This document shows, in pieces, positions 1 to 64,000 of a stretch of 64,000 nucleotides of DNA; positions within the stretch are counted from its first letter, which is position 1, and each line of letters opens with the position of its first letter. The notes under the pieces were generated by a model. The model searched no databases and was not told the origin of the DNA. It saw only the letters and a program-made list of their open reading frames with translations. Made by a program: the position numbers and the translations under genes. The stretch covers positions 2,356,001 through 2,420,000 of the forward strand of contig NZ_FNSD01000001.1 in NCBI RefSeq assembly GCF_900105625.1, in the 5' to 3' direction. The DNA is from Terriglobus roseus. Its GTDB lineage: Bacteria; Acidobacteriota; Terriglobia; Terriglobales; Acidobacteriaceae.

Positions 1-1177
1 CATCGAAACTCGGTGTTGGCGTGCCAACGAAGTTGATGAAGCCGAGCGAGCCGTATGCCTTACGCAGGTTCTCAAGTCCCTTGCCGAAGACGGTGGCGTT
101 GAAGTATTCGCCGTCCTTCTGCGCGAACTGAGCGCGCAGCGCACGCTCATTCACGATGGTCTTGTCGTAGCCAGTGAAGTTGATGGCCGCCAGCTTGTAG
201 CGGGCACCCTCTTCAATTGGAATCTCGATGTCGATGCGCTTGCCTGACGACGGATGCATGGTCAGGATGTTAAGACCGCCTGCATCGCGCACCTTTGTGG
301 CCGGCTCACCCGGCTGCACCTTGAAGTAACCGCGTTCGCGATACACCTGGCGAACGCGCTCCACGTCTTCATCCAGCTTGGTCGCGTCGAATGTCTGCGC
401 GAACAGGTTTTCCAGGATGATGGAGTGCGGAATACCGATGGGCTTGGAATTCTTCATGGCCGCACGCAGCGTGCGGCTATTGATGCGCTCGTTACCGCTG
501 AAGCCGATCTTTCCAACCTTGACGGTAGGACCTTCCTTCACGATGAAGGTGACGGCGACGCGTGCCGGCGGGATGGTGCGGATCTCCGTCTTGACCGTTG
601 CAAACTGGTGGCCATGCTCTGCCAGAAGCTGCTTCAGGATGACTTCCTTGCGCTTGATGCGCGTGGGATCGTACTGACTCTCAACCGTGACGCCAACCTT
701 GGCCTTTTTGTCACGCTCCAGAACGTCACTGACGGTGACGGAGCTCAGGCCCTTGTAGTTGATCTCGCCAATGGTCGGTTTTTCCGACACATAGATGATC
801 AACTGCGCGCAGCCATTGCCCTCAGCACGTTCAATGATGATGTTCTCGAAGAAGCCTGAGTTCCACAGCGAATTGAAATCGCGCTCAACCGTGGCGGCGT
901 CGTACGGATTGCCCTGGCGCGAGAAGAGCCGGGCGAGAATGGATTCCTTCGGGTAGCGGCGGTTGCCGATGACCTGGGGAGCGCACAGCGGTTCCTCCGC
1001 CGAGGGCGCCGCACTGGGCAGAGCCGTAGGGACAACCGGCCGCCCCGCAGTCTGCGCCCATGCGCCCGCAGGCAGCATGCCGGCAACCAGTACAGCCGCC
1101 ATGGAGAGCCCAACGGCTCGCTCTCCAACGGTGGCGCGACCGGCCCCGATCAAACGATGAAGTGAGGAGTACCGCAC
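1..1177 (-). CDS. bamA: Outer-membrane protein assembly factor BamA, 5' part (runs off the window)
   Basis: This is the N-terminal part of BamA, the outer-membrane protein that folds and inserts beta-barrel proteins. Translation shows a signal peptide ending in AGAWA-Q, then consecutive POTRA-type repeats (for example VGKIGFSGNERI and IEEGARYKLAAINFTG). The beta-barrel lies beyond position 1. The start is uncertain: an ATG at 1102 leaves a signal peptide with no basic n-region, so I use the in-frame GTG at 1177, which adds Arg/His residues; a TTG at 1153 is also possible. None has a good Shine-Dalgarno sequence. A perfect TATAAT on the minus strand at 1322-1327 could be its promoter. The family call is confident; the start is not. 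Confidence 0.85.
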   Translation of the reverse strand, partial: MRYSSLHRLIGAGRATVGERAVGLSMAAVLVAGMLPAGAWAQTAGRPVVPTALPSAAPSAEEPLCAPQVIGNRRYPKESILARLFSRQGNPYDAATVERDFNSLWNSGFFENIIIERAEGNGCAQLIIYVSEKPTIGEINYKGLSSVTVSDVLERDKKAKVGVTVESQYDPTRIKRKEVILKQLLAEHGHQFATVKTEIRTIPPARVAVTFIVKEGPTVKVGKIGFSGNERINSRTLRAAMKNSKPIGIPHSIILENLFAQTFDATKLDEDVERVRQVYRERGYFKVQPGEPATKVRDAGGLNILTMHPSSGKRIDIEIPIEEGARYKLAAINFTGYDKTIVNERALRAQFAQKDGEYFNATVFGKGLENLRKAYGSLGFINFVGTPTPSFD

Positions 1178-1722
1178 ATTCCGATGCTCATGGTCTGGGA
1201 CGCCGACGGCGCCCTGTTTTACGGTTTTGATAACAACACCCTCACTGCCTGAAACTCGCCCGCACGCGCTTCCGCGAGGTCTCCGTTCGCGCGGTCTGCG
1301 TGTACGTATGTACGAAAGACGATTATAGGGGAACGAAGAGAGCGCGACCACGCCCGCAATCTCGTACAAGGTATCGAAGATCGCACTGTGCACCGAGCTT
1401 GGTGCAGCCCACCGAGTATTTTGAGGCGAATCTGCTTCGACCGAGGACCTGTGCGGCTTTGGCATTCCCGCAGTCGCAGCGGAAAATATGCAAATGCAGC
1501 GAGCCGAGGCCAGCCTCTGTGCACCTCTCATCCTGCGTTCAGGAAAGATGGCGATCCAGGCACGCGCCCGCAAAAAACTTCATACGCGTGAAGTGGCGCA
1601 AAGAAAGTAGCGTTCCTCGCCACCTTTCACGCGTCTCATCCTATGAACCCAACTGCTGGCCGAAACTTGCACCGCTTGAATCGCGATGCGTGTCCAGACG
1701 AGACGGTCCCTGAGGAGTTGCC
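1178..1722. other. Long intergenic region between bamA and the 1723 gene
   Basis: The region is 545 bp between divergent genes. Apart from the candidate bamA promoter I see no supported gene. A 101-codon minus-strand frame (1219-1524) has no domain signal, no RBS and an arginine-rich composition typical of chance frames in GC-rich DNA. Confidence 0.6.
1322..1350 (-). promoter_or_regulatory. Candidate sigma-70 promoter for bamA
   Basis: The minus strand has a perfect -10 hexamer TATAAT (1322-1327). Seventeen bases upstream lies a weak -35 (TGGTCG, 3 of 6 matches). It points toward bamA and would give a leader of about 140 nt. Inferred from sequence only. Confidence 0.35.
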
Positions 1723-2124
1723 TTGAAGCGGAAGCTGTCTGTGACCATCGTTCGCCACGCTGCGGCCCTGCTGGCCCTCACGGCCTGCCTGGCGGGCACA
1801 GCCCAGCAGGCATCTGCGCCGCGACTCCTCAACGCGCAGTACACACGCAACACGCCCCGCAACATAACCGGGACGGTGCATGATGGTGGCAACGAGCCGC
1901 TGCGGGGCGCTGTCGTCCAGGTGGAGCAGGAGGGCACGATGGTCATCCAGAGCTACGTCACGGATGAGCGCGGGACCTACCGCATACGCAACCTGAGTTC
2001 CAACAGCGACTACCAGGTATGGGCCACCTTCCGGGGACACCATTCGAAGCACTTCGACATCAGCAAATTCGACAAACAGGCCGACCGCGATATTGCGCTG
2101 GTCATCGATCTGACGAAGGAGTAG
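1723..2124 (+). CDS. Secreted carboxypeptidase-regulatory-like domain protein
   Basis: This 133-residue protein has an N-terminal signal sequence (basic start, hydrophobic AAALLALTACLAGTA) followed by a single Cna-B/carboxypeptidase-regulatory-like beta-sandwich. The domain runs from NITGTVHDGGNEPLRGAVV through TDERGTYRIRNLSSNSDYQV to about residue 130. This fold also forms the N-terminus of the large TonB-dependent receptors in this window; here it stands alone. The cysteine in LTACLAG could be a lipobox (weak). The start is a TTG with a good SD (GAGGAG, 6 nt upstream), better than any downstream ATG. Function unknown; probably periplasmic or surface-exposed. Confidence 0.75.
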   Translation: MKRKLSVTIVRHAAALLALTACLAGTAQQASAPRLLNAQYTRNTPRNITGTVHDGGNEPLRGAVVQVEQEGTMVIQSYVTDERGTYRIRNLSSNSDYQVWATFRGHHSKHFDISKFDKQADRDIALVIDLTKE

Positions 2125-2139
2125 CTGCTCGTGCTCCCG

Positions 2140-2176
2140 TTGACAGCGACGCGAGCAACGAGAACAACCGTATACT
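2140..2176 (+). promoter_or_regulatory. rnpB promoter
   Basis: A TATACT -10 box at 2171-2176 ends 7 nt before the predicted 5' end of the RNase P RNA at 2183. A perfect TTGACA at 2140-2145 lies upstream but at 25 bp spacing, too far for a classical -35, so the real -35 may be a weaker match nearer 2150. Confidence 0.45.
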
Positions 2177-2182
2177 CAAGAA

Positions 2183-2595
2183 GCAGGCGGACCGAACGAT
2201 CGCTGCTGCCCTACGCACGTTTGTTGGGGCAGGGGAGGAAAGTCCGGACTCCGAGGGGCAGTGTGCCGGGTAACGCCCGGGATCGGCGCTTCAAGGCGAC
2301 GAGACGGCCAGTGCCACAGAGAAGATACCGCCCTGAGCAATCGGGGTAAGGGTGAAAAGGTGCGGTAAGAGCGCACCGCGCCGGCAGTAATGCAGGCGGC
2401 ATGGTAAACCCCACACGGAGCAAGACCAAATAGGCGGGAAGACTGCCTCCGCGCAAGCAGAGGCAAGATGCGTGCCGGCCCGGCGCGCCAGACTCGCGGG
2501 TAGGTTGCTGGAGCCATGCAGCAATGCATGGCCTAGAGGAATGATCGTTCAGGGCAGCAATGCCCGGACAGAATCCGGCTTACAGGTCCGCCTGC
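2183..2595 (+). ncRNA. rnpB: RNase P RNA, bacterial type A
   Basis: This is the catalytic RNA of RNase P, which matures tRNA 5' ends. Hallmarks seen: the conserved GAGGAAAGTCCGG block near the 5' end (about 2236-2248); the AGGGTGAAAAGGTGCGGTAAGAGC core region (about 2347-2370); GGCGGCATGGTAAACCCC; and a 3' region with ACAGAATCCGGCTTAC. The ends pair as helix P1: GCAGGCGGACC at 2183 with GGTCCGCCTGC ending at 2595. That closing helix sets the boundaries and gives about 413 nt, a normal length for type A. Some chance protein frames overlap it and should be ignored. Confidence 0.95.
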
Positions 2596-2604
2596 ACATT
2601 AATC

Positions 2605-2662
2605 AGGGATTCAATCCCGCCGAAATAGCGGCTGACCCATGTCTCGCCTTTGAGACATGGGT
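2605..2662 (+). terminator. Hairpins downstream of rnpB, including a repeated 26-bp palindrome
   Basis: A short hairpin (GGGATTCAATCCC, about 2606-2618) is followed by a perfect 11-bp stem at 2635-2645/2652-2662 with loop GCCTTT. There is no T-run, so termination is inferred from position only. The second hairpin has the same sequence, over 26 bp, as one at 25789-25814, so it belongs to a dispersed repeat family. Confidence 0.6.
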
Positions 2663-2738
2663 TCTACCTCGGTGATCCCGCACGGGGATACCCGCGCGCT
2701 GCTCGTCTCAGGCACGAGACTAGCGGCACACGGCTTCG

Positions 2739-3248
2739 CTACTTGACCCAAGTCCCATCGTTTCCGACAAACAGCACGCTATGCACAGCGGCCAGGTGCA
2801 GCAAGGTAATGCTGAGGCCGATGGCGATGACGTCCTCCAGCAAAGCGACCGGCAGATCCGGCACCTTCAACGCAGTAACCACGCGCGTGCGCACGAACCA
2901 GCCGCCGAACGCCCCCGCAACGCCTCCAAGGGCGCCAAGCGCAGCGGCCGCGAAGAGGTTCAGTTGCAACGGCTGAGCCAGCAGCACGCCACCCAGGGCT
3001 CCGAAGACGATGCGCGCGCCGAGGCCCGGTGCCGCAGTGCGGGCCGGTGTGTTCGGCAGCTTGTCGCCGATATATTCCCCAAGCGCCGCCAGCGTGAAGA
3101 TACCCACAGCGATGAGTGATGCCGTGAACGAGCGCCAGCCGGAGAAGTGCAGCAGTTGCCGATAGGCGAACCAGCAGAGCACGGCGATCGGCGTCATGGC
3201 GCGCAGCCCCGTGCACGCGCCCAGGAGAGTTACCAGCAGAAGATTCAT
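2739..3248 (-). CDS. DUF4126 family membrane protein
   Basis: This 169-residue, mostly hydrophobic protein starts MNLLLVTLLGACTGLRAMTP, the recognisable beginning of DUF4126 proteins. It has several predicted transmembrane segments (about residues 1-22, 40-60, 80-120, 135-165) separated by glycine-rich turns such as GALGGVAGAFGG. The family has no established biochemical role; it is an inner-membrane protein. It lies between rnpB (convergent) and the SPFH gene (same strand, 97 bp upstream) and could be cotranscribed with the latter, but no strong signal shows this. Confidence 0.8.
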   Translation of the reverse strand: MNLLLVTLLGACTGLRAMTPIAVLCWFAYRQLLHFSGWRSFTASLIAVGIFTLAALGEYIGDKLPNTPARTAAPGLGARIVFGALGGVLLAQPLQLNLFAAAALGALGGVAGAFGGWFVRTRVVTALKVPDLPVALLEDVIAIGLSITLLHLAAVHSVLFVGNDGTWVK

Positions 3249-3345
3249 GCTGCCTAGCTTGCACCACCGCGGCTCGGAATTCCAGTACAGTCTTCACCGG
3301 AAGAAGCAGCGCAGCGACCACGGGTTGTGATCGCTGCGTTCCTGC

Positions 3346-4323
3346 TTAGCGAGTCGACGGCAGTTGCAGCATCATGCTGCTGCTGCCGGCGGTCTCCACG
3401 CTGGGCAGTTGGCCGTTCCATCGTTCAATCAGCGCGCGCTGATTCTCCAGGGAACGCAGTTGCAGTAACTGCGGCGTGATGCTGGTCTGCCGAATGCGGT
3501 TGGCCTCCGCCTCACCCTGCGCACGGGTTACGCTGCTCTTCGCCTCGCCCTCCGCCTCCGCCACCTGCTTGGCAGCTTCCGCCTGGGTCTTGGCAAGTTC
3601 ATTGCGAGCACGCTCTGCATCCTGGATCGCCTGAGCCTTACCCGTGATGGCATTCGCAATCACAGCGGGGACACGCGGCGCACCGATAAAGCCAAACTGC
3701 TGGATGCCGACACCCACTGCATCCATCTGTTGCTGAATGTGGCGCTGCACCTCATTCAGAAAAGCAGCCTTCTGCTCCCCGTAGATCTGCTCGACCGTGT
3801 AAGTCGATGCCACTTCATTCAGCGAGTTACGCACCACATCGCGAAGAATACCGTGCGTGAACTGGCCCAGGTCCGTGACCCGGTATTTTACATAGAAGTC
3901 AGGCACGCGCTTCGGCTCGATCGAGTAACTCAGACTTACATCCGAATAGATCTCCATGCCTTCCTTCGAGTTGAAGCTCATCGCTTCATCCGTCGCGCGA
4001 CCTTCATTCAGATCGCGAGTCCACTTCACGGTCTGCACATACGTCGGGAACTCCACAATCTGCGAACGCAGGGGCGAGTAAAAGACCCAGCCAGTACGAA
4101 TCGGAATCTCGGAAGCACCACGCTGCGAACCGCTGAGCACCACCTCAACACCCACGTGTCCCGCGCCGATGCGCGTGACCGACACGATGTAGTTGAACAG
4201 GATCGACAATGCCACAATGCTGGCAGTTAGCATGCCGCCGAGCTTGAATGCAACTTTCAGGCGGCGCATGCCGTCGTCGTCATTGTGATTACTACCATTA
4301 AAAACTTCTCCAAAGAGCGTCAT
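3346..4323 (-). CDS. SPFH/Band-7 (prohibitin-like) membrane protein
   Basis: The 325-residue protein has one N-terminal membrane segment (about residues 28-50, SIVALSILFNYIVSVT), then an SPFH domain (about 51-230) and an alanine/glutamate-rich coiled coil (about 230-280, ending AQGEAEANRIRQTSI) typical of prohibitin/HflK-type proteins. Such proteins oligomerise at the membrane, often as scaffolds for proteases or in microdomains. It is a lone SPFH gene, not an HflK-HflC pair, so I give no symbol. Its ATG overlaps the stop of a 43-codon ORF upstream (ATGA), suggesting translational coupling. Confidence 0.88.
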   Translation of the reverse strand: MTLFGEVFNGSNHNDDDGMRRLKVAFKLGGMLTASIVALSILFNYIVSVTRIGAGHVGVEVVLSGSQRGASEIPIRTGWVFYSPLRSQIVEFPTYVQTVKWTRDLNEGRATDEAMSFNSKEGMEIYSDVSLSYSIEPKRVPDFYVKYRVTDLGQFTHGILRDVVRNSLNEVASTYTVEQIYGEQKAAFLNEVQRHIQQQMDAVGVGIQQFGFIGAPRVPAVIANAITGKAQAIQDAERARNELAKTQAEAAKQVAEAEGEAKSSVTRAQGEAEANRIRQTSITPQLLQLRSLENQRALIERWNGQLPSVETAGSSSMMLQLPSTR

Positions 4324-4451
4324 CGCGCACTCCTCCTCCAGAGGAGTCGAACCATGGCTAAGAAACCGATCACCGAAACGGCAAGCAGGAGCTCACCCCC
4401 ATAGAGGGCTTTATCGCTTGGCTTGTTCATCAGGGAGAACGCAGTCACCAT
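4320..4451 (-). CDS. Small single-pass membrane protein coupled to the SPFH gene
   Basis: A 43-codon frame encodes a short polar N-terminus (MVTAFSLMNKPSDKALYG), one hydrophobic helix (GELLLAVSVIGFLAMVRLL) and a basic C-terminus (WRRSAR), a positive-inside single-pass layout. Its TGA overlaps the ATG of the SPFH gene in ATGA, the classic coupling arrangement. An in-frame ATG eight codons in is an alternative start. There is no strong RBS and no family I recognise. It may be a small partner of the SPFH oligomer, or a leader that couples translation. Moderate confidence because it is short. Confidence 0.5.
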   Translation of the reverse strand: MVTAFSLMNKPSDKALYGGELLLAVSVIGFLAMVRLLWRRSAR

Positions 4452-4542
4452 CAACTTATAAGAAAGGACGGTAGACAAAAGCGTGAGGACTAACTTACGG
4501 TACTGCAGCGTACAATCGCCTGGCAGCGCACTACTTAGCGGC

Positions 4543-4563
4543 CTAACAACATCTCTATGTTAG
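4543..4563. promoter_or_regulatory. Palindromic site upstream of the Rieske oxygenase
   Basis: CTAACA and TGTTAG form an inverted repeat with a 9-bp centre, in the intergenic region between the divergent SPFH-linked and Rieske genes. It looks like a repressor operator, but no regulator is encoded nearby. Confidence 0.3.
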
Positions 4564-4647
4564 ATCCGATAACATACCGCTGCTAACTGATCGAAAGTGC
4601 TATGGACAGTGCAGGAAACCGGCGTATCATGAGTACAGTGAATTCCT

Positions 4648-4684
4648 AGGCGCGGCCAACCTGGCGGCGCCTTTCGTATTTTGC
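4648..4684 (+). terminator. Terminator-like hairpin just before the Rieske gene
   Basis: The stem AGGCGC-G-GCCA / TGGC-G-GCGCCT (4648-4658 with 4662-4672, one G-G mismatch, 3-nt loop) is followed by a T-rich stretch (TTTCGTATTTTG). It ends 16 bases before the Rieske start codon, so it may be an attenuator in the leader or a terminator for upstream transcription. Confidence 0.45.
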
Positions 4685-4699
4685 GGCTGGTATACCCTG

Positions 4700-5800
4700 A
4701 TGCTGCGCATGAAGCTACGCAACGACAAGCTGGAGCCGGGCACACAGCCCGCAACCGAACTCATCTTTGGCGAGTGGTATCCGGCGTTACGGGCGGACAC
4801 TCTTGCCAGGGGCAAAAGCACGACACTGCTTCTGCTGGGTGTGCCCCTGCTGATGGGTCGCAAGAACGATGGCAGCGTCTTTGCCATGCGGGACCTCTGT
4901 CCGCACCGCGGCATCCCTCTCTCCGCCGGCTGGTTCGACGGCGAGACAGTTCAGTGCCGCTACCATGGCTGGAAGTTCGAACCATGCGGTGGGCAGTGTA
5001 CGGAAATCCCCTCGCTCACACAGATCGACACACTCGAGCCCTCGAAGATCTACGCTGGCGCCTACCCTTCCCGCGAGCTCGACGGCTACGCCTGGGTCTA
5101 TCTGCCGGAAGCCGGCGCAGGCCGCATCACCGACGAGTCCAAGCTGCCGCCCGTTCCCGAAGTGCCCAAGTTCTCCCCGAAGTTTCGCAGCGCCCACCTC
5201 ACCGCGGACCTTCCCTGCAACGTGGACCACGGCATTATCGGCCTCATGGATCCGGCGCACGGACCGTTCGTGCACCAGGCATGGTGGTGGCGCAGCTCCG
5301 CGTCCATCCACGAGAAGACGAAGCACTTTGAGCCCATCCCCGACGGCTTCCGCATGAGTTCCCACGCACCCAGCAAGAACTCCGCGCCGTACAAGCTGCT
5401 GGGTGTCTACGGGCAGGACGTGACGACCACCATCGACTTCACGCTGCCAAACCGGCGCTACGAAGTGATCCGCGCCGGCGAGAAGTGGTTCGCTTCCCTC
5501 ACCACCGTCACGCCGGTCACGCCATCGTCATGCCGCATCGATGTCATGGCGTGCTGGAACATCTTCTACAACGTCCCGCTGGTACCCACCATCGCCTCCT
5601 ACTTCGGCGCAAAGTTCGTCCGGCAGGACCAGGAAACCATGGTGCAACAAGCCGAAGGCCTACGCTACCGCCCCGCCATGATGCTGATCGACGACGCCGA
5701 CAAACCCGCAAAGTGGTACTTCGCCCTCAAGCAACGCAGACTCACCGGCAAAGGGGAACACCCACTACAGGGGCCAGTCGAACTGCACTGGCGCTCGTAA
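4700..5800 (+). CDS. Rieske non-heme iron oxygenase
   Basis: This is a 366-residue oxygenase large subunit that uses a Rieske [2Fe-2S] cluster and a mononuclear iron to hydroxylate or demethylate an organic substrate. The Rieske ligands are visible as CPHRG (about residue 67) and CRYHGW (about residue 87). The catalytic iron site is in NVDHGIIGLMDPAHGPFVH (about 174-192), which supplies the His/Asp ligands. An insertion-free alpha-type C-domain follows. No ferredoxin or reductase gene lies next to it, so electrons must come from elsewhere. The substrate is unknown. A second ATG at 4709 is an alternative start. A hairpin and a palindrome sit in the upstream region. Confidence 0.88.
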   Translation: MLRMKLRNDKLEPGTQPATELIFGEWYPALRADTLARGKSTTLLLLGVPLLMGRKNDGSVFAMRDLCPHRGIPLSAGWFDGETVQCRYHGWKFEPCGGQCTEIPSLTQIDTLEPSKIYAGAYPSRELDGYAWVYLPEAGAGRITDESKLPPVPEVPKFSPKFRSAHLTADLPCNVDHGIIGLMDPAHGPFVHQAWWWRSSASIHEKTKHFEPIPDGFRMSSHAPSKNSAPYKLLGVYGQDVTTTIDFTLPNRRYEVIRAGEKWFASLTTVTPVTPSSCRIDVMACWNIFYNVPLVPTIASYFGAKFVRQDQETMVQQAEGLRYRPAMMLIDDADKPAKWYFALKQRRLTGKGEHPLQGPVELHWRS

Positions 5801-5824
5801 TCGATTCACGACTCACAACGATCT

Positions 5825-5996
5825 TGTCATCCTGAGCGAAGCGCAGCGGAGTCGAAGAACCTGCATTCTAATGGTCGTGCCGGAAATATGCACAGCAAGA
5901 CCTGTAGATCTCGACCATCCACATTTTTGCGACTGCAAACGGAATGCAGGTCCTTCGACTGCACTTCGCTGCGCTCCGTTCCGCTCAGGATGACAA
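5825..5996. repeat. Paired inverted repeat element, subtype A
   Basis: The left arm (5825-5868) reads TGTCATCCTGAGCG...GTCGAAGAACCTGCATTC and the right arm (5942-5996) is its inverted counterpart ending GCTCAGGATGACAA. Between them is a smaller inverted repeat (TGGTCG...CGACCA). The element fills the space between convergent genes, and related arms occur at 28.6-28.9 kb and 53.4 kb. It may act as a bidirectional terminator or as a non-autonomous REP/MITE-like element. Confidence 0.85.
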
Positions 5997-6024
5997 ATCT
6001 TTACGACAAGAGCCAGGTCGCACT

Positions 6025-7236
6025 CTACCGCTGAATCGTCACGCTCTTGATCATCACCGGCGTAATCGGCCGGTTATGCCCCGTCCGCGGCACCCTCGCC
6101 ATGCGATGCACCAACTCCACCGTCGCATCATCGCACTGCCCAAAGACGGTGAACTTGTTATCCAGCGTGTGCGCCGGCGCGTCCATCACAAAGAACGATG
6201 AGTCATTCTTCTCCGGCCCATCATTCGCCATCGCCAGCCGTCCGGGCCGGTCAAAGGTCAGCCCCGGCACCGGCTCAATGCCGTAAGCAAACCCTGCATC
6301 CTCCGCACCACCGGGATAGTCCTGCTGCTGCACCATGAAGTCGGGGATCACACGGTTGAAGTGCAGACCGTTATAAAACGGCTTTGTGGTCGTGATGTGC
6401 GTGGTGGGGTTGGTCCACGGCCGCTTGCCCTCCGCTAATTCCATGAATGTTGCCGTGGCGATCGGCGCCTGTTCGGTAAACAGCTTGCAAGTGAGCGTTC
6501 CCATTGTGGTGTCGATCACCGCGGTCGGCCCCTTCGGATCGGGGGATGGCAGCGTCTCGAGTGCGGGCGGCACGGGCTGCGGCACGATCTTCTTCGGATC
6601 GACATCCGGCGCAACGGGCGGCATCGGCTGGCCCGGCTGCACGATGGTCAATTTGTTGATGGCGATCGCCTTATCCGTGCGATTGCCCACGATCATCATG
6701 GCGTGCGAGATCTGCGCTGCGACCGCCACACCCGCGTCATCGCACTGCCCGAAGATCGCTCCGCGATGGCCCTTGTCGAACTCATCATCCGCGTGCAGCG
6801 TGATCAGGTAGAACGAACTGCTCACCTCGCCCAGCCGCGTCGCCATCGCAAGACGCCCAGGCCGGTCGAAGGTAACACCGGGAATCTTCTCCTCCTCGAT
6901 GGGATCGTTCGCCGCGCCCTCTCCGCCGCCATAGCGGTCGCCGCCGCGAATACCGTCTGCAATGCCCGCGATGGCCGTGCCGTCATAGAACGGCGTGTTG
7001 TGCACGACGGACAGGTTCAGGTGGTCGTGCCAGTCCTTCGTACCCTGCGCCAGTGCAATGAAGTTAGCAACCGTCTTCGGCGCCTGCTTCGCGTACAGGC
7101 GGCAGCTAATGCGACCCATGGTCGTGTCGAAGACTGCCGTCGGCCCCGTCGGCTCAGGCCCCCGGTGTGGCTGGGCGAACGCGAAGGCGTTCGACAGGAG
7201 CAGGAAAGTGACGGCGGCAACGTTGCGCATGCACAT
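6025..7236 (-). CDS. Secreted peptidyl-prolyl isomerase with two cyclophilin domains
   Basis: The 403-residue protein has a signal peptide (AAVTFLLLSNAFAFAQ) and two tandem cyclophilin-type domains, about residues 30-200 and 235-403. Each begins with a parallel motif (AVFDTTMGRISCRLY and AVIDTTMGTLTCKLF) and contains FDRPGRLAMA and an F(G/T)VFGQCDD-type block. The second copy keeps the usual SSFFV core (NDSSFFVMDAP); the first is more divergent (SSSFYLITL), so it may be structural or have altered specificity. It probably assists folding of exported proteins in the periplasm. Alternatively the start could be two codons later (MRNVAA). Confidence 0.88.
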   Translation of the reverse strand: MCMRNVAAVTFLLLSNAFAFAQPHRGPEPTGPTAVFDTTMGRISCRLYAKQAPKTVANFIALAQGTKDWHDHLNLSVVHNTPFYDGTAIAGIADGIRGGDRYGGGEGAANDPIEEEKIPGVTFDRPGRLAMATRLGEVSSSFYLITLHADDEFDKGHRGAIFGQCDDAGVAVAAQISHAMMIVGNRTDKAIAINKLTIVQPGQPMPPVAPDVDPKKIVPQPVPPALETLPSPDPKGPTAVIDTTMGTLTCKLFTEQAPIATATFMELAEGKRPWTNPTTHITTTKPFYNGLHFNRVIPDFMVQQQDYPGGAEDAGFAYGIEPVPGLTFDRPGRLAMANDGPEKNDSSFFVMDAPAHTLDNKFTVFGQCDDATVELVHRMARVPRTGHNRPITPVMIKSVTIQR

Positions 7237-7305
7237 TGCCTCATGATTTCACGAAGCAGCACCGTCTTCGCGTGGCAAGATGGGAGCGGAAAGCGGAGGT
7301 CAGGA

Positions 7306-7752
7306 ATGCGAAGAATCGTATCGGTCGGTCTGCTCCTAGCAGGTTCAGCTGGGGTATACGCGCCTGCACAAACAACCTCTGCAGATGATGCGACCTTTCA
7401 GAAACTCCAGAACGATTGGGCAGAGGCCCGCAAAAAGCAGGACGTCCCATTCCTGGAACGCTTTTATACCGCTGAGTTCAGCGTCGGAAACATGAATGGC
7501 CAGGAGGCTACCCGCGAGCAGGACATCGACATGTTCCGCAGCAAAATCCTGAAGCCGGCAGTCATCACCGATACAGCCATGAAGGTCGTACGTATGGGAG
7601 ACGCGGCGATGGTCACGGGCGCGGAACATCTCGAAGGCATCTACGCGGGACATAGCGGTTCGTACGATCTGCGCTTCACAAATGTGTATGTCCATCGGGA
7701 TGGCCGTTGGCAACTGCTGCGACACCAGGCGACCCCGATTGGCAAGCCCTAA
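7306..7752 (+). CDS. Secreted NTF2-like (DUF4440) protein
   Basis: The 148-residue protein has a signal peptide (MRRIVSVGLLLAGSAGVYAPAQ) and an NTF2/SnoaL-like fold with the DUF4440 pattern: an N-terminal helix (LQNDWAEARKKQDVPFLERFY), a central sheet, and the terminal LRFTNVYVHRDGRWQLLRHQ. The start is set by a good SD (GGAGGT and AGGA) upstream of the ATG; a longer frame runs upstream through the cyclophilin gene but has no support. Members bind small ligands or act as catalytically undefined enzymes. The stop codon overlaps that of the convergent MBL gene. A second family member lies at 48585-49073. Confidence 0.82.
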   Translation: MRRIVSVGLLLAGSAGVYAPAQTTSADDATFQKLQNDWAEARKKQDVPFLERFYTAEFSVGNMNGQEATREQDIDMFRSKILKPAVITDTAMKVVRMGDAAMVTGAEHLEGIYAGHSGSYDLRFTNVYVHRDGRWQLLRHQATPIGKP

Positions 7753-8432
7753 GTGTTCTCCAACGCACGTTCCAACTCCACCCTACCGTTCGTCACAAGA
7801 CGTCCATGTCCGGTCGCAATACAGACCATCCGACATTCCAATAAGCGACGTGCCGACGCATCCGCTAACTGGAAATCCCACGTTGCCATCTTCGGCAGCG
7901 GGAAGTACCAGGGCGGATTCGTAACCGGATGCAGGCCCCCAATGGAGGTCAGGGCGTCGCCCGCGAAGAGCGTGCCGTCTCGCTCATCCAGAAAACTCAT
8001 GTGCCCCGGTGTATGGCCCGGCGTACTGATGCAGCGCAGCGATCCGTAGAGTTCGCCATCGGTCAGCGTGTGTGTGGGCCTCGACTTCGCGCCGGGATAA
8101 CTGCCCTTCAGTTTGCCCTTCGGTTCGTCCGCCCGGAGCGTCATGTCCTTATGCAACAAAGGCGCTTCCCGTTCGCTGATCGCAACATCCACCCCGCCCA
8201 GCAAATCATGCAAGGCGTCCAGCGAACCGATGTGATCTCCGTGTGCGTGCGTCAGCAGAATGCGCCGGATTTCGCCGCCGAACTCCCGCGCGGCCGCTGC
8301 GATCTGCTTCGCGCAACCACCTACGGACGTATCGATCACCGTGAATCCATCAGCCTCGCGCAGCAGGTAACAGTTGGAAAAACCAAGGAAGGTGATCTGG
8401 CGGAGATTGTTGCTGTGCTGTGTGATTTTCAT
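7749..8432 (-). CDS. MBL-fold metallo-hydrolase
   Basis: This 227-residue metallo-beta-lactamase-fold hydrolase shows the metal-binding motif THAHGDH, then a downstream His in TPGHTPGH, an Asp in FAGDAL, and a final His in ATGHG, a full set of ligands. The start MKITQHSNN is chosen because the protein then opens directly with the MBL strand; an upstream extension of 36 codons is arginine-rich and unlikely. It belongs with glyoxalase-II/lactamase-B-like hydrolases of unassigned substrate. It has no signal peptide, so is probably cytoplasmic. It is convergent with the NTF2-like gene, with overlapping stops. Confidence 0.85.
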   Translation of the reverse strand: MKITQHSNNLRQITFLGFSNCYLLREADGFTVIDTSVGGCAKQIAAAAREFGGEIRRILLTHAHGDHIGSLDALHDLLGGVDVAISEREAPLLHKDMTLRADEPKGKLKGSYPGAKSRPTHTLTDGELYGSLRCISTPGHTPGHMSFLDERDGTLFAGDALTSIGGLHPVTNPPWYFPLPKMATWDFQLADASARRLLECRMVCIATGHGRLVTNGRVELERALENT

Positions 8433-8541
8433 CGCGATGCACCATACCGGTTCAATTCGAGCGAATCCAGAAGTAAGGATGCGAAGCGCGCGACGCGGTT
8501 TGTTTGGAACTCCGGATTCTGCGCCCTTCCAACGCCCCATA

Positions 8542-8571
8542 GAATCGTGAAGGCATGAATCGTGAAGGCAT
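8542..8571 (+). repeat. Perfect 15-bp tandem duplication over the trmJ start codon
   Basis: The unit GAATCGTGAAGGCAT is repeated twice without mismatch (8542-8556 and 8557-8571). The ATG used by the methyltransferase gene lies at the junction. The 15-bp length keeps frame, adding five codons at the N-terminus. Confidence 0.9.
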
Positions 8572-9298
8572 CAATGTAGACCCGCAAGGCCGCGTTGCAA
8601 TCGTTCTGGTGCGTGCGCGCAATCCGCTCAACATCGGCGCAGCCGCTCGCGCGATGAGTAACTTCGGCTTTGACGATCTGCGCGTGGTGAACGACTATGA
8701 CGTACCGTTCGCCGAGGCGCGGTCCGCAATCGATGCTGCCCCCGTGCTGGCCGCGGCGCGGCAGTTTGGCAGTGTGGCCGACGCCATCGCGGACTGCACA
8801 CTGGTCTTCGGCACAACAGCCCTGGGCGATCGCCGCCTGCAGCATCCCGTTGAACTGCTTCGCGACGCCGGACCACACGCACAGGCGGCGAGAATGGCTG
8901 GCGGCACCGTTGCCATCCTCTTCGGATCGGAGAAGACCGGCCTGTCCGCCGAGGAGATGAGCCACTGCCACCGCCTGCTCACCATCCCGATGCACCGCGG
9001 CGGCGTCTCCATGAACCTGGGCCAGGCCGTCGCCGTCTGCCTGTATGAACTGGCGCGCGATGGCGCCGCTCCGCGCACACTGCCGGAAGAAGCACGGCCC
9101 GCAACCGCTGCGGAACTGGCGCGTTATGAGACGCTTTTGCGCGAGGTGCTGGTTACCAGCGAGTACGACCGGCGCTTCCCCGGCAACATGGGCGAAGACG
9201 CTTTGCGTCGCCTTGTCCGAAGACTGGCTCTGCAGGGCGATGACGTGGAAGTGTGGCTGGGCATGTTACGCCAGGTGCTTTGGAAGCTTCGCCAGTAA
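8555..9298 (+). CDS. trmJ: TrmJ-like SPOUT RNA 2'-O-methyltransferase
   Basis: This 247-residue SpoU/TrmH-fold enzyme carries the three SPOUT motifs: VRARNPLNIGAAARAMSNFG near the N-terminus (about 18-37), LFGSEKTGLS (about 126), and IPMHRGGVSMNLGQAVAV (about 147). The layout, with a C-terminal helical extension after the trefoil-knot domain, fits TrmJ, which methylates position 32 of tRNAs. A different rRNA or tRNA target cannot be excluded from sequence. The start falls within a 15-bp tandem duplication, and GAAGG sits only one base before the ATG, an unusual initiation region. Confidence 0.82.
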   Translation: MNREGINVDPQGRVAIVLVRARNPLNIGAAARAMSNFGFDDLRVVNDYDVPFAEARSAIDAAPVLAAARQFGSVADAIADCTLVFGTTALGDRRLQHPVELLRDAGPHAQAARMAGGTVAILFGSEKTGLSAEEMSHCHRLLTIPMHRGGVSMNLGQAVAVCLYELARDGAAPRTLPEEARPATAAELARYETLLREVLVTSEYDRRFPGNMGEDALRRLVRRLALQGDDVEVWLGMLRQVLWKLRQ

Positions 9299-9327
9299 GC
9301 CGCTGATCGCTTGGTACACTCGCCAGC

Positions 9328-11766
9328 ATGAGACTTTCCCATGTGTCCGCCGTTCCGATGTTTCTTTTCGGGACGCTGCTCGTTGCACAACAAAAGGTAG
9401 TGACGACGGCGGACTACGCGCGCGCCGAGAGCCGTCTCTCCGGCACCACGGCCGAATTGATCGACCACGCGGTGGCGTCAGTGAATTGGCTGAAGACCAG
9501 CCCCGGCACTACCGGTCCCGATCGCTTCTGGTACCGCGACATGGTCGGCAGCAACAGCACCTTCATGCTTGTGGACGCCGCGCAGGGCAAGTCTACGCAG
9601 GCGTTCGACCATGCCCGCATGGCATCGGCGCTGAATGCTGCGGGAATCCGCAATGCCTCGCCGGTTCATCTGCCCATCACCGAGATGGAGTTTGCGGACG
9701 GGGACAAAACTGCCGTCGTAACCGTCAGCGCGGAACGCTATCGTTGCGACCTGACGGCCTATGCCTGCGCCAAGCAGCCGATTCCGCTAGCCCGCCAGCA
9801 GGGCTCGAATGGAACAACGCCGCTGACGGGCGGGAACTCTGCAGCCGTGGATAGCCGTGCAACACAATCGCCGCTGGGGCCCGGCCATGACAAGGCAGTG
9901 GTATCCCCGGATGGCAAACGTGCTGTCTTCATTCGCAACTGGAATCTATGGGTCGTCGACACAGGCACCGGCGAAGAGAAGCAGTTGACGACAGACGGCG
10001 TCGAGAACTACGGCTACGCTACCGACAACGCCGGCTGGACTCACAGCGATCGCGCTGTCGTGGTGTGGTCTCCCGACTCGAAGATGGTGGCCACCTTCCA
10101 GCAGGACCAGCGCAAGACCGGGATGATGTATCTGGTCACCACCAACGTCGGCCATCCTTCGCTACAGGCCTGGAAATACCCCTTCGCCGGCGACAAGGAT
10201 GTCACCATGATCGAGCGCGTGATCATCGATACGGACAAGGCCGTTGTGACACGACTGCAGATGCCAGCGGACGAGCACCGCTCGACACTCTGCGATGACA
10301 TCAGCTGCCGGGGCGGCGGTTGGGATGATGTGCAGTGGGCAGCAGATGGGAAGACCCTGGCGTTTGTCTCCACGTCACGCGACCATCGCAAGGAAGATCT
10401 GCGGATGGCCGATGTCGCTACCGGCAAGGTTCGCGATGTTCTGCACGAAGAGGTGCCGACTTATTTTGAGAGCGGCGCCGGCCGCGTCAACTGGCGCTAC
10501 CTGTCCAAGCGTAATGAAATTCTCTGGTTCAGCGAACGCAGCGACTGGGGCCAGCTTTACCTGTACGACGCGGGCACCGGTCAACTCAAGCATCCGGTCA
10601 CCACCGGCGACTGGAACGTCGCGCAGGTGATGCGCGTCGATGAGGTGACAGGCGACATCCTGCTGCAGGGCGTGGGCCACGAGAAAGGCTGGGATCCGTA
10701 CTACGCCGCGCTGTATCGCACGAACCTGGAGGGCGGACCAGTTCGTCTGCTGACACCGGAGAACAGCAACCACAGCCCCAAGCTGAGCGCTGACGGTAAA
10801 TATTTTGTCGACACCTTCAGCACCACGCAGGTGCCGCCGGTGACGGTGCTGCGCGATACCGAGGGTCGACAGATTGCTGAGATCGCGAAGACCGATATCG
10901 CACGCCTGAAGGCATCGGGATGGAAGGCTCCGGAGAGCTTCACGGTGAAGGCTCGTGACGGCAAGACCGATCTGTACGGCATCATGTTCAAGCCGTCGAA
11001 CTTCGATCCCAAGAAGAAATACCCGATCATCAACTACATCTATCCCGGACCGCAGACCGGCTCGGTGGGCTCGCGTTCGTTTGCTCCATTGCCGGGAGAT
11101 GAAGCGAGTCTTGCACGCACGCGCGGCTATAACGCCGGTCTCGCGGAACTTGGATTCATCGTGGTGTCGATCGACGGCATGGGAACACCGGGCCGCTCGA
11201 AGAAGTTTCATGATGCGTACTTCGGCAATCTCGGCGACAACACACTGCCGGATCAGATCGCCGGCATGAAGGAGCTTGCAGCGAAATACTCCTGGATCGA
11301 TCTCAGCCATGTCGGTATCTGGGGCCATAGTGGCGGCGGCTATGCCACGGCGGACGCGATGTTCCGGTATCCCGAGTTCTTCAAGGTGGGCTGGTCTGAG
11401 AGCGGCAATCACGACAATCGTAACTACGAAGACGACTGGGCCGAGAAGTGGATTGGCGTGAGCGATGCCACCACCAGGCAGGCCTACGAAGATCAGGCCA
11501 ACCAGTCCCTTGCAAGCCACCTGACAGGCAAGCTGATGCTGACGCACGGCACGACCGACGACAACGTCCCGCCAACAAACACCTTGCTGGTGGTGGATGC
11601 GCTGATGCGCGCCGGGAAAGACTTCGATCTGCTGATGATCCCTAACTCGCGTCACGGTTACGGTGACGCAACACCCTACATCTCGCGCCGGCGCTGGGAC
11701 TATTTTGTGACCAACCTGATGGGGGCCACGCCGCCGAAGGAATACCACTTCAAGTCACCTCAGTAA
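9328..11766 (+). CDS. S9 family prolyl oligopeptidase, DPP-IV type
   Basis: This 812-residue exported serine peptidase has an N-terminal signal, a DPP-IV-type beta-propeller (about 60-540; WVVDTGTGEEKQL, VVWSPDSKMVATF) and an alpha/beta-hydrolase domain. The catalytic triad is visible: Ser668 in GHSGGG, Asp744 or Asp745 in HGTTDDNVPP, and His776 in NSRHGYG. The family cleaves dipeptides, often after proline, from peptide N-termini. It follows trmJ by 29 bp on the same strand and ends at a strong bidirectional hairpin. It fits a proteolytic, scavenging lifestyle together with the M1 aminopeptidase at 38.6 kb. Confidence 0.92.
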   Translation: MRLSHVSAVPMFLFGTLLVAQQKVVTTADYARAESRLSGTTAELIDHAVASVNWLKTSPGTTGPDRFWYRDMVGSNSTFMLVDAAQGKSTQAFDHARMASALNAAGIRNASPVHLPITEMEFADGDKTAVVTVSAERYRCDLTAYACAKQPIPLARQQGSNGTTPLTGGNSAAVDSRATQSPLGPGHDKAVVSPDGKRAVFIRNWNLWVVDTGTGEEKQLTTDGVENYGYATDNAGWTHSDRAVVVWSPDSKMVATFQQDQRKTGMMYLVTTNVGHPSLQAWKYPFAGDKDVTMIERVIIDTDKAVVTRLQMPADEHRSTLCDDISCRGGGWDDVQWAADGKTLAFVSTSRDHRKEDLRMADVATGKVRDVLHEEVPTYFESGAGRVNWRYLSKRNEILWFSERSDWGQLYLYDAGTGQLKHPVTTGDWNVAQVMRVDEVTGDILLQGVGHEKGWDPYYAALYRTNLEGGPVRLLTPENSNHSPKLSADGKYFVDTFSTTQVPPVTVLRDTEGRQIAEIAKTDIARLKASGWKAPESFTVKARDGKTDLYGIMFKPSNFDPKKKYPIINYIYPGPQTGSVGSRSFAPLPGDEASLARTRGYNAGLAELGFIVVSIDGMGTPGRSKKFHDAYFGNLGDNTLPDQIAGMKELAAKYSWIDLSHVGIWGHSGGGYATADAMFRYPEFFKVGWSESGNHDNRNYEDDWAEKWIGVSDATTRQAYEDQANQSLASHLTGKLMLTHGTTDDNVPPTNTLLVVDALMRAGKDFDLLMIPNSRHGYGDATPYISRRRWDYFVTNLMGATPPKEYHFKSPQ

Positions 11767-11778
11767 CGACGACAAAAA

Positions 11779-11805
11779 GGCGGCGGAGCCAATGGCTCCG
11801 CCGCC
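11779..11805. terminator. Bidirectional terminator hairpin
   Basis: A perfect 12-bp GC-rich stem (GGCGGCGGAGCC / GGCTCCGCCGCC) with a 3-nt loop lies between the convergent S9 peptidase and lipoprotein genes. An A-run precedes it and a TCTT follows, so it could serve both strands. Confidence 0.85.
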
Positions 11806-11823
11806 TCTTGCGTTGCAGAAGAG

Positions 11824-12462
11824 CTACTGCACGATGCCGCTGTCGCCGGTCGCGCCCTTGGCCACGGGCTGCATCTTCCAGCCATCACTGGTCAGTACCA
11901 GCGTTGCCTTGCCGTTGTTGGTGGCGGTTAACGCGGTGCGCAACTGCGGAAACGCATTCTGCGTCTCTGCTGCCTGCGCCCAGTCCTTCACATCACCCAG
12001 CGTGTAGGTGTAGTTGACCGTGGTGGTGGCACCGGGCTCGGTCCCCGCGGGCGTGTTGCTCACGATGTCCTTCACCTTGCGGTGTGCGTAGCAGAAATTG
12101 CCATAGCCAGGCTGGTTCACATTCGGAGTCCAGTTGGTGCGGCCCTTGTCGGTGAGGTCGTAGCTGTTGGCCTCTTTTTTCAGCACCAGCAGCTTTGTCT
12201 TCTCGACTGGGGTGCGCGACAGCAGCCCCTGATCGACCAGCGCGTCAAAGGGCATCACCTTGGTCGCATCGTCCTTGTCATGCTGCTGCGGCATCTGGAT
12301 GGGATCGGGCCACAAGCACTCCGGCCACTGGTCGTAATAGCCGTTGATCGCCGACTTCAGGTTGCTGCTCGTGTCCTTTGGCTGCTTGCAACCAGTGGTG
12401 ACCAGAAGGGAGGTGGCAGCGAGTGCCACACACAATTGCAGATTAATTCTCATACTCTTCAA
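11824..12462 (-). CDS. Hypothetical lipoprotein
   Basis: The 212-residue protein has a signal peptide and a lipobox, LVTTGC (Cys at about residue 25), so it should be lipid-anchored. The rest is soluble; I do not recognise the domain. A Trp/Pro-rich stretch (YYDQWPECLWPDPIQ) and a cysteine at about residue 124 stand out. Its upstream neighbour is divergent (the DtxR-type regulator), so their promoters share 150 bp; the palindrome there might affect both. Function not assigned. Confidence 0.7.
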   Translation of the reverse strand: MKSMRINLQLCVALAATSLLVTTGCKQPKDTSSNLKSAINGYYDQWPECLWPDPIQMPQQHDKDDATKVMPFDALVDQGLLSRTPVEKTKLLVLKKEANSYDLTDKGRTNWTPNVNQPGYGNFCYAHRKVKDIVSNTPAGTEPGATTTVNYTYTLGDVKDWAQAAETQNAFPQLRTALTATNNGKATLVLTSDGWKMQPVAKGATGDSGIVQ

Positions 12463-12584
12463 CTCCAGGGCTTGTGTGAGCCCTCAATTCCGCTCACGCC
12501 TGCGATATAGATGCTTGCTCAAAGCAGTTCCGCCGCCCGGCCCGGTGGCTGCGCAGATTGATATGGTGCACATCCGGACGTCGG

Positions 12585-12600
12585 CTTAGGCTAGCCTTAG
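12585..12600. promoter_or_regulatory. DtxR/IdeR-box-like operator
   Basis: CTTAGGCTAGCCTTAG is a near-perfect palindrome ending 12 bp before the TTG start of the DtxR/MntR-type regulator. It resembles the DtxR/IdeR consensus half-site TTAGG...CCTAA. Position and sequence suggest autoregulation, and possibly control of the divergent lipoprotein gene. Inference; not tested. Confidence 0.6.
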
Positions 12601-12612
12601 GGAGGAGAGCAA

Positions 12613-13119
12613 TTGAGCACGTTGGCCGTCAAGGCAAAATCCGGAACAACGCCGACACGGACGAGCGAGTCGATCGACGACTACCTCAAGGCAGTTTTCA
12701 CCCTGGGCGGAGATGAGCAGCGCCGCATCGGCAGCTCAGAACTTGCCGTACGTCTGCACGTCGCACCCGCCTCCGTAACCAACATGCTGCAGAAGCTGGC
12801 CGCCGAGCGCAAGCCGATGATCGAGTACGAGCGCGGCCGGGGTGTCCGCCTCTCCCTCTCCGGCAGGCGCCGTGCACTGGAGATCGTGCGGCATCATCGC
12901 CTGATCGAAACCTTTCTGTTCGAGATTCTGGGCTATCCCATCGAAGACCTGCACGATGAAGCTGAGAAGCTGGAACACTTCATCTCGGAGCACTTCGAAC
13001 AGCGCATCGCTGCGAAGCTAGGGCATCCTGATACCGACCCGCACGGCCACTGCATTCCTGCGCTGGACGGCACCATGCCGGCGCGTCACGGCGTCAGCTG
13101 CCGCTGCGGTCTGGACTAG
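12613..13119 (+). CDS. DtxR/MntR-family metal-dependent transcription regulator
   Basis: The 168-residue protein has a winged helix (about 18-80; SSELAVRLHVAPASVTNMLQKL is the recognition region) and a metal-binding dimerisation domain (about 81-150). In DLHDEAEKLEH the residue aligned with DtxR/IdeR Cys102 is Glu, as in Mn-sensing MntR proteins. GHPDTDPHGHCIP is the family block after it. There is no SH3-like third domain, and the C-terminus ends in an unusual CRC (SCRCGLD). The start is TTG with a strong SD (GGGAGGAG). No Mn or Fe transporter lies in the window. A palindrome at 12585-12600 suggests autoregulation. Confidence 0.88.
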   Translation: MSTLAVKAKSGTTPTRTSESIDDYLKAVFTLGGDEQRRIGSSELAVRLHVAPASVTNMLQKLAAERKPMIEYERGRGVRLSLSGRRRALEIVRHHRLIETFLFEILGYPIEDLHDEAEKLEHFISEHFEQRIAAKLGHPDTDPHGHCIPALDGTMPARHGVSCRCGLD

Positions 13120-13147
13120 AAATCCGTCGGAAACAGATGCAACACAC

Positions 13148-14500
13148 CTACATGTAATCCACGCCATACTGCACAGGAATCTGCGTAAAGGCAATCCGCG
13201 TGGGGGCCGAATCGCGCGCGGGCAGCATCCCTGCGAAGTGCAGCGTGGTGTGGCCGTACTTCAGGTTCAGCTTGTCCAGCGTGCGAGACAGTTGGCCGCG
13301 ATTGTCCGCATCCGCAAACAGTGTTGGCTGCTGTTCACTCTCCGGGATCAGCCTCCCCAGCGTGACACCAACAAAGAACGGGCGTTGAAATTCGGGGCCC
13401 CTGGGTTGCTGCGACCATAGCTTCTGCAACGCCTCCAGCAGCGATAGCGTGTCCTGGCAGGTCGGAAAGCGCGCCTCCATGCCCCATGCATCGTGCTTGA
13501 TACCGCTCTGATGGTGTCGAACTTTGCTGCGGCCCTCAGCCTCCTGCCGGTTGAGCTGATAACGGATCGTCAGTCCCAGGGACGCCGTTGCAAGCTTCTC
13601 CATCCGAAGTCGCATCGCGGCCTTGTGCAACAGCTTGTGAGCAATGGCCCACGATCCCTCCGGCGAACGATGATCCGGGCCCAGCACGTGCGAGTGGCCC
13701 AGAGACTTCTGCATCTCGTTGGGCAGCGGCGCGCCATCATCGCCCGTGTCGTGTCCGCGCAGCCAGTGATACAGCCGGTCGCCCCACACGGAGTTCCACA
13801 GCTTGTGCATGCCCTCGCGGTCCAGCTCCAGCAACTGCGGCATCGTTGTGATGCCCTTCCTGATCAGCATCTGCTCGGTCTTCGCGCCGACGCCGGGCAG
13901 GTCGCGCAGTTCCAGGTGCGTCAGCGCGCGCGGCAACTGCGACGGCAACAGGCCGATCAGGCCATCCGGCTTCTGCATGTCGCTGGCGATCTTTGCCAGG
14001 TAGCGATTTGGAGCCATCCCGATCGAGCAGCGAAGCGTATCGCCCACATCGTCATAGATAGCCTGCTTGATGTCGAGCGCGATGCGGCGTGCGAGCGGTG
14101 GTTCCCGTTCGCGCCCCATCAGCTGACAGGTGACTTCATCAATCGACGGGATGTGGGCCACCGGACAAACCCGCTCCACCGCGGCGTGGATGCGGTGCGA
14201 GTATTCGGCATAGGTGCTGTGATCGCCCTGGACCATGATGATGTCAGGGCAGATCTTCTTCATGTCTCCGACACGCGTGCCAGTCTTGATGCCCAGCGCC
14301 TTCGCCTCATAGCTGGCCGCAATAGCCACGGTCGTATCCGCAAAGGTGGGCACCACGGCCAGCGGGCGATTGCGATATTCAGGATGGATCTGCTGTTCGA
14401 CGGACGCAAAGAAGCTATTCAGATCCACGTGCAGGAAGCTGAAGCGGTCGTCTGCCGCTGGGATTCGATGGTCACTCGCGAAAGGGTCAGCAGCGGACAT
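13148..14500 (-). CDS. Y-family (DinB/Pol IV-like) DNA polymerase
   Basis: This 450-residue translesion polymerase shows the palm motifs: FLHVDLNSFFASVEQ (first catalytic Asp), an SIDEVT block (catalytic Asp-Glu), and GMAPNRYLAKIASDMQKPDG. A helix-hairpin-helix follows (LRDLPGVGAKTEQMLIRKGI). The little-finger domain is longer and more divergent than in Pol IV, and the protein lacks an obvious C-terminal beta-clamp motif, so I call it Y-family rather than dinB. An upstream start 12 codons earlier exists; MSAADPF is preferred as the more natural N-terminus. It is probably SOS- or stress-related, but I see no clear LexA box. Confidence 0.85.
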   Translation of the reverse strand: MSAADPFASDHRIPAADDRFSFLHVDLNSFFASVEQQIHPEYRNRPLAVVPTFADTTVAIAASYEAKALGIKTGTRVGDMKKICPDIIMVQGDHSTYAEYSHRIHAAVERVCPVAHIPSIDEVTCQLMGREREPPLARRIALDIKQAIYDDVGDTLRCSIGMAPNRYLAKIASDMQKPDGLIGLLPSQLPRALTHLELRDLPGVGAKTEQMLIRKGITTMPQLLELDREGMHKLWNSVWGDRLYHWLRGHDTGDDGAPLPNEMQKSLGHSHVLGPDHRSPEGSWAIAHKLLHKAAMRLRMEKLATASLGLTIRYQLNRQEAEGRSKVRHHQSGIKHDAWGMEARFPTCQDTLSLLEALQKLWSQQPRGPEFQRPFFVGVTLGRLIPESEQQPTLFADADNRGQLSRTLDKLNLKYGHTTLHFAGMLPARDSAPTRIAFTQIPVQYGVDYM

Positions 14501-14582
14501 GGCGTTGCCCCATTCTACCGCCTGGATTCGCCGCATCTTCGCTTTGTATGCTGCCGAAGAGCGGCGCGCTTACCATGGGGAG

Positions 14583-15485
14583 ATGGTCGCATGCGTGGTG
14601 GTGAACTGGAACGGCTGGCGCGATACGATCGCGTGCCTCCGCACGCTTACAGAACAAACGGTGCCGCTTGAGGTCATCGTCGTCGACAACGGCTCGAGCA
14701 ATGACTCCGTCGCCCGGATCAAAGCCTTCCTGGCAGAAGTGGCGCATTGCCAGGTATCAATTACGCTGATCGAACATACGGAAAACGGCGGCTTCGCCAA
14801 AGGCACCAACATTGGCATCCGCGTCGCCATGGAGCGCGATGCAGAGTTCGTCTGGCTCCTGAACAACGATACGGAATGCCCACCGGACACGCTCGCCAAG
14901 CTGCTGCGCGAGGCAGGCGGAAATCCCGGTATCGGCATTGTGGGAAGTGTCCTGTACTACCATCACGATCCAACCAAGGTGCAGGCCTGGAGCGGTGGCC
15001 GCATCAATCCATTGCTTGGTACCAGCATCCATTACTACGCGCCGACCGAGCAGATCCGCCACTCCTACACGACCTTCGCAAGTGTCCTGATTCGCACCGC
15101 AGTACTGCGCCAGATCGGGCTGCTGTATGAGGGGTTCTTCATGTATTACGACGACTCGGACCTATGCCTGCGCATGGAGCGCACCCCCTGGAAGATCGCC
15201 GTAGCGGCCGACACCGCGGTGCTTCACAAAGAGAGCGCGAGCACGGACGGTCCGCGAAATCCCTTCATGGAAAAGACCATCGCCGTCTCCGGGATGCGGT
15301 TCCTGCGGATGCACTCACCATTCTTCGCGCTTTCGCTACCGCTCTTTCTCGGGATCAAGCTCCTGAACCGAGCTCGTCGTGGCGAGTGGGCTGCCTGTCG
15401 CGCGGTCCTCGTAGCAATCGCAGAGTTCAGCCGCACCCCTTTGCCACCACCACCTATTCCCGAAATGACACGCCCGAATCGCTAA
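14583..15485 (+). CDS. Family 2 glycosyltransferase
   Basis: This 300-residue GT-A enzyme starts with ACVVVNWNGWRDTIACLRTL and has EVIVVDNGSSNDS (nucleotide-binding Asp) and the metal-binding WLLNNDTE. A later D in YYDDSDLCLRME is the likely acceptor-side acidic residue. It resembles rhamnosyl- or related glycan transferases; the sugar is not deducible. The start has an SD (GGGGAG) directly upstream; a longer frame through the divergent polymerase gene is not supported. It is followed by a 2OG-Fe(II) oxygenase after 42 bp, so the two may act on one surface glycan or metabolite. A hydrophobic stretch near the C-terminus (FFALSLPLFLGIKLL) may touch the membrane. Confidence 0.85.
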   Translation: MVACVVVNWNGWRDTIACLRTLTEQTVPLEVIVVDNGSSNDSVARIKAFLAEVAHCQVSITLIEHTENGGFAKGTNIGIRVAMERDAEFVWLLNNDTECPPDTLAKLLREAGGNPGIGIVGSVLYYHHDPTKVQAWSGGRINPLLGTSIHYYAPTEQIRHSYTTFASVLIRTAVLRQIGLLYEGFFMYYDDSDLCLRMERTPWKIAVAADTAVLHKESASTDGPRNPFMEKTIAVSGMRFLRMHSPFFALSLPLFLGIKLLNRARRGEWAACRAVLVAIAEFSRTPLPPPPIPEMTRPNR

Positions 15486-15527
15486 AAGACAGAAAAGCAG
15501 TCGGCTTCACGCCGGACTCGTCCGATC

Positions 15528-16334
15528 ATGGAGTGGATGACGTCCTCGTTCCTCCGCTCAGATATTGATTTTGATTCGCTTGTGCCAGCCTTCAATCGCG
15601 GCAATCCCTTCCGTCACGTCATCATCGACAATTTCTTTCACGAGGATGTAGCGCAGCGACTTGCCGAGGAATTCCCGGCATTCGACGGACCTGCCTGGTC
15701 GGTGTATCACAATCCCATCGAGATCAAGAAGGCGCTCAACCACTGGGATCGCTTTCCAAAGACGACCTATGCTGCCTTCAGCTTTCTGAACTCCAAAGAG
15801 TTTGTCGCCGAGATGGCAAAGCTTGCGAACCTTCCTCTGTCGGCCGACCCCGGCCTGCACGGCGGCGGCTGGCATGCCCATGCGCAGGGCGGCAAGTTGA
15901 ACGCGCACCTGGACTATTCCATCCATCCGAAGCTGGGCAAAGAACGCATTCTGAACCTGATCATCTACATCACGCCCGACTGGAAAGAAGAGTGGAACGG
16001 CGCGCTTGGGCTTTGGAAAGATGACAGCGGGGCCCCTGGCGAACTGGTTCGGCGCATTCCAAACCTATTTAATCGCGCCGTGATCTTCGACACGTCCCAA
16101 AAGTCCTGGCATGGACTGCCGGACCCGGTGGAATCACCCAAAGAAAAGGTCCGCAACAGCATGGCCGTGTATTACCTGTGCGAGCCACGCAAAGAAGCCA
16201 GCGACCGCGGTCGCGCTCTATTTGCACCCCATGGAGCCCAGGCCAACGACCCTGAGGTGCTCGAACTGATCAGGAAACGCAGCCAGGTCACGACGTCGGG
16301 ATCGGTGTACCGCACGGGCGAAGAACAGAGCTAG
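15528..16334 (+). CDS. 2-oxoglutarate/Fe(II)-dependent oxygenase (prolyl-hydroxylase-like)
   Basis: This 268-residue protein has a double-stranded beta-helix oxygenase core. The iron ligands are visible as His/Asp in NAHLDYSIH (about residue 125) and a distal His in SWHGLPDP (about 191), with an Arg in VRNSMAVYY (about 210) for 2-oxoglutarate. It resembles the SM-20/P4H-type family, which hydroxylates proteins or small molecules. The start may alternatively be the ATG three codons downstream (MTSSFLRS). The close upstream GT2 gene on the same strand suggests joint action, and a strong terminator follows. Confidence 0.82.
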   Translation: MEWMTSSFLRSDIDFDSLVPAFNRGNPFRHVIIDNFFHEDVAQRLAEEFPAFDGPAWSVYHNPIEIKKALNHWDRFPKTTYAAFSFLNSKEFVAEMAKLANLPLSADPGLHGGGWHAHAQGGKLNAHLDYSIHPKLGKERILNLIIYITPDWKEEWNGALGLWKDDSGAPGELVRRIPNLFNRAVIFDTSQKSWHGLPDPVESPKEKVRNSMAVYYLCEPRKEASDRGRALFAPHGAQANDPEVLELIRKRSQVTTSGSVYRTGEEQS

Positions 16335-16361
16335 CGAGACCCACATCGCAATGCATTCCCA

Positions 16362-16396
16362 GAACGGGGAGCCTTAATGCTCCCCGTTCTTTTGTG
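16362..16396 (+). terminator. Rho-independent terminator
   Basis: A 12-bp stem (AGAACGGGGAGC / GCTCCCCGTTCT) with a 6-nt loop is followed by TTTTG. It lies 27 bp after the 2OG-oxygenase stop. Confidence 0.9.
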
Positions 16397-16645
16397 TCAT
16401 TTCAAAATCAGGCCAAAGAATTTCCCAAAAACATCTGACAGTCGTGTCGGCAACAGGAAATTCAATTTGCCAAAGTTTCGCAGTCTGCTGAGCTGTCGTC
16501 AATTGACAGGCGCAGCGGATTACGTAATGCTTCCCTGAAACCAGTAAAAAAGCTTCTCCCCATGTGTCGATCTCGGTCGGTCCAGGCAGGATTAGCAGCT
16601 CGTAGCGCAGATATCCAGGTTTTGCGCATTTTCAGGAGGCAGTAG
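16397..16645 (+). promoter_or_regulatory. Leader/promoter region of TonB-dependent receptor 1
   Basis: The region is about 250 bp without a gene. It contains a perfect TTGACA (16503-16508), but the best -10 nearby is poor, so no promoter is claimed. CAATTGACAG sits in a small palindromic context. An SD (AGGAGG) lies 6 bp before the receptor ATG. Confidence 0.35.
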
Positions 16646-19600
16646 ATGAAAAAGTTCTTGCTAGCCGCACCGCTGGCGATCGTCAGCGTGTCGGCCTACG
16701 GACAGGCCGTGTCCGTAAACGGTGGAGCGATCCAGGGCACCATTACCGATCCGTCCGGCGCCGCAGTTCCCAACGCGACCATCAACATCGTGAGCGCGGA
16801 CCAGGGATCTACCAAGACCATCACCACCGACAAGAGTGGCTTCTACTCTGTCGGTCCCCTCAACCCCGGCACCTACACTATCAAGATCAGCGCCGCAGGC
16901 TTCCAGAACACGGAGGTTAAGACCCGCATTCTCACTGGCACAGCGACGCCCGGCAGCTTCAAACTCACCGTGGGCCAGTCGTCTGAGACCATCGAGGTCA
17001 CCGCCGGCGACATCCAGGTCAATACGGACCAGGCCGGTGTCAGCGACGTCATCACTCGGGAGCAGATCGCAAGCCTCCCTGTGAACGGGCGTAACTTCCT
17101 CGACCTCGCGCAGATCGAGCCGGGCGTTCAGCTCACCAACGGAAATACCTTCGATCCCACCAAGTCGGGCTATACGGGCATCTCGGTCAACGGCACCTCG
17201 GGCCGTACCACGCGCATCCTGCTTGATGGCCAGGACATCACCGACGAGTTTGTCGGGACTACCATCTTCAACGTCTCGCAAGGCGCCATCAACGAGTTCC
17301 AGCTAAGCCGCTCCACGCAGGACGCAGCCGGTGAAGTCACCTCGCAGGGTTCTGTTCAGGTCTCCACGCGTTCCGGCACCAACAGCATCCATGGCGAAGC
17401 GTTCTATATCTTCCAGGATCAGCGCGCACTGGATGCGAACCCGAACTCGACCGCTAATGCGGCCGGTGCTCACGTAGCTCCGTACTTTCAGCGGAACCAG
17501 TACGGCGGCAGCGTAGGCTTTCCAATCATCAAGGACAAGCTTTTTGCCTTCGGTAACGCCGAGCGCATCGTGCAGAACAGTGCTTCGCCTTCGAATCTGG
17601 GTACCGTTTTCAACACGGCAGGCAACAACCCGGTCGGGCAGACGCAGACTCTCGCCTCTCTTTACCCCACAGTAGGGACACCCTACAGGCAGACATACTC
17701 CACAGCGCGTCTCGACTATCAGGGACCGTTCGGTGGACATTATTTCGCTCGCGGTAACTATAACGTCGATTCCACGCTGACAGCCGGTGGCACCACCCGT
17801 TTCGCGGCCTATCCGAATCGTGACAATACCTTCGGGGGCGCATTCGGCGCAGACTTCTCAAAAGGGCGGATGACTCACTCGTTCCGCGGGTCATACGAGA
17901 AATTTCACAACCTGATCGTGGACGGCAGCGCAACGTCTGGGTACGATCCACTCGTAACAGCCAACGGCCCCGTCGCAGTCAGCTATTCGGGGCAGATCTA
18001 CTTTGGACCGAACGCTAACGCACCGCAGGCGACCTACCAGTCAGATAAGCAGCTCCGCTATGACGGCGGCTATACGGTCGGTAAGCACAACATCCGCTTC
18101 GGCGGTGCACTCAACCGTATCCAGTCTGGTGCATATGCCGCGTTCTATGGCATTGGTCCTCGTCTGAATCCGACTGCAAGTAACCTGCTTGCCGGCACTG
18201 TAACCGCAACCAATCCACTTGGCCTTGGTTGCAGTGGCGTCCCCGGTGCAGCAGCCTGCCCGGGCGACCCCATTAATGGCTACAACACCAGCTCTGCAAC
18301 AATCGGCAATGGTCAGGGATACAGCAACAGTTCTCCCGCATTCGGACTTCCTGGTGGCGGCGTCGGCTCTTGGCGCTTCTCGTTTTATGCCGCTGATGCA
18401 TGGAAGGTCACGCCCAGCCTGACGCTTACAGCGGGTCTGCGCTACAGTGCGGATACAAATCGCCAGAACAACTCCGTCAAGCTGCCTACCTGTGCTGACC
18501 TGAGCAGCACGGTCAGCTATGTTTGCGGAAGCGCATCCGGTTCCACGAATGCATTCAGCCTATTTAATTCTGCCTATACCGGTAGCTATGTAAATCAGCC
18601 ATACGGGAACCTCGGACCGCAGGCCGGCATCGTTTATGCCCCTGGCAACCATAAAACAGTACTGCGAGCTGGTTTCGGTCTCTTCTACGAGAGCGTTGTA
18701 TTCAACAACTCCTCCAATGCTGAGGGCGCGCTCCTGAAGGTTTCCCCGTCTTACTACTCCCGGAACCCCTGCACGTCGCTCACCGGCATCAACTTTCCGG
18801 ATGGTAGCGTCGTCTCCACAACCCCTGACGGCACTTCCTTCACCACAAACTGCCTTGGCAGAACAATCGCACAGTCCGCGCCGCAGTTTGCCGCGCTCGA
18901 GAAGTCTCTGCAGGCAAATGCGCGGGCGAACTCGGCCACGGTCAACGGCAGTTACTTCGGCAATACTCTGAGCGCAAGCGGACTGTACGCTCCCGTCTAC
19001 CGCCAGCCACTCTCCGAGCAGTGGAACTTTGGTCTGCAGCGGGAGCTGTTCAAGGGCGGAGTTCTTAGCGCCGACTACATTCACAACATGACTTGGCGAA
19101 TCGGTCAGACCATCGACCTCAATCACCAAGGTGCCGCCCGCAACTTCAACGCCGCATATGCACTCGCAGCGATTAACCGCTTGTCAGCGACAGATGGCTG
19201 CGGAACAGCAACAACTGCTACGTCACAGGCCGTCGTCCAGTGCGAAATCGGAAAGGGCCGCTCGATCGCGAGTTTCGCGAGCGTAGGACTGGACTCGTCT
19301 TCGGTATACGACGCCAACAACAACTGGAAGTACGCCAAAGGTGACCCGGCAGCCGCGACCGCGACGGCCGCGGCAAAAGCAAATACTCCGGCCGCGTTTC
19401 CTGGCAGCAACCCCGACTTGGGCAGCGGTTCCTTCATTCGCCCCACTGGGCGGTCTGGCTATGACGCTCTGCAGGTTGTCTATCGCCAGTCCACTTCGCA
19501 TCCCGTTCCGGGAATCGAGCACGGCAACTTCCAGATCTCTTACAACCTATCCCGCATCGTCTCCAACCTGACGTCATCGGACCAATTCTTCACCTCCGGT

Positions 19601-20365
19601 GCCTATGACGCCGATAATCCGAACCAGTACATCGGGCGCAACGGCCTCGACCGGAAGCACCAGCTTTCTTTCGGCGGCTCCATCAATCCGAAGTATGGTC
19701 CAGAAATCGGCGTCATCGGCCACTTCTTCTCCGCACTTCCGTCGACGCTGTACCTTGACTCGAATCTGGCATCCGGCAATATCTTCACGACTGATATCAC
19801 CGGCGACGGAACCACGGGCGATGTCGCTCCCGGTACGCTGCCGGGTGATTACATGCACCGGATCAAGTCAGACACCCTTGGTCAGTACATCACTACCTTC
19901 AACGGCAGCTACGCCGGCAAGCCGACACCCGCAGGACAGGCTGTCATCAACTCTAATCTCATGAGCCTCTCGCAGCTCACGGCGCTGAAAGGCGTTATTC
20001 AGCCGGTCGCTCAGTTACCCACGACCCGCGCTGTAAACAACCCAATGTTCCGTTCTCTCGACGTGAACTTCTCGTACCCGATCCGCTTCAACAAGGTCCA
20101 CGAGGGGTTCAGCCTTACGCCGAAGATTGCGTTCTACAACGTGGCGAACTTCAGCAATTTCGCCAGCACCGTCACGAATCCGGGTACCCTGCAGAACACC
20201 ACCACCGCAGGCGGTGCGTTCAACAGCGGAACGGGTGGAGCTGGATTTATAACCGGCCCCAACAATTTCGCAACTTACTCAGCAAGCCGGACCTACCGCG
20301 GCGTCGGCACCTTCTCGCAGGGTGCGCCCCGCCAGACGGAATTCCAGCTGACGGCCACCTTCTAA
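16646..20365 (+). CDS. Oar-like TonB-dependent receptor with N-terminal carboxypeptidase-like domain
   Basis: The 1239-residue outer-membrane protein has a signal peptide (MKKFLLAAPLAIVSVSAYGQ), a carboxypeptidase-regulatory-like domain (about 26-110; IQGTITDPSGAAVPNATINI, GFYSVGPLNPGTYTIKI), a plug domain (about 120-260; LPVNGRNFLDLAQIEPGVQL, RILLDGQDITDEF) and a long 22-strand-type barrel ending in an aromatic (LTATF). It imports or anchors unknown macromolecules with TonB energy. Family length (over 1000 residues) is typical of Acidobacteriota. The start has an SD (AGGAGG). Its natural energiser, TonB, appears frameshifted at 29984-30705 in this window. Confidence 0.92.
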   Translation: MKKFLLAAPLAIVSVSAYGQAVSVNGGAIQGTITDPSGAAVPNATINIVSADQGSTKTITTDKSGFYSVGPLNPGTYTIKISAAGFQNTEVKTRILTGTATPGSFKLTVGQSSETIEVTAGDIQVNTDQAGVSDVITREQIASLPVNGRNFLDLAQIEPGVQLTNGNTFDPTKSGYTGISVNGTSGRTTRILLDGQDITDEFVGTTIFNVSQGAINEFQLSRSTQDAAGEVTSQGSVQVSTRSGTNSIHGEAFYIFQDQRALDANPNSTANAAGAHVAPYFQRNQYGGSVGFPIIKDKLFAFGNAERIVQNSASPSNLGTVFNTAGNNPVGQTQTLASLYPTVGTPYRQTYSTARLDYQGPFGGHYFARGNYNVDSTLTAGGTTRFAAYPNRDNTFGGAFGADFSKGRMTHSFRGSYEKFHNLIVDGSATSGYDPLVTANGPVAVSYSGQIYFGPNANAPQATYQSDKQLRYDGGYTVGKHNIRFGGALNRIQSGAYAAFYGIGPRLNPTASNLLAGTVTATNPLGLGCSGVPGAAACPGDPINGYNTSSATIGNGQGYSNSSPAFGLPGGGVGSWRFSFYAADAWKVTPSLTLTAGLRYSADTNRQNNSVKLPTCADLSSTVSYVCGSASGSTNAFSLFNSAYTGSYVNQPYGNLGPQAGIVYAPGNHKTVLRAGFGLFYESVVFNNSSNAEGALLKVSPSYYSRNPCTSLTGINFPDGSVVSTTPDGTSFTTNCLGRTIAQSAPQFAALEKSLQANARANSATVNGSYFGNTLSASGLYAPVYRQPLSEQWNFGLQRELFKGGVLSADYIHNMTWRIGQTIDLNHQGAARNFNAAYALAAINRLSATDGCGTATTATSQAVVQCEIGKGRSIASFASVGLDSSSVYDANNNWKYAKGDPAAATATAAAKANTPAAFPGSNPDLGSGSFIRPTGRSGYDALQVVYRQSTSHPVPGIEHGNFQISYNLSRIVSNLTSSDQFFTSGAYDADNPNQYIGRNGLDRKHQLSFGGSINPKYGPEIGVIGHFFSALPSTLYLDSNLASGNIFTTDITGDGTTGDVAPGTLPGDYMHRIKSDTLGQYITTFNGSYAGKPTPAGQAVINSNLMSLSQLTALKGVIQPVAQLPTTRAVNNPMFRSLDVNFSYPIRFNKVHEGFSLTPKIAFYNVANFSNFASTVTNPGTLQNTTTAGGAFNSGTGGAGFITGPNNFATYSASRTYRGVGTFSQGAPRQTEFQLTATF

Positions 20366-20387
20366 CTATCACTGCAACCAACATCGA

Positions 20388-20417
20388 AAAGGGACCGCCT
20401 CGGCGGTCCCTTTCGCT
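20388..20417 (+). terminator. Rho-independent terminator
   Basis: The stem AAAGGGACCGCC / GGCGGTCCCTTT has a 2-nt minimal loop and sits between the convergent receptor and oxidoreductase genes. It is probably bidirectional. Confidence 0.85.
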
Positions 20418-20432
20418 TTGTTATGGATCCGG

Positions 20433-21716
20433 CTAACTCTCCATGGCGGGCAGGCCTGGACCACGCGTTGGCCCGGTTGGTGGCGTAACCTTCACACTCC
20501 GTGCGGTCGCTGCCGACTTATAGATCGCTTCCACCAGACGCATATCCTGCAGACCTTCCTCGCCGCCCGTATGTGGTTGCTGGTTGTTCGTCACGCAGGA
20601 TGCCATGTGATCCATCTCGAGCGCGAACTGGTCTTTGTCCTCGATCGACGGCGTCATCTCCGTGTCCTTGCCGTCCATCAGTTTCACGAACCGCAACTTC
20701 GATCCGTGATAACCGAAGGCGGGATCCATCTCGGCAAAACCGTCGCTGCCTTCAAGCCGCAGGAAGGCTGAGCGATGAGTGTCATAGGCCGTCGTGAACG
20801 TCGCCGTTACGCCGTTGGGAAAGCGGGCAATGACCTCACACCGGGCTTCCACCTCGCGAAAGCGCGGGTCATCCTTCGGCTGCACGACCGTCGCGAAGAC
20901 TTCCTCCGGCTCGATCCCCGTGAGGAAGCGTGCAGCGTTCAGGCAGTAGATCCCCACATCCGGCATCGCTCCACCACCCGCCAGCTTCTTATTGAGACGC
21001 CACTGCGTCGGATCGCCCTGGTCCTGAGAGTTCGATGCCACAATGGAACGTAACGTCCCGATCCTCCCATCGCGAACGGCCTTTTCAAGCGTGCGATTCA
21101 TCGGCTCATACTGCTGCCGATACGCGATCATCAGCTTCACATTCGCAGCCTTGCAGGCGGCGATCATCTCCTCGCACTCGGCGGCGCTGTTCGCCATGGG
21201 CTTCTCGCACAGGATGTGTTTGCCCATCTTTGCGGCGCGCATGACGAACTCGCGGTGCATGCCATTTGGCAGAACGATGTAGATCACATCGACGCCGGGC
21301 ATCTCCTTCAGCTTCTCGAAGCCGGCGTAGTCGGTGATGCTCGTCTCTGCAATGCCATACTGCGCGGCAATCTTCAGCGCTTTCCCGCGGTCGCCGCTGA
21401 CCAGTGCCACGGGCTTGCACGAGTCGCTCTTCGCGAAGGCCGGCAGAATTTGGTTCAGCGACAGCCGGCCCAGGCCAACGATGGCGAAACCAACGCGCCG
21501 GTTCGTTGGGAGAAATGGTCCGGGCGCTTTCTCCGCTGCTTCCGTGCTGGCGTGGATCTGCGATAGCTGCACTTCGTTTCCCGCGTTCGGTTTCTGCTGC
21601 GCTGCGGCAGCTCCCAAGGCAGTCACAGCGGCCACGGCGCCGCCAGCGGTCCTCAGGAAGCTACGTCGCGATGTGCCGGTCGTTTCGTTCGCTGCGATGT
21701 TTACGATCTCACTCAT
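20433..21716 (-). CDS. Tat-exported Gfo/Idh/MocA-family oxidoreductase
   Basis: The 427-residue protein has a Tat signal (TSRRSFLRTAGGAVAAVTALG), a Rossmann domain (VGFAIVGLGRLSLNQ, about 75-90), the family signature EKPMA (about 180) and a C-terminal alpha/beta dimerisation domain. The YRQQYEP stretch recalls glucose-fructose oxidoreductase-type enzymes. It would bind NAD(P) before export, as Tat substrates do, and act on a sugar in the periplasm. The start MSEIVNIAAN is preferred over an upstream ATG 10 codons earlier because it places the twin-arginine motif normally. No sugar-specific neighbours help to name the substrate. Confidence 0.88.
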   Translation of the reverse strand: MSEIVNIAANETTGTSRRSFLRTAGGAVAAVTALGAAAAQQKPNAGNEVQLSQIHASTEAAEKAPGPFLPTNRRVGFAIVGLGRLSLNQILPAFAKSDSCKPVALVSGDRGKALKIAAQYGIAETSITDYAGFEKLKEMPGVDVIYIVLPNGMHREFVMRAAKMGKHILCEKPMANSAAECEEMIAACKAANVKLMIAYRQQYEPMNRTLEKAVRDGRIGTLRSIVASNSQDQGDPTQWRLNKKLAGGGAMPDVGIYCLNAARFLTGIEPEEVFATVVQPKDDPRFREVEARCEVIARFPNGVTATFTTAYDTHRSAFLRLEGSDGFAEMDPAFGYHGSKLRFVKLMDGKDTEMTPSIEDKDQFALEMDHMASCVTNNQQPHTGGEEGLQDMRLVEAIYKSAATARSVKVTPPTGPTRGPGLPAMES

Positions 21717-21800
21717 GCAACGTGGGATGCGGCGCCTCCCAGACACGAAAACCGCACTCCCATGCCAGAGCGTGCCAGTGCGCGGTATGCTTTGTGGGCC

Positions 21801-22862
21801 ATGAAACTCAGCCGCATCGCGTTCACTCTATCGACTGCAATCCTCGCCACCGCCACCGCGCTCGCGCAGGGAAAAGGCTCTCTGCGTATTGCAGCCATCG
21901 ACGTGGAGGGTGGGCAGGCAACACTGTTCGTCGCGCCCGGTGGTCAGTCACTGCTGGTAGACACCGGCTGGCCCGCTCACGATGGTCGCGACGCCGACCG
22001 CATCGTTGCTGCAGCCAAACAGATGGGGCTAAGCCGCATCGACACCGTGCTCCTGACGCACTACCACTCCGACCACGCAGGCGGCGTCCCGCAACTGGTT
22101 GCACGAATCCCCGTCGTCACCTTCCTGGACCACGGCGAACGCTTCAGACCCGACCCCAACTCACCTGTGGATTATGACGAATACCTCAAAATCATCGCCA
22201 CCGGGAAGTACAAACGAGTCATCGTCAAGGCGGGTGATAGGCTGCCCATCCTAGGCTTCGACGCCATCGCTCTCAGCGCCGCGGGCAAGGTGATGAACAC
22301 CTCCCTGCCCGGCGCGGGCAAGCCCAATGCCCTCTGCGCCAAGGCGCCCACACCCACTGAGGACATGCAGGAGAATGGCCAGTCCCTCGGCATCCTTCTC
22401 CGCTTCGCCGGTCTGAAGATCGTGGATGCGGGTGACCTCACCTCCGACCGCGAGCGCCTGCTCGTCTGCCCCGCGAACAAGATCGGCCGCGTGGACCTGA
22501 TGATCGTCTCGCACCACGGCTCGGACTGGAGCAGCAGCAAGGTTTTCGTGCATTCGCTGCAGCCGCGCTTGGCCGTGATGGACAACGGCGACCACAAGGG
22601 CGGCAGCACCTCCGTCATCGACACCCTCAAGTCTTCGCCCGGCCTGGAGGCGCTCTACCAGCTGCACCTCGCACCGCCCGCAGGCACGAAGAACCCGGGA
22701 GGCACGCCGCAGGAAGGCCCTGAGCACAACGCTTCCGACGAGTTCCTCGCCAACACAGCAGGCACCGACGGCAAGCGCATTGATGTCACGGTCAACGTCG
22801 ATGGTTCCACGGACATCCGCAATGAACGCACCGGTGCCACGAAGCATTTCGCGAAGCGCTAA
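21801..22862 (+). CDS. Secreted MBL-fold hydrolase, ComEC C-domain-like
   Basis: The 353-residue protein has a signal peptide (SRIAFTLSTAILATATALAQ) and a metallo-beta-lactamase domain resembling the C-terminal domain of ComEC: HYHSDHAGG (metal ligands) at about residue 90, DAGD (about 215) and VSHHGSDWSSS (about 240). It lacks the membrane domains of ComEC, so is probably a periplasmic hydrolase, perhaps a nuclease. The start MKLSR is chosen because it opens a proper signal peptide; an upstream ATG gives a hydrophilic extension. The RBS is weak (GTGGG). Confidence 0.82.
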   Translation: MKLSRIAFTLSTAILATATALAQGKGSLRIAAIDVEGGQATLFVAPGGQSLLVDTGWPAHDGRDADRIVAAAKQMGLSRIDTVLLTHYHSDHAGGVPQLVARIPVVTFLDHGERFRPDPNSPVDYDEYLKIIATGKYKRVIVKAGDRLPILGFDAIALSAAGKVMNTSLPGAGKPNALCAKAPTPTEDMQENGQSLGILLRFAGLKIVDAGDLTSDRERLLVCPANKIGRVDLMIVSHHGSDWSSSKVFVHSLQPRLAVMDNGDHKGGSTSVIDTLKSSPGLEALYQLHLAPPAGTKNPGGTPQEGPEHNASDEFLANTAGTDGKRIDVTVNVDGSTDIRNERTGATKHFAKR

Positions 22863-22900
22863 GGACCGGCGCGGACGCGTCGGCGTATCCTCAAGGCAGC

Positions 22901-25741
22901 ATGCCGGGCCACCCTTATCCCCACACTGATCGCGAACTCCTGCGCCGCGTCGAACGCGCGGGCGGTCGCGCCGGCTACAAACAACTTGTCCGCGAGCTGG
23001 GCATGGGCGGCGGCCGCGAACGCCGCATGCTCCTCGAGCAGCTTGCGAAGATGACGGCGCGAGGCGCCCTCGTCAAGATCGACGCCGAGCAATGGGCGCT
23101 GCCGCAGGTTCACACCGAGCGCGTCAAGAACGACACCGGCCGCCGCGCCGTCGCACAGGACCGCCAGCGTCTCGTAAAAGATCGCACCGCAACCCGCAGC
23201 GACCTCATCGCAGGCAAGCTGCAACTGCATCGCGACGGCTTCGGCTTTGTGCGCCCCACGGACGCCACCACGCAGAGCGATGGCGACTACTTCATCCCGC
23301 CCCACGACCTGAACGGCGCCATGCAGGGCGACGTTGTCCTCGTGCTGCCGGCGCCGCCCTCGCGCGATGGCCGCAAGTCGGGCCGCATCGTTCGCGTGAT
23401 GACGCGCCGCAACGCAACCGTCGTCGGCATCTTCCACGCGGCCGGCGCACGTGGTCGCAGCGTCGATCCACGCAGCGAGGACATGCGCCTGCGCGGCAGC
23501 TACGTCGTGCCGCTCGATGAGCGCATGACACAGCCCGTCCTCATCGAAGACGACACGGATCTTCCCTCGGCCGCCATCACGCCGCACCGCACCCTTGGCG
23601 CGGAATCCGCAGCGCTCGAACACCGCTGGGACGGCACGCTGGAAGACCTCAACGGCCTCGCCGTCGACGTCGAAATCACGCACTACCCCACGGAACACTC
23701 GCCCGCGCGCGGACGCATCCTCGAAGTCCTCGGCGACCCCGATGCCTTCGGCGTCGACGTCGAGATCATCATCCGCAAGCACCATCTGCCGCACGTCTTC
23801 CCCGCAGGCGTCCTCGCCGAAGCGGAAGACGCCGCCGAGCGCAACGTCGCAGCGCTGCTCGAAGAAGAACTCAACCTGCGCCGTGACTTCCGCGACGAGC
23901 CGATCGTCACCATCGACGGCGAAACCGCGAAGGACTTCGACGACGCCGTCCTCGTCCGCAAGCACGCGGACAACACCTGGGAGCTGCAGGTCCACATCGC
24001 CGACGTTGCCGAATACGTCCGCGACAACAGCGACCTCGACCTGGAAGCGCGACTGCGCGGCAACAGCGTCTACTTCCCCGACCGCGCCATCCCCATGCTG
24101 CCGCAGGAACTCTCCAACGGCGAATGTTCGCTGCGCCCCGACGAAGACCGCATGGTCCTCTCCTGCATCGCGCGCATCGACGACGAGGGCAACGTCCTCG
24201 GCTACGAGATCTGCGAAGGCCTCATCCGTTCCGCACGTCGCATGACCTACACCAACGTGCAGAAGATTCTCGACGGCGACGAAGAAGTCCGCAAGCTCTA
24301 CGAACCCTTCCTGCCACAGTTCGAACGCATGTTCGAGCTCGCGCAGATCCTTAACGGCAAGCGCGTTCGTCGCGGGTCCATCGACTTCGACCTCCCCGAA
24401 CCCGTCATCGACTTCGACGACCTGGGCGCCATGAAGGGCGTCCGCAAGGCCGAGCGCGCATGGGCCAACCGCATCATTGAAGAGTTCATGCTCTGCGCCA
24501 ACGAGTGCGTCGCACGCTGGATCGAAGCCAGCGGCGTTCCCGGCATGTACCGCATTCACGAGATGCCCGACCCCAAGCGCATCATCGACTTCGAAGATGC
24601 CGCCGCAGCCTTCGGTATCACGCTCGGCGTGGGCGCTCTCCCGGTCAAGTCCATGACCATGAAGGCCGAACGCCGCGATCAGCAACGGCGCGGCCAGCAG
24701 GGTCGCGTGGCACACCGCGCACGCGAGCACGAAGTCTCCACCTCGTCGTCCATCGAAGTCACGCCGCACATGTACCAGCGCCTCGCCGCCAAGATTCACG
24801 GCCGGCCGGAAGAGCGCATCCTCAGCTACCTGATGCTGCGTTCGCTCAAGCAGGCGAAGTACTCCGCGAACAACGAAGGCCACTTCGCCCTCGCCGCACC
24901 TGCCTACACACACTTCACCTCACCCATCCGCCGCTATCCCGACCTCGTCGTCCATCGCATCCTGAAGACGCTCCTCGCCGACGGCGCCGACCCCTTCGGT
25001 GACGCAGAAGAGATCGCCGCGCCACAGGGTTACCTCGGCATCGACGAAGCACCGAAGCGCGACATGCACCACACGGAGCAGCAGTTCGAAGACGTCTATC
25101 CCAAGGACGAGCTCATCGCCATCGCGCAGGAGTGCAGCGAGACCGAGCGCCGCGCCGCCGACGCCGAACGCGAGCTGATCGAGTGGAAGAAGATCAAGTT
25201 CATGACGGACCGTGTCGGCGAAGACTTCGACGCCATGATCCTCTCCGTCACCAAGTACGGCATGTTCGTTGAACTCGCGGACATGTTCGTCGAAGGTCTC
25301 GTCCCCATCTTCACGCTGACCGACGACCACTACACCTATCGCGAAACCACCCGCGAAATCCGCGGCGGCAAGAGCAACAAGACCTATCGCCCCGGCATGA
25401 AGGTGCGCGTGCTGCTCGACCGCATCGACCGCGGCAATCGCCGCCTGCAGTTCGCCATCATCCCCGACCACGCCGCAGGCGAAACCGCACTGCCCGAGGG
25501 CACACGCCCCTTCCCGAAGCGCGCCGGCAGAAGCACCGAACGCCGCGAAAAGACCGTCGCCGAATTGCCCACAAGAACCCGCAAGCCAAGCCCCCGCTCC
25601 GCCAAGCGCAGCAAGGCAAAGGCAGCTCCGCTAAGCTCGTCTTCACCGTTCGCAAAATTCGGCGCAGACGGCTCCTCGGTCCGTAAGAAGAAGAACAAGG
25701 ACCGCATCGCCGCCAGCAAGAAGAAGGGTAAGAAGCGGTAG
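22901..25741 (+). CDS. rnr: Ribonuclease R
   Basis: This 946-residue 3'-5' exoribonuclease degrades structured RNA. It has an N-terminal winged helix (RELLRRVERAGGRAGYKQLV), cold-shock-like OB folds (about 100-260), the RNB catalytic domain (about 320-690) with the signature TIDGETAKDFDDAV (catalytic aspartates), the usual SPIRRYPDLVVHR block (about 675), and a C-terminal S1 domain (about 765-855). A basic tail follows (about 870-946, rich in Lys/Arg/Ser, ending KKGKKR), longer than in most relatives. The RBS is weak. The gene is 38 bp from the MBL gene on the same strand. Confidence 0.95.
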   Translation: MPGHPYPHTDRELLRRVERAGGRAGYKQLVRELGMGGGRERRMLLEQLAKMTARGALVKIDAEQWALPQVHTERVKNDTGRRAVAQDRQRLVKDRTATRSDLIAGKLQLHRDGFGFVRPTDATTQSDGDYFIPPHDLNGAMQGDVVLVLPAPPSRDGRKSGRIVRVMTRRNATVVGIFHAAGARGRSVDPRSEDMRLRGSYVVPLDERMTQPVLIEDDTDLPSAAITPHRTLGAESAALEHRWDGTLEDLNGLAVDVEITHYPTEHSPARGRILEVLGDPDAFGVDVEIIIRKHHLPHVFPAGVLAEAEDAAERNVAALLEEELNLRRDFRDEPIVTIDGETAKDFDDAVLVRKHADNTWELQVHIADVAEYVRDNSDLDLEARLRGNSVYFPDRAIPMLPQELSNGECSLRPDEDRMVLSCIARIDDEGNVLGYEICEGLIRSARRMTYTNVQKILDGDEEVRKLYEPFLPQFERMFELAQILNGKRVRRGSIDFDLPEPVIDFDDLGAMKGVRKAERAWANRIIEEFMLCANECVARWIEASGVPGMYRIHEMPDPKRIIDFEDAAAAFGITLGVGALPVKSMTMKAERRDQQRRGQQGRVAHRAREHEVSTSSSIEVTPHMYQRLAAKIHGRPEERILSYLMLRSLKQAKYSANNEGHFALAAPAYTHFTSPIRRYPDLVVHRILKTLLADGADPFGDAEEIAAPQGYLGIDEAPKRDMHHTEQQFEDVYPKDELIAIAQECSETERRAADAERELIEWKKIKFMTDRVGEDFDAMILSVTKYGMFVELADMFVEGLVPIFTLTDDHYTYRETTREIRGGKSNKTYRPGMKVRVLLDRIDRGNRRLQFAIIPDHAAGETALPEGTRPFPKRAGRSTERREKTVAELPTRTRKPSPRSAKRSKAKAAPLSSSSPFAKFGADGSSVRKKKNKDRIAASKKKGKKR

Positions 25742-25788
25742 CCTTGTCTGCGTTGAACGAACAGCTTGGCTCACACAAGGCCGGGTGC

Positions 25789-25814
25789 CCCATGTCTCGC
25801 CTTTGAGACATGGG
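25789..25814 (+). repeat. Repeated 26-bp palindrome (same as at 2635)
   Basis: A perfect 10-bp stem (CCCATGTCTC / GAGACATGGG) with loop GCCTTT lies 48 bp after the rnr stop. The identical 26 bp is downstream of rnpB. It probably works as a 3'-end hairpin. Confidence 0.9.
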
Positions 25815-25857
25815 AGCGATGCTGGCTCACCTCCCTCGCCATCCCCTCCCGGAAAGC

Positions 25858-26038
25858 TGTCATCCCGCAGCGCAGCAGAGGGATCTGCATGTGTGCCCGC
25901 CCAACGAAGCGATACCAGCGGTCACAACCGAGTGCATGTTCGCGCCATGCGCGAACGGACAAACATCCGGGGCCGCTGCAATGGCATGGGCGCGTCGGTT
26001 GAAATGCAGATCCCTCCGCTGCGCTGCGGGATGACAAA
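25858..26038. repeat. Paired inverted repeat element, subtype B
   Basis: The left arm (25858-25892) reads TGTCATCCCGCAGCG...GGATCTGCATGTG; the right arm (26002-26038) is the inverse, ending GCGGGATGACAA. The spacer contains GTTCGCGCCATGCGCGAAC, a further inverted repeat. A related half-element with a similar spacer is at 29846-29945. A degenerate copy (GCTGCGGGATGGCAAC) trails at about 26072. It occupies the rnr-hrpB gap (411 bp), which has no gene. Confidence 0.85.
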
Positions 26039-26152
26039 CGTTGTGGGACAGGGGATGACGCCCGCAAATCACGCTGCGGGATGGCAACGCTGAACGGGGA
26101 GGATCAGCGTCCCTCCCAACGCTCCGGCACCAACTCATAGAAGATAGAACCG

Positions 26153-28537
26153 ATGGCCGCCACCCCCCGCAAACCCGCACTCCCCATCGACGACCTCCTC
26201 CCCGAGATCACGGCAGCCCTACGCGCCGGCAACAACCTCGTCCTGCAGGCAGAACCCGGCGCCGGCAAGACCACCCGCGTCCCACCCGCACTCCTCGAGG
26301 TCGTTCCCGGCGAAGTCATCGTCCTTGAACCGCGTCGACTCCCCGCACGCATGGCCGCACGCCGCGTCGCATGGGAGAGGAACGAGCAGGCCGGCGAAAC
26401 CGTCGGCTTCCAGGTGCGCTTCGAAGAAGCCATCGGCCCGAAGACGCGCCTTCGCTTCGTCACCGAAGGCATCCTTGTACGCCGCCTCATCAGCGACCCG
26501 CTCCTCCCCGGCGTCGACGCCGTCGTACTCGATGAGTTCCACGAGCGCCACATCGACAGCGACCTCGCGCTCGCACTCCTCCGTCGCCTGCAGCAGACCA
26601 CGCGCCCCGACCTCAAGATCATCGTCATGTCCGCCACACTCGACGCGGCCCCCGTCGCAGCCTTCCTCGGCAACTGCGAGATGCTCTACGCCGCCGGCCG
26701 AGTCTTCCCGCTCACCGTCGAATACACGCCCTACTCCGTCGAGCCACTGCACGTGCAGGTACGACAGGCCGTCGAACGCCTGCATCGCGAAAGGCACGCG
26801 GGCCACACCCTCGTATTCCTGCCCGGCGCCGCCGAGATCCGCCGCACCATGCGCGAGTGCGACGGCATCGCCCGCTCCGCCGGCCTGCTCATGCTGCCGC
26901 TCTACGGCGACCTCTCACCCGCCGAGCAGGACCGCGCCGTCGGCCCCAGCACACAGCCCAAGCTCATCCTCTCCACCAACGTCGCCGAGAGCTCCGTCAC
27001 CGTCGAAGGCGTCACCGCCGTCATCGATAGCGGCCTCGCACGCGTCGCCGCACACTCACCGTGGACCGGCCTTCCGACACTCGAGATCCGTCGCATCAGC
27101 AAGGCTTCCGCCACTCAGCGTGGAGGCCGCGCAGGCCGCACCGCACCGGGTCGTGTGCTGCGCCTGTACGCAGAAGCCGACTTCGCACAACGCGCCGAGC
27201 ACGACCGCCCGGAGATCCTCCGCACCGACCTCTCGCAACTCGCGCTCACCCTGCGCGCACTCGATCTCCGCATGGGCGATGTCGCATGGCTTGACGCACC
27301 CGAAGCCATCGCGGTCGATCATGCGGAGGCGCTCCTCGACCGACTCGGCGCAGTCGGCGCCATGGCTCGCCGACTCGCACGCTTTCCGCTGCCGCCACGC
27401 CTCGCACGCATGCTCGTCGCGGCAGAGGACTCGGGCGTTGGGCAGGAAGGTGCCACCGCCGCAGCGTTGCTCTCCGTAGGCGCATCCGTGGAGCGCAACG
27501 ATCTGCTGGAAGCCATGGACGCACAGTTCGCCGTGCCTGATCACCGCGTACGACAGACCGAATCGCAGTTGCGCAGGCTCGTCGGCAAGGCTCAGCCAAG
27601 GCACACCGGCGACAGCGACGAACCACTCCTCCGGGCCATGCTGCAGGGCTTCCCCGACCGCGTCGCCCGCCGCCGCACCGGCAAGGAAATCCTGCTGGGC
27701 ACCGGCATCACGGCAGAGATGACCGGCGCCGCGCCCCAGTATGAATTCATGGTCGTGCTCGACGCCGAAGACCGCAGCGACAAGCCGCTGCCGCTCGTCC
27801 GCATGGCCGCACGCTTCGAGCCGGACTGGCTTATCGACCTCTTCCCCGACCGCGTGCGCGAAGAGTCCACGCTCGTCTGGAACCGCTCCGCACAACGCGT
27901 CGAAGCTACCACCTCCCTGCGCTATGAGGGCCTGCTGCTGCAGGAGTGGCGCGATGCCAAACCCGACGCGGAAGCCGCCGCTGCCATGCTGGCGCACGAA
28001 GCCGTCGTTGCCGGCATCGCTCGCTTCGTCGATGAAGCGGCGATGGAGAACCTGCAGGCACGTGCCGCCTTCGCCGGCCTCGACGCGCCGGACGTTGAAG
28101 CCGAACTTCGCCAGCTATGCCTCGGACTCACACGCTTCTCCATGGACGAATTGCGCAAAGCCGCTGTCGGCCTGCTGCCCTCCATGGAAGCGCGGCTCGA
28201 TGCACATCGCCTGCGCGACCTCGCACCCGGCACACTCAAGCTCAAGGCGGGCCGCGCCCTCAAAGTCCACTACGAGACCGGCAAACCGCCATGGATCGAA
28301 TCGCGCATGCAGGACTTCTTCGGCATGACCGACGGTCCCCGCATCGGCCCCGAACAGACGCCGGTCGTCATGCACCTGCTCGGCCCCAACAACCGCGCCG
28401 TACAGACGACCGCCGACCTCGCAGGCTTCTGGCAACGCCTCTATCCCGAAGTCCGCCGAGGCCTCATGCGCCGCTACCCAAAACAAAAATGGCCCGAAAA
28501 TCCACTGCGCCCCAACGCCCAACCCAAGCTCGCGTAA
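26153..28537 (+). CDS. hrpB: ATP-dependent RNA helicase HrpB
   Basis: This 794-residue DEAH-box helicase has Walker A QAEPGAGKTTRV (about 35-46), DEFHERH (motif II), SATLDA (motif III), and the HELICc motifs (TNVAESSVTVEGV, QRGGRAGRT), followed by the HA2 domain and the HrpB-specific C-terminal domain. HrpB is a bacterial relative of spliceosomal helicases, with an RNA role that is poorly defined. The length is normal for the family. It is preceded by a repeat-filled gap and followed by another, so is probably a single-gene transcript. Confidence 0.93.
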   Translation: MAATPRKPALPIDDLLPEITAALRAGNNLVLQAEPGAGKTTRVPPALLEVVPGEVIVLEPRRLPARMAARRVAWERNEQAGETVGFQVRFEEAIGPKTRLRFVTEGILVRRLISDPLLPGVDAVVLDEFHERHIDSDLALALLRRLQQTTRPDLKIIVMSATLDAAPVAAFLGNCEMLYAAGRVFPLTVEYTPYSVEPLHVQVRQAVERLHRERHAGHTLVFLPGAAEIRRTMRECDGIARSAGLLMLPLYGDLSPAEQDRAVGPSTQPKLILSTNVAESSVTVEGVTAVIDSGLARVAAHSPWTGLPTLEIRRISKASATQRGGRAGRTAPGRVLRLYAEADFAQRAEHDRPEILRTDLSQLALTLRALDLRMGDVAWLDAPEAIAVDHAEALLDRLGAVGAMARRLARFPLPPRLARMLVAAEDSGVGQEGATAAALLSVGASVERNDLLEAMDAQFAVPDHRVRQTESQLRRLVGKAQPRHTGDSDEPLLRAMLQGFPDRVARRRTGKEILLGTGITAEMTGAAPQYEFMVVLDAEDRSDKPLPLVRMAARFEPDWLIDLFPDRVREESTLVWNRSAQRVEATTSLRYEGLLLQEWRDAKPDAEAAAAMLAHEAVVAGIARFVDEAAMENLQARAAFAGLDAPDVEAELRQLCLGLTRFSMDELRKAAVGLLPSMEARLDAHRLRDLAPGTLKLKAGRALKVHYETGKPPWIESRMQDFFGMTDGPRIGPEQTPVVMHLLGPNNRAVQTTADLAGFWQRLYPEVRRGLMRRYPKQKWPENPLRPNAQPKLA

Positions 28538-28609
28538 CCCTGTCTCCGCTTCGCCTCGCGTAGCTCTTTCGCCTCCTCGCTGCAGCTCTCTTCGCCTCCC
28601 TCAAAGAGT

Positions 28610-28898
28610 TGTCATCCTGAGCGGAGCGAAGTGTAGTCGAAGGACCTGCATTCCGCTCGCAGCAGTACAAATGTGGATGGATCAGAAGGGCGCTGTGCCG
28701 AAGGCTTTCTCGACACGACAACGGGGTCAGCCTTCGCGCATGCAACGAAGAAAGCTCAACCTCTGCGGTTTAAGCCCGTTCGCCTCGGTTGGATTGTTGG
28801 CAGAGCTGAAGCTGTGCCCTTCCGATCCATCCACATTTGCGGTGGCATCAAGAGAATGCAGGTCCTTCGACTCCGCTGCGCTCCGCTCAGGATGACAA
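28610..28898. repeat. Large paired inverted repeat element, subtype A, with nested inner arms
   Basis: The outer arms are 28610-28654 (TGTCATCCTGAGCG...ACCTGCATTC) and 28854-28898 (the inverse). Inside, 24-bp arms at 28668-28691 and 28816-28839 are inverted copies with one mismatch (CAAATGTGGATGGATC / GATCCATCCACATTTG). The whole 289-bp unit can fold into a long cruciform. There is no coding signal and no transposase. Confidence 0.88.
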
Positions 28899-28920
28899 AC
28901 CTTTGGGGAAGCGGAAACAG

Positions 28921-28986
28921 GCTCGCTCAGGATGACAGCTCTCTGGGAAGGCAGAAAACAGCTTCCACCCCGCTCAGGATGACAAC
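28921..28986. repeat. Two fragments of the subtype A repeat
   Basis: GCTCAGGATGACA occurs at 28925-28937 and again at 28971-28983, each matching the outer end of the adjacent full arm. Together with the complete element they fill most of the 544 bp between hrpB and the BI-1 gene; I see no gene in this stretch. Confidence 0.8.
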
Positions 28987-29081
28987 TCCGTGTGGGCAAG
29001 GCCCACGCATCGACCCGCCGCCCACTGCGTCTAATCTTGTAAGAGGAGCGGCGAGGATCTGCCGCCGCTGTTTGGAGACCC

Positions 29082-29744
29082 ATGTACGTCAATCGCACCA
29101 ACGGATTCCCAACTGTCATCGACGTGCCCCGCGAAGGCACCGCGCCCCTGCTGGCCAAGGTGCTGGGCATTACCGCGCTCGGCTTCTTCGTTACCGCCAT
29201 CGGCGTCGCCACCGCGCCCCCGTGGAGCATGCTGCCCGGCTTCATCGCCGTCCTGGCGCTGGTCTTCGGCATCAACGCCGTGCGCCGCACCAACGCCGGC
29301 CTGGCCATGGGCCTGTTTATGGCGCTCGCCTTCTTCATGGGCTGGGAGATCTCGCCGATCATCCACATGTACGTGCGCATGATCGGCCCCGGCATCGTCT
29401 TCCAGGCGGCGGTCACCACCGCGCTCGGCATGACGGCCATGGGCTGCGTCGCCTACCTGTTCAGCATCGACTACCGCAAGCTGTCGGGCATCGCCCTCGC
29501 CGGCCTGCTGCTGCTGATCCTGGCCAGCGTGATCAGCATCTTCTTCCACTTCCTGTCGCCCAACACCTACTCGTGGATCGCCCTCGCCATCTTCACCGCG
29601 CTCACCGTGGCAGACTTCGCCCGCATCCGCGCAGGCGGCGACGGCATGGGTGCAGTCTCGCTAGCACTCGGCATCTATCTGGACGCAATCAACATCTTCA
29701 TGATCCTCCTCCAACTCTTCAGCGGCCGCAGCCGCCGCGACTAA
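29082..29744 (+). CDS. Bax inhibitor-1/YccA family membrane protein
   Basis: The 220-residue protein has seven predicted membrane helices and the BI-1 family layout, with a conserved C-terminal block LGIYLDAINIFMILLQLF. Bacterial members (YccA-like) sit in the inner membrane and are linked to FtsH protease control or to ion leak; a specific role here is not shown. There is no signal peptide. It stands alone, flanked by repeats upstream and a terminator downstream. Confidence 0.88.
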   Translation: MYVNRTNGFPTVIDVPREGTAPLLAKVLGITALGFFVTAIGVATAPPWSMLPGFIAVLALVFGINAVRRTNAGLAMGLFMALAFFMGWEISPIIHMYVRMIGPGIVFQAAVTTALGMTAMGCVAYLFSIDYRKLSGIALAGLLLLILASVISIFFHFLSPNTYSWIALAIFTALTVADFARIRAGGDGMGAVSLALGIYLDAINIFMILLQLFSGRSRRD

Positions 29745-29763
29745 TGCTCCGTCGAGAAGATGC

Positions 29764-29797
29764 AACGGCCCGGCTCATCGAGTCGGGCCGTTTCGCG
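29764..29797 (+). terminator. Terminator hairpin after the BI-1 gene
   Basis: The stem AACGGCCCGGCT / AGTCGGGCCGTT (29764-29775 with 29781-29792; one G-T pair) has a 5-nt loop and a short TTTC tail, 19 bp after the stop. Confidence 0.7.
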
Positions 29798-29821
29798 TGG
29801 GGCGAAAGTATCGGCCTTCGG

Positions 29822-29945
29822 GAACGCAGATCCCCCTTTCGAATCTGTCATCCCGCAGCGCAGCGAAGGGATCTGCATGTGAACCTACGCGCCCACCCCA
29901 TCCCAGAGGTCACAGATCCCAGCCCGTTCGCGCATCGCGCGAACA
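29822..29945. repeat. Partial subtype B repeat
   Basis: TGTCATCCCGCAGCGCAG...GATCTGCATGTG (29846-29881) is followed by a spacer with GTTCGCGCATCGCGCGAAC, like the spacer of the 25.9-kb element. The right arm is absent; a short piece of an inverse arm (GCAGATCCC) precedes it at 29826. Confidence 0.75.
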
Positions 29946-29983
29946 AGTACCCTCCAATGCCCCAGGTGTAAGACACCCGACAC

Positions 29984-30705
29984 CTACCCGCCGAACGAGA
30001 AGTTCACCGTAATGGTCGTCTCCACCTCCGTCGGTTCCCCGTTCAACAGGTACGGCCGGTACCTCCACGCCCGCACCGCTGCAACGGCACTGGCGCGCAA
30101 CATCTCCAGCCCGGACACCACCGACAGGCTCTCAATCGCGCCCGTCTTCGAGATGACGGCGTGCAGCACCACCGCCCCGGAAACATGCGCCGCCTTCGCA
30201 ATGGGCGGATAGACCGGCGTCGTCTTCGTGACAATCTGCCCAGCCATCACACGCTCGAAACCCGCGCCGGGCCGACCGGCCTCGACGGCGCAACCGTAAC
30301 CACCGGAGGCGCTGGCCCCAGCCCAAGCGCACTGATCACGCCGGGACCACTGGCCGAACTTCCACCCGTCATCCCCACAACGCCAGGAACCGAAGGCGGC
30401 GGATCGTCGTGCGTCATGTCGATGTGCCGAGGAATCCGCGTGGGAGCCAGAAACGGGTCCACACCGGCGGTAACGCGAGCGACCCGCGCCGGCACGACCG
30501 GCGGCGGCGCAGGGGCAGCCGGTGGTGGAGGCGGAGCCGACAGCATGGCCAGCATGGCCGTCCTCGGCAAGGCATCGGGGTAGAGCAGCGGCAGAAGAAC
30601 GGCAACGCCGACCACCGCGGCGTTGAACGTTGCAGTCACCCAGACATAGCTGCTGGACCTCGACTTCAGCCGCCCGGACGATTCGACCAACGAGTCCTGA
30701 AACAT
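29984..30705 (-). pseudogene. TonB energy transducer, split by a one-base frameshift
   Basis: The N-terminal part (start 30705, MFQDSLVESSGRLKSR; one membrane helix, then a proline-rich linker with APPPPPAAPAPPP) runs in one frame to a TGA at about 30250-30252 after ARVSSV. The C-terminal TonB domain (GQIVTKTTPVYPPIAK ... VVLHAVISKTGAIESL ... WRYRPYLLNG) lies in the next frame and ends at 29984. Restoring one G just before the stop gives an ARVSSGVMAGQI-type junction like intact relatives. The stop and an ATG overlap as TGATG, which could allow reinitiation. So this is a recent pseudogene, a split gene or a sequence error. If intact, it would power the receptors at 16.6 and 60.6 kb. Confidence 0.8.
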
Positions 30706-30906
30706 AAGCAATCCCATCTGCGAGAGGAAAAGCTGGGACTGTAGACACCGCCGGACGGCCGTTTGTTACAGGAACATCGCGAAAGTTGACTGAGACGTCT
30801 CAACACACACCGTCCTTTGCCTTTTGGGCACCATCTTTCGCAAGTTTTTCGGGCAAGACAAAAGGCCCACCAATGTCGGCGGACCTTCTGAACTACATCG
30901 AATTGT

Positions 30907-30982
30907 TGGAGCACCGGGTGGGGATCGAACCCACGAATACTGGTTTTGCAGACCAGCGCGTTAGCCACTTCGCCACCGGTGC
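30907..30982 (-). tRNA. tRNA-Cys (anticodon GCA)
   Basis: The full cloverleaf can be read on the minus strand: acceptor GCACCGG/CCGGTGC, D-arm GCG/CGC, anticodon stem CTGGT/ACCAG with loop CTGCAAA, T-arm GTGGG TTCGATC CCCAC, discriminator U and an encoded CCA. Length 76 nt. Confidence 0.97.
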
Positions 30983-31021
30983 CCACTTACTCTGCACTGA
31001 GGTTCTGCAGAGGAGCTTACT

Positions 31022-31062
31022 GGCTTCACTTACTCCGATGCGATCTCGGAGTAAGTGAAGCC
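31022..31062 (-). terminator. 17-bp perfect hairpin after the peroxiredoxin gene
   Basis: GGCTTCACTTACTCCGA and its exact complement flank a 7-nt loop. It lies 10 bp past the peroxiredoxin stop and before tRNA-Cys on the same strand, with no U-run. It may terminate, or be a processing signal between the two. Confidence 0.6.
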
Positions 31063-31072
31063 TGAAGAAAAC

Positions 31073-31729
31073 TTACTTCGGTTGTGCCGTCGTGCGAAGG
31101 TAAGGCTTAACCGTCTTGTACCCCGGGAACTTCACGGCCGCGTCGTCGTTCGAAACTGCGCCGGTGATAATGACATCTTCGCCGACCTTCCAGTTCGCAG
31201 GTGTTGCAACAGGGAACTTCGAGGTGAGCAGCATGCTGTCCAGTACGCGGATGATCTCGTCGAAGTTACGGCCGGTCGTCATCGGGTAAGCCAGTGTCAA
31301 CTTGATCTTCTTATCCGGTCCAATGATGAATACGGTGCGCACGGGCGCGTTGTTGGCAGGTGTGCGGCCTTCGCAGCTGTCGCCCTCGTCGCCGGGCAGC
31401 ATGTCATACAGCTTTGCAACCTTCAGGTCGAAGTCCCCAATGATGGGAAAGGTAACATCGGCGCCGCTGACATCCTTGATGTCTTCAGCCCACTTGCTGT
31501 GGTCGCTGACCTTGTCGACGCTGAGGCCGATGACCTTCACACCGCGGTTGGCAAACTGCTGTTCGAGCGTTGCGACTGCACCCAGCTCGGTGGTGCAGAC
31601 AGGCGTGAAGTCCTTCGGGTGCGAGAACAACACAACCCAATTATCGCCAATAAATTCGTGAAAGCGAATCGGACCCTGCGTTGTTTCAGCGGTGAAGTCC
31701 GGAGCTACATCGTTGATGCGGAGTGACAT
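31073..31729 (-). CDS. 1-Cys peroxiredoxin (Prx6 type)
   Basis: The 218-residue thiol peroxidase reduces hydrogen and alkyl peroxides. The peroxidatic cysteine is in HPKDFTPVCTTE (about residue 47). The C-terminal Prx6-specific domain (about 150-218; YPMTTGRNFDEIIRVLDS) is present. Another Cys at about residue 122 (DSCEGRTP) is not in the usual resolving position. The start MSLRINDVAPDF is chosen by an AGGA SD 5 bp upstream and the family N-terminus. It is divergent from the PhzF gene and upstream of the tRNA. Confidence 0.93.
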   Translation of the reverse strand: MSLRINDVAPDFTAETTQGPIRFHEFIGDNWVVLFSHPKDFTPVCTTELGAVATLEQQFANRGVKVIGLSVDKVSDHSKWAEDIKDVSGADVTFPIIGDFDLKVAKLYDMLPGDEGDSCEGRTPANNAPVRTVFIIGPDKKIKLTLAYPMTTGRNFDEIIRVLDSMLLTSKFPVATPANWKVGEDVIITGAVSNDDAAVKFPGYKTVKPYLRTTAQPK

Positions 31730-31927
31730 CGGAATCCTCTGTGCAGATGGTATGAAGTCAAACAACAAACCCACCAGGCTTGGCCGGTGGGCGGGGTTCG
31801 TGCAATTCGCTGCGGTGTTTGCGGCGCGCTACGACCCTGCCTGGACGCAAGGACAGCAGCGGCAGGTCAGAAGAGTCGAATTCGAACGCGTCGTCATCAC
31901 CTGCAACAATATGCCGGAGGTGATGGG

Positions 31928-32839
31928 ATGTCAACGTGGTTCGCAGCAGGTCGCACATTGGATTGGGCTCAGGTCGATGTCTTTGCCGAGCGCGCGTATG
32001 AGGGCAACATGCTCGCCATCTTCCCCGATGGCCGTGGCCTCACAGACGAACAGATGCAGTCGCTGGCGCGCGAGACCAACCTCTCCGAAACCACCTTCAT
32101 TCTGCCCACAACACCCGAGGAAGAGCGCGCACACGGCGTCCGTGTGCGCATCTTCACCGTGGAAGAGGAACTGCCGTTCGCAGGTCACCCAACCCTTGGG
32201 ACCGCAAGCTGGCTGTGGGCGAACCATGCCCTGTTAGGTGGCCAGGGCGAGGTGAAGCTGAAGCTGAATGTCGGTACGATCTCCGTCCGTTTCCGTAAGC
32301 AGGCCGAGGGCGAAGCAGGTGTCTACGCCGAGATGCGACAGCGCGATCCCGAGTTTGGCGCGAGCCCTGGTCAGGATGCCATCGCAGCGGCTTGTGGCCT
32401 TGCGCCCGGCGATCTCCATCGCGAGCTGCCTCCCCAGGTCGTCAGCACGGGTCTTCCCTTCTGCATTGTGCCGCTGGCATCACTCGATGCGCTGCAGCGC
32501 TTGCGCATTGACACGGCACGCATGGCCGAAGCTCTTGCGGGGACTGCAGCGAAGTTCGTCTATGCCATCACGCCCCAAGGCAAGGCGTGGCGCGCACGCA
32601 TGCCGTTCCACGGCGCGGACGATCCAGCGACTGGCTCCGCTGCGGGATGCGCGATCAGCTACCTGGTGAAGCACGGCGCCGTGCCGTCGGAAGCAGCAAC
32701 CACCATTCATCAGGGCATCGAGGTTCATCGTCCCTCGCACATCGACGTGCGTGCATCGCTTCGTGACCATGCGGTGACAGACGTGTTCGTGGGAGGGCGC
32801 ACCATTCCTGTTGCATCGGGGAGATTTACGCACCCGTAA
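31928..32839 (+). CDS. PhzF family isomerase/epimerase-like protein
   Basis: This 303-residue protein has a two-lobed diaminopimelate-epimerase fold. Motifs: [14 protein letters not shown] (about 80-93) and DPATGSAAG (about 238-246), the two family signatures. PhzF itself isomerises a phenazine precursor, but most members have unknown substrates, and no phenazine genes are near. The start has an excellent SD (GGAGGTGATGGG); a longer upstream frame is rejected. An active-site Glu is likely in ETNLSETTF (about 50). Confidence 0.85.
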
Positions 32840-33217
32840 TACAACGGCTTTCCACGAGCGTTGCACAGGCCAAGTGACACACTCTGTGCGAGTTGATAGC
32901 GACGGTGGAAACGCAAGCAAAATGTTCGCACAGCTTTCGCCTGGTCTTCGCTGTTGCACAGGTCCTCTGCGCTCCGTACTGTTGGGAAGCGTTGGACAAC
33001 GGATCCCTGAACGACCGTTGAATCCACGCAGTCGCCGCGCGGCTTTTCGCGGGCCTTACAAGACATTCAGCACCACCGCCACGCATGCATAACCTACATG
33101 CGCACCATCCCGGCTGCGCGCATTTTTCATGCATGCGAGCCGAAAGAATTCCTGCGCCCAAAACGCGCAAAGCACGCCACTCCGCTAACCCGCGGAGCCC
33201 GAGGAGAACGACCGAAC
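32840..33217. other. Intergenic region with an ATGCAT inverted repeat
   Basis: No gene is supported in this 378-bp stretch. CGCATGCAT (about 33082-33090) and ATGCATGCG (about 33129-33137) form a 9-bp inverted repeat upstream of the response regulator; it may be a protein-binding site or a loose hairpin. An SD-like GAGGAG lies about 11 bp before the ATG at 33218. Confidence 0.45.
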
Positions 33218-33664
33218 ATGCGCCCCAAGAAGATCATCCTGTGTGTCGACGACAACGAGCAGACCCTCTCCGTTCGCAAGTTCCTTCTGGAGACTCGCGG
33301 CTATCGCGTGCTGAGCACCACCAGCGCACACGAAGCGCTGGAGATCATTGCCAGCTATGCGCCTGGTGAACTGTCGCTGCTGCTGACCGACCTGATCATG
33401 CCGCAGATGGATGGTGTGGAGTTGATCAAGCGCGTTCGCGAGATGGGGATCGGTCTGCCTACACTGATGGTTTCCGGAACGGTTACGGCCTTCGAACGTG
33501 GCAACGGCGCAGATGTCTTCCTGCCCAAGGGCGCATGCTCGCCAGTGGAACTGCTGGAGCGCGTACGAGTCCTGGTGGCCCGCAAGCGCGGACCTAAGAA
33601 GCAGGTGCAGTCTGTGCCAGCAGTCGCGGCATCCGCTCCACTGCATGCGCTGGTTGCTGCCTAG
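33218..33664 (+). CDS. Single-domain response regulator (CheY-like)
   Basis: The 148-residue protein is one receiver domain. Acidic pocket residues are in CVDDNEQ, the phospho-acceptor Asp in LLTDLIMPQMDGVE (about residue 55), the switch Thr/Ser in MVSGTV and the conserved Lys in FLPKGACSP. There is no output domain; an Ala/Val-rich tail (about 130-148) follows. There is no histidine kinase in the window, so the partner is elsewhere. The upstream frame extension is rejected because the receiver begins exactly at MRPKKIILCVDD. Its stop overlaps the convergent recG stop in a shared CTAG. Confidence 0.88.
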   Translation: MRPKKIILCVDDNEQTLSVRKFLLETRGYRVLSTTSAHEALEIIASYAPGELSLLLTDLIMPQMDGVELIKRVREMGIGLPTLMVSGTVTAFERGNGADVFLPKGACSPVELLERVRVLVARKRGPKKQVQSVPAVAASAPLHALVAA

Positions 33665-35991
33665 GCCTCTACCAGGCCGTAACGCCGTTGCCAGTGCAGC
33701 TTCAACTGTGATCGAACGATGCCCCGCTCCTCATCCGTAACGTTCTTCGTACGCAGGTTTGCGAAGTCAGAAGCTTCACTCTTCGCCAGCTCCAGCAGCC
33801 GTCGATCGCGTACAAGATTCGCAACACGGAAGTCCGGCAGTCCTGCCTGGCGCGTGCCGAAGAACTCGCCGGGACCACGCTGCTGTAGATCCAGCTCGGC
33901 AAGCTCAAAGCCATCCTGCGTGCGGACCATGGCATCCAGCCGCTGCTCGGCCTCCGGTGACACACGGCCACCCGTCATCAGGATGCAGTAGCTCTTCGCC
34001 GAGCCGCGGCCCACACGTCCTCGCAACTGGTGCATCTGCGCCAGACCGAAACGCTCCGCATGTTCAATCACCATGAGCGAAGCATTCGGTACGTCCACAC
34101 CGACTTCAATGACCGTCGTCGAGATCAACACATCAATGTCACCACGCTTGAACTGTTGCATGATGATCTCTTTTTCATCAGACGGCATACGGCCATGCAG
34201 CAAGCCCAACCGCAACCCGTGCAGGGCGCCGTGGCGAAGCTCCTCGTACATGTCTGTCGCGGCACGCAGCGATGGCTTCTCAAAGAGCTCATCGTCTGCC
34301 TTCTTTTTCGATGATTTCCTGGCAGTTTTTTTGGCTGCAACTTTCTTCGCTGCTTTCTTTGCAGGTGCTTTCAAGGCCGGACTTGGAGCTTTGATGTTCT
34401 GACTCGCTTCGGCTGACTCACTCGGATCCTGCGGGAAATCCAGTTCCGGCTGATCATCCTTCGTGCCTTCAATGACCGGGTAAACCACATAGGCCTGTCG
34501 ACCTGTTGCCACCTGCTTCCGCACGAACTCCCACACATCGTCGGCGCGTTCTTCACTGGTGCGGCGTGTGACGATGGGCGAGCGGCCCGGCGGCAGTTCG
34601 TCGATGACGCTGACCTCGAGATCGCCATAGATGGTGAGCGCTAGCGTACGTGGGATGGGCGTTGCCGTCATGACCAGCACGTCCGGCTCGGTTGCTTCGT
34701 CCTTCTTCATCAGTGTGAAGCGCTGCCGCACGCCAAAGCGATGCTGCTCATCCACGATGACGAGCCCAAGGTTCGCGAAGTCCACCTTGGTCTGAATCAG
34801 CGCCTGCGTGCCGATGATCAGTTCCGCATCACCCGCGGCAATGCGACGCCGCGCACGCCGCTTCTCTGCCTCATCCAGCGACCCCGTCAGCAACGTCACC
34901 TTGTACTGCCGTGACGACCGCTGCAGGAGCTTGCGTGCCGAGAGGTAGTGCTGCGTCGCCAGAATCTCTGTAGGCGCCATCAGCACCGCCTGGTATCCAC
35001 CTTCAATCGCCACCAGCGCGGCTTCCAGCGCGACGATAGTCTTGCCGCTGCCCACATCCCCCTGCAGCAGGCGCCGCATGGGTTGCGGCTTGCGCATGTC
35101 TTCCACAATCTCGCCAAGCACTCGCTTCTGCGCGGCAGTGGGGCGGAACGGCAGCACCTGCTTGATGGCATTGCGTACGTTGTCATCCGCGATGAAAGCA
35201 ATGCCGGCGCGGTCGCGCAGTCGCATGCGCTTCAGTTCGAGCCCGAGTTCCAGATAGAACAGCTCTTCGAAGATCAGCCGCGCATGCGCGGGCGTGGTGA
35301 AGGCCTGCAGGTTCCCCATGCCGGTGCCGGCTGGCGGAAAGTGTGCCTGACGCAGAGCTTCCAACCTGCCCGGCAGGCCGAGACGTTTCCGTAACGAATA
35401 CGGTACAGGGTCGATCAACTGTGGCCCGGCAGCAAGATCGTCGAGCAGGCGCCACACCACCTGCCGCATCCACCGTGAACCCAGCTTTGCGCCCCACGGC
35501 GTGGTGCCTCCAAGTGACTCATAGACCGGTACGATGCGGCCCACTTCCAACAGCACGGCCTCGTTCTCATCCTCGGGTCCGGGCAGGATTTCAAACTGCG
35601 GCTGGACCATTTTGAAGCTGCCGACGCTGGAGCGCGACGGCTCCAACTTGCCGTAGAGCGCGACCATCTGACCTGGCTTGAACTTGTCCTGCAGATAGGT
35701 GCCGCGGAACCACATCGCCTTCAGTGTGCTCAGTCCCTGACCGACGGTCATCTCGAAGATAGGCATGGACCGCGCCTTCAGCACCGCGGTCCCTCGCACC
35801 TCGCCGATGACAGACGCCATCTCGCCGGCCTTCAGCATGCTCAGCGGTTTCGGGTCCAGACGGTCTTCGTAACGGAAGGGCAGGTGATAAAGCAGGTCTT
35901 CCACGTTCTCAACGCCGCGCTTGCGCAGCGCCTCCGCGTTGCGCGGGCCCACGCCTTTGATCAACTGCACGGGCGTGGCGAGATCAAGCAT
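33661..35991 (-). CDS. recG: ATP-dependent DNA helicase RecG, with a lysine-rich insert
   Basis: This 776-residue helicase remodels stalled forks and recombination intermediates. Order: wedge/OB fold (about 1-230), Walker A LLQGDVGSGKT, DEQH (in VIVDEQHRFGVRQ), SATPIPRT-type motif III, and the second helicase domain with TTVIEVGVDVPNA and RGRVGRG. Between the helicase lobes, about residues 512-575, is a non-family insert: a Ser/Glu/Ala stretch then a Lys/Ala tract (KAPAKKAAKKVAAKK, 34290-34375), histone-H1-like. Normal RecG is about 690 residues. The start MLDLATPVQLIKGVG fits the family, but the RBS is weak. The first in-frame ATG upstream (36144) would add a non-homologous extension. Confidence 0.92.
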   Translation of the reverse strand: MLDLATPVQLIKGVGPRNAEALRKRGVENVEDLLYHLPFRYEDRLDPKPLSMLKAGEMASVIGEVRGTAVLKARSMPIFEMTVGQGLSTLKAMWFRGTYLQDKFKPGQMVALYGKLEPSRSSVGSFKMVQPQFEILPGPEDENEAVLLEVGRIVPVYESLGGTTPWGAKLGSRWMRQVVWRLLDDLAAGPQLIDPVPYSLRKRLGLPGRLEALRQAHFPPAGTGMGNLQAFTTPAHARLIFEELFYLELGLELKRMRLRDRAGIAFIADDNVRNAIKQVLPFRPTAAQKRVLGEIVEDMRKPQPMRRLLQGDVGSGKTIVALEAALVAIEGGYQAVLMAPTEILATQHYLSARKLLQRSSRQYKVTLLTGSLDEAEKRRARRRIAAGDAELIIGTQALIQTKVDFANLGLVIVDEQHRFGVRQRFTLMKKDEATEPDVLVMTATPIPRTLALTIYGDLEVSVIDELPPGRSPIVTRRTSEERADDVWEFVRKQVATGRQAYVVYPVIEGTKDDQPELDFPQDPSESAEASQNIKAPSPALKAPAKKAAKKVAAKKTARKSSKKKADDELFEKPSLRAATDMYEELRHGALHGLRLGLLHGRMPSDEKEIIMQQFKRGDIDVLISTTVIEVGVDVPNASLMVIEHAERFGLAQMHQLRGRVGRGSAKSYCILMTGGRVSPEAEQRLDAMVRTQDGFELAELDLQQRGPGEFFGTRQAGLPDFRVANLVRDRRLLELAKSEASDFANLRTKNVTDEERGIVRSQLKLHWQRRYGLVEA

Positions 35992-36170
35992 CGTAAGCAG
36001 CCTAACAGTGAAAGGAAGGCGAATACCAGAGGTCCCCAACGCGCTCCTGCGGCGTTCTGCTCGATGGTCCGAGAGCCGCCCTCCACGCAGCAACCCACCC
36101 TTTGGTTTGCAAAGAATGGGACGCCCATCATGGCGAAGCTTCACTGCTATGCTCGTCTTTGAGGGATTCC

Positions 36171-36374
36171 ATGCCGGTTATTCACGTGCAGATGCTGGGC
36201 AGCGCCACCCGCGAGCAGAAGGCGCAGATCGTTCAAGAGTTCACAGACACCATGGTCCGCGTTCTGGGCAAGAATCCGCAGATGACTCACGTCATCCTGG
36301 ATGAAAAAGACCCTGAAAACTGGGGACACGCGGGCGAGCTGATCGCCGACCGACGCGCGAAGCAGCAGGCGTAG
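36171..36374 (+). CDS. 4-oxalocrotonate tautomerase-family protein
   Basis: This 67-residue protein begins MPVIHVQML, so after Met removal it has the catalytic N-terminal Pro typical of the tautomerase superfamily. Family length is normal (60-70). An SD (GAGGG) precedes the start. It ends 4 bp before the ABC ATPase ATG, so they are probably cotranscribed, but no link to the transporter is known. The substrate cannot be deduced; no catechol meta-cleavage genes are near. Confidence 0.82.
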   Translation: MPVIHVQMLGSATREQKAQIVQEFTDTMVRVLGKNPQMTHVILDEKDPENWGHAGELIADRRAKQQA

Positions 36375-36378
36375 GCGC

Positions 36379-37302
36379 ATGGCAACGGTTGTACTCGACA
36401 AGATTCGTAAAGTGTATGAGACCAAGGTCGCGGTAGAGGGCCTGTCCCTGCGCATCGAGCCGGGCACGATGTTCGGCCTGCTGGGCCCGAACGGCAGCGG
36501 TAAGACATCGTCCATCCGCATGATGATCGGCATCACCGTGCCGGACAGCGGAACGGTCACGCTCTTCGACAAGCCGTTCGAGCGGGATGCTCTGAAGCGC
36601 GTCGGCTACCTGCCGGAAGAGCGCGGCCTGTACAAGAAGATGAATGTGATGGAACAGATCACGTTCATGGGCCAGTTGCGTGGACTGTCCGCCACCGAAG
36701 CCGACAAGCGCGGCAAGCTGTGGGCAGAACGACTGCAGATCACCGAGGCTCTTCCGAAAAAGACGGAAGAACTGAGCAAGGGTATGCAGCAGAAGATCCA
36801 ATTCATCACCGCGCTGATCCATGAGCCGGAGCTGATCATCATGGACGAGCCGTTCAGCGGCCTCGACCCGGTGAATGGTGCGCTCCTCCAGGACACGTTG
36901 CTCGAACTGCGCCGCGAGGGTAAGGCAATCCTCTTCTCGACACACCGCATGGACCAGGTGGAAAAGATGTGCGACTCCATCGCGCTCATCCATCGCGGCC
37001 GCATCGTGCTGGAAGGCAACATGCGCGAGATCAAGAGCCGCTATCCGAAGAATCGCGTTGACGTGACCTTCGAAGGGGACAACAGTTTCCTGCGCAACGC
37101 GGTCGTCGAAAGCGCGGAAGAGTTCGGTGGCGGCATGGCCAACATCAAGCTGCGCGGCGACGGCATCACGACGATGCCGGACGCACAGCCGCTGCTGGCC
37201 GAGGCGGTCGCACGCGGCACACGCATCTCCCGCTTTGAAGTGAAAGAACCGACGCTGGAAGAGATCTTCATCGAGCGCGTAGGAGGGAGCATCGATGCGT
37301 AA
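36379..37302 (+). CDS. ABC transporter ATP-binding protein (NatA-like)
   Basis: The 307-residue ATPase has Walker A GPNGSGKTSS (about 36), the signature LSKGMQQKIQ (about 133) and Walker B LIIMDEPFSGLD (about 153), then a C-terminal DUF4162-like extension (about 215-300) seen in NatA-type exporter ATPases. It pairs with the overlapping permease downstream (8-nt overlap). The two form an ABC-2-type exporter; the cargo (sodium, lipid or drug) is unknown. Confidence 0.9.
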   Translation: MATVVLDKIRKVYETKVAVEGLSLRIEPGTMFGLLGPNGSGKTSSIRMMIGITVPDSGTVTLFDKPFERDALKRVGYLPEERGLYKKMNVMEQITFMGQLRGLSATEADKRGKLWAERLQITEALPKKTEELSKGMQQKIQFITALIHEPELIIMDEPFSGLDPVNGALLQDTLLELRREGKAILFSTHRMDQVEKMCDSIALIHRGRIVLEGNMREIKSRYPKNRVDVTFEGDNSFLRNAVVESAEEFGGGMANIKLRGDGITTMPDAQPLLAEAVARGTRISRFEVKEPTLEEIFIERVGGSIDA

Positions 37303-38530
37303 TATCTTTCTGATTGCACGCCGCGAATACCTTGAGCGCGTGCGCACCAAGGGCTTCATGATCGCCACGATCCTGATCCCGTTGCTGATGGGTGGCGGCA
37401 TTGCGGCGTCGATCCTCATCGCGAAGCACTCGAAGTCAAGCTCGCACATCGTCATCGTCTCGCCGGACCTGGCACTGGCGAATGATGTGCAGGACCAGCT
37501 CAATCGCGATACCGAAGGCGAGATGCTGCTGAACGTCATCGCTCCGCCCAGCGCGAACACGCTGCCCGGTCTGAAGGCGTCGTTGAAGTCGAAGGATATC
37601 GACGGTTATCTGTGGATCACACCGTCGACACATAAAGGCGCGAAACCGCTCATCGAGTATCGCCAGGGATCGTCTGCTGATCTGGCCACGCGCAACACCG
37701 TAAAAGACGCGCTGGACAAGGTGCTGACACGCGACCGCCTGGTAGCACAAGGCATGAACAAAGCTGACGTTGCGGACATGATGAGTCCCATCACCATGAA
37801 CGCCACGGATGAGGAACAGGACAACACCAGCGCGAACTTCGCGGGTGCCTACGTGCTCTTCTTCCTCATGTACATGGTCATCATGCTCTATGGCATGAAC
37901 GTGGCTCGATCCATCATCGAAGAGAAGACATCGCGCGTCTTTGAAGTAATGCTGGCCACGGTGAAGCCTGCCGAGATGATGGCCGGCAAGGTGATTGGTG
38001 TCGGCTCCGTGGGTTTGACACAGGTCTTTATCTGGATGGCTGCCGCCGTAGTCCTGACGGCGACGCCGCTGCTGACGCACTTTCTCGGAGGCGGCACACA
38101 CATCTCGCTTTCTGCAGCGCAGGTTGGTTACTTCATCGTCTACTTCCTGCTGGGCTATCTGTTGTACTCGTCCATCGCCGCGGCACTGGGCGCCATGACC
38201 AACTCTGAGCAGGAGCTGCAGCAGCTGAATATGTTTCTGGTGATGCCGCTGGCCGCATGCATGGTTACGCTGCCGCTTGTGCTCAATTCGCCCAACAGCA
38301 TCTACGCACGCATCCTGTCGCTGATCCCGTTCTGTACACCGCTGCTGATGTACATGCGCATCACTGTCTCGCCGGTTCCCTGGTATGAGGTCGCGGCTTC
38401 GATCGTGCTGATGATGATCACCATCTACATCGTGCTTTGGATCGCCAGCCGTATCTACCGAGTGGGTATTTTGATGTACGGCAAGAAGCCGAACCTGCCG
38501 GAGATCCTGCGCTGGATGAAGTACAGCTAA
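37295..38530 (+). CDS. ABC-2 type transporter permease (NatB-like)
   Basis: The 411-residue protein has an N-terminal membrane helix (about 20-40), a large extracytoplasmic domain (about 45-180), then five or six membrane helices (about 185-400). It starts inside the ATPase gene (8-nt overlap), so the two are translationally coupled and make one transporter. The large extracytoplasmic loop matches NatB-type exporters. A strong terminator follows, immediately before the aminopeptidase gene. Confidence 0.88.
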   Translation: MRNIFLIARREYLERVRTKGFMIATILIPLLMGGGIAASILIAKHSKSSSHIVIVSPDLALANDVQDQLNRDTEGEMLLNVIAPPSANTLPGLKASLKSKDIDGYLWITPSTHKGAKPLIEYRQGSSADLATRNTVKDALDKVLTRDRLVAQGMNKADVADMMSPITMNATDEEQDNTSANFAGAYVLFFLMYMVIMLYGMNVARSIIEEKTSRVFEVMLATVKPAEMMAGKVIGVGSVGLTQVFIWMAAAVVLTATPLLTHFLGGGTHISLSAAQVGYFIVYFLLGYLLYSSIAAALGAMTNSEQELQQLNMFLVMPLAACMVTLPLVLNSPNSIYARILSLIPFCTPLLMYMRITVSPVPWYEVAASIVLMMITIYIVLWIASRIYRVGILMYGKKPNLPEILRWMKYS

Positions 38531-38555
38531 AACGCATTCGAAAAGTGAAGGACGA

Positions 38556-38588
38556 GGGCACGGAACGATCCGTGCCCTTATTCTTTTT
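38556..38588 (+). terminator. Rho-independent terminator, abutting the next gene
   Basis: The 9-bp stem GGGCACGGA / TCCGTGCCC with a 4-nt loop is followed by TTATTCTTTTT. The tail ends only two bases before the ATG of the M1 aminopeptidase. Confidence 0.9.
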
Positions 38589-38590
38589 CC

Positions 38591-41218
38591 ATGAAGATCC
38601 GTATTCTGTGGAGCCTCGCGCTCCTATCCAGCGCCGTCACGCTCGCCAGTGCCGCACAAGCCGCCGTTACCCCGCAGCCTGATGCCGGCATTTCGCATGC
38701 GCTGGCGCAGGCGCGCGCGGCACGCGTCTCTGCGATCCGTTACGAACTGCACCTCGCTCTACGGCCGCATGCGGAGACGATGCCTGGTGAGGAGACCGTT
38801 CGCTTCACGCTGAGTGACACCGTCGCGGATCTTCCGATTGATTACCGCGAAGGCGTGCTCGCGTCAGCGCAGCTGAACGGCGAAAGCCTTGAACCGACCC
38901 TGGTGAACGGGCACCTCGTCCTTCCGGCATCACGACTACGCAAGGGCGACAACGCTCTGGTCACGACCTTCACCTCGCGTATCTCCAAGGCTGGCGCGGC
39001 GATCACGCGTTATGAGGACAAGGAAGACGGCAGTGAGTACTTCTACTCGTTGTTCGTCCCCATGGATGCAAGCATGGCGTTTCCGTGTTTCGATCAGCCG
39101 GATCTGAAAGCTCGATTCTCCCTCTTCCTGGCCACCCCCAATGACTGGACTGCCATCGCAAACACCAGTGAACAGGGCGCCAGGGGCAGCCGGGAGGTCG
39201 TGACGCGAGGCTTCGCGGAGACTCGTCCCATCTCCACCTATCTCTTCGCCTTCGCTGCGGGTCCATGGGCAAAGCTCTCCGGCAAGCCGGGGGAACCAGA
39301 CCTCTACGTGCGCAAGTCTCAACTCGCACGCGCAAAGATCGAAGCACCGCATGTGCAGGAGATGACTGCGCGCGGAACAAAATGGCTCAGCGAGTACTTC
39401 CAGCAGCCGTTCCCTTTCCCAAAGTATGACCTCGTCCTGATCCCCGGCTTCCCCTTCGGTGGCATGGAGCATGCAGGCGCCACCTTCCTCAACGAAACGG
39501 GTGTCCTCTTCCGCTCGGCACCGACGGCCAACGACCTCTTCAGCCGCGACACGCTCGTCCTGCATGAGTTGACGCACCAGTGGTTCGGTGACCTGGTCAC
39601 GATGCGCTGGTTTGATGACCTGTGGCTGAAGGAAGGCTTCGCGCAGTACATGGCCTACCGCGCGCTGGGCGATCTGGAACCCGCATCACTACCGTGGAAG
39701 CACATGTATGAGGAGATCAAGCCGCTCGCCTACGGCATCGACGAGACGGAAGGCACAACGCCCATCTTCCAGGACATCCCGAACCTGAAGGACGCCAAGA
39801 GCGCCTACGGCGCCATCGTCTACCAGAAAGCGCCAAGCATCCTGAAGCAGCTCGAATTCAAGCTTGGCCCGGATGCCTTCCGCGCCGGCCTGCGCGCTTA
39901 TCTGAAGCAACATGCCTACGGCAACGCGCAGTGGGCTGATCTGGTCAGCGCGTTGCAAACATCCAGCGGACAGGATGTGCCGGCATGGGCGAACGCGTGG
40001 GTGCTGCAACGCGGTATGCCCGAGATCACCACGACGTGGAGCTGCGACAAGAACAACGCCCACCTGCAGCGTGTGACATTGTCCCAGACCGACGTGCTGC
40101 ATGACGGCTATCGCTGGCCGATCGCGAATGAGGTGCTGCTGGCCTACCCGGATCGTGCGCCCGAGCGCGTGCGTGTGGAGTGGAAAACTGCCAGTGTGGA
40201 TGTGCCCGGCGCAACCGGCAGAGCGTGTCCAAAGTATGTCTTCGCAAATGGTGGCGACCAGGCCTACGGCCGTTTTCTGCTGGATGCGAAGAGCGAAGCT
40301 GCCGCGAAGTCCACCTTGCAAAGCAGCAGGGGGATGTCTGATCCGCTCCAGCAGACGATGCTGTGGGGTGCGCTTTGGGAGAATGTCCACACGGCACGTT
40401 CTGCTCCGCGCGGCTACGTCGCGCTGGCCCTGCAGGACCTGCCGCATCAGTCCGACGAAACACTGGCGCGGTTGCAATATGCGCGCGTCAACGGTGCTCT
40501 GCAACGCTACGTGAGCGACACAACGCGCGCCCCGCTGGTTGCACAGCTTGAGTCGGTTGCGACGGACCGCATGCGGAACGCGCCTGCGCCAGGCCTGCGC
40601 ATCGTCGCCTTCCGCATGCTGACAGCGGCCGCCGAAACGCCCTCCGCACGGGACACTCTGAAGTCGATGCTTGATGGCAAGACGACTATTCCCGGTGTCG
40701 ATCTGCGGCCACTGGATCGCTGGAGCATGGTGGGGCGCCTCATCGCAGTGAACGACATGGAGGCATCCGCGCGCCTGGCGGCAGAGATCAAGCGCGACAC
40801 CACGGACGATGGTCGCAAGTACGCCTTCGCCGTGCAGGCCGGTGTGCCGGATGCCGGGACCAAGGAGCGCTACTTCACCATGTATCAGCAACCTCCGACT
40901 GCGGCTGGAGCGCAGCAGGAGGACTGGCTCTCACAGAGCCTGGGCGCCTTCAACAATGTGCGGCAGACTTCGCTGACACTGCCCTATCTGCAACGCAGCC
41001 TGGACCAGTTGCCGGAGATCAAGCGGGATCGCAAGATCTTTTACCTGGGAGTGTGGCTTGGAGCATTTCTGGGTGGGCAGACCTCGCCGCAGGCGGAAGC
41101 GGTCGTGAAGGAGTGGCTGGCGAAGCCGGGCATCGATGCCGATCTGCGAAGGAAAGTATTGGAGAACGCTGACCCGCTGGAACGGACCGTGCGCATTCGC
41201 GCGAAGTTCCCGGACTAG
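38591..41218 (+). CDS. Secreted M1-family aminopeptidase
   Basis: The 875-residue zinc aminopeptidase has a signal peptide (MKIRILWSLALLSSAVTLASA). It shows the exopeptidase motif as GGMEHAG (a GAMEN variant, about residue 295) and the zinc site HELTHQWFGDLV ... WLKEGFA (about 318-345). C-terminal helical ERAP1-like repeats follow. It trims peptide N-termini, complementing the S9 peptidase. The start directly follows a terminator tail and has no SD; a leaderless mRNA or a downstream start are possible, but the signal peptide supports this ATG. Confidence 0.9.
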   Translation: MKIRILWSLALLSSAVTLASAAQAAVTPQPDAGISHALAQARAARVSAIRYELHLALRPHAETMPGEETVRFTLSDTVADLPIDYREGVLASAQLNGESLEPTLVNGHLVLPASRLRKGDNALVTTFTSRISKAGAAITRYEDKEDGSEYFYSLFVPMDASMAFPCFDQPDLKARFSLFLATPNDWTAIANTSEQGARGSREVVTRGFAETRPISTYLFAFAAGPWAKLSGKPGEPDLYVRKSQLARAKIEAPHVQEMTARGTKWLSEYFQQPFPFPKYDLVLIPGFPFGGMEHAGATFLNETGVLFRSAPTANDLFSRDTLVLHELTHQWFGDLVTMRWFDDLWLKEGFAQYMAYRALGDLEPASLPWKHMYEEIKPLAYGIDETEGTTPIFQDIPNLKDAKSAYGAIVYQKAPSILKQLEFKLGPDAFRAGLRAYLKQHAYGNAQWADLVSALQTSSGQDVPAWANAWVLQRGMPEITTTWSCDKNNAHLQRVTLSQTDVLHDGYRWPIANEVLLAYPDRAPERVRVEWKTASVDVPGATGRACPKYVFANGGDQAYGRFLLDAKSEAAAKSTLQSSRGMSDPLQQTMLWGALWENVHTARSAPRGYVALALQDLPHQSDETLARLQYARVNGALQRYVSDTTRAPLVAQLESVATDRMRNAPAPGLRIVAFRMLTAAAETPSARDTLKSMLDGKTTIPGVDLRPLDRWSMVGRLIAVNDMEASARLAAEIKRDTTDDGRKYAFAVQAGVPDAGTKERYFTMYQQPPTAAGAQQEDWLSQSLGAFNNVRQTSLTLPYLQRSLDQLPEIKRDRKIFYLGVWLGAFLGGQTSPQAEAVVKEWLAKPGIDADLRRKVLENADPLERTVRIRAKFPD

Positions 41219-41257
41219 TGTCGAGCTATTGGTCTCTGACGAATCGGATGGAGACTG

Positions 41258-41403
41258 TTTTCGGAGGGGCATGGCCTTAGCCGTTCCATTTACATCGCCC
41301 CAAAGAGCTGGGCTTTAGCCCCTGAGGAAATTCGCCTCAGCGGCTAAAGCCTTTACTGAAGTGCGTTGCTATCGCATGGCTAAAGCCATGCGCCTCCGAA
41401 AGC
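41258..41403. repeat. Nested inverted repeat between convergent genes
   Basis: The outer arms 41259-41282 and 41378-41401 (TTTCGGAGGNGCATGGC...TTAGCC and its inverse) match at about 22 of 24 positions. The inner arms 41311-41326 and 41335-41351 (GGCTTTAGCCCCTGAGG / CCTCAGCGGCTAAAGCC) are also inverted. It lies between the convergent M1 and MBL genes and can serve as a bidirectional terminator; it differs from the other repeat family. Confidence 0.8.
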
Positions 41404-41408
41404 AAAGG

Positions 41409-42482
41409 CTAGGCGCGGATCGCGATCTTCGCCGCGACGTCGTCCGCGGCTTCGTTGCCATCCCGTACGGGGCTCATATAGCGACGCCACCACATGGTGT
41501 TGACCGCTTCGCCCGTGAACTCGGAGGGAGCGCCCGGCTCCGGCAGCCAGAGGGGCAGGCCCGCCTGTGCGGCCAGCTCCGTGATGCGCTCCGGCGGCTG
41601 GAACCAGTCGTGAAAGGCCAGGTTGAACAATCCCCAATGAATGGGAAAGAGTGTTTTCGCCTGCAGATCCGCGGCGGCTCGCATGGCATTATCCGGCCCC
41701 AGGTGAATCTGGTCCCACAGCGGGTCGAAGGCGCCAACCTCAAGCATTGCAAGATCGAACGGGCCGAAGCGTTCTCCGATTTCGCGGAAGCCTTCGTAGT
41801 ATCCAGAATCTGCGCCGTGGTACAGGGTGTGCTTTGCCGTCTGCAGCGCAAAGGACGACCACAGTGTCGTGTAGCGCTTCAGGGAGCGGCCGCTGAAGTG
41901 ACGTGCAGGCAGCGCCGTCACGGTCAGCGGCGTGGCGCTGGAACCGGGCACGGTAAAGCTGTCCATCCAGTTCAGTTCCTGGATTTTCGCAGCCGGTACT
42001 CCCCATCGCCGCAGGTGCGTTCCCACACCAATGGAACAAACGAACACCGGCGTGCGTTCTATGAGTTGTTGCACCGCTGCAGAGTCCAGGTGATCGTAGT
42101 GATCGTGTGTCAGCAGAACGGCGTCCAGTCGTGGCAGGTCAGCCATGGGCAGCGGCGGCGCGTAGAAGCGCTCCGGGCCGAACCATTGCACGAACGAGGC
42201 GCGCTTCGAAAAAACCGGGTCGATCAGCAGCGTGGTGCCGTCAATCTCAAACAGCAGGGACGAATGGCCCAGCCACGTGATGCGCAGGCCGGACGCGGGA
42301 GCTGCGCGGAAGATCGCCGGGGCGGTGTGAAACGGACCCAGCGTCCGGCGCGGCACGCGCTCCTCCTTGCCCGTGAGCAGACGGCGGAGCATTGCGGGAA
42401 AGTGCTGCGTGGCGCCCACCTCGGTGGGCACGGGGTTCAAGTAGATTCCATCTTCGAAACGTGCAGGCCGCAGGAGAGACAT
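41409..42482 (-). CDS. MBL-fold hydrolase, NAPE-PLD/UlaG-like
   Basis: The 357-residue metallo-hydrolase shows TWLGHSSLLFEIDG and LLIDPVF, THDHYDHLD (metal ligands), ARHFSGR, YHGADSGYY and a final FPIHWGLF, in the order of the NAPE-PLD-like branch (phospholipase D/lactonase-like). An N-terminal stretch before the fold (about 1-60) is typical of this branch. There is no signal peptide. The phospholipid substrate known from animal enzymes cannot be assumed here. It is divergent from the permease pair. Confidence 0.85.
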   Translation of the reverse strand: MSLLRPARFEDGIYLNPVPTEVGATQHFPAMLRRLLTGKEERVPRRTLGPFHTAPAIFRAAPASGLRITWLGHSSLLFEIDGTTLLIDPVFSKRASFVQWFGPERFYAPPLPMADLPRLDAVLLTHDHYDHLDSAAVQQLIERTPVFVCSIGVGTHLRRWGVPAAKIQELNWMDSFTVPGSSATPLTVTALPARHFSGRSLKRYTTLWSSFALQTAKHTLYHGADSGYYEGFREIGERFGPFDLAMLEVGAFDPLWDQIHLGPDNAMRAAADLQAKTLFPIHWGLFNLAFHDWFQPPERITELAAQAGLPLWLPEPGAPSEFTGEAVNTMWWRRYMSPVRDGNEAADDVAAKIAIRA

Positions 42483-42585
42483 CGCTTATTTGGATGCGTC
42501 GGATTGGCACGAGCCGCAAAGATTCGCAGGAAACAGCTCGTCACACCGCCCGAAACGAAGAGTACCCTTGGGGAACGGGTGACAC

Positions 42586-43809
42586 ATGCATTGGACTGAG
42601 GCGCTGAAACTGGCGCTGCAATCACTCTGGGTGAACAAGCTGCGCACGGTGCTGACGCTGTTGGGCGTCGTAATCGGCGTGGCCGCGGTCATCAGCGTTG
42701 TCACGCTGGTGAACGGCGCCAACGCGTATGTGGACGCCAAGCTGAACACCTATGGATCCGACGTCTTTACCGTATCGAAGATGCCGAATCTGATCACCAG
42801 CTTTGCGGAATATACGAAGTACCAGAAGCGCCGCAACGTTACCAGCGAAGACTTTCGCATGGTCGAGGCAGGCTGCAAGCGCTGCAAACTGGTCGGCGCG
42901 GGCCAGGGGAGCCAGGTCAGCGTCAAGTCCGGCACCGACTCCGTCACCAGCGTCAGCCTGCGTGGCTGGACGGCGCGGATGCCCGAACTGAACAACATCA
43001 ACATCACGGAAGGCCGCATCTTCACACCGACCGAGGTGGAACACGGCGCGCGTGTTGCCGTCGTTGGCACCGACATCCAGGAAAACCTGCTGAAGGGCGA
43101 CGATCCCATCAACAAGGAGATTCGCGTCGATGGCGTACCGTACACCATCATCGGCATGGGCGAAAAGCAGGGTAAGACGCTGGGCAACAGCCAGGACAAC
43201 TATGTCATTGTTCCGCTGACCACCTACCAGCACACCTACGGCTCGTCGAAGACGCTGACCATCTACGTCAAGGGACCGGGCGCCGGCGCGGCCCTGGAAG
43301 AGACGGGCGACGAAGTTCGCTCGATGATGCGCAACGCGCGTCACGACCGGCTCGGAGAAGATGACAGCTTCACGCTCGATCTGAATAACACCTTCCTGTC
43401 GCTCTTCAAGACGGTCACGGGCCTCTTCGGCGCCATCGCCATTCCCGTCGCCGCCATCTCTCTGGTGGTGGGCGGCATCGTCATCATGAACATCATGCTT
43501 GTCTCGGTGACTGAACGGACCCGCGAGATCGGTGTACGCAAAGCGCTGGGAGCACGCCGCCGCGACATTCTTCTACAGTTCGTCATCGAGAGTGGCCTGA
43601 TGGCGACAGCAGGTGGCATCATCGGCGTCCTGTTTGGTGTCGGGGTCGGCTTTGGCATCTCGACCTTCGCGGGCTTTCCCATGAGCATTGCATGGTGGAG
43701 CGTAGTCGCAGGCCTCTTTGTCAGTACCGGCGTTGGTGTGTTCTTCGGCGTCTACCCCGCACGACAGGCGGCAATGCTCGATCCGATCACGGCGCTGAGG
43801 AGCGACTAG
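42586..43809 (+). CDS. MacB-type ABC transporter permease (first of pair)
   Basis: The 407-residue protein has the MacB/FtsX-like topology: an N-terminal helix (LWVNKLRTVLTLLGVVIGVAAV, about 15-40), a periplasmic domain (about 50-270) and three C-terminal helices (about 280-400) with the conserved VSVTERTREIGVRKALGARRRDIL block. No ATPase lies adjacent, unlike E. coli MacB; the partner must be elsewhere or shared. It is followed by a second permease and likely forms a heterodimer with it. The C-terminal ITALRSD is echoed by a 16-codon duplicate. Confidence 0.88.
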   Translation: MHWTEALKLALQSLWVNKLRTVLTLLGVVIGVAAVISVVTLVNGANAYVDAKLNTYGSDVFTVSKMPNLITSFAEYTKYQKRRNVTSEDFRMVEAGCKRCKLVGAGQGSQVSVKSGTDSVTSVSLRGWTARMPELNNINITEGRIFTPTEVEHGARVAVVGTDIQENLLKGDDPINKEIRVDGVPYTIIGMGEKQGKTLGNSQDNYVIVPLTTYQHTYGSSKTLTIYVKGPGAGAALEETGDEVRSMMRNARHDRLGEDDSFTLDLNNTFLSLFKTVTGLFGAIAIPVAAISLVVGGIVIMNIMLVSVTERTREIGVRKALGARRRDILLQFVIESGLMATAGGIIGVLFGVGVGFGISTFAGFPMSIAWWSVVAGLFVSTGVGVFFGVYPARQAAMLDPITALRSD

Positions 43810-43811
43810 CC

Positions 43812-43862
43812 ATGCGCTGTCCTATCTTCATATCGCGCGCGTCAGCGCTGGGGAGCGACTAA
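43812..43862 (+). other. 16-codon mini-ORF within a duplicated gene end
   Basis: The sequence GCGCTGAGGAGCGACTAG...CCATG at the first permease's end (43792-43814) is repeated nearly exactly at 43845-43868. The gap between them is an ORF ending ALGSD, like the first gene's ALRSD. Its TAA lies just before the second permease ATG (43866). This looks like a local duplication that supplied the second gene's GGGGAG SD; the mini-ORF may couple translation. Confidence 0.55.
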
Positions 43863-43865
43863 GCC

Positions 43866-45116
43866 ATGAACTTCTCAGACGTCAAAGAGACCATCACCAT
43901 CTCGCTCGACACACTGCGCGCGAACAAGCTACGCAGTGGCCTGACCGTGCTTGGCATCGTCATCGGTGTGCTCACCGTCATCATCATGTCCAGCGTAATC
44001 AATGGGCTGAATGAGAGCGTGAACGGCATCATCTCGCAGCTTGGATCGAACAACCTGTTCATTTTCCGTTTCTCCGTCTTCGGCTCGCGGCCGACTCTGG
44101 AGGAACTGGCACGCAAACAGCTCACTTACGACGACATGATGTCGCTGCAGGGCTTGCCGCACGTGGTCGCCGCGTCTGCAGGGCTGCGGTATGCCAGCTT
44201 TGGCGACTTCGGTGCCGCAGGCATGACCACCGTGAAGGGTGGCGGCAACAAGCAGGAGAATGTCGGCCTGGGCGGCGAAAACTTCACCTCCGCCATCGTG
44301 AATGACTGGCATCTGGCGCGCGGCCGCTTCTTTACAGAACAGGAGCAGCAGCGCTACGCAAAGGTGGTCATTCTTGGCAGTGACACGGCTGAAACACTCT
44401 TCGGGACAACGGATCCAATCGGCAAGGAAGTCACAACATCCGGCATCACCGCGACGGTGATCGGTGTGATGGACCCTGTGAAGGGACTGACACCTGGCAA
44501 GAATCCGAACGACAGCTTCCTCTATTTCCCGCTGACGACCTTCCACTACATCCACCCGGAGATTCTGGATTACTGGGTGAGCGTGAAGTACGACGACGCT
44601 AAGAACCGCGCGTTGGTGGAAGAGGAGATCCGGGAACGACTGAGAGTGCGCCGTAAGGTCCCCGTCGATAAAGACGACAACTTCGCCATCTTTGGTTCGG
44701 ACTCGCTGACCCGTCTGTGGTCGCAACTCACCGGTGGACTCTTCCTGCTGATGTTTGCACTGAGCAGCGTTGGACTGATGGTGGGCGGCGTGGGTGTCAT
44801 GAACATCATGCTCGTCTCCGTGACCGAGCGGACGCGCGAAATTGGTGTGCGCAAAGCCATTGGCGCGACCAAGCGCACGATCCTTCTGCAGTTCACGCTG
44901 GAGGCCATGGTGCTCTGCGCCATCGGCGGTGTCGTCGGTATCGCGCTGGGCTCGCTGATCGCTCTGACGCTGCACGTCTTCCTGCCATCGATTCTCTCCA
45001 GCGCATGGGTGATCGCGGCCTTCACCATCTCCATCGGGATCGGCCTGGTCTTCGGCATCTATCCGGCGTGGAAGGCGGCCAGCCTGAATCCCATCGAGGC
45101 CCTGCGGTACGAATAG
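43866..45116 (+). CDS. MacB-type ABC transporter permease (second of pair)
   Basis: The 416-residue protein has the same MacB/FtsX layout as its neighbour: N-terminal helix (LRSGLTVLGIVIGVLTVIIM), periplasmic domain (about 50-280) and C-terminal helices with TERTREIGVRKAIGATKRTILL. The two copies differ in the periplasmic region, so they probably recruit different partners or form an asymmetric pore. The SD GGGGAG is 9 bp upstream. There is no ATPase or membrane-fusion protein nearby. Confidence 0.88.
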   Translation: MNFSDVKETITISLDTLRANKLRSGLTVLGIVIGVLTVIIMSSVINGLNESVNGIISQLGSNNLFIFRFSVFGSRPTLEELARKQLTYDDMMSLQGLPHVVAASAGLRYASFGDFGAAGMTTVKGGGNKQENVGLGGENFTSAIVNDWHLARGRFFTEQEQQRYAKVVILGSDTAETLFGTTDPIGKEVTTSGITATVIGVMDPVKGLTPGKNPNDSFLYFPLTTFHYIHPEILDYWVSVKYDDAKNRALVEEEIRERLRVRRKVPVDKDDNFAIFGSDSLTRLWSQLTGGLFLLMFALSSVGLMVGGVGVMNIMLVSVTERTREIGVRKAIGATKRTILLQFTLEAMVLCAIGGVVGIALGSLIALTLHVFLPSILSSAWVIAAFTISIGIGLVFGIYPAWKAASLNPIEALRYE

Positions 45117-45146
45117 CTTCCCCGGCGCGCGCATAGACTTAGAGCT

Positions 45147-46307
45147 GTGACTGCTGCTGAGATCGTTGAAACAATTACCACGGTGCTGACACTGGCCGGC
45201 CTGGCATACCTGCTGATCGCGCTGCTGGCTGCGCGTGCCTTTCGACGCGAGCCTGTTTCACCCGCGCCCCCGACATGGCCCACCGTGTCGGTGCTGAAGC
45301 CCGTAAAGGGCATGGACCCGAAACGGTACGCCGCCTTTGCGAGCCATTGCGTGCAGCAGTACGCAGGCCGCTATGAACTGTTGCTGGGCCTCTCCGATCC
45401 GGAGGACGCGGAACTCCTGGCAGAGATCGACCGCCTCAAGGCCGACTTCCCTGCCCTTCCCATTCGCGCGGTCCTGTGTGGCGAGCGCCTGGGGACCAAT
45501 GGCAAGGTGAGCACACTGGCGCAGATGCTGCCGCATGCACTGGGCGAAGTGATCGTCATTAACGACGCCGACATCCTCGTCGGTCCCCAGTACCTCAGCC
45601 GGATCATGGCCGACCTTTCGCAGCCAGGGGTCGGCATGGTAACCGCGCCTTATGTCGGGCGCACCGCTGATAAGCCGGGATTATGGGCTCGCCTTGAGGC
45701 GCTGGGCATTTCAACGGACTTTCTGCCGGGCGTACTCACGGCTCGCATGCTCGACCGTGGCGTTCGCTTCGGCCTGGGCAGTACGCTGGCCATGCGACGG
45801 GCCACGCTGGACGCCATTGGCGGCTTAACGCCGTTGCTGGAGCATCTGGCCGATGACTACGAGCTGGGCGCACGGATCCACGCCCGGGGCATGCGTGTGA
45901 TGCTGTCGCCGGAGGTCGTGGAAACGTCCGTTCCGGCATACGACTTTGCGGGCTACTGGCAACACCAGCTGCGGTGGTCGCGCGGCGTTCGCGACGCGCG
46001 GCGAGCGGGCTATGTGGGTCTCGCCATCAGCTACGCCATTCCATGGGCGCTGGCAAATGTCATCGCCAGCGGCTTTGCACTGCCGAGCTTCACCCTGCTC
46101 AGCCTGGTACTGCTGGCACGCGTGGCGCTGGCCCTTGGCGTCGGCGTGGGTATTCTGCGGGACGGCCAGGTGTTGCGCGACCTGTGGCTGCTGCCCCTGC
46201 GCGACTGCTTTGGCCTGCTGTTCTGGGCATGGAGTTACGCGGACGACACCGTAGTATGGCGCGGCGAACACTTCCGCCTTAAGCGCGGAATCCTGCTACG
46301 CAAGTAG
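45147..46307 (+). CDS. hpnI: HpnI-like family 21 glycosyltransferase
   Basis: The 386-residue membrane glycosyltransferase has an N-terminal helix (about 10-30), a GT-A domain (VSVLKPVKGMD, NDADILV, DDYELG) and the processive-type (Q/R)xxRW motif as QLRWSRG (about 277), then C-terminal helices (about 300-360). It resembles HpnI, which adds N-acetylglucosamine to bacteriohopanetetrol, and ceramide glucosyltransferases; the remaining hopanoid-glycosylation genes (hpnJ, hpnK) are not in the window, so the symbol is tentative. The start is GTG. Confidence 0.72.
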   Translation: MTAAEIVETITTVLTLAGLAYLLIALLAARAFRREPVSPAPPTWPTVSVLKPVKGMDPKRYAAFASHCVQQYAGRYELLLGLSDPEDAELLAEIDRLKADFPALPIRAVLCGERLGTNGKVSTLAQMLPHALGEVIVINDADILVGPQYLSRIMADLSQPGVGMVTAPYVGRTADKPGLWARLEALGISTDFLPGVLTARMLDRGVRFGLGSTLAMRRATLDAIGGLTPLLEHLADDYELGARIHARGMRVMLSPEVVETSVPAYDFAGYWQHQLRWSRGVRDARRAGYVGLAISYAIPWALANVIASGFALPSFTLLSLVLLARVALALGVGVGILRDGQVLRDLWLLPLRDCFGLLFWAWSYADDTVVWRGEHFRLKRGILLRK

Positions 46308-46316
46308 CAGGATTCC
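46287..46316. terminator. Perfect 12-bp hairpin at convergent gene ends
   Basis: GGAATCCTGCTA and TAGCAGGATTCC (46287-46298 and 46305-46316) flank a 6-nt loop and include the last codons and stop of the HpnI-like gene. It is a likely bidirectional terminator, though without a clear T-run. Confidence 0.7.
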
Positions 46317-46343
46317 GGAACTTCCAAGTTGACCACCCGGTAG

Positions 46344-47429
46344 CTACGAGCCGGAGCCGGCCTTGAAGATGTCCTCGGCATAGTAGTTTTCAACCTTCGC
46401 CTGGTCGCGCAGCATCTCCAGATAGGCGCTCTTCAGCAACTGGCTGCGCGTATTGCGAAGCTGATCGCGAATGCTCTGCTGCACGGCTGGATTATTCAGA
46501 TCGCGCTGGCCCGCCACTTCACGGCTCACCAGTCGAAGGATGGAATATCCCACTGGAGCCTTGCCGCCCGGCGGTGTGATCGGGATGATGGGCGTATTCT
46601 CGCCCGCCTTCAGCTTGCTGACTTCATTCCAGACCGGAACGTCCTGACGCAGCTGCGACTCGGCAACGAAGCCCATGTCACCACCGTTGGACGCCGTCTG
46701 CGGATCCTCAGAGTAATTCGCAGCGACCGCCGCAAAATCAGCGCCGCTATCCAGCTGCGCCTTCAGCGTAGCGATCTTCTTGCGCGCGTCCGCGTCCGTA
46801 GTCGCCTTGCTGCCCTGCAGGTTGCCGGCTCCCTGAGGCGAGGGCTGAGAGGTCACAATGATCTGTGCCAGGTGCAGCTTGTTCTCGATCAGGTTGAAGT
46901 CGGCTTTGTGACTGTTGTAGAAGTTGCCCACTTCACCGTCGGTCACGTTGATCTTGCTGTTGATCTCTTTATTCAGCAGCTTGTCCAGGGTGATGGAACG
47001 GCGCAGGTCGCGGCGCACTTCATCGATGGTCCGGCCACTCTCCTTGAGCATCTGGTTAAACTGCTCTTCGGTGTAGTGCGACTTCATCTCCGTCAGCTTG
47101 CTGTCGACCTCTTCATTGGTCGCCGTCAGATTCATCTTCGCAGCGCGCTGCTCGATGATCTCGCCGTCAATGAGTGTCCGCAGGATGGAGAGCTTGTCAC
47201 TCTTCGCCTGTTCCTCGGTCTCCGGCTGCTGATCCTGCTTGGCGCGTTGTGCGTCTTCGAAGTTCTTATCCATCTCCGACCGCATGATGGCATGGCCGTT
47301 CACGCTGGCAACAACGTCGGCACCGTGCTCCTTCTTGCAGCCGGTTGCAGCCAACGAGAGGACAGTAACGGCGGCAATGAACAGCCAGGATGCGCGGGCG
47401 CGGGTCGGGTTAGGGGTATTCAAATGCAT
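46344..47429 (-). CDS. PpiC/SurA-like peptidyl-prolyl isomerase lipoprotein
   Basis: The 361-residue protein has a lipobox LAATGC (Cys about 31), a SurA-N-like helical domain (about 40-170) and a parvulin domain (about 180-310; LAQIIVTSQ, ADFAAVAANYSEDPQT, GGDMGFV). It acts in the periplasm as a chaperone/foldase for outer-membrane proteins, matching BamA and the receptors here. It is convergent with the HpnI-like gene and 65 bp downstream of the DsbA-like gene on the same strand, with which it could be an operon. Confidence 0.88.
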   Translation of the reverse strand: MHLNTPNPTRARASWLFIAAVTVLSLAATGCKKEHGADVVASVNGHAIMRSEMDKNFEDAQRAKQDQQPETEEQAKSDKLSILRTLIDGEIIEQRAAKMNLTATNEEVDSKLTEMKSHYTEEQFNQMLKESGRTIDEVRRDLRRSITLDKLLNKEINSKINVTDGEVGNFYNSHKADFNLIENKLHLAQIIVTSQPSPQGAGNLQGSKATTDADARKKIATLKAQLDSGADFAAVAANYSEDPQTASNGGDMGFVAESQLRQDVPVWNEVSKLKAGENTPIIPITPPGGKAPVGYSILRLVSREVAGQRDLNNPAVQQSIRDQLRNTRSQLLKSAYLEMLRDQAKVENYYAEDIFKAGSGS

Positions 47430-47494
47430 TCCGTGTCATGGTATCGCGCCCGGGCCGAAAGATCACTTCCCCCGCGGTGAAATCACTTCGCGGA

Positions 47495-48529
47495 CTACTG
47501 CGCCTGTGAGGAGGCTGGCGGTGCCTCCAAGTTCGGCAGCGGTACGGGCGGTGGCGGTGTAACGCCCTCCGCGGTCAGCGCGTCGTCCACCGCGCGGTAG
47601 ACAAACTCGATGGGAACAGCGCCCGTGATCATCTGCCCGTTGATGAAGAGCGCGGGTACACCGCTCACGCCCAGGCCATCGCCCTCCTTCATGGAGGCGC
47701 GGACCGCCGTCTCATCCTGCCGCGCGATACATGCCGACAGCTTTTTCTCGCTGACCTTTTCGCGGGCGCCTTCCGCGAGCGTCTGCTTGTCGATCTGCTT
47801 CAGCGCCACGGGCAGTTGCTTCTCCTGCTTTTCCTTCGTTGCCGGTGCAGCAGGGTCCAGCCCGATTTCGTCGAGGTGCGCGTGCATATAGTCCACCAGG
47901 TTCCAGTAGGCGGTGGGACTTTCTTCAGCCAGGCAGTCCGCATTCACCGCGGCGTGGATCGCCCACGGATGGATCTGCGTCAGCGGGAAATCCTTGTAGG
48001 TGACGCGAACCTTGTCGCCGTAGCGCGCCAGCAGCGCCGGGAACATCGCCTGGTGCATGCGAGCGCAGAATGGACACTCAAGGTCGTCGAAGACCACGAT
48101 GGTCACGGGAGCCTTTGCCTTGCTGCCACGCGCGGGACGGCCGCTGTCCGATACCAGCGTGCGCGGATCCTTCGACACATCGAAGGTGTTCATCTGCGCC
48201 AGCGTCTTCTCATCCTTGCTGAGCAGAAAGACCATCGGCTTCAGCGGCTTGCTCGCATCGCCCAGATAGACCGTCAGTTCATCGAAGCCGGTATATGGGC
48301 TGGGCTTGCGATCGCCCACCTTCACGTCGAAGTTGAACGGCAGACCGGCCTTGGTGCGGATCATGAGCGCGATCCGGCGCGCCGTCTCCGGCGACATCGT
48401 CGCTGCCGTTCCCGCGCCCGGCGGAGGCGCCGCCTGCGCACGGCAACCCGTCACACAAAACGCTGCAGCCAGCAGCAAAGAAGCGAAGGCGCGCGCAGAC
48501 CGGGGACGTGTGGGAAGGGAGGAAAACAT
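47495..48529 (-). CDS. DsbA-like thioredoxin-fold lipoprotein
   Basis: The 344-residue protein has a lipobox FCVTGC (Cys about 29), an N-terminal extension and a DsbA-like domain (about 140-320) with active site CPFC (in DDLECPFCARMH), followed by a helical insert and GVPALFING (the cis-proline loop). It is probably an oxidase or reductase for periplasmic disulfides. The C-terminus is proline-rich. It stands just upstream of the SurA-like gene on the same strand, consistent with a joint folding role. Confidence 0.88.
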   Translation of the reverse strand: MFSSLPTRPRSARAFASLLLAAAFCVTGCRAQAAPPPGAGTAATMSPETARRIALMIRTKAGLPFNFDVKVGDRKPSPYTGFDELTVYLGDASKPLKPMVFLLSKDEKTLAQMNTFDVSKDPRTLVSDSGRPARGSKAKAPVTIVVFDDLECPFCARMHQAMFPALLARYGDKVRVTYKDFPLTQIHPWAIHAAVNADCLAEESPTAYWNLVDYMHAHLDEIGLDPAAPATKEKQEKQLPVALKQIDKQTLAEGAREKVSEKKLSACIARQDETAVRASMKEGDGLGVSGVPALFINGQMITGAVPIEFVYRAVDDALTAEGVTPPPPVPLPNLEAPPASSQAQ

Positions 48530-48584
48530 GCTGCTTCCATTATCTCAGGCGGGCCAGAGACGAGATCCCTACAGCACGCACGGA

Positions 48585-49073
48585 CTACGACGTCGTGTGG
48601 TCGAGGATGATCTTCCAGCCGCCCGGCGTCTTCTCCAGCACCAGCGAGAAGACGCCGCCCGCGTTGCCACCGTGCTTCTTGTCGCGCTCCAGCGCAAAGT
48701 GACCGGTCAGCGTCGCGAAGTGATCGTCCAGCAGGTGCGGCTCCAGGTCGCTGAATGTCAGGCGGCCCATGGTGGCGCGGTCCGGATAGTTCCTGCGGTA
48801 GGTGGCGACCATGCCTTCGAAGCCACGCGTCACAGTGCTGCCGATGAAGAGCGTATCCGGCGAGTTCTTGTAGCTGGCCGTGAAGCCCTCCATGTTGCCT
48901 TCGTTCCAGGCGCGCTCCTGCGCCAGCAGCACCTTCACCACATCCAGTTCGGCCTGCGGCAGGACGCGCATCTGCTCGCCCTCTTTTTGGGCGAGGGCGG
49001 TGCTGGTCAGCGTGGCGGCGGGAATGCCCGCCAGTGCCAGGAATAGGGCAGTACGAATGAGGGAACGGCGCAT
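48585..49073 (-). CDS. Secreted DUF4440/NTF2-like protein
   Basis: The 162-residue protein has a signal peptide (LIRTALFLALAGIPAATLTSTALAQ cut into two parts: a basic start MRRS and a hydrophobic core) and a DUF4440 fold (about 35-160; LLAQERAWNEGNMEGF, a C-terminal WKIILDHT). It is a paralogue in fold of the 7306 gene. The start is the ATG at 49073; an upstream in-frame ATG (49133) would precede the signal peptide by 20 residues. It is divergent from the molybdopterin oxidoreductase (63 bp apart). Function unknown. Confidence 0.8.
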   Translation of the reverse strand: MRRSLIRTALFLALAGIPAATLTSTALAQKEGEQMRVLPQAELDVVKVLLAQERAWNEGNMEGFTASYKNSPDTLFIGSTVTRGFEGMVATYRRNYPDRATMGRLTFSDLEPHLLDDHFATLTGHFALERDKKHGGNAGGVFSLVLEKTPGGWKIILDHTTS

Positions 49074-49136
49074 CGTCAGGGACACTCCTGTGATTTGGAA
49101 CTGCGCAACACTGTCTGGGACTTTTACAATCATCCC

Positions 49137-51395
49137 ATGCCGCCGACGCCTACAAACGGAGCTGGTGTAAGCGCGTTTTCACAAGATGAAGACGTGGCAC
49201 GGCCGCTCGCGGACGCATCGGCCAAGACACGCGTCGTGCACACCACCTGCTCGCTTGATTGCCCCGACAGTTGCGGCGTCCTGGCAACGGTAGACACTGC
49301 AACGAACCGCGTCGTCCGCATCGCAGGCGACCCGGCGCACCCCGTCACCCGCGGCTTCCTGTGCGGCAAAGTTGCCCGCTATCTTGACCGCGTCTATTCG
49401 CCCGATCGCCTGCTGTATCCCATGCGTCGCCGCGCGGGCGTCGCAAAAGGATCCCTGCAGCCCGGCGAGGAGCACCTGGCCTTCGAGCGGATCAGCTGGG
49501 ACGAGGCGCTGGACGCCATCGCTTCTCGCCTGCAACAGGTCAGCGACACCCACGGGCCTGAATCGATCCTGCCTTACAGCTATGCAGGTATCATCGGCCA
49601 GCTTGGCTATGGGTCAATGGATCGCCGCTTCTTCCATCGGCTGGGCGCGTCGCAACTGGATCGCACCATCTGCGCCAGTGCGGGCACGGCCGCGTTCAAC
49701 GCGGTCTATGGGGTGCGCGTGGGACCGGAGCCGCAAAGCTTCGCGCACGCGAAGCTGATCCTCGCGTGGGGCGCCAACCTGCATGGCAACAGCATTCATC
49801 TGTGGCCGTTTGTAGAACAGGCTCGCCGCAACGGCGCTCGCCTGGTCGTCATCGATCCGTACCAGACAAAGACGGCACGTCTGGCGGATCAACACATCGC
49901 GATCAAGCCTGGCACAGACACTGCGTTGGCGATGGGGATGATGCACGTCATCCTGCGAGACGGCCTGGAAGACCGTGACTACATCCGCGACTGCACCCAC
50001 GGCTTTGAGGCGTTGCGTGACCGCGTGATGACCGCCGACTACTCGCCGGAACACGTTGCCGCGATCACCGGTGTCGATGCGGACGTGATCGTCACGCTGG
50101 CCCGCGCCTATGCAACCACACAACCCGCAGTGATCCGCGTGAACTACGGCATCCAACGCACCGACAATGGCGGCACGGCGGCACGGGCCGTGGGCATGCT
50201 GCCGCTGTTAACCGGAGCGTGGAAGTACCACGGTGGCGGCGTGATGCTGTCGACGTCAAATGCCTTCGGCTTCAACAGCGCAAAGCTCCAGATGCCGGAG
50301 CTGATGCAGGCCAGCCCGCTTGGTCGCGATGCGCGCACCCTGAACATGAGCCAGCTCGGCGAAGCCCTCACGCAGGTCAACGATCCCGCCGTGCATGCGC
50401 TGTTCGTCTACAACTCGAATCCCGCGGCGGTTGCACCCAATCAATCCGCAGTGCTGCGTGGCATGCGGCGTGACGACCTGTTTACCGTCGTCCACGACTG
50501 CTTCTTCACCGACACGGCCGATCACGCGGACATCGTTTTGCCCTCGCCCAGCTTCCTTGAACAGGACGACGTGCAGGGGGCCTACGGCCATTACGTGGCG
50601 CAACTGTCGCTGCGCGCGATGGAGCCGATGGGCGATTCCCGCAGCAACGTGTGGCTCTTCGGCCAGCTCGCGCAGCGCATGGGTTTCACCGAACCCTGCT
50701 TCCAGGAGAACGAGCAGGATCTCCTCGCACAGGCGCTCGACACACAGCACCCGTGGCATGCGGGCATTACGCTTGGTGCGTTGAAGCAACGCCCCATGAT
50801 GGCGCTGGCACTCCCGCGCAACGATCGCGGGGAGTTCCTGCCCTTCGCTGACGCGACCTGGTTCCGCACACCCAGCGGCCGTGGCGAGTTCTACTCCGAA
50901 TCGCTGCTCGAGCAAGGCCGCGATCCTTTGCCCGGCTATACGCCCACGCCCGAGCGTAACGACGCCACGCAGCCGCTGCGGATGCTGCCGCGCAAGGCCG
51001 ATCACTGGATGAACTCGACCTTCGCAAACATCCCTCAGCACCGCGCCATGGAAGCTGCGCGCATCGGACTGGGGGCGCTGGAAATCCACCCGGATGACGC
51101 AGCCACGCGCGGCATCTCTCAGGACCACGAGGTCGAGGTGGCCAACGAGCGCGGCTCCTTGCGCCTCCGTGCTTCGCTGACCAACCGCGTCCCACGCGGC
51201 ACGGTCGCCGCGACGCTGGGATGGAACAAGCTGTCGGCCGACGGCCATGGTGTCAACGTACTCACCAGCGAGCGCCTCACCGATCTCGGCGGCGGCGCCA
51301 CCTTCTACGCCACGAATGTCGAAGTGCGGCTCGCGGTCGTGAAGGCGGACGAGGATCAGACGGCGTCGATGCAGGTGTTTGTCGCCGCGCCGTAA
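49137..51395 (+). CDS. Molybdopterin (bis-MGD) oxidoreductase
   Basis: The 752-residue member of the DMSO-reductase/formate-dehydrogenase-like family carries an N-terminal [4Fe-4S] motif (CSLDCPDSC ... FLCGK, about 38-85), the Mo-cofactor domains (SYAGIIGQLGYGSMDRRFF; GANLHGNSIHLWPF; KPGTDTAL) and a C-terminal molybdopterin-dinucleotide-binding barrel (about 620-740). No Tat signal is seen, so it is cytoplasmic. No partner electron-transfer subunit and no chaperone gene is adjacent, so its reductant or oxidant is unclear. The start ATG has a weak SD. Confidence 0.9.
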   Translation: MPPTPTNGAGVSAFSQDEDVARPLADASAKTRVVHTTCSLDCPDSCGVLATVDTATNRVVRIAGDPAHPVTRGFLCGKVARYLDRVYSPDRLLYPMRRRAGVAKGSLQPGEEHLAFERISWDEALDAIASRLQQVSDTHGPESILPYSYAGIIGQLGYGSMDRRFFHRLGASQLDRTICASAGTAAFNAVYGVRVGPEPQSFAHAKLILAWGANLHGNSIHLWPFVEQARRNGARLVVIDPYQTKTARLADQHIAIKPGTDTALAMGMMHVILRDGLEDRDYIRDCTHGFEALRDRVMTADYSPEHVAAITGVDADVIVTLARAYATTQPAVIRVNYGIQRTDNGGTAARAVGMLPLLTGAWKYHGGGVMLSTSNAFGFNSAKLQMPELMQASPLGRDARTLNMSQLGEALTQVNDPAVHALFVYNSNPAAVAPNQSAVLRGMRRDDLFTVVHDCFFTDTADHADIVLPSPSFLEQDDVQGAYGHYVAQLSLRAMEPMGDSRSNVWLFGQLAQRMGFTEPCFQENEQDLLAQALDTQHPWHAGITLGALKQRPMMALALPRNDRGEFLPFADATWFRTPSGRGEFYSESLLEQGRDPLPGYTPTPERNDATQPLRMLPRKADHWMNSTFANIPQHRAMEAARIGLGALEIHPDDAATRGISQDHEVEVANERGSLRLRASLTNRVPRGTVAATLGWNKLSADGHGVNVLTSERLTDLGGGATFYATNVEVRLAVVKADEDQTASMQVFVAAP

Positions 51396-51448
51396 CTGCT
51401 GTTTGACGCACAGCGTCGTGAGGCGTACGTTGTCCGCATTGGGAGGCG

Positions 51449-52438
51449 ATGGCCGTGAAGTACTGCGCTGTTCTCGCCCCGCTGATGCTGTTCTGCAGTC
51501 TGCAGAGAACGTGTGCGCAGACGGCTCCCGCACCCAAGCCCTCCACAGAGCCTGCCGCGAATGAGACGCTAACGCTGCGTGTCGCATCGCGCGTCGTTGC
51601 GGTCTCCGCCGTTGTGCGCGGTAAGGACAACGTTCCAATCCAGGGACTGACGAAAGATGATTTCGAACTGAAGCAGGACGGCAAGGATGTTGCCATCCGC
51701 TACTTCTCCGAGGCATCGGAACTCCCCCTGACGCTGGCACTTTTAGTCGATACCAGCGGCAGTCAGCGCACGCTCATAGGCGACGAGGTCGTGGCCAGCG
51801 ATGTGTTCTTTCAAACGATGCTGGGCCGGCCGCAGGACCGTGCCACGCTGCTGCGCGTGGATGCGGAGGTGGATGAGTTGATCCCCATGACCAACTCTCC
51901 TTCACGCCTGCACCTGGGCTTGCTCGGTCTATCCGCGCGGCCCTCTTCGGCGAACGGCACGCGGCTGCAGGATGCCATCTATGCCGTCTCGAAACTCACG
52001 CTGGCAAAGCAGACAGGGCGCAAAGCCATCATCGTCCTGAGCGATGGTGGCGACAATGGAAGCAGCAAGTCACTGGAAGATGCGATCCATGAGGCGCAGC
52101 AATTCAACGTGCAGATTTACTGCATCGACTACAGCGTCTTCAACTACGCCATGGATCTGAACCACAGCCTGGGCGGCGTGCGTGCCGGCAGCGTGGACAA
52201 GGGCGAGGAGATCCTGAAGAAGCTCGCCGAGCAGACCGGCGGACGGATGTACAACGTGGGCAAGATGAACCTGCGCACCATCTACGAACAGATCGCCCGC
52301 GACCTGCGCTTCCAGTACGAACTCGGCTACACGCCGCCGCCCGATCTGAAGCCCGGTAGCTTCCATCGGCTGGAGCTACGTACCAGGGACAGGAAGCAGA
52401 CGGTGCAGGCACGCAACGGCTTCACCTTCGAGCCTTGA
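51449..52438 (+). CDS. Secreted VWA-domain protein
   Basis: The 329-residue protein has an N-terminal signal, an Ig-like lead segment (about 40-85; VSAVVRGKDNVPIQGLTKDDFEL) and a von Willebrand A domain (about 90-280) with MIDAS DTSGSQ and an LSDGGDNG loop. This is the VWFA-related domain type found in many copies in Acidobacteriota. It likely binds a protein or metal at the cell surface. An SD (GGGAGG) is near the ATG. Confidence 0.85.
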   Translation: MAVKYCAVLAPLMLFCSLQRTCAQTAPAPKPSTEPAANETLTLRVASRVVAVSAVVRGKDNVPIQGLTKDDFELKQDGKDVAIRYFSEASELPLTLALLVDTSGSQRTLIGDEVVASDVFFQTMLGRPQDRATLLRVDAEVDELIPMTNSPSRLHLGLLGLSARPSSANGTRLQDAIYAVSKLTLAKQTGRKAIIVLSDGGDNGSSKSLEDAIHEAQQFNVQIYCIDYSVFNYAMDLNHSLGGVRAGSVDKGEEILKKLAEQTGGRMYNVGKMNLRTIYEQIARDLRFQYELGYTPPPDLKPGSFHRLELRTRDRKQTVQARNGFTFEP

Positions 52439-52561
52439 ACGTTGGACTGTTCGCTAACAGGGAAGAAAGACCCGACGTGTTAAGCGGCATGTTCTCCGGT
52501 AGATCGAAGAGGTCGGCTACGCCTGGGTCTTTCACCGATGCGCGGTGCATCCAATAAATCG

Positions 52562-53287
52562 ATGTGCGGACGCTACCAACGCCGAAGTGACAAGCAACGC
52601 ATCGCCGAGGCCATGCGCGTGGATGGCCATGTCTTTGAAGATCCTCTGGCGCCTGACGACGACATCCGTCCCACCACCATGCAGCCCATCGTCCGCGAGA
52701 ACCGCGACACGGGCCAGCGCGACCTGGTGCTGGCGCGCTGGGGGTTTATACCGCCGTGGCAGAAGCCGGGCGAGAAACCTCCACCAACGACCTTCAACGC
52801 CCGCAGCGAAGGCGTTGAGAAGGCCGCCATGTGGAAGCGAGCTTTTGCGCGGCATCGTTGCCTGGTCCCGGCGGACGCCTTCTTCGAGTGGCAGAAGCTG
52901 CGCCCCCGTAACAATCCCAAGTTCGCCTTTACCGTCGACGGTCTCACGCCCTTCGCCTTCGCCGGCCTGTGGAGCGCATGGAAAGACCCGGCCAACGGCC
53001 AGTGGCTGCAAAGCTTTACGGTGTTGACGACGGATGCGAATGAGACCATGCAGCCGGTCCATAACCGCATGCCTATCATACTGAAACCAAAGGATTTTGC
53101 GCGATGGCTGTCACGCGATGAGACGTCTCAGTTGCCGCTCGACCTGCTGCGTCCGCTGTCGGACGGCCTACAGTGCAAACCCGTGGAGAATGAGCCGGGC
53201 GTAGCTTCGAAACGCCTTGCCCAGAACAACATTCCGGCCGAGGCGCCGGATGCCGATCAGCCTGGACTCTTCGGCGATTCGCTCTAG
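52562..53287 (+). CDS. SRAP-family DNA-protein crosslink protein (YedK/HMCES-like)
   Basis: The 241-residue protein begins MCGRY: Cys2, freed by Met removal, forms the covalent adduct with abasic sites. Other catalytic residues are the Glu in AFFEWQ and the His in PVHNRMP. It shields and processes abasic sites in single-stranded DNA. The start is fixed by the need for Cys at position 2; an upstream ATG eight codons earlier is therefore rejected. It has a normal length for the family. There is no clear SOS box. Confidence 0.93.
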   Translation: MCGRYQRRSDKQRIAEAMRVDGHVFEDPLAPDDDIRPTTMQPIVRENRDTGQRDLVLARWGFIPPWQKPGEKPPPTTFNARSEGVEKAAMWKRAFARHRCLVPADAFFEWQKLRPRNNPKFAFTVDGLTPFAFAGLWSAWKDPANGQWLQSFTVLTTDANETMQPVHNRMPIILKPKDFARWLSRDETSQLPLDLLRPLSDGLQCKPVENEPGVASKRLAQNNIPAEAPDADQPGLFGDSL

Positions 53288-53410
53288 CGGCTTCTGAGAG
53301 CCTTGTCTTTCAAGAGCGGAATGGAGCGTTGCACAGTACAGTCCGAAGGAACCGCATGTGCTCGGTGCTGAGGGCAGTCCCACACCTTTCTGCTTGCTGC
53401 CATCGGAATA

Positions 53411-53451
53411 CAGAGCCTTCGACTGCGCTGCGCTCTGCCCAGGATGACAAG
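53411..53451. repeat. Half-element of subtype A repeat
   Basis: CAGAGCCTTCGACTGCGC...CCCAGGATGACAAG resembles the right arm of the elements at 5.9 and 28.9 kb. No left arm is visible. It lies in the 287-bp gap before the AIM24 gene, which holds nothing else I can support. Confidence 0.7.
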
Positions 53452-53574
53452 CCTCTTTGGGGGCACGCGCGGGGAGCCAGAGGGCAGCCAAAGCGGGGAG
53501 GATGGAACCTCGCCCGCGCACCTGTCGTATCTTCTAGTCGAGGCAGAACAAGGCCACGGAGGTCGAAGCAGACG

Positions 53575-54339
53575 ATGCAGTCACGCATTCACGGCACCAC
53601 CATGCCCGCCATTGAATTCCTTTTGCAGCCCGGCGAGACGGTCATCTCGGAAGCCGGCGAGCTTAGCTGGATGTCCGCGTCCATCGGCATGCATACGCAC
53701 ACGCAGGCCGGTGGTGGTGGCGGCTTTCTGGGCGCCATCAAGCGCATGGCCGGTGGCGGTACGCTGTTCATGACGGAGTACACCGCACAGCAGTATCCCG
53801 GCGAGGTCGCCTTCGCGACCAAGGTTCCCGGCCATATCGTGCCGGTGGAGCTGCACGGCAACGGCGATGAGTACATGATCCATCGCCACGGCTTTCTGTG
53901 CGCCACACCTGGCATCGGACTCGGCCTCGGCTTTCAGCAATCGCTGGGTGCCGGGATCTTCGGCGGCGATGGCTTCCTCTTGCAGAAGATCTACGGCAAC
54001 GGCACCGCGTGGCTCGAACTCTCCGGCGAAGTCATCGTCCGTGACCTGCAGCCGGGTGAAACGCTGCGCGTCCACCCCGGCCATGTGGGGGCCTTCCACG
54101 CCGGCGTTCGCTTCGAAATCACCCGCGTGCCCGGCATCCGCAACATGTTCTTTGGTGGCGACGGCATCTTCCTCGCCGCACTCACCGGTCCGGGCCGCAT
54201 CTGGCTGCAGACGCTGCCCATCAGCAACCTTGCCCACAAGCTGCAGGAATACCTGCCCGGCCCCGATCGCGAAACACGAGCCGGCGTGGGCGGAGGCATC
54301 GCAGGCGCTGTCATCGGCAGCATGTTCAACGACCGCTAG
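53575..54339 (+). CDS. AIM24 family (TIGR00266-like) protein
   Basis: The 254-residue protein consists of the repeated beta-sandwich characteristic of AIM24/TIGR00266 proteins, with glycine-rich turns (GGGGGFLGAIKRMAGGG) and segments such as FLLQKIYGNGTAWLELSGEVI and GIRNMFFGGDGIFLAALTGPG. The biochemical role of bacterial members is unknown. The C-terminal Gly-rich GVGGGIAGAVIGSMF may be a membrane-touching tail. The start has SD GGAGG 12 bp upstream, somewhat far; a longer upstream frame includes the repeat and is rejected. A terminator follows. Confidence 0.85.
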   Translation: MQSRIHGTTMPAIEFLLQPGETVISEAGELSWMSASIGMHTHTQAGGGGGFLGAIKRMAGGGTLFMTEYTAQQYPGEVAFATKVPGHIVPVELHGNGDEYMIHRHGFLCATPGIGLGLGFQQSLGAGIFGGDGFLLQKIYGNGTAWLELSGEVIVRDLQPGETLRVHPGHVGAFHAGVRFEITRVPGIRNMFFGGDGIFLAALTGPGRIWLQTLPISNLAHKLQEYLPGPDRETRAGVGGGIAGAVIGSMFNDR

Positions 54340-54396
54340 GCACTTCGTCCGGTCTTCGATGCCTTCGGCGTGTTCTTGCTCTTGCGGCTAATCAGG

Positions 54397-54430
54397 CAGA
54401 GCCCGGCCTTGCGCCGGGCTCTGTATCTTT
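54397..54430. terminator. Terminator between AIM24 and azoR
   Basis: The 11-bp stem CAGAGCCCGGC / GCCGGGCTCTG with a 5-nt loop is followed by TATCTTT. It is positioned between convergent genes and probably works on both strands. Confidence 0.85.
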
Positions 54431-54443
54431 GGTCCGTGCGGAG

Positions 54444-55076
54444 TTAGAGTGCCTGGTTCACATGCGCCTGCACTGCCTGCAGATGCGGCACCAGGAAGGT
54501 TTTGCGGTCCACCTTGCCGTGATTGACTGCCTGGACTCCACCTGCTGTGAAGAAGGTCGCGTCCGTGACACCCAGGAAACCGAAGACCGAACGCAGGTAC
54601 GGCTCCACGAAGTTGTAGGAGGCCATCTGCGTCTGTGCGTCGTAGATGCCGCCGGTCGCAATGAGAAAGGTCGCCTTCTTCCCCACGATCAACCCCTTGG
54701 GTGTGCCGTCCGCGTAACTGAAGGTCTTGCCGACGCGAGCGATCTGGTCGACCCACAGCTTCAGGACCGACGGTGGGCCGAAGTTATGCATCGGCACGCC
54801 GATCACATACTCATCCGCCTCGAAGAGTTCGGCCAGCAGGGTGTTGGAGAGCGTCACGATCTCCTTCTGCTCTGGTGTCTGCGCCTCTTCCGGGGTAAAG
54901 ACGGCTCCAACCCACGCCGCATCGATCGGCGGGATGACGGTGGCATTCAGGTCGCGCACCACGACCTTGCCGTCCGGGTGCGCGGCCTTCCACTGCGTGA
55001 CGAACTCGCTCGTGAGCGCGCGGGAGATAGAACGGTCGTAGAGCGGGCTGGAATCGATATGAAGCAGCGTGGGCAT
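54444..55076 (-). CDS. azoR: FMN-dependent NADH:quinone/azo reductase
   Basis: The 210-residue flavodoxin-fold reductase has MPTLLHIDSSPLYDRSISRAL (first 21 residues; nucleotide-binding Ser-rich loop), VIGVPMHNFGPPSVLKLW (FMN-binding) and ATGGIYDAQ. It reduces quinones or azo compounds with NADH. An SD (AAGGAG) sits before the ATG. A TetR-family gene is divergent, and a perfect 11-bp inverted repeat lies between them, indicating local control by that regulator. Confidence 0.9.
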   Translation of the reverse strand: MPTLLHIDSSPLYDRSISRALTSEFVTQWKAAHPDGKVVVRDLNATVIPPIDAAWVGAVFTPEEAQTPEQKEIVTLSNTLLAELFEADEYVIGVPMHNFGPPSVLKLWVDQIARVGKTFSYADGTPKGLIVGKKATFLIATGGIYDAQTQMASYNFVEPYLRSVFGFLGVTDATFFTAGGVQAVNHGKVDRKTFLVPHLQAVQAHVNQAL

Positions 55077-55110
55077 GGCATTCTCCTTGGTGGACATTTG
55101 ACCATTAATG

Positions 55111-55144
55111 GACATCTGTCTCGTAACGATAATAGACAGATGTC
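55111..55144. promoter_or_regulatory. TetR-type operator between azoR and its regulator
   Basis: GACATCTGTCT and AGACAGATGTC are exact inverted arms with a 12-bp spacer, in the 107-bp divergent gap. A partial direct copy (TGGACATTTG) lies just upstream at 55091. The site could block both promoters. Confidence 0.75.
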
Positions 55145-55183
55145 TATCTGATCCCAAGGGTGCAAAAAAGCTATGCTAAGGAC

Positions 55184-55780
55184 ATGTCAGCCCCGTCCGC
55201 ACAACCCGATGTTGCGGAATCCACGGACCGGCGCTCGCTTCGCAGTCGGCAGTCCCTGATGGACGCGCTCGGCAAGGTGCTGACGAAGAAGGACTTCCAG
55301 GAAATTTCTATCCAGGAGATCGCCGACGAAGCGAATCTTACCCGGGCCACCTTCTATCTGCACTACCCGGACAAAGATGCTCTGCTGCAGGCCATGACTG
55401 CCGTTCGTTTCGGCGAGTCGCTGCGGCAGCGGCTCGACTCCTCACCGAACTGCGGAGGCGGCCTGCGGACCATCGCTCTGGGCGTCTGCGAGTATCTGTC
55501 CAGGGCCACCGGATGCCCCAGCGGCCTGAGCAGGATGTCGCTCGAGCGCTCCGTGATCCCGGTCCTTGAGGGCATCCTTCAGGACGGGGTGAAGAAGTTC
55601 AACCTGGCTGGCGGCGTCGATCCGGAGATTCTTTCAGCGATCGTCGCGTGGGCCATCTTCGGTGCGGCTACCCATTGGGCCCTGACGCCGAATCGCATGC
55701 CTGCGGAGCAGATGGCAGACGTAATTGACTCGCTCGTGAGCCCGCTGTGGCAGGGCGTTACCTCCGCTCCTTCGCTCTAG
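55184..55780 (+). CDS. TetR family transcriptional regulator
   Basis: The 198-residue protein has an N-terminal helix-turn-helix (about 22-65; FQEISIQEIADEANLTRATFYLHYPDK) and an all-alpha ligand domain. An SD (AAGGA) immediately precedes the start; an earlier in-frame ATG gives a non-homologous extension. It is divergent from azoR with a perfect palindromic operator between, so it likely represses azoR and itself, and responds to a quinone, dye or other small molecule. The inducer is not deducible. Confidence 0.88.
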   Translation: MSAPSAQPDVAESTDRRSLRSRQSLMDALGKVLTKKDFQEISIQEIADEANLTRATFYLHYPDKDALLQAMTAVRFGESLRQRLDSSPNCGGGLRTIALGVCEYLSRATGCPSGLSRMSLERSVIPVLEGILQDGVKKFNLAGGVDPEILSAIVAWAIFGAATHWALTPNRMPAEQMADVIDSLVSPLWQGVTSAPSL

Positions 55781-55937
55781 ACTCCCTCGAAGGTCAGCTC
55801 ACGCTCAAACGACCGACTGATCCTCGTCGTCTGAATCATCCACTGCGTGGATCCGTGGACACGAGATTTCAGTTGCGCACGTCGCTTTGCACAGGCATTC
55901 TCGTAGGGTTCCAATTCCCCCGAAGCGGAGACTGCGA

Positions 55938-56324
55938 ATGACCACGGAAGACCAACCCTCAAAGCCCATGCTCTGGATCGGCTGGATCCTCACGGCGCTG
56001 CCGGCGCTTTTTCTCCTGTCCGGAGGCGTCACGGCTGCTCTGCAACTGCCGGTGGTGAAAGAGGGTCTGGGCAAGTACGGATTCACGCCCTCGATCCTGC
56101 CCATATTCGCGGCTGTTGAATTGACATGCGCCGTGCTGACCCTGATCCCGCGCACCGCACCGATCGGAGCGATCCTGATCTCCGCATATATGGGCGGTGC
56201 CGTGATCACGCACCTGCGTGCGGGCGAAGCGCAGTGGTTCATCCCTGTCATCTTTTCCGCTGTGGTTTGGATCGGCCTCTGGTTGCGCCGGCCCTCGCTT
56301 CGCCAACAGATGCTTGGCATCTGA
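55938..56324 (+). CDS. DoxX-like small membrane protein
   Basis: The 128-residue protein has four predicted helices (about 12-32, 50-68, 75-92, 98-116) and the DoxX-like layout (LWIGWILTALPALFLLSGGV; an IPRTAPIGAILISAYMGGAVITHLRAGE core). The family is small and of unclear function, sometimes in quinone- or thiol-linked modules. The SD CGGAG is 8 bp upstream. It may share a transcript with nadD, 23 bp downstream. Confidence 0.8.
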   Translation: MTTEDQPSKPMLWIGWILTALPALFLLSGGVTAALQLPVVKEGLGKYGFTPSILPIFAAVELTCAVLTLIPRTAPIGAILISAYMGGAVITHLRAGEAQWFIPVIFSAVVWIGLWLRRPSLRQQMLGI

Positions 56325-56347
56325 ATGTCAGGCGATACTTGAGTCAC

Positions 56348-56980
56348 ATGCGCATCGGCTATTTTGGCGGCACCTTCGATCCACCGCACCGCGCACACCT
56401 GCTGGCCGCACAGGCGGCGGCAGATGCGATGCGGCTGGATCGCGTATTCCTGGCACCAACCGGACTGCAGCCGTTGAAGGCGGCAGGCCCACATGCCAGC
56501 TACGACGATCGCCTGGCAATGACGCGTCTGCTGTGCGCCGAAGACCCGCGCATGGAGGTCTCCGAGATCGACGCGCCGCATCCCGACGGCTCGCCCAACT
56601 ACACCATCGATGCGCTCGCGCGCCTGCGTTCCAGATTCCCCGATGCCGAACTATTCGTGATTGTTGGTGCGGATACTTTTCTGTCGCTGCCCCGCTGGCG
56701 CGAGCCGGAAAAGCTGCTGGCCGAAGCCGAATGGATCGTGCTTTCGCGGCCCGGCTTTGAGCTGAATGACATTGACCCGGACCACGGTGGCGAAGGCATT
56801 GCCTCGCTGAACCTGACGCCCGAACAGCGCGCGCGGGTTCACCTGGTCGAGACGCTGGATGAGGACATCTCTGCCAGCGGCATTCGCGAACGGCTGCGTG
56901 TCGGCGTCTCCTGCGGCAAGTCGCTCACGCCCACGGTTGGCCTGTACATCGCGCGCATGCACCTGTACCACGCCACCTAA
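56348..56980 (+). CDS. nadD: Nicotinate-nucleotide adenylyltransferase
   Basis: The 210-residue NAD-synthesis enzyme adenylylates nicotinate mononucleotide. It shows YFGGTFDPPHRAHLL (HxGH-like: HRAH) near the N-terminus and the second signature SASGIRERL near the C-terminus (about 178-186). The active-site order and length match NadD. The RBS is poor. In many bacteria nadD directly precedes rsfS; here an AhpD-like gene sits between them. Confidence 0.92.
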   Translation: MRIGYFGGTFDPPHRAHLLAAQAAADAMRLDRVFLAPTGLQPLKAAGPHASYDDRLAMTRLLCAEDPRMEVSEIDAPHPDGSPNYTIDALARLRSRFPDAELFVIVGADTFLSLPRWREPEKLLAEAEWIVLSRPGFELNDIDPDHGGEGIASLNLTPEQRARVHLVETLDEDISASGIRERLRVGVSCGKSLTPTVGLYIARMHLYHAT

Positions 56981-57001
56981 CCCAACACGGAGCGGACCGC
57001 C

Positions 57002-57475
57002 ATGGAAGAGAAGCGCATCGACTATTGGAAGGTCTGGCCCGAAGGCGTTCAGGCGCTGACGGCCATGGGCAAAGCGGTGAACCAGTCCGGCCTGGAGCAG
57101 TCGCTGATGGAGCTGGTCAAGCTCCGCGCGTCGCTGATGAATGGCTGTGCCTTCTGCATCGACATGCACAGCAAGGACGCGCTGGCGGCAGGCGAAACGA
57201 CCGAACGCCTCTTCGGGTTGAATGCGTGGCGCGAGACACCCTTCTTCACACCACGCGAACGCGCCGCACTGCAGTGGACGGAGAGCCTGACCAACATCAG
57301 CGAAGGCCACGCGCCGGACTTTGCCTACAACGAGGTGGTTGCAAACTTCTCGCCGGATGAGGTGGTGAAGCTGACGTTCGCCATCGTCGCTATCAACTCA
57401 TGGAACCGCATCGCTCTGGCCTTTCGAAAACCGACTGCCGGCAGTTATCACGCACCCGCTGCAGCCACCGAATAG
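57002..57475 (+). CDS. Carboxymuconolactone-decarboxylase/AhpD-like protein
   Basis: The 157-residue protein has the AhpD-type redox motif CAFCIDMHSKDA (about 50-61), preceded by ELVKLRASLMNG, the standard CMD-family helix. The CxxC and His suggest a peroxidase-related disulfide function rather than decarboxylation. The gene lies 21 bp after nadD and 172 bp before rsfS on the same strand. It is not near ahpC; a 1-Cys peroxiredoxin is in this window, but 25 kb away. Confidence 0.85.
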   Translation: MEEKRIDYWKVWPEGVQALTAMGKAVNQSGLEQSLMELVKLRASLMNGCAFCIDMHSKDALAAGETTERLFGLNAWRETPFFTPRERAALQWTESLTNISEGHAPDFAYNEVVANFSPDEVVKLTFAIVAINSWNRIALAFRKPTAGSYHAPAAATE

Positions 57476-57647
57476 GCATCACCAATTGCCTATGTGCGTC
57501 GTCCTCGCCATTACAACCAAAAAGGTCCGTGCAATCGCTCTTTGCTGCGGCCGAAGACTAGGCGCAGCGCCTTCGTTGGCCTATCCTTAGGCTGACGAAG
57601 AGAATGTTCGCCCGGTAACCCCGTGGCGCGCTCTTCGAAGGAGATCA

Positions 57648-58313
57648 ATGCCCTCACTGGAATCCAACCAGCTTCTCCGCGCCGCGGTCGATGCCTGCGA
57701 TAGCAAGAAAGCCGAAGACATCACCATCCTGGCGCTGGACCCCTCGGAAAGCTCGCTGACAGACTACTTCCTCATCTGCAGCGGCACCAACGAACGCCAG
57801 AACGCCGCCATTGCAGACGAGATTGAGTTTCGTTTGAAGAACGACTTCGGCACCTATCCGAACGCGGTGGAAGGGCGCCGTCAGGGGGAATGGGTCCTGA
57901 TGGATTATGTGGACTTCGTCGTCCACATCTTCATGCCGGAGAAGCGCGCCTTCTACGGCCTGGAGCGTCTGCGCCGGTCCGCAAAGACCATGTCCATTGA
58001 CGATCTGGATGGCGAGATCAAGGCAGCGCTGGTGAAAACCCGCGCCAAGGTAGCCAAGAAGACCGCAAAGGCCGAATCTGCGGACGACTTCGCCGAAGCC
58101 AGCAGCGGCTCCGCATCCGGCAAGCTGCCAGCGGTGAAGACCGCTGCCAAGACCGTCGTAAAGAAAGCCGCTGCGAAGAAGACCGTCGCGCCAAAGGCCG
58201 TGGCACCAAAGAAGGCTGTGAAGACCGCCGCGAAGAAAGCGGAGAAGACAGTAGTGGCTGTGAAGGCCGCTGCACCCAAGAAAACTGCCAAGAAGGCTGC
58301 GAAAAAATCGTAG
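57648..58313 (+). CDS. rsfS: Ribosomal silencing factor RsfS with a histone-H1-like tail
   Basis: The 221-residue protein has an N-terminal RsfS domain (about 5-115; DITILALDPSESSLTDYFLIC, GEWVLMDYVDFVVHIF), which binds ribosomal protein uL14 and blocks subunit joining in starvation. It continues into a Lys/Ala/Thr/Val-rich tail (about 125-221; KKAAAKKTVAPKAV, KKTAKKAAKKS) not found in the E. coli protein (105 residues). The tail resembles bacterial histone-H1-like domains and may bind RNA or DNA. SD AAGGAG. A terminator follows. Confidence 0.92.
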   Translation: MPSLESNQLLRAAVDACDSKKAEDITILALDPSESSLTDYFLICSGTNERQNAAIADEIEFRLKNDFGTYPNAVEGRRQGEWVLMDYVDFVVHIFMPEKRAFYGLERLRRSAKTMSIDDLDGEIKAALVKTRAKVAKKTAKAESADDFAEASSGSASGKLPAVKTAAKTVVKKAAAKKTVAPKAVAPKKAVKTAAKKAEKTVVAVKAAAPKKTAKKAAKKS

Positions 58314-58345
58314 ACGGACGTACTTGAGTTTGGGTTCCAAAAGGA

Positions 58346-58371
58346 AAGGGCACGGCTTCTGCCGTGCCCTT
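58346..58371. terminator. Terminator after rsfS
   Basis: The stem AAGGGCACGGC / GCCGTGCCCTT with a 4-nt loop lies between convergent rsfS and the GWxTD gene; likely bidirectional. Its core stem (GGGCACGG) resembles that at 38556. Confidence 0.85.
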
Positions 58372-58391
58372 CGTCCTGTCTGCTGCTTGTC

Positions 58392-60458
58392 TTACTTCTC
58401 CGAAATGTTTTTTGCGCCGATCGCCTGTGCCTGCTTCCGCGCCACATCACCATCGGAGTGCTTCCCCGCCTGGTCGTCGAGCTTTGCAAGTTCGGTGTAC
58501 AGCATGGCGTTCAGAGACTGCAACCGGCTTTGACGATTGAGCAAATCCATCGCCTGCGCCGGTTGGCCGGTGGTGACAAGCGCCTCGGAGACCAGGGTCA
58601 GCGTTGCCATGTCCACGGCATCCCGGAAGGCCGGGCGTTCCACGAGTTGCGCCGTCTCATGGACCTTGTGCTGTTCAGCCAGCAATGTGGCGAGCCGGCC
58701 CAGGCTGCGGATGTTTTGTGGATGCAGATCAAGATCCTTCGTGAGGTAGGCGATCGCTGCATCGTTCGCTCCGCTGGCCTCTGCTGAAAGCGCGCGCTTC
58801 ATCTCTTCCTGCTGCGGTTCGGGCGGACCGTAGGCGGACCAGCCAGCCGTGGGAACCCCGGTTAGCTCGACGCGCAAGGTCATCGTGCCGAAGGCAGCGG
58901 GACTGCCGGGCTGCGTGGCACGGATGATGACGCGATAATTCCCAGGCTCGAGCCCTTCCGTGTGGAAGGTGTGGCCACTGACGAAGTTGCCACCCGCATC
59001 TGCATTCGACGGATCGACAGTCTCGTCTGCTTCATCCAGCGGCTTCGCGCCAGAGAGAGCCGAGCCGTAATAGAAGTGCATTGCAACGGGCTGCTTGTTC
59101 CATGCGCCGTCGGCATTGCGCGGCAGCCAGAGCTGGAAGACAGCCTGCAGCGGGTCGCCGGCGTGCAGTGAGATGGTGCCAACGCCTGCCGGGGCAAATC
59201 GGACCCCCGCGTAGGTGAAGGGCACACGCTGCCCGGCGATCTGGCCGGGACGACCTGCAAAGGCCACTGGATCTCCCATCGCGAGCGTCTTACCGCGAAC
59301 AGGAATGTTTACCGTGCTGGTGACGCGGTGCGCCTGCAGGTTGATGTTGTTCGTCAGCGTCGTCTGGACCACATACTTGCCCGGCTCCAGGGGAAGCTGG
59401 TCTTCTGCCGCAAAGACCTTGTGGCGTGCGACGTCCAGGGCTGCGGGCGATAGCGGCGCTGCGATGGTACTGACCGTGTCATATACAGCGCGGCCGTCTG
59501 CCGTTGTAATGTGCTGTTGCAGCGTCAGATCGTAGCCGGTACCGCCAGCCTTGCGCGCGCCGGCGATGCCCGCATCGGGATGCGCGAGCCGCACAAACAT
59601 ATCCGCCGTCGCATGTCCGTTTTCGTCCCGTATGACTGCGTACTTCACCTCGGGCGGAGCATCCTCCGACATGATGCTGGACGTCACCTTCTCGCGGCGA
59701 TTGCGGTTTACGCGCGCGATCTCCAAGGGATTGTCTGCAAGACCCCGGATGTTTGCCAGCAGCGCGTCCGACATCATGCTGGGCGAGAATTCCGCAAGAT
59801 TGACCGGCTCGGTGGGGATCAACGAAACAGCCGTGCGCGCCACTTCGCTGCCGAGTGCTTTCCGCAACTGCTGCAGGCTGCGGGCCTGATCATTGCCCGT
59901 TTCCAGACCGGTGATCAGGCGATTGGGGCCGTCCTGATAGGGCGAGTACAGAGCGTAGTCTTCGCCCGTGCTCCGCTTGTAGAACAGCACCGAAAAGTAG
60001 GACTGCAGCGCCGGCGTCGGCGATTGATAGAACCAGATGATGATGGGGCGGACGTTCGCCCGGCTGGGATAGGTAATCTTCTGCTTCGGCTCCCCCAGCG
60101 TGATCCAGATCATGCCCTGGTCGGTAGCCCAGCCATCGCGCGCTTCGTAGTTTCCAAAGTGCTCGTTTGCGTAGGCGAGGCGCTTATAGTGCTCCTCTTT
60201 GTAGGTGTTGATCTCCGAACCAGGATCCGGATTCCTCGAATCCCAGAAGCTCTTCATGAACGCGTCGCGCTCGGCATCCGTCTTCAGCGTCAGGAACTCT
60301 TCCCGCTCTGGACTTTCGATGATGTAGTTCACCTCCTGCGTCAGCCAGTGCCGATAGACCGGCGGCAAATTCTTCACGCTCACCGCATGGAGAGACGGGC
60401 TGACAAGCAGCAAGGCAACGAGGATGAGAAGGAGGGAGCGAAGACGGTACAAGGGCAC
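58392..60458 (-). CDS. Exported GWxTD-domain protein
   Basis: The 688-residue protein has a signal peptide (about 1-25), a domain carrying the GWxTD motif as GWATDQGMIWITLGEP (about 107-122), beta-rich middle regions (about 250-560) and a C-terminal TPR-like helical part (about 580-680; AIAYLTKDLDLHPQNIRSLGRLATLLAEQ). GWxTD proteins are widespread in Acidobacteriota, with no firmly known role. An ATG start is used; the RBS is modest (GGAG about 10 bp upstream). Confidence 0.85.
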   Translation of the reverse strand: MPLYRLRSLLLILVALLLVSPSLHAVSVKNLPPVYRHWLTQEVNYIIESPEREEFLTLKTDAERDAFMKSFWDSRNPDPGSEINTYKEEHYKRLAYANEHFGNYEARDGWATDQGMIWITLGEPKQKITYPSRANVRPIIIWFYQSPTPALQSYFSVLFYKRSTGEDYALYSPYQDGPNRLITGLETGNDQARSLQQLRKALGSEVARTAVSLIPTEPVNLAEFSPSMMSDALLANIRGLADNPLEIARVNRNRREKVTSSIMSEDAPPEVKYAVIRDENGHATADMFVRLAHPDAGIAGARKAGGTGYDLTLQQHITTADGRAVYDTVSTIAAPLSPAALDVARHKVFAAEDQLPLEPGKYVVQTTLTNNINLQAHRVTSTVNIPVRGKTLAMGDPVAFAGRPGQIAGQRVPFTYAGVRFAPAGVGTISLHAGDPLQAVFQLWLPRNADGAWNKQPVAMHFYYGSALSGAKPLDEADETVDPSNADAGGNFVSGHTFHTEGLEPGNYRVIIRATQPGSPAAFGTMTLRVELTGVPTAGWSAYGPPEPQQEEMKRALSAEASGANDAAIAYLTKDLDLHPQNIRSLGRLATLLAEQHKVHETAQLVERPAFRDAVDMATLTLVSEALVTTGQPAQAMDLLNRQSRLQSLNAMLYTELAKLDDQAGKHSDGDVARKQAQAIGAKNISEK

Positions 60459-60526
60459 TCCTGGCCGGGCGGGGAGGCCCTTGGCTCAAAGAAAATTATA
60501 GGCCGCTACGATGCGGGCAAAGAAAG

Positions 60527-60550
60527 CGGGAGAGCCCGAGGGCCCTCCCG
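60527..60550 (-). terminator. Terminator of TonB-dependent receptor 2
   Basis: Read on the minus strand, the CGGGAGGGCCC / GGGCTCTCCCG stem (one mismatch, 2-nt loop) is followed by CTTTCTTT. It is 26 bp after the receptor stop. Confidence 0.8.
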
Positions 60551-60576
60551 TTTTGACGTTCTGGTTTACAGGTTCG

Positions 60577-63500
60577 TTAGAACTCGTAGCGGACCGAACC
60601 ACGTGCGTAGAACGGAGCCTGGAAGCTGGTGGGACGGTTGTAATCCGCGTTGAGCGGCGGCGTGGAGCCGACGATCGGAGCGGACGAAGCGCCAAGCTGC
60701 GAGGTCTGGTTGCGTGCGGTCTGGAACTGGCTGTTCGTTACGTTGAACATATCCCAAGTGACGCGCAGACGGCTTGCTTCACCACCGATGTGACCGAGCG
60801 GCAAGGCGTACTCTGCGTGCATATCGAGCTGGGTGTTAGCAGGTGTACGACCAGCAACACCACGGCCACCAAGCGGCACTTCACCAGAGTTCTGGTAAGC
60901 CGGATGGATGCCGAGCACACTCAGGGGCACACCAGACTGACCGCGAGCTCCAAGGCCAAGCGTGAGGCCCTTCACAGCGTTGCTGATGAAGCTGTTCGTC
61001 GATCCGCCTGCGAAGCTGTAGCTCAAGAAGACGTTACCAACGGTGCGGCGATCCGAGCTAAGCGGGCCAGGGGTGAACTGGTCTCCGAGGAGGCCAAGCT
61101 TACCGGAGGTGAAGTCAAAGAGCGAGCTGATACCAGGATCCGACTGACCGTTGTCGTTACGGTATGCACCCTCGTAGTTACCGTACAGGTTGCCCCAGCG
61201 GAAGTTGGTCACGGCAAGCCAGTGGTTGCTGAAGCGCTTGTCGAGTTCGAACTCAACCGAGTTGAAGCGGCGAATCGGCTTGACAAAACCATCGGGGATA
61301 CCGTCGCCGCCGTTGGCATTGACAGCCGGGTTCGCTGCGTTGTCCGCGGTGTCGGGGTTCAGGATGCAGGCGCCACCGACAGGCTGGTTACGTCCGTTGA
61401 CGAAGATACCGCCCAGCGCTGCAGCCGTGTCGTTATCCGCCGTGCAACCAGCCACGGGAGCAACATACGCACCACCAACAGACCGTGCCTGTGCGGCGGC
61501 ATACTGAGCCGGCGTATAGGTGACTTCCTGCTCGTTGATCGCAATGTCGGTCTTCGGGCCAGGGTTGGTGATACCGCCGTTGAAGCCGCTCAGGATGTAA
61601 AAGCCTTCCGGCGACTGCGAACCCACGTCCTCGATGATGCGGCCGAGGCGGCGATCCGTGTAGCGAGCCTTGAATACGAGTGTCTTGCCAAGGGTGCGCT
61701 CGTAGCCAGCAACATACTCGTCTTCATACTCCTGCTTGGTGCCCGCGAGCACACCTTCTCCGCCCAGCGAATAGGTGGGCGCAGCGAAGTTGGTCGTCGA
61801 ACCGCCAGAGGTGCGGCGGGGCGTACCGTTCAGAGCATGAGCCTGATCCGGAATGATCGTGAAGGTTCCGGTGGCGGCGTTATAGGTCGGCGCAAACGCC
61901 ATGTTGTAGGAGTCGATTTCGCCGCCCAGCGAACGAATGGCGGCATCGAGCGGAGCAGCCCAGAAGTTGCGGCCGAAGTTGAAGAAGATCTTGCTCTTGC
62001 GATCGCCCATCGGGTCGATGTTGATACCAACACGGGGGGACCAGCTTGCGCCGTAGTTGTAGCTCTGCACGGGAGCCGTCATGCGCTGCTGTTCCCAGCG
62101 AACGCCCAGGTTCAACGTGATGAATTTGTTCATCTGGTAGACGTCTTCGCCGTAGGCCTGGTGATAACGGCCCTGCGCGAGGATGCTACGTCCAGCGTAC
62201 TGACCACGGGTCGAAGAAGCATAGACACTGACACCGTTGACGATTGGGCAGGCAGTGCAGGTGTGATCCGTAAGATCGCTGGAATTGATCGGTGCGATGT
62301 TGAACTGGCCATCGGTCAATACGCCGGTCGGAACGTAGCTCTTCTTTGCGACCGCGCCACCGAGATAGTTGGTGGTGACAACCGGGAACAGGTTACCCGA
62401 ACGCGTGGGGAAGTCAGCGAAGTTCGTGTGATCGTAGCCGTAGCCCACCGAGAAGGTGTGCGTACCGAATAGGTGCACAATCTTGGCCGTGTTGGCGGAA
62501 ATGCTGTAGGTGTTGTTCACCGAGGGCTCGTACGCGCCCAGGCCCGACGTCACAGACGCGCCGCCCGAAAAGGTGGGCACCGTGTTGGTGACGGCGTACT
62601 GGTTGAATGCCGGAATCTCAGAGAAGTGGTTGTGGTTGTACGAGTACGAAAGATCCACAGTCCAGGAGTTCGACAGTGCCGTATCCAGGCGCGCGAGTTC
62701 ATCCTGCGAACCGTAGTTCCAGGAGCTCTTGGTGGAGTTCGGGTCACCACTGGAAAGCGTGGAAGGAACCGTGTTGTGGCGCGAAGGATCGCCGAAAGCG
62801 GTGAGCTCCAGCGTGGTCCGCTCGCCCATCTTATAGGTGAGCTTGCCAGCGTAGTTCATACTGCTGGCGGTCGTCCCAAACGCACCCAGGGCGACGGATG
62901 CTGCGGGCGCATTGGGATTTGCCTGCACCATGCTGCGCGTCAGGGAAGGATCGAAGGCGCCGAAGAAGAACAGCTTGTCCTTCAGGTGCGGTACATAGCC
63001 ACCGATTTCGATTGCAGCGTCGAAGGCAGGGCTCGAGAGCGTCTGCGACGGTGTCGAAAGCTTGTAGCCGTACTGGTAGAACTGGCGGCGGCTTGCGTAA
63101 AACGCAGCCGGTGCGAAGTATGCAGACAGTGCGCCGTGGAAGGCGTTGCCACCCGACTTGGTCACGATCTGGACTATACCGCCGGTTGCCTTGCCGTACT
63201 GAGGCTCAAAGCCGTAGGTCTTGACGTCAACTTCCTTGATGAAGGCAAGGTTGATGCCGGTGCCGAGCGAGCCGTGATAGCGGTTGAAGGTACCGATCGA
63301 GCCGAATGCCTGGTCGGTGATGGTGACACCGTCCACAACATACAGGTTCTCAAGACCGGAAGCGCCGCCGATGGACGGGTTGTTCGCGCCGGGACCAACC
63401 TGGTTCGCCGAAGCGTTCACCTGGCCGGACTGCACACCGGGAGCAGCGTAGAAGATCGCCGTCACGTTACGGGGCATGGGAATCGCGTTGTAGAAGGTGT

Positions 63501-63936
63501 CGGTCAGCGTCGCGGTGATGGCGGTGCTTTCCGTATCGACCGGCACAGCCTCAGACGTAACCTGAACCGTCGTGGCCTCAGAGCCAACGTTCATCTTCAG
63601 GTTCAGCGAAGAGGTCGTGGAAACGTTCACTTCGTTGTGAACGGCGGTGGTCGTGCTGAAACCAGCCTGCTCAACCTTGACGTCATAGTAGCCGGGGCGC
63701 AGAGTGGTGGCGCCGAAGCGGCCGTTCTTGTCGGTCGTGGTCGTGATCGAACCCTGCGGACCCGTGATGGTCACCTTGGCGCCGACGATGGCCGCGCCGC
63801 TGGGGTCAGTCACGCTGCCGTTCAGGCCGCCGGTAACGGCGGACTGATCCTGCGCGAAGGCAGAGGAGGTGCAGAACACCGTTGGTGCAGAGATCAGGCA
63901 GGCTGCAAGCGCCAACCGTACGAATTGCTTGTTCAT
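60577..63936 (-). CDS. Oar-like TonB-dependent receptor with N-terminal carboxypeptidase-like domain
   Basis: The 1119-residue outer-membrane protein has a signal peptide (MNKQFVRLALAACLISAPTV...AFAQ), a carboxypeptidase-regulatory-like domain (about 35-120; LNGSVTDPSGAAIVGAKVTI, GRFGATTLRPGYYDVKV), a plug domain (about 130-270; IPMPRNVTAIFYAAPGVQ, LYVVDGVTITDQAF) and a barrel ending RYEF. It is only distantly similar to the 16.6-kb receptor, so probably has a different ligand. SD-like TGAGGA precedes the ATG at 63936; an in-frame ATG 17 codons upstream gives a non-signal leader and is rejected. Confidence 0.92.
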   Translation of the reverse strand: MNKQFVRLALAACLISAPTVFCTSSAFAQDQSAVTGGLNGSVTDPSGAAIVGAKVTITGPQGSITTTTDKNGRFGATTLRPGYYDVKVEQAGFSTTTAVHNEVNVSTTSSLNLKMNVGSEATTVQVTSEAVPVDTESTAITATLTDTFYNAIPMPRNVTAIFYAAPGVQSGQVNASANQVGPGANNPSIGGASGLENLYVVDGVTITDQAFGSIGTFNRYHGSLGTGINLAFIKEVDVKTYGFEPQYGKATGGIVQIVTKSGGNAFHGALSAYFAPAAFYASRRQFYQYGYKLSTPSQTLSSPAFDAAIEIGGYVPHLKDKLFFFGAFDPSLTRSMVQANPNAPAASVALGAFGTTASSMNYAGKLTYKMGERTTLELTAFGDPSRHNTVPSTLSSGDPNSTKSSWNYGSQDELARLDTALSNSWTVDLSYSYNHNHFSEIPAFNQYAVTNTVPTFSGGASVTSGLGAYEPSVNNTYSISANTAKIVHLFGTHTFSVGYGYDHTNFADFPTRSGNLFPVVTTNYLGGAVAKKSYVPTGVLTDGQFNIAPINSSDLTDHTCTACPIVNGVSVYASSTRGQYAGRSILAQGRYHQAYGEDVYQMNKFITLNLGVRWEQQRMTAPVQSYNYGASWSPRVGINIDPMGDRKSKIFFNFGRNFWAAPLDAAIRSLGGEIDSYNMAFAPTYNAATGTFTIIPDQAHALNGTPRRTSGGSTTNFAAPTYSLGGEGVLAGTKQEYEDEYVAGYERTLGKTLVFKARYTDRRLGRIIEDVGSQSPEGFYILSGFNGGITNPGPKTDIAINEQEVTYTPAQYAAAQARSVGGAYVAPVAGCTADNDTAAALGGIFVNGRNQPVGGACILNPDTADNAANPAVNANGGDGIPDGFVKPIRRFNSVEFELDKRFSNHWLAVTNFRWGNLYGNYEGAYRNDNGQSDPGISSLFDFTSGKLGLLGDQFTPGPLSSDRRTVGNVFLSYSFAGGSTNSFISNAVKGLTLGLGARGQSGVPLSVLGIHPAYQNSGEVPLGGRGVAGRTPANTQLDMHAEYALPLGHIGGEASRLRVTWDMFNVTNSQFQTARNQTSQLGASSAPIVGSTPPLNADYNRPTSFQAPFYARGSVRYEF

Positions 63937-64000
63937 CAATGGGGTCCTCAGAAAGAACGGATTGGTCGTGAGCGAAAGGGGGAACAACGTGGGCTCCCAT

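Follow-up and report, generated by a model that had tools for sequence, protein, structure and literature searches.

A one-base frame break separates anchor and TonB_C domain in an orphan tonB gene of Terriglobus roseus: probable recent loss or possible sequence error

Results

The window, by which we mean the whole analyzed stretch of 64,000 nucleotides, comes from the soil bacterium Terriglobus roseus. On its minus strand it carries a tonB gene whose two halves lie in neighboring reading frames (Table 1). The upstream half has a Kyte-Doolittle hydrophobic peak of 2.07 at residue 27 and contains 27 prolines among its 156 residues; it matched no Pfam family. The downstream half matches the Pfam profile TonB_C (PF03544; E 2.3e-18, 66.8 bits against a cut-off of 24.6), and the closest solved sequence is that of TonB2 (PDB 2k9k, E 9.1e-07). 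The gene has the anchor and proline-rich linker of a TonB energy transducer at its N terminus and the TonB_C domain at its C terminus; as deposited, anchor and domain are in different frames and not on one polypeptide.

The first frame runs from ATG 30717 to a TGA at 30249-30247. An earlier, sequence-only reading of this DNA had placed the start at 30705, which is an in-frame ATG, but only the second one. The other frame encodes the TonB_C domain from GTG 30250 or ATG 30247 to a stop at 29986-29984. The TGA of the first half and the ATG of the second have one base in common (TGATG). Aligned with the orthologue from T. roseus DSM 18391, the junction is one base short of whole codons (rows used for the junction alignment: window copy, L177, L195, and L179). 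No damage other than this single frame break was seen. The frame break is present in the sequence as deposited, and the adjacent frames, the overlapping stop and start, and the single-base shift described in the sequence-only reading all hold.

Table 1. Features of the tonB locus (window coordinates)
Feature	Position	Strand	Details
Bax1-I family membrane protein, downstream syntenic neighbor	29082..29744	+	Pfam match; synteny with DSM 18391 (G151)
Periplasmic TonB C-terminal domain half, neighboring frame	29984..30250	-	88 aa; PF03544; omega 0.055; TonB2 (2k9k) match
Junction: frame break, stop/ATG overlap TGATG	30245..30258	-	Single-base length difference from intact copies
Anchor and proline-rich half of orphan tonB	30247..30717	-	156 aa; TGA stop 30249-30247; omega 0.109 against DSM 18391 orthologue
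Continuous open frame over whole gene	29984..30748	-	254 aa; first two thirds not a conserved protein
AhpC/TSA peroxiredoxin, upstream syntenic neighbor	31073..31774	-	Pfam match; synteny with DSM 18391 (G151)

The sequence-only reading had also placed the gene near two TonB-dependent receptors. Both receptor-like genes are indeed in the window, but they lie about 10 kb and 30 kb from tonB. The genome has 40 matches to the Plug domain, 37 of them above the cut-off, and simple arithmetic gives about 0.5 per 64 kb. Given these numbers, two receptors in the window are not far from chance and their link to tonB is weak. One of the two, a TonB-dependent receptor-like protein at 16646-20365, stands next to a Gfo/Idh/MocA oxidoreductase (20433-21746) in a block (window about 16400-21750) that has no syntenic match in DSM 18391, whereas the genes on both sides do. 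The block could be either an insertion in the window genome or a loss in DSM 18391.

Another side observation concerns the repeat AGCGCAGCGRAGGGATCTGC. Two copies in the window are inverted relative to each other and separated by 140 bp (25866-26028); a further, single copy lies shortly beyond the 3' end of tonB (29854-29876). It is found in 11 of the 19 genomes of the genus (45 matches in G152, 43 in G161, three in the window genome, and none in G031 and G095), and several copies in G161 are again inverted pairs about 140 bp apart. The repeat looks like a small mobile element, presumably MITE- or REPIN-like.

The window genome is closely related to that of T. roseus DSM 18391. Among the other 18 genomes of the genus, the best match for the window tonB is found in T. 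roseus DSM 18391 (94% identity in the C half and 82% as DNA). Gene order across the window matches that of DSM 18391 inverted, apart from a few gaps, and in both genomes tonB is flanked by the peroxiredoxin and the Bax1-I protein. At this syntenic place, where the sequence-only reading had proposed to look, DSM 18391 has a single intact frame of 246 aa (NC_018014.1, G151:C1:237941-238681). Identical residues number 131 of 155 in the N half and 83 of 88 in the C half. Omega between the two copies is 0.109 in the N half (155 codons) and 0.055 in the C half (88 codons); for 13 other window genes compared with the same genome it ranges from 0.03 to 0.23. By these ratios, both halves of the window tonB were under purifying selection until recently.

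To what extent the break is shared was surveyed at 204 loci from the window genome, its relatives, and paralogues, which yielded 148 distinct matches to the C half. Of these, 93 have an adjacent N half, where the N match had to extend past residue 60 and the C match had to begin within residue 10. In 92 of the 93 distinct pairs anchor and TonB_C domain share one frame, and the window copy is the sole exception. A stop codon interrupts one of the in-frame pairs (L156), and among the matches listed for the tonB halves, five carry one internal stop each (G086 and G050; G116, G084, and G137). An intact orthologue, past purifying selection, and a lesion limited to the window genome, as expected of a recent pseudogene, are all seen here.

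A profile search found 12 TonB_C matches in the window genome, window copy included. The search for other tonB genes, which had also been suggested from the sequence, turned up an intact tonB-exbB-exbD-exbD operon (G000:C1:2571334-2574027), whose tonB is 80% identical to the window copy in the C half and 61% in the N half. A second exbB/exbD pair has an adjoining TonB_C match (C1:161048-162642). Eight further TonB_C ORFs, or the longest parts available of them, were inspected, the operon copy among the eight. Seven contain a hydrophobic segment, and at least one of the eight resembles a membrane peptidase by its motif. DSM 18391 has a short TonB_C fragment (a 66-codon open frame, G151:C1:69034-69189) about 4.5 kb from its operon tonB. 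In the window genome an ORF of 346 aa that includes a TonB_C domain (L002) lies similarly far from the operon, and the DSM 18391 fragment may be a remnant of the counterpart of this ORF.

No match to the genome's own ExbB or ExbD lies within 6 kb of the window tonB. The phylogenetic tree started from the window copy plus 44 loci picked by hand; these gave 38 distinct proteins, of which three short ones at contig ends were dropped, leaving 35 rows. The window copy pairs with that of DSM 18391 (support 100/99). Both belong to a clade whose seven rows are second TonBs, drawn from seven genomes of the genus; the fork of this clade is not fully supported (90/98). Its members are L177, L168, L170, L199, L201, L203, and the window copy (29984-30717), and their branches are longer than those of the operon copies. 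The flanks of six of the seven members were checked, that in G153 being left out. There is no ExbB/ExbD match within 6 kb 3' of the window copy, L071, L078, L213, and L214, where the full 6 kb is available, nor in the 1.05 kb of flank available for L076. With the clade represented in seven Terriglobus genomes, the orphan tonB is not obviously dispensable, which counts against the loss that we favor below. The branch leading to the window copy (0.042) is no longer than that of its intact sister (0.070), whose letter composition the tree program marks as unusual. Hence, the branch gives no hint of prolonged decay.

Discussion

We favor, with moderate confidence, a real loss of function: a recent one-base length change would have put the membrane anchor and the TonB_C domain of an orphan, exbB-less second tonB into different frames. 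We infer that the base change arose in the cell rather than during assembly. If the deposited sequence is correct, the cell should make a proline-rich stub that is anchored in the membrane but lacks the domain that contacts receptors. A C-terminal fragment may be made in traces and would remain in the cytoplasm. Neither stub nor fragment would be able to pass energy to outer-membrane receptors, and the gene product would be inactive. The loss would be tolerable because the intact tonB-exbB-exbD-exbD operon elsewhere in the genome should cover the need. The orphan tonB is probably redundant, and the cell would probably not miss it much.

A sequence or assembly error is also possible, although we lean against it: the cell would then carry an intact gene, and the deposited junction would be wrong by one base. 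The undamaged remainder of the gene fits a sequence error as well, as do the low omega on both sides of the break and the short branch. Long-read assemblies are known to suffer from indels that fragment genes (Kastor, PMC12007338). The residual errors of such assemblies are most often errors of homopolymer length (Polypolish, PMC8812927). The break itself has no homopolymer of three or more, which speaks against an error; three equal bases in a row come no nearer to it than five bases upstream.

How clean the assembly is otherwise can be judged from a syntenic screen of 464 kb of the window genome against 461 kb of DSM 18391. The screen used 307 syntenic, non-overlapping DSM 18391 ORFs under purifying selection (362 kb), and counted a frame break if the second segment was 25 aa or longer with at least 60% identity, and omega was no higher than 0.35. 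It would miss breaks close to the end of a gene and those in genes that have no syntenic match. Four candidates emerged, three of which were set aside since longer ORFs overlap them, so that tonB is the only frame break retained among the 307 ORFs. A single break in 362 kb of ORF sequence suits a good assembly with a few residual errors, and in this respect fits an error at tonB. It also means that the compared part is otherwise clean, in an assembly of 4.81 Mb in two contigs with 99.91% completeness, which argues against an error. An error-rich assembly as a general explanation can be rejected for the compared stretch, with one of 307 ORFs broken.

The reverse screen, from the window genome to DSM 18391, gave five candidates, of which one was set aside; the remaining four of 300 ORFs look broken in DSM 18391 (C1:2267986-2270835, 2370346-2371485, 2600615-2601412, and 2201061-2202005). 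These four could be differences in start or end, or genes broken in DSM 18391. Within the window, three of 41 matched DSM 18391 ORFs are spread over different frames. One is tonB; the others, judged by eye only, are a short extra match ahead of the start of another gene and a short intergenic ORF. The screens were limited to syntenic places because otherwise an intact paralogue outscores the broken tonB orthologue and the break is missed. In wider screens without this limit many candidates resemble antisense or gene-end artefacts.

Could the split gene work? A ribosome might restart at the overlapping ATG and make two cooperating halves, or slip and make the full protein. The TGATG overlap invites this idea, and since the second frame is open upstream, any slip ahead of the stop would be productive. 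The 20 nt that precede the inner ATG pair with the anti-Shine-Dalgarno sequence at -6.0, better than at the first ATG of tonB (+1.2) and almost as well as at the second (-6.7). Some restart at the inner ATG is possible, but the site is unremarkable, with 23% of 1075 ATGs on the strand pairing equally well or better. The first half (471 nt) contains no canonical X XXY YYZ slippery heptamer in frame, as a programmed -1 frameshift would have, only one look-alike in the wrong phase; homopolymers of five or more are absent from it as well. Hydropathy in the C half peaks at 1.43, below the usual threshold of 1.6, so that it lacks a hydrophobic segment to take it to the periplasm, which is why we expect a separately started C half to stay in the cytoplasm.

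The comparison with relatives points the same way. TGATG is an ordinary Val-Met codon pair, carried by 19 of the 92 readable copies (window copy included) and in frame in intact genes; at the junction it is read out of frame. The split is found in no other copy examined, whereas a programmed one should be kept in relatives. With 92 of 93 pairs sharing a frame, no slippery heptamer, and TGATG common in frame, a conserved or programmed split can be ruled out, and a working split or recoded TonB of any kind is unlikely, very much so in our estimate. Hence, from the outcomes that the sequence-only reading had offered, loss of this TonB and sequence error are supported; a split TonB and frameshift-dependent expression are not, given the single frame of the relatives, the missing heptamer, and a C half without a hydrophobic segment.

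One could also imagine that the cell makes use of the break. Low-level slippage or coupled restart at the orphan gene would yield full TonB or free TonB_C domain in small and regulated quantity, while the anchored stub would compete with the operon TonB for ExbB and ExbD and damp transport. We give this idea hardly any credence.

The possibility raised earlier that another start yields one continuous frame can practically be dismissed: the second frame is open back to GTG 30748 over 254 codons, but it is not conserved: its N part has four stops in the DSM 18391 orthologue and an omega of 2.53 over 154 codons (no stops and 0.109 in the TonB frame), and its translation, judged by eye, is unlike a TonB anchor. 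We take this frame to be a by-product of GC-rich coding.

A frame-broken spare tonB is of little importance alone. Under the real loss that we favor it would be an ordinary, recently broken gene, otherwise a sequence error; it does not look like a new kind of split protein. As a by-product, our analysis points to an old second TonB in Terriglobus with exbB and exbD absent nearby where this could be checked, and with purifying selection in the one pair measured. The titles and abstract openings of the searched literature do not name this orphan copy. If the loss is real, the strain would be a natural one without the second TonB and hence a ready comparison.

How does the window copy compare with known systems? 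It shares the hydrophobic anchor, the proline-rich linker, and the TonB_C domain with canonical TonB. Unlike the tonB of a tonB-exbB-exbD operon, it has its halves in different frames and no exbB or exbD within 6 kb. With the DSM 18391 orthologue it shares both neighbors, but the orthologue is in one frame and the window copy in two. Single-frameshift pseudogenes are a general kind in bacterial genomes, and nothing found in the deposited sequence sets the window copy apart from them. Judged by its sequence, it is like them in having one small length change in an otherwise conserved gene that has an intact paralogue.
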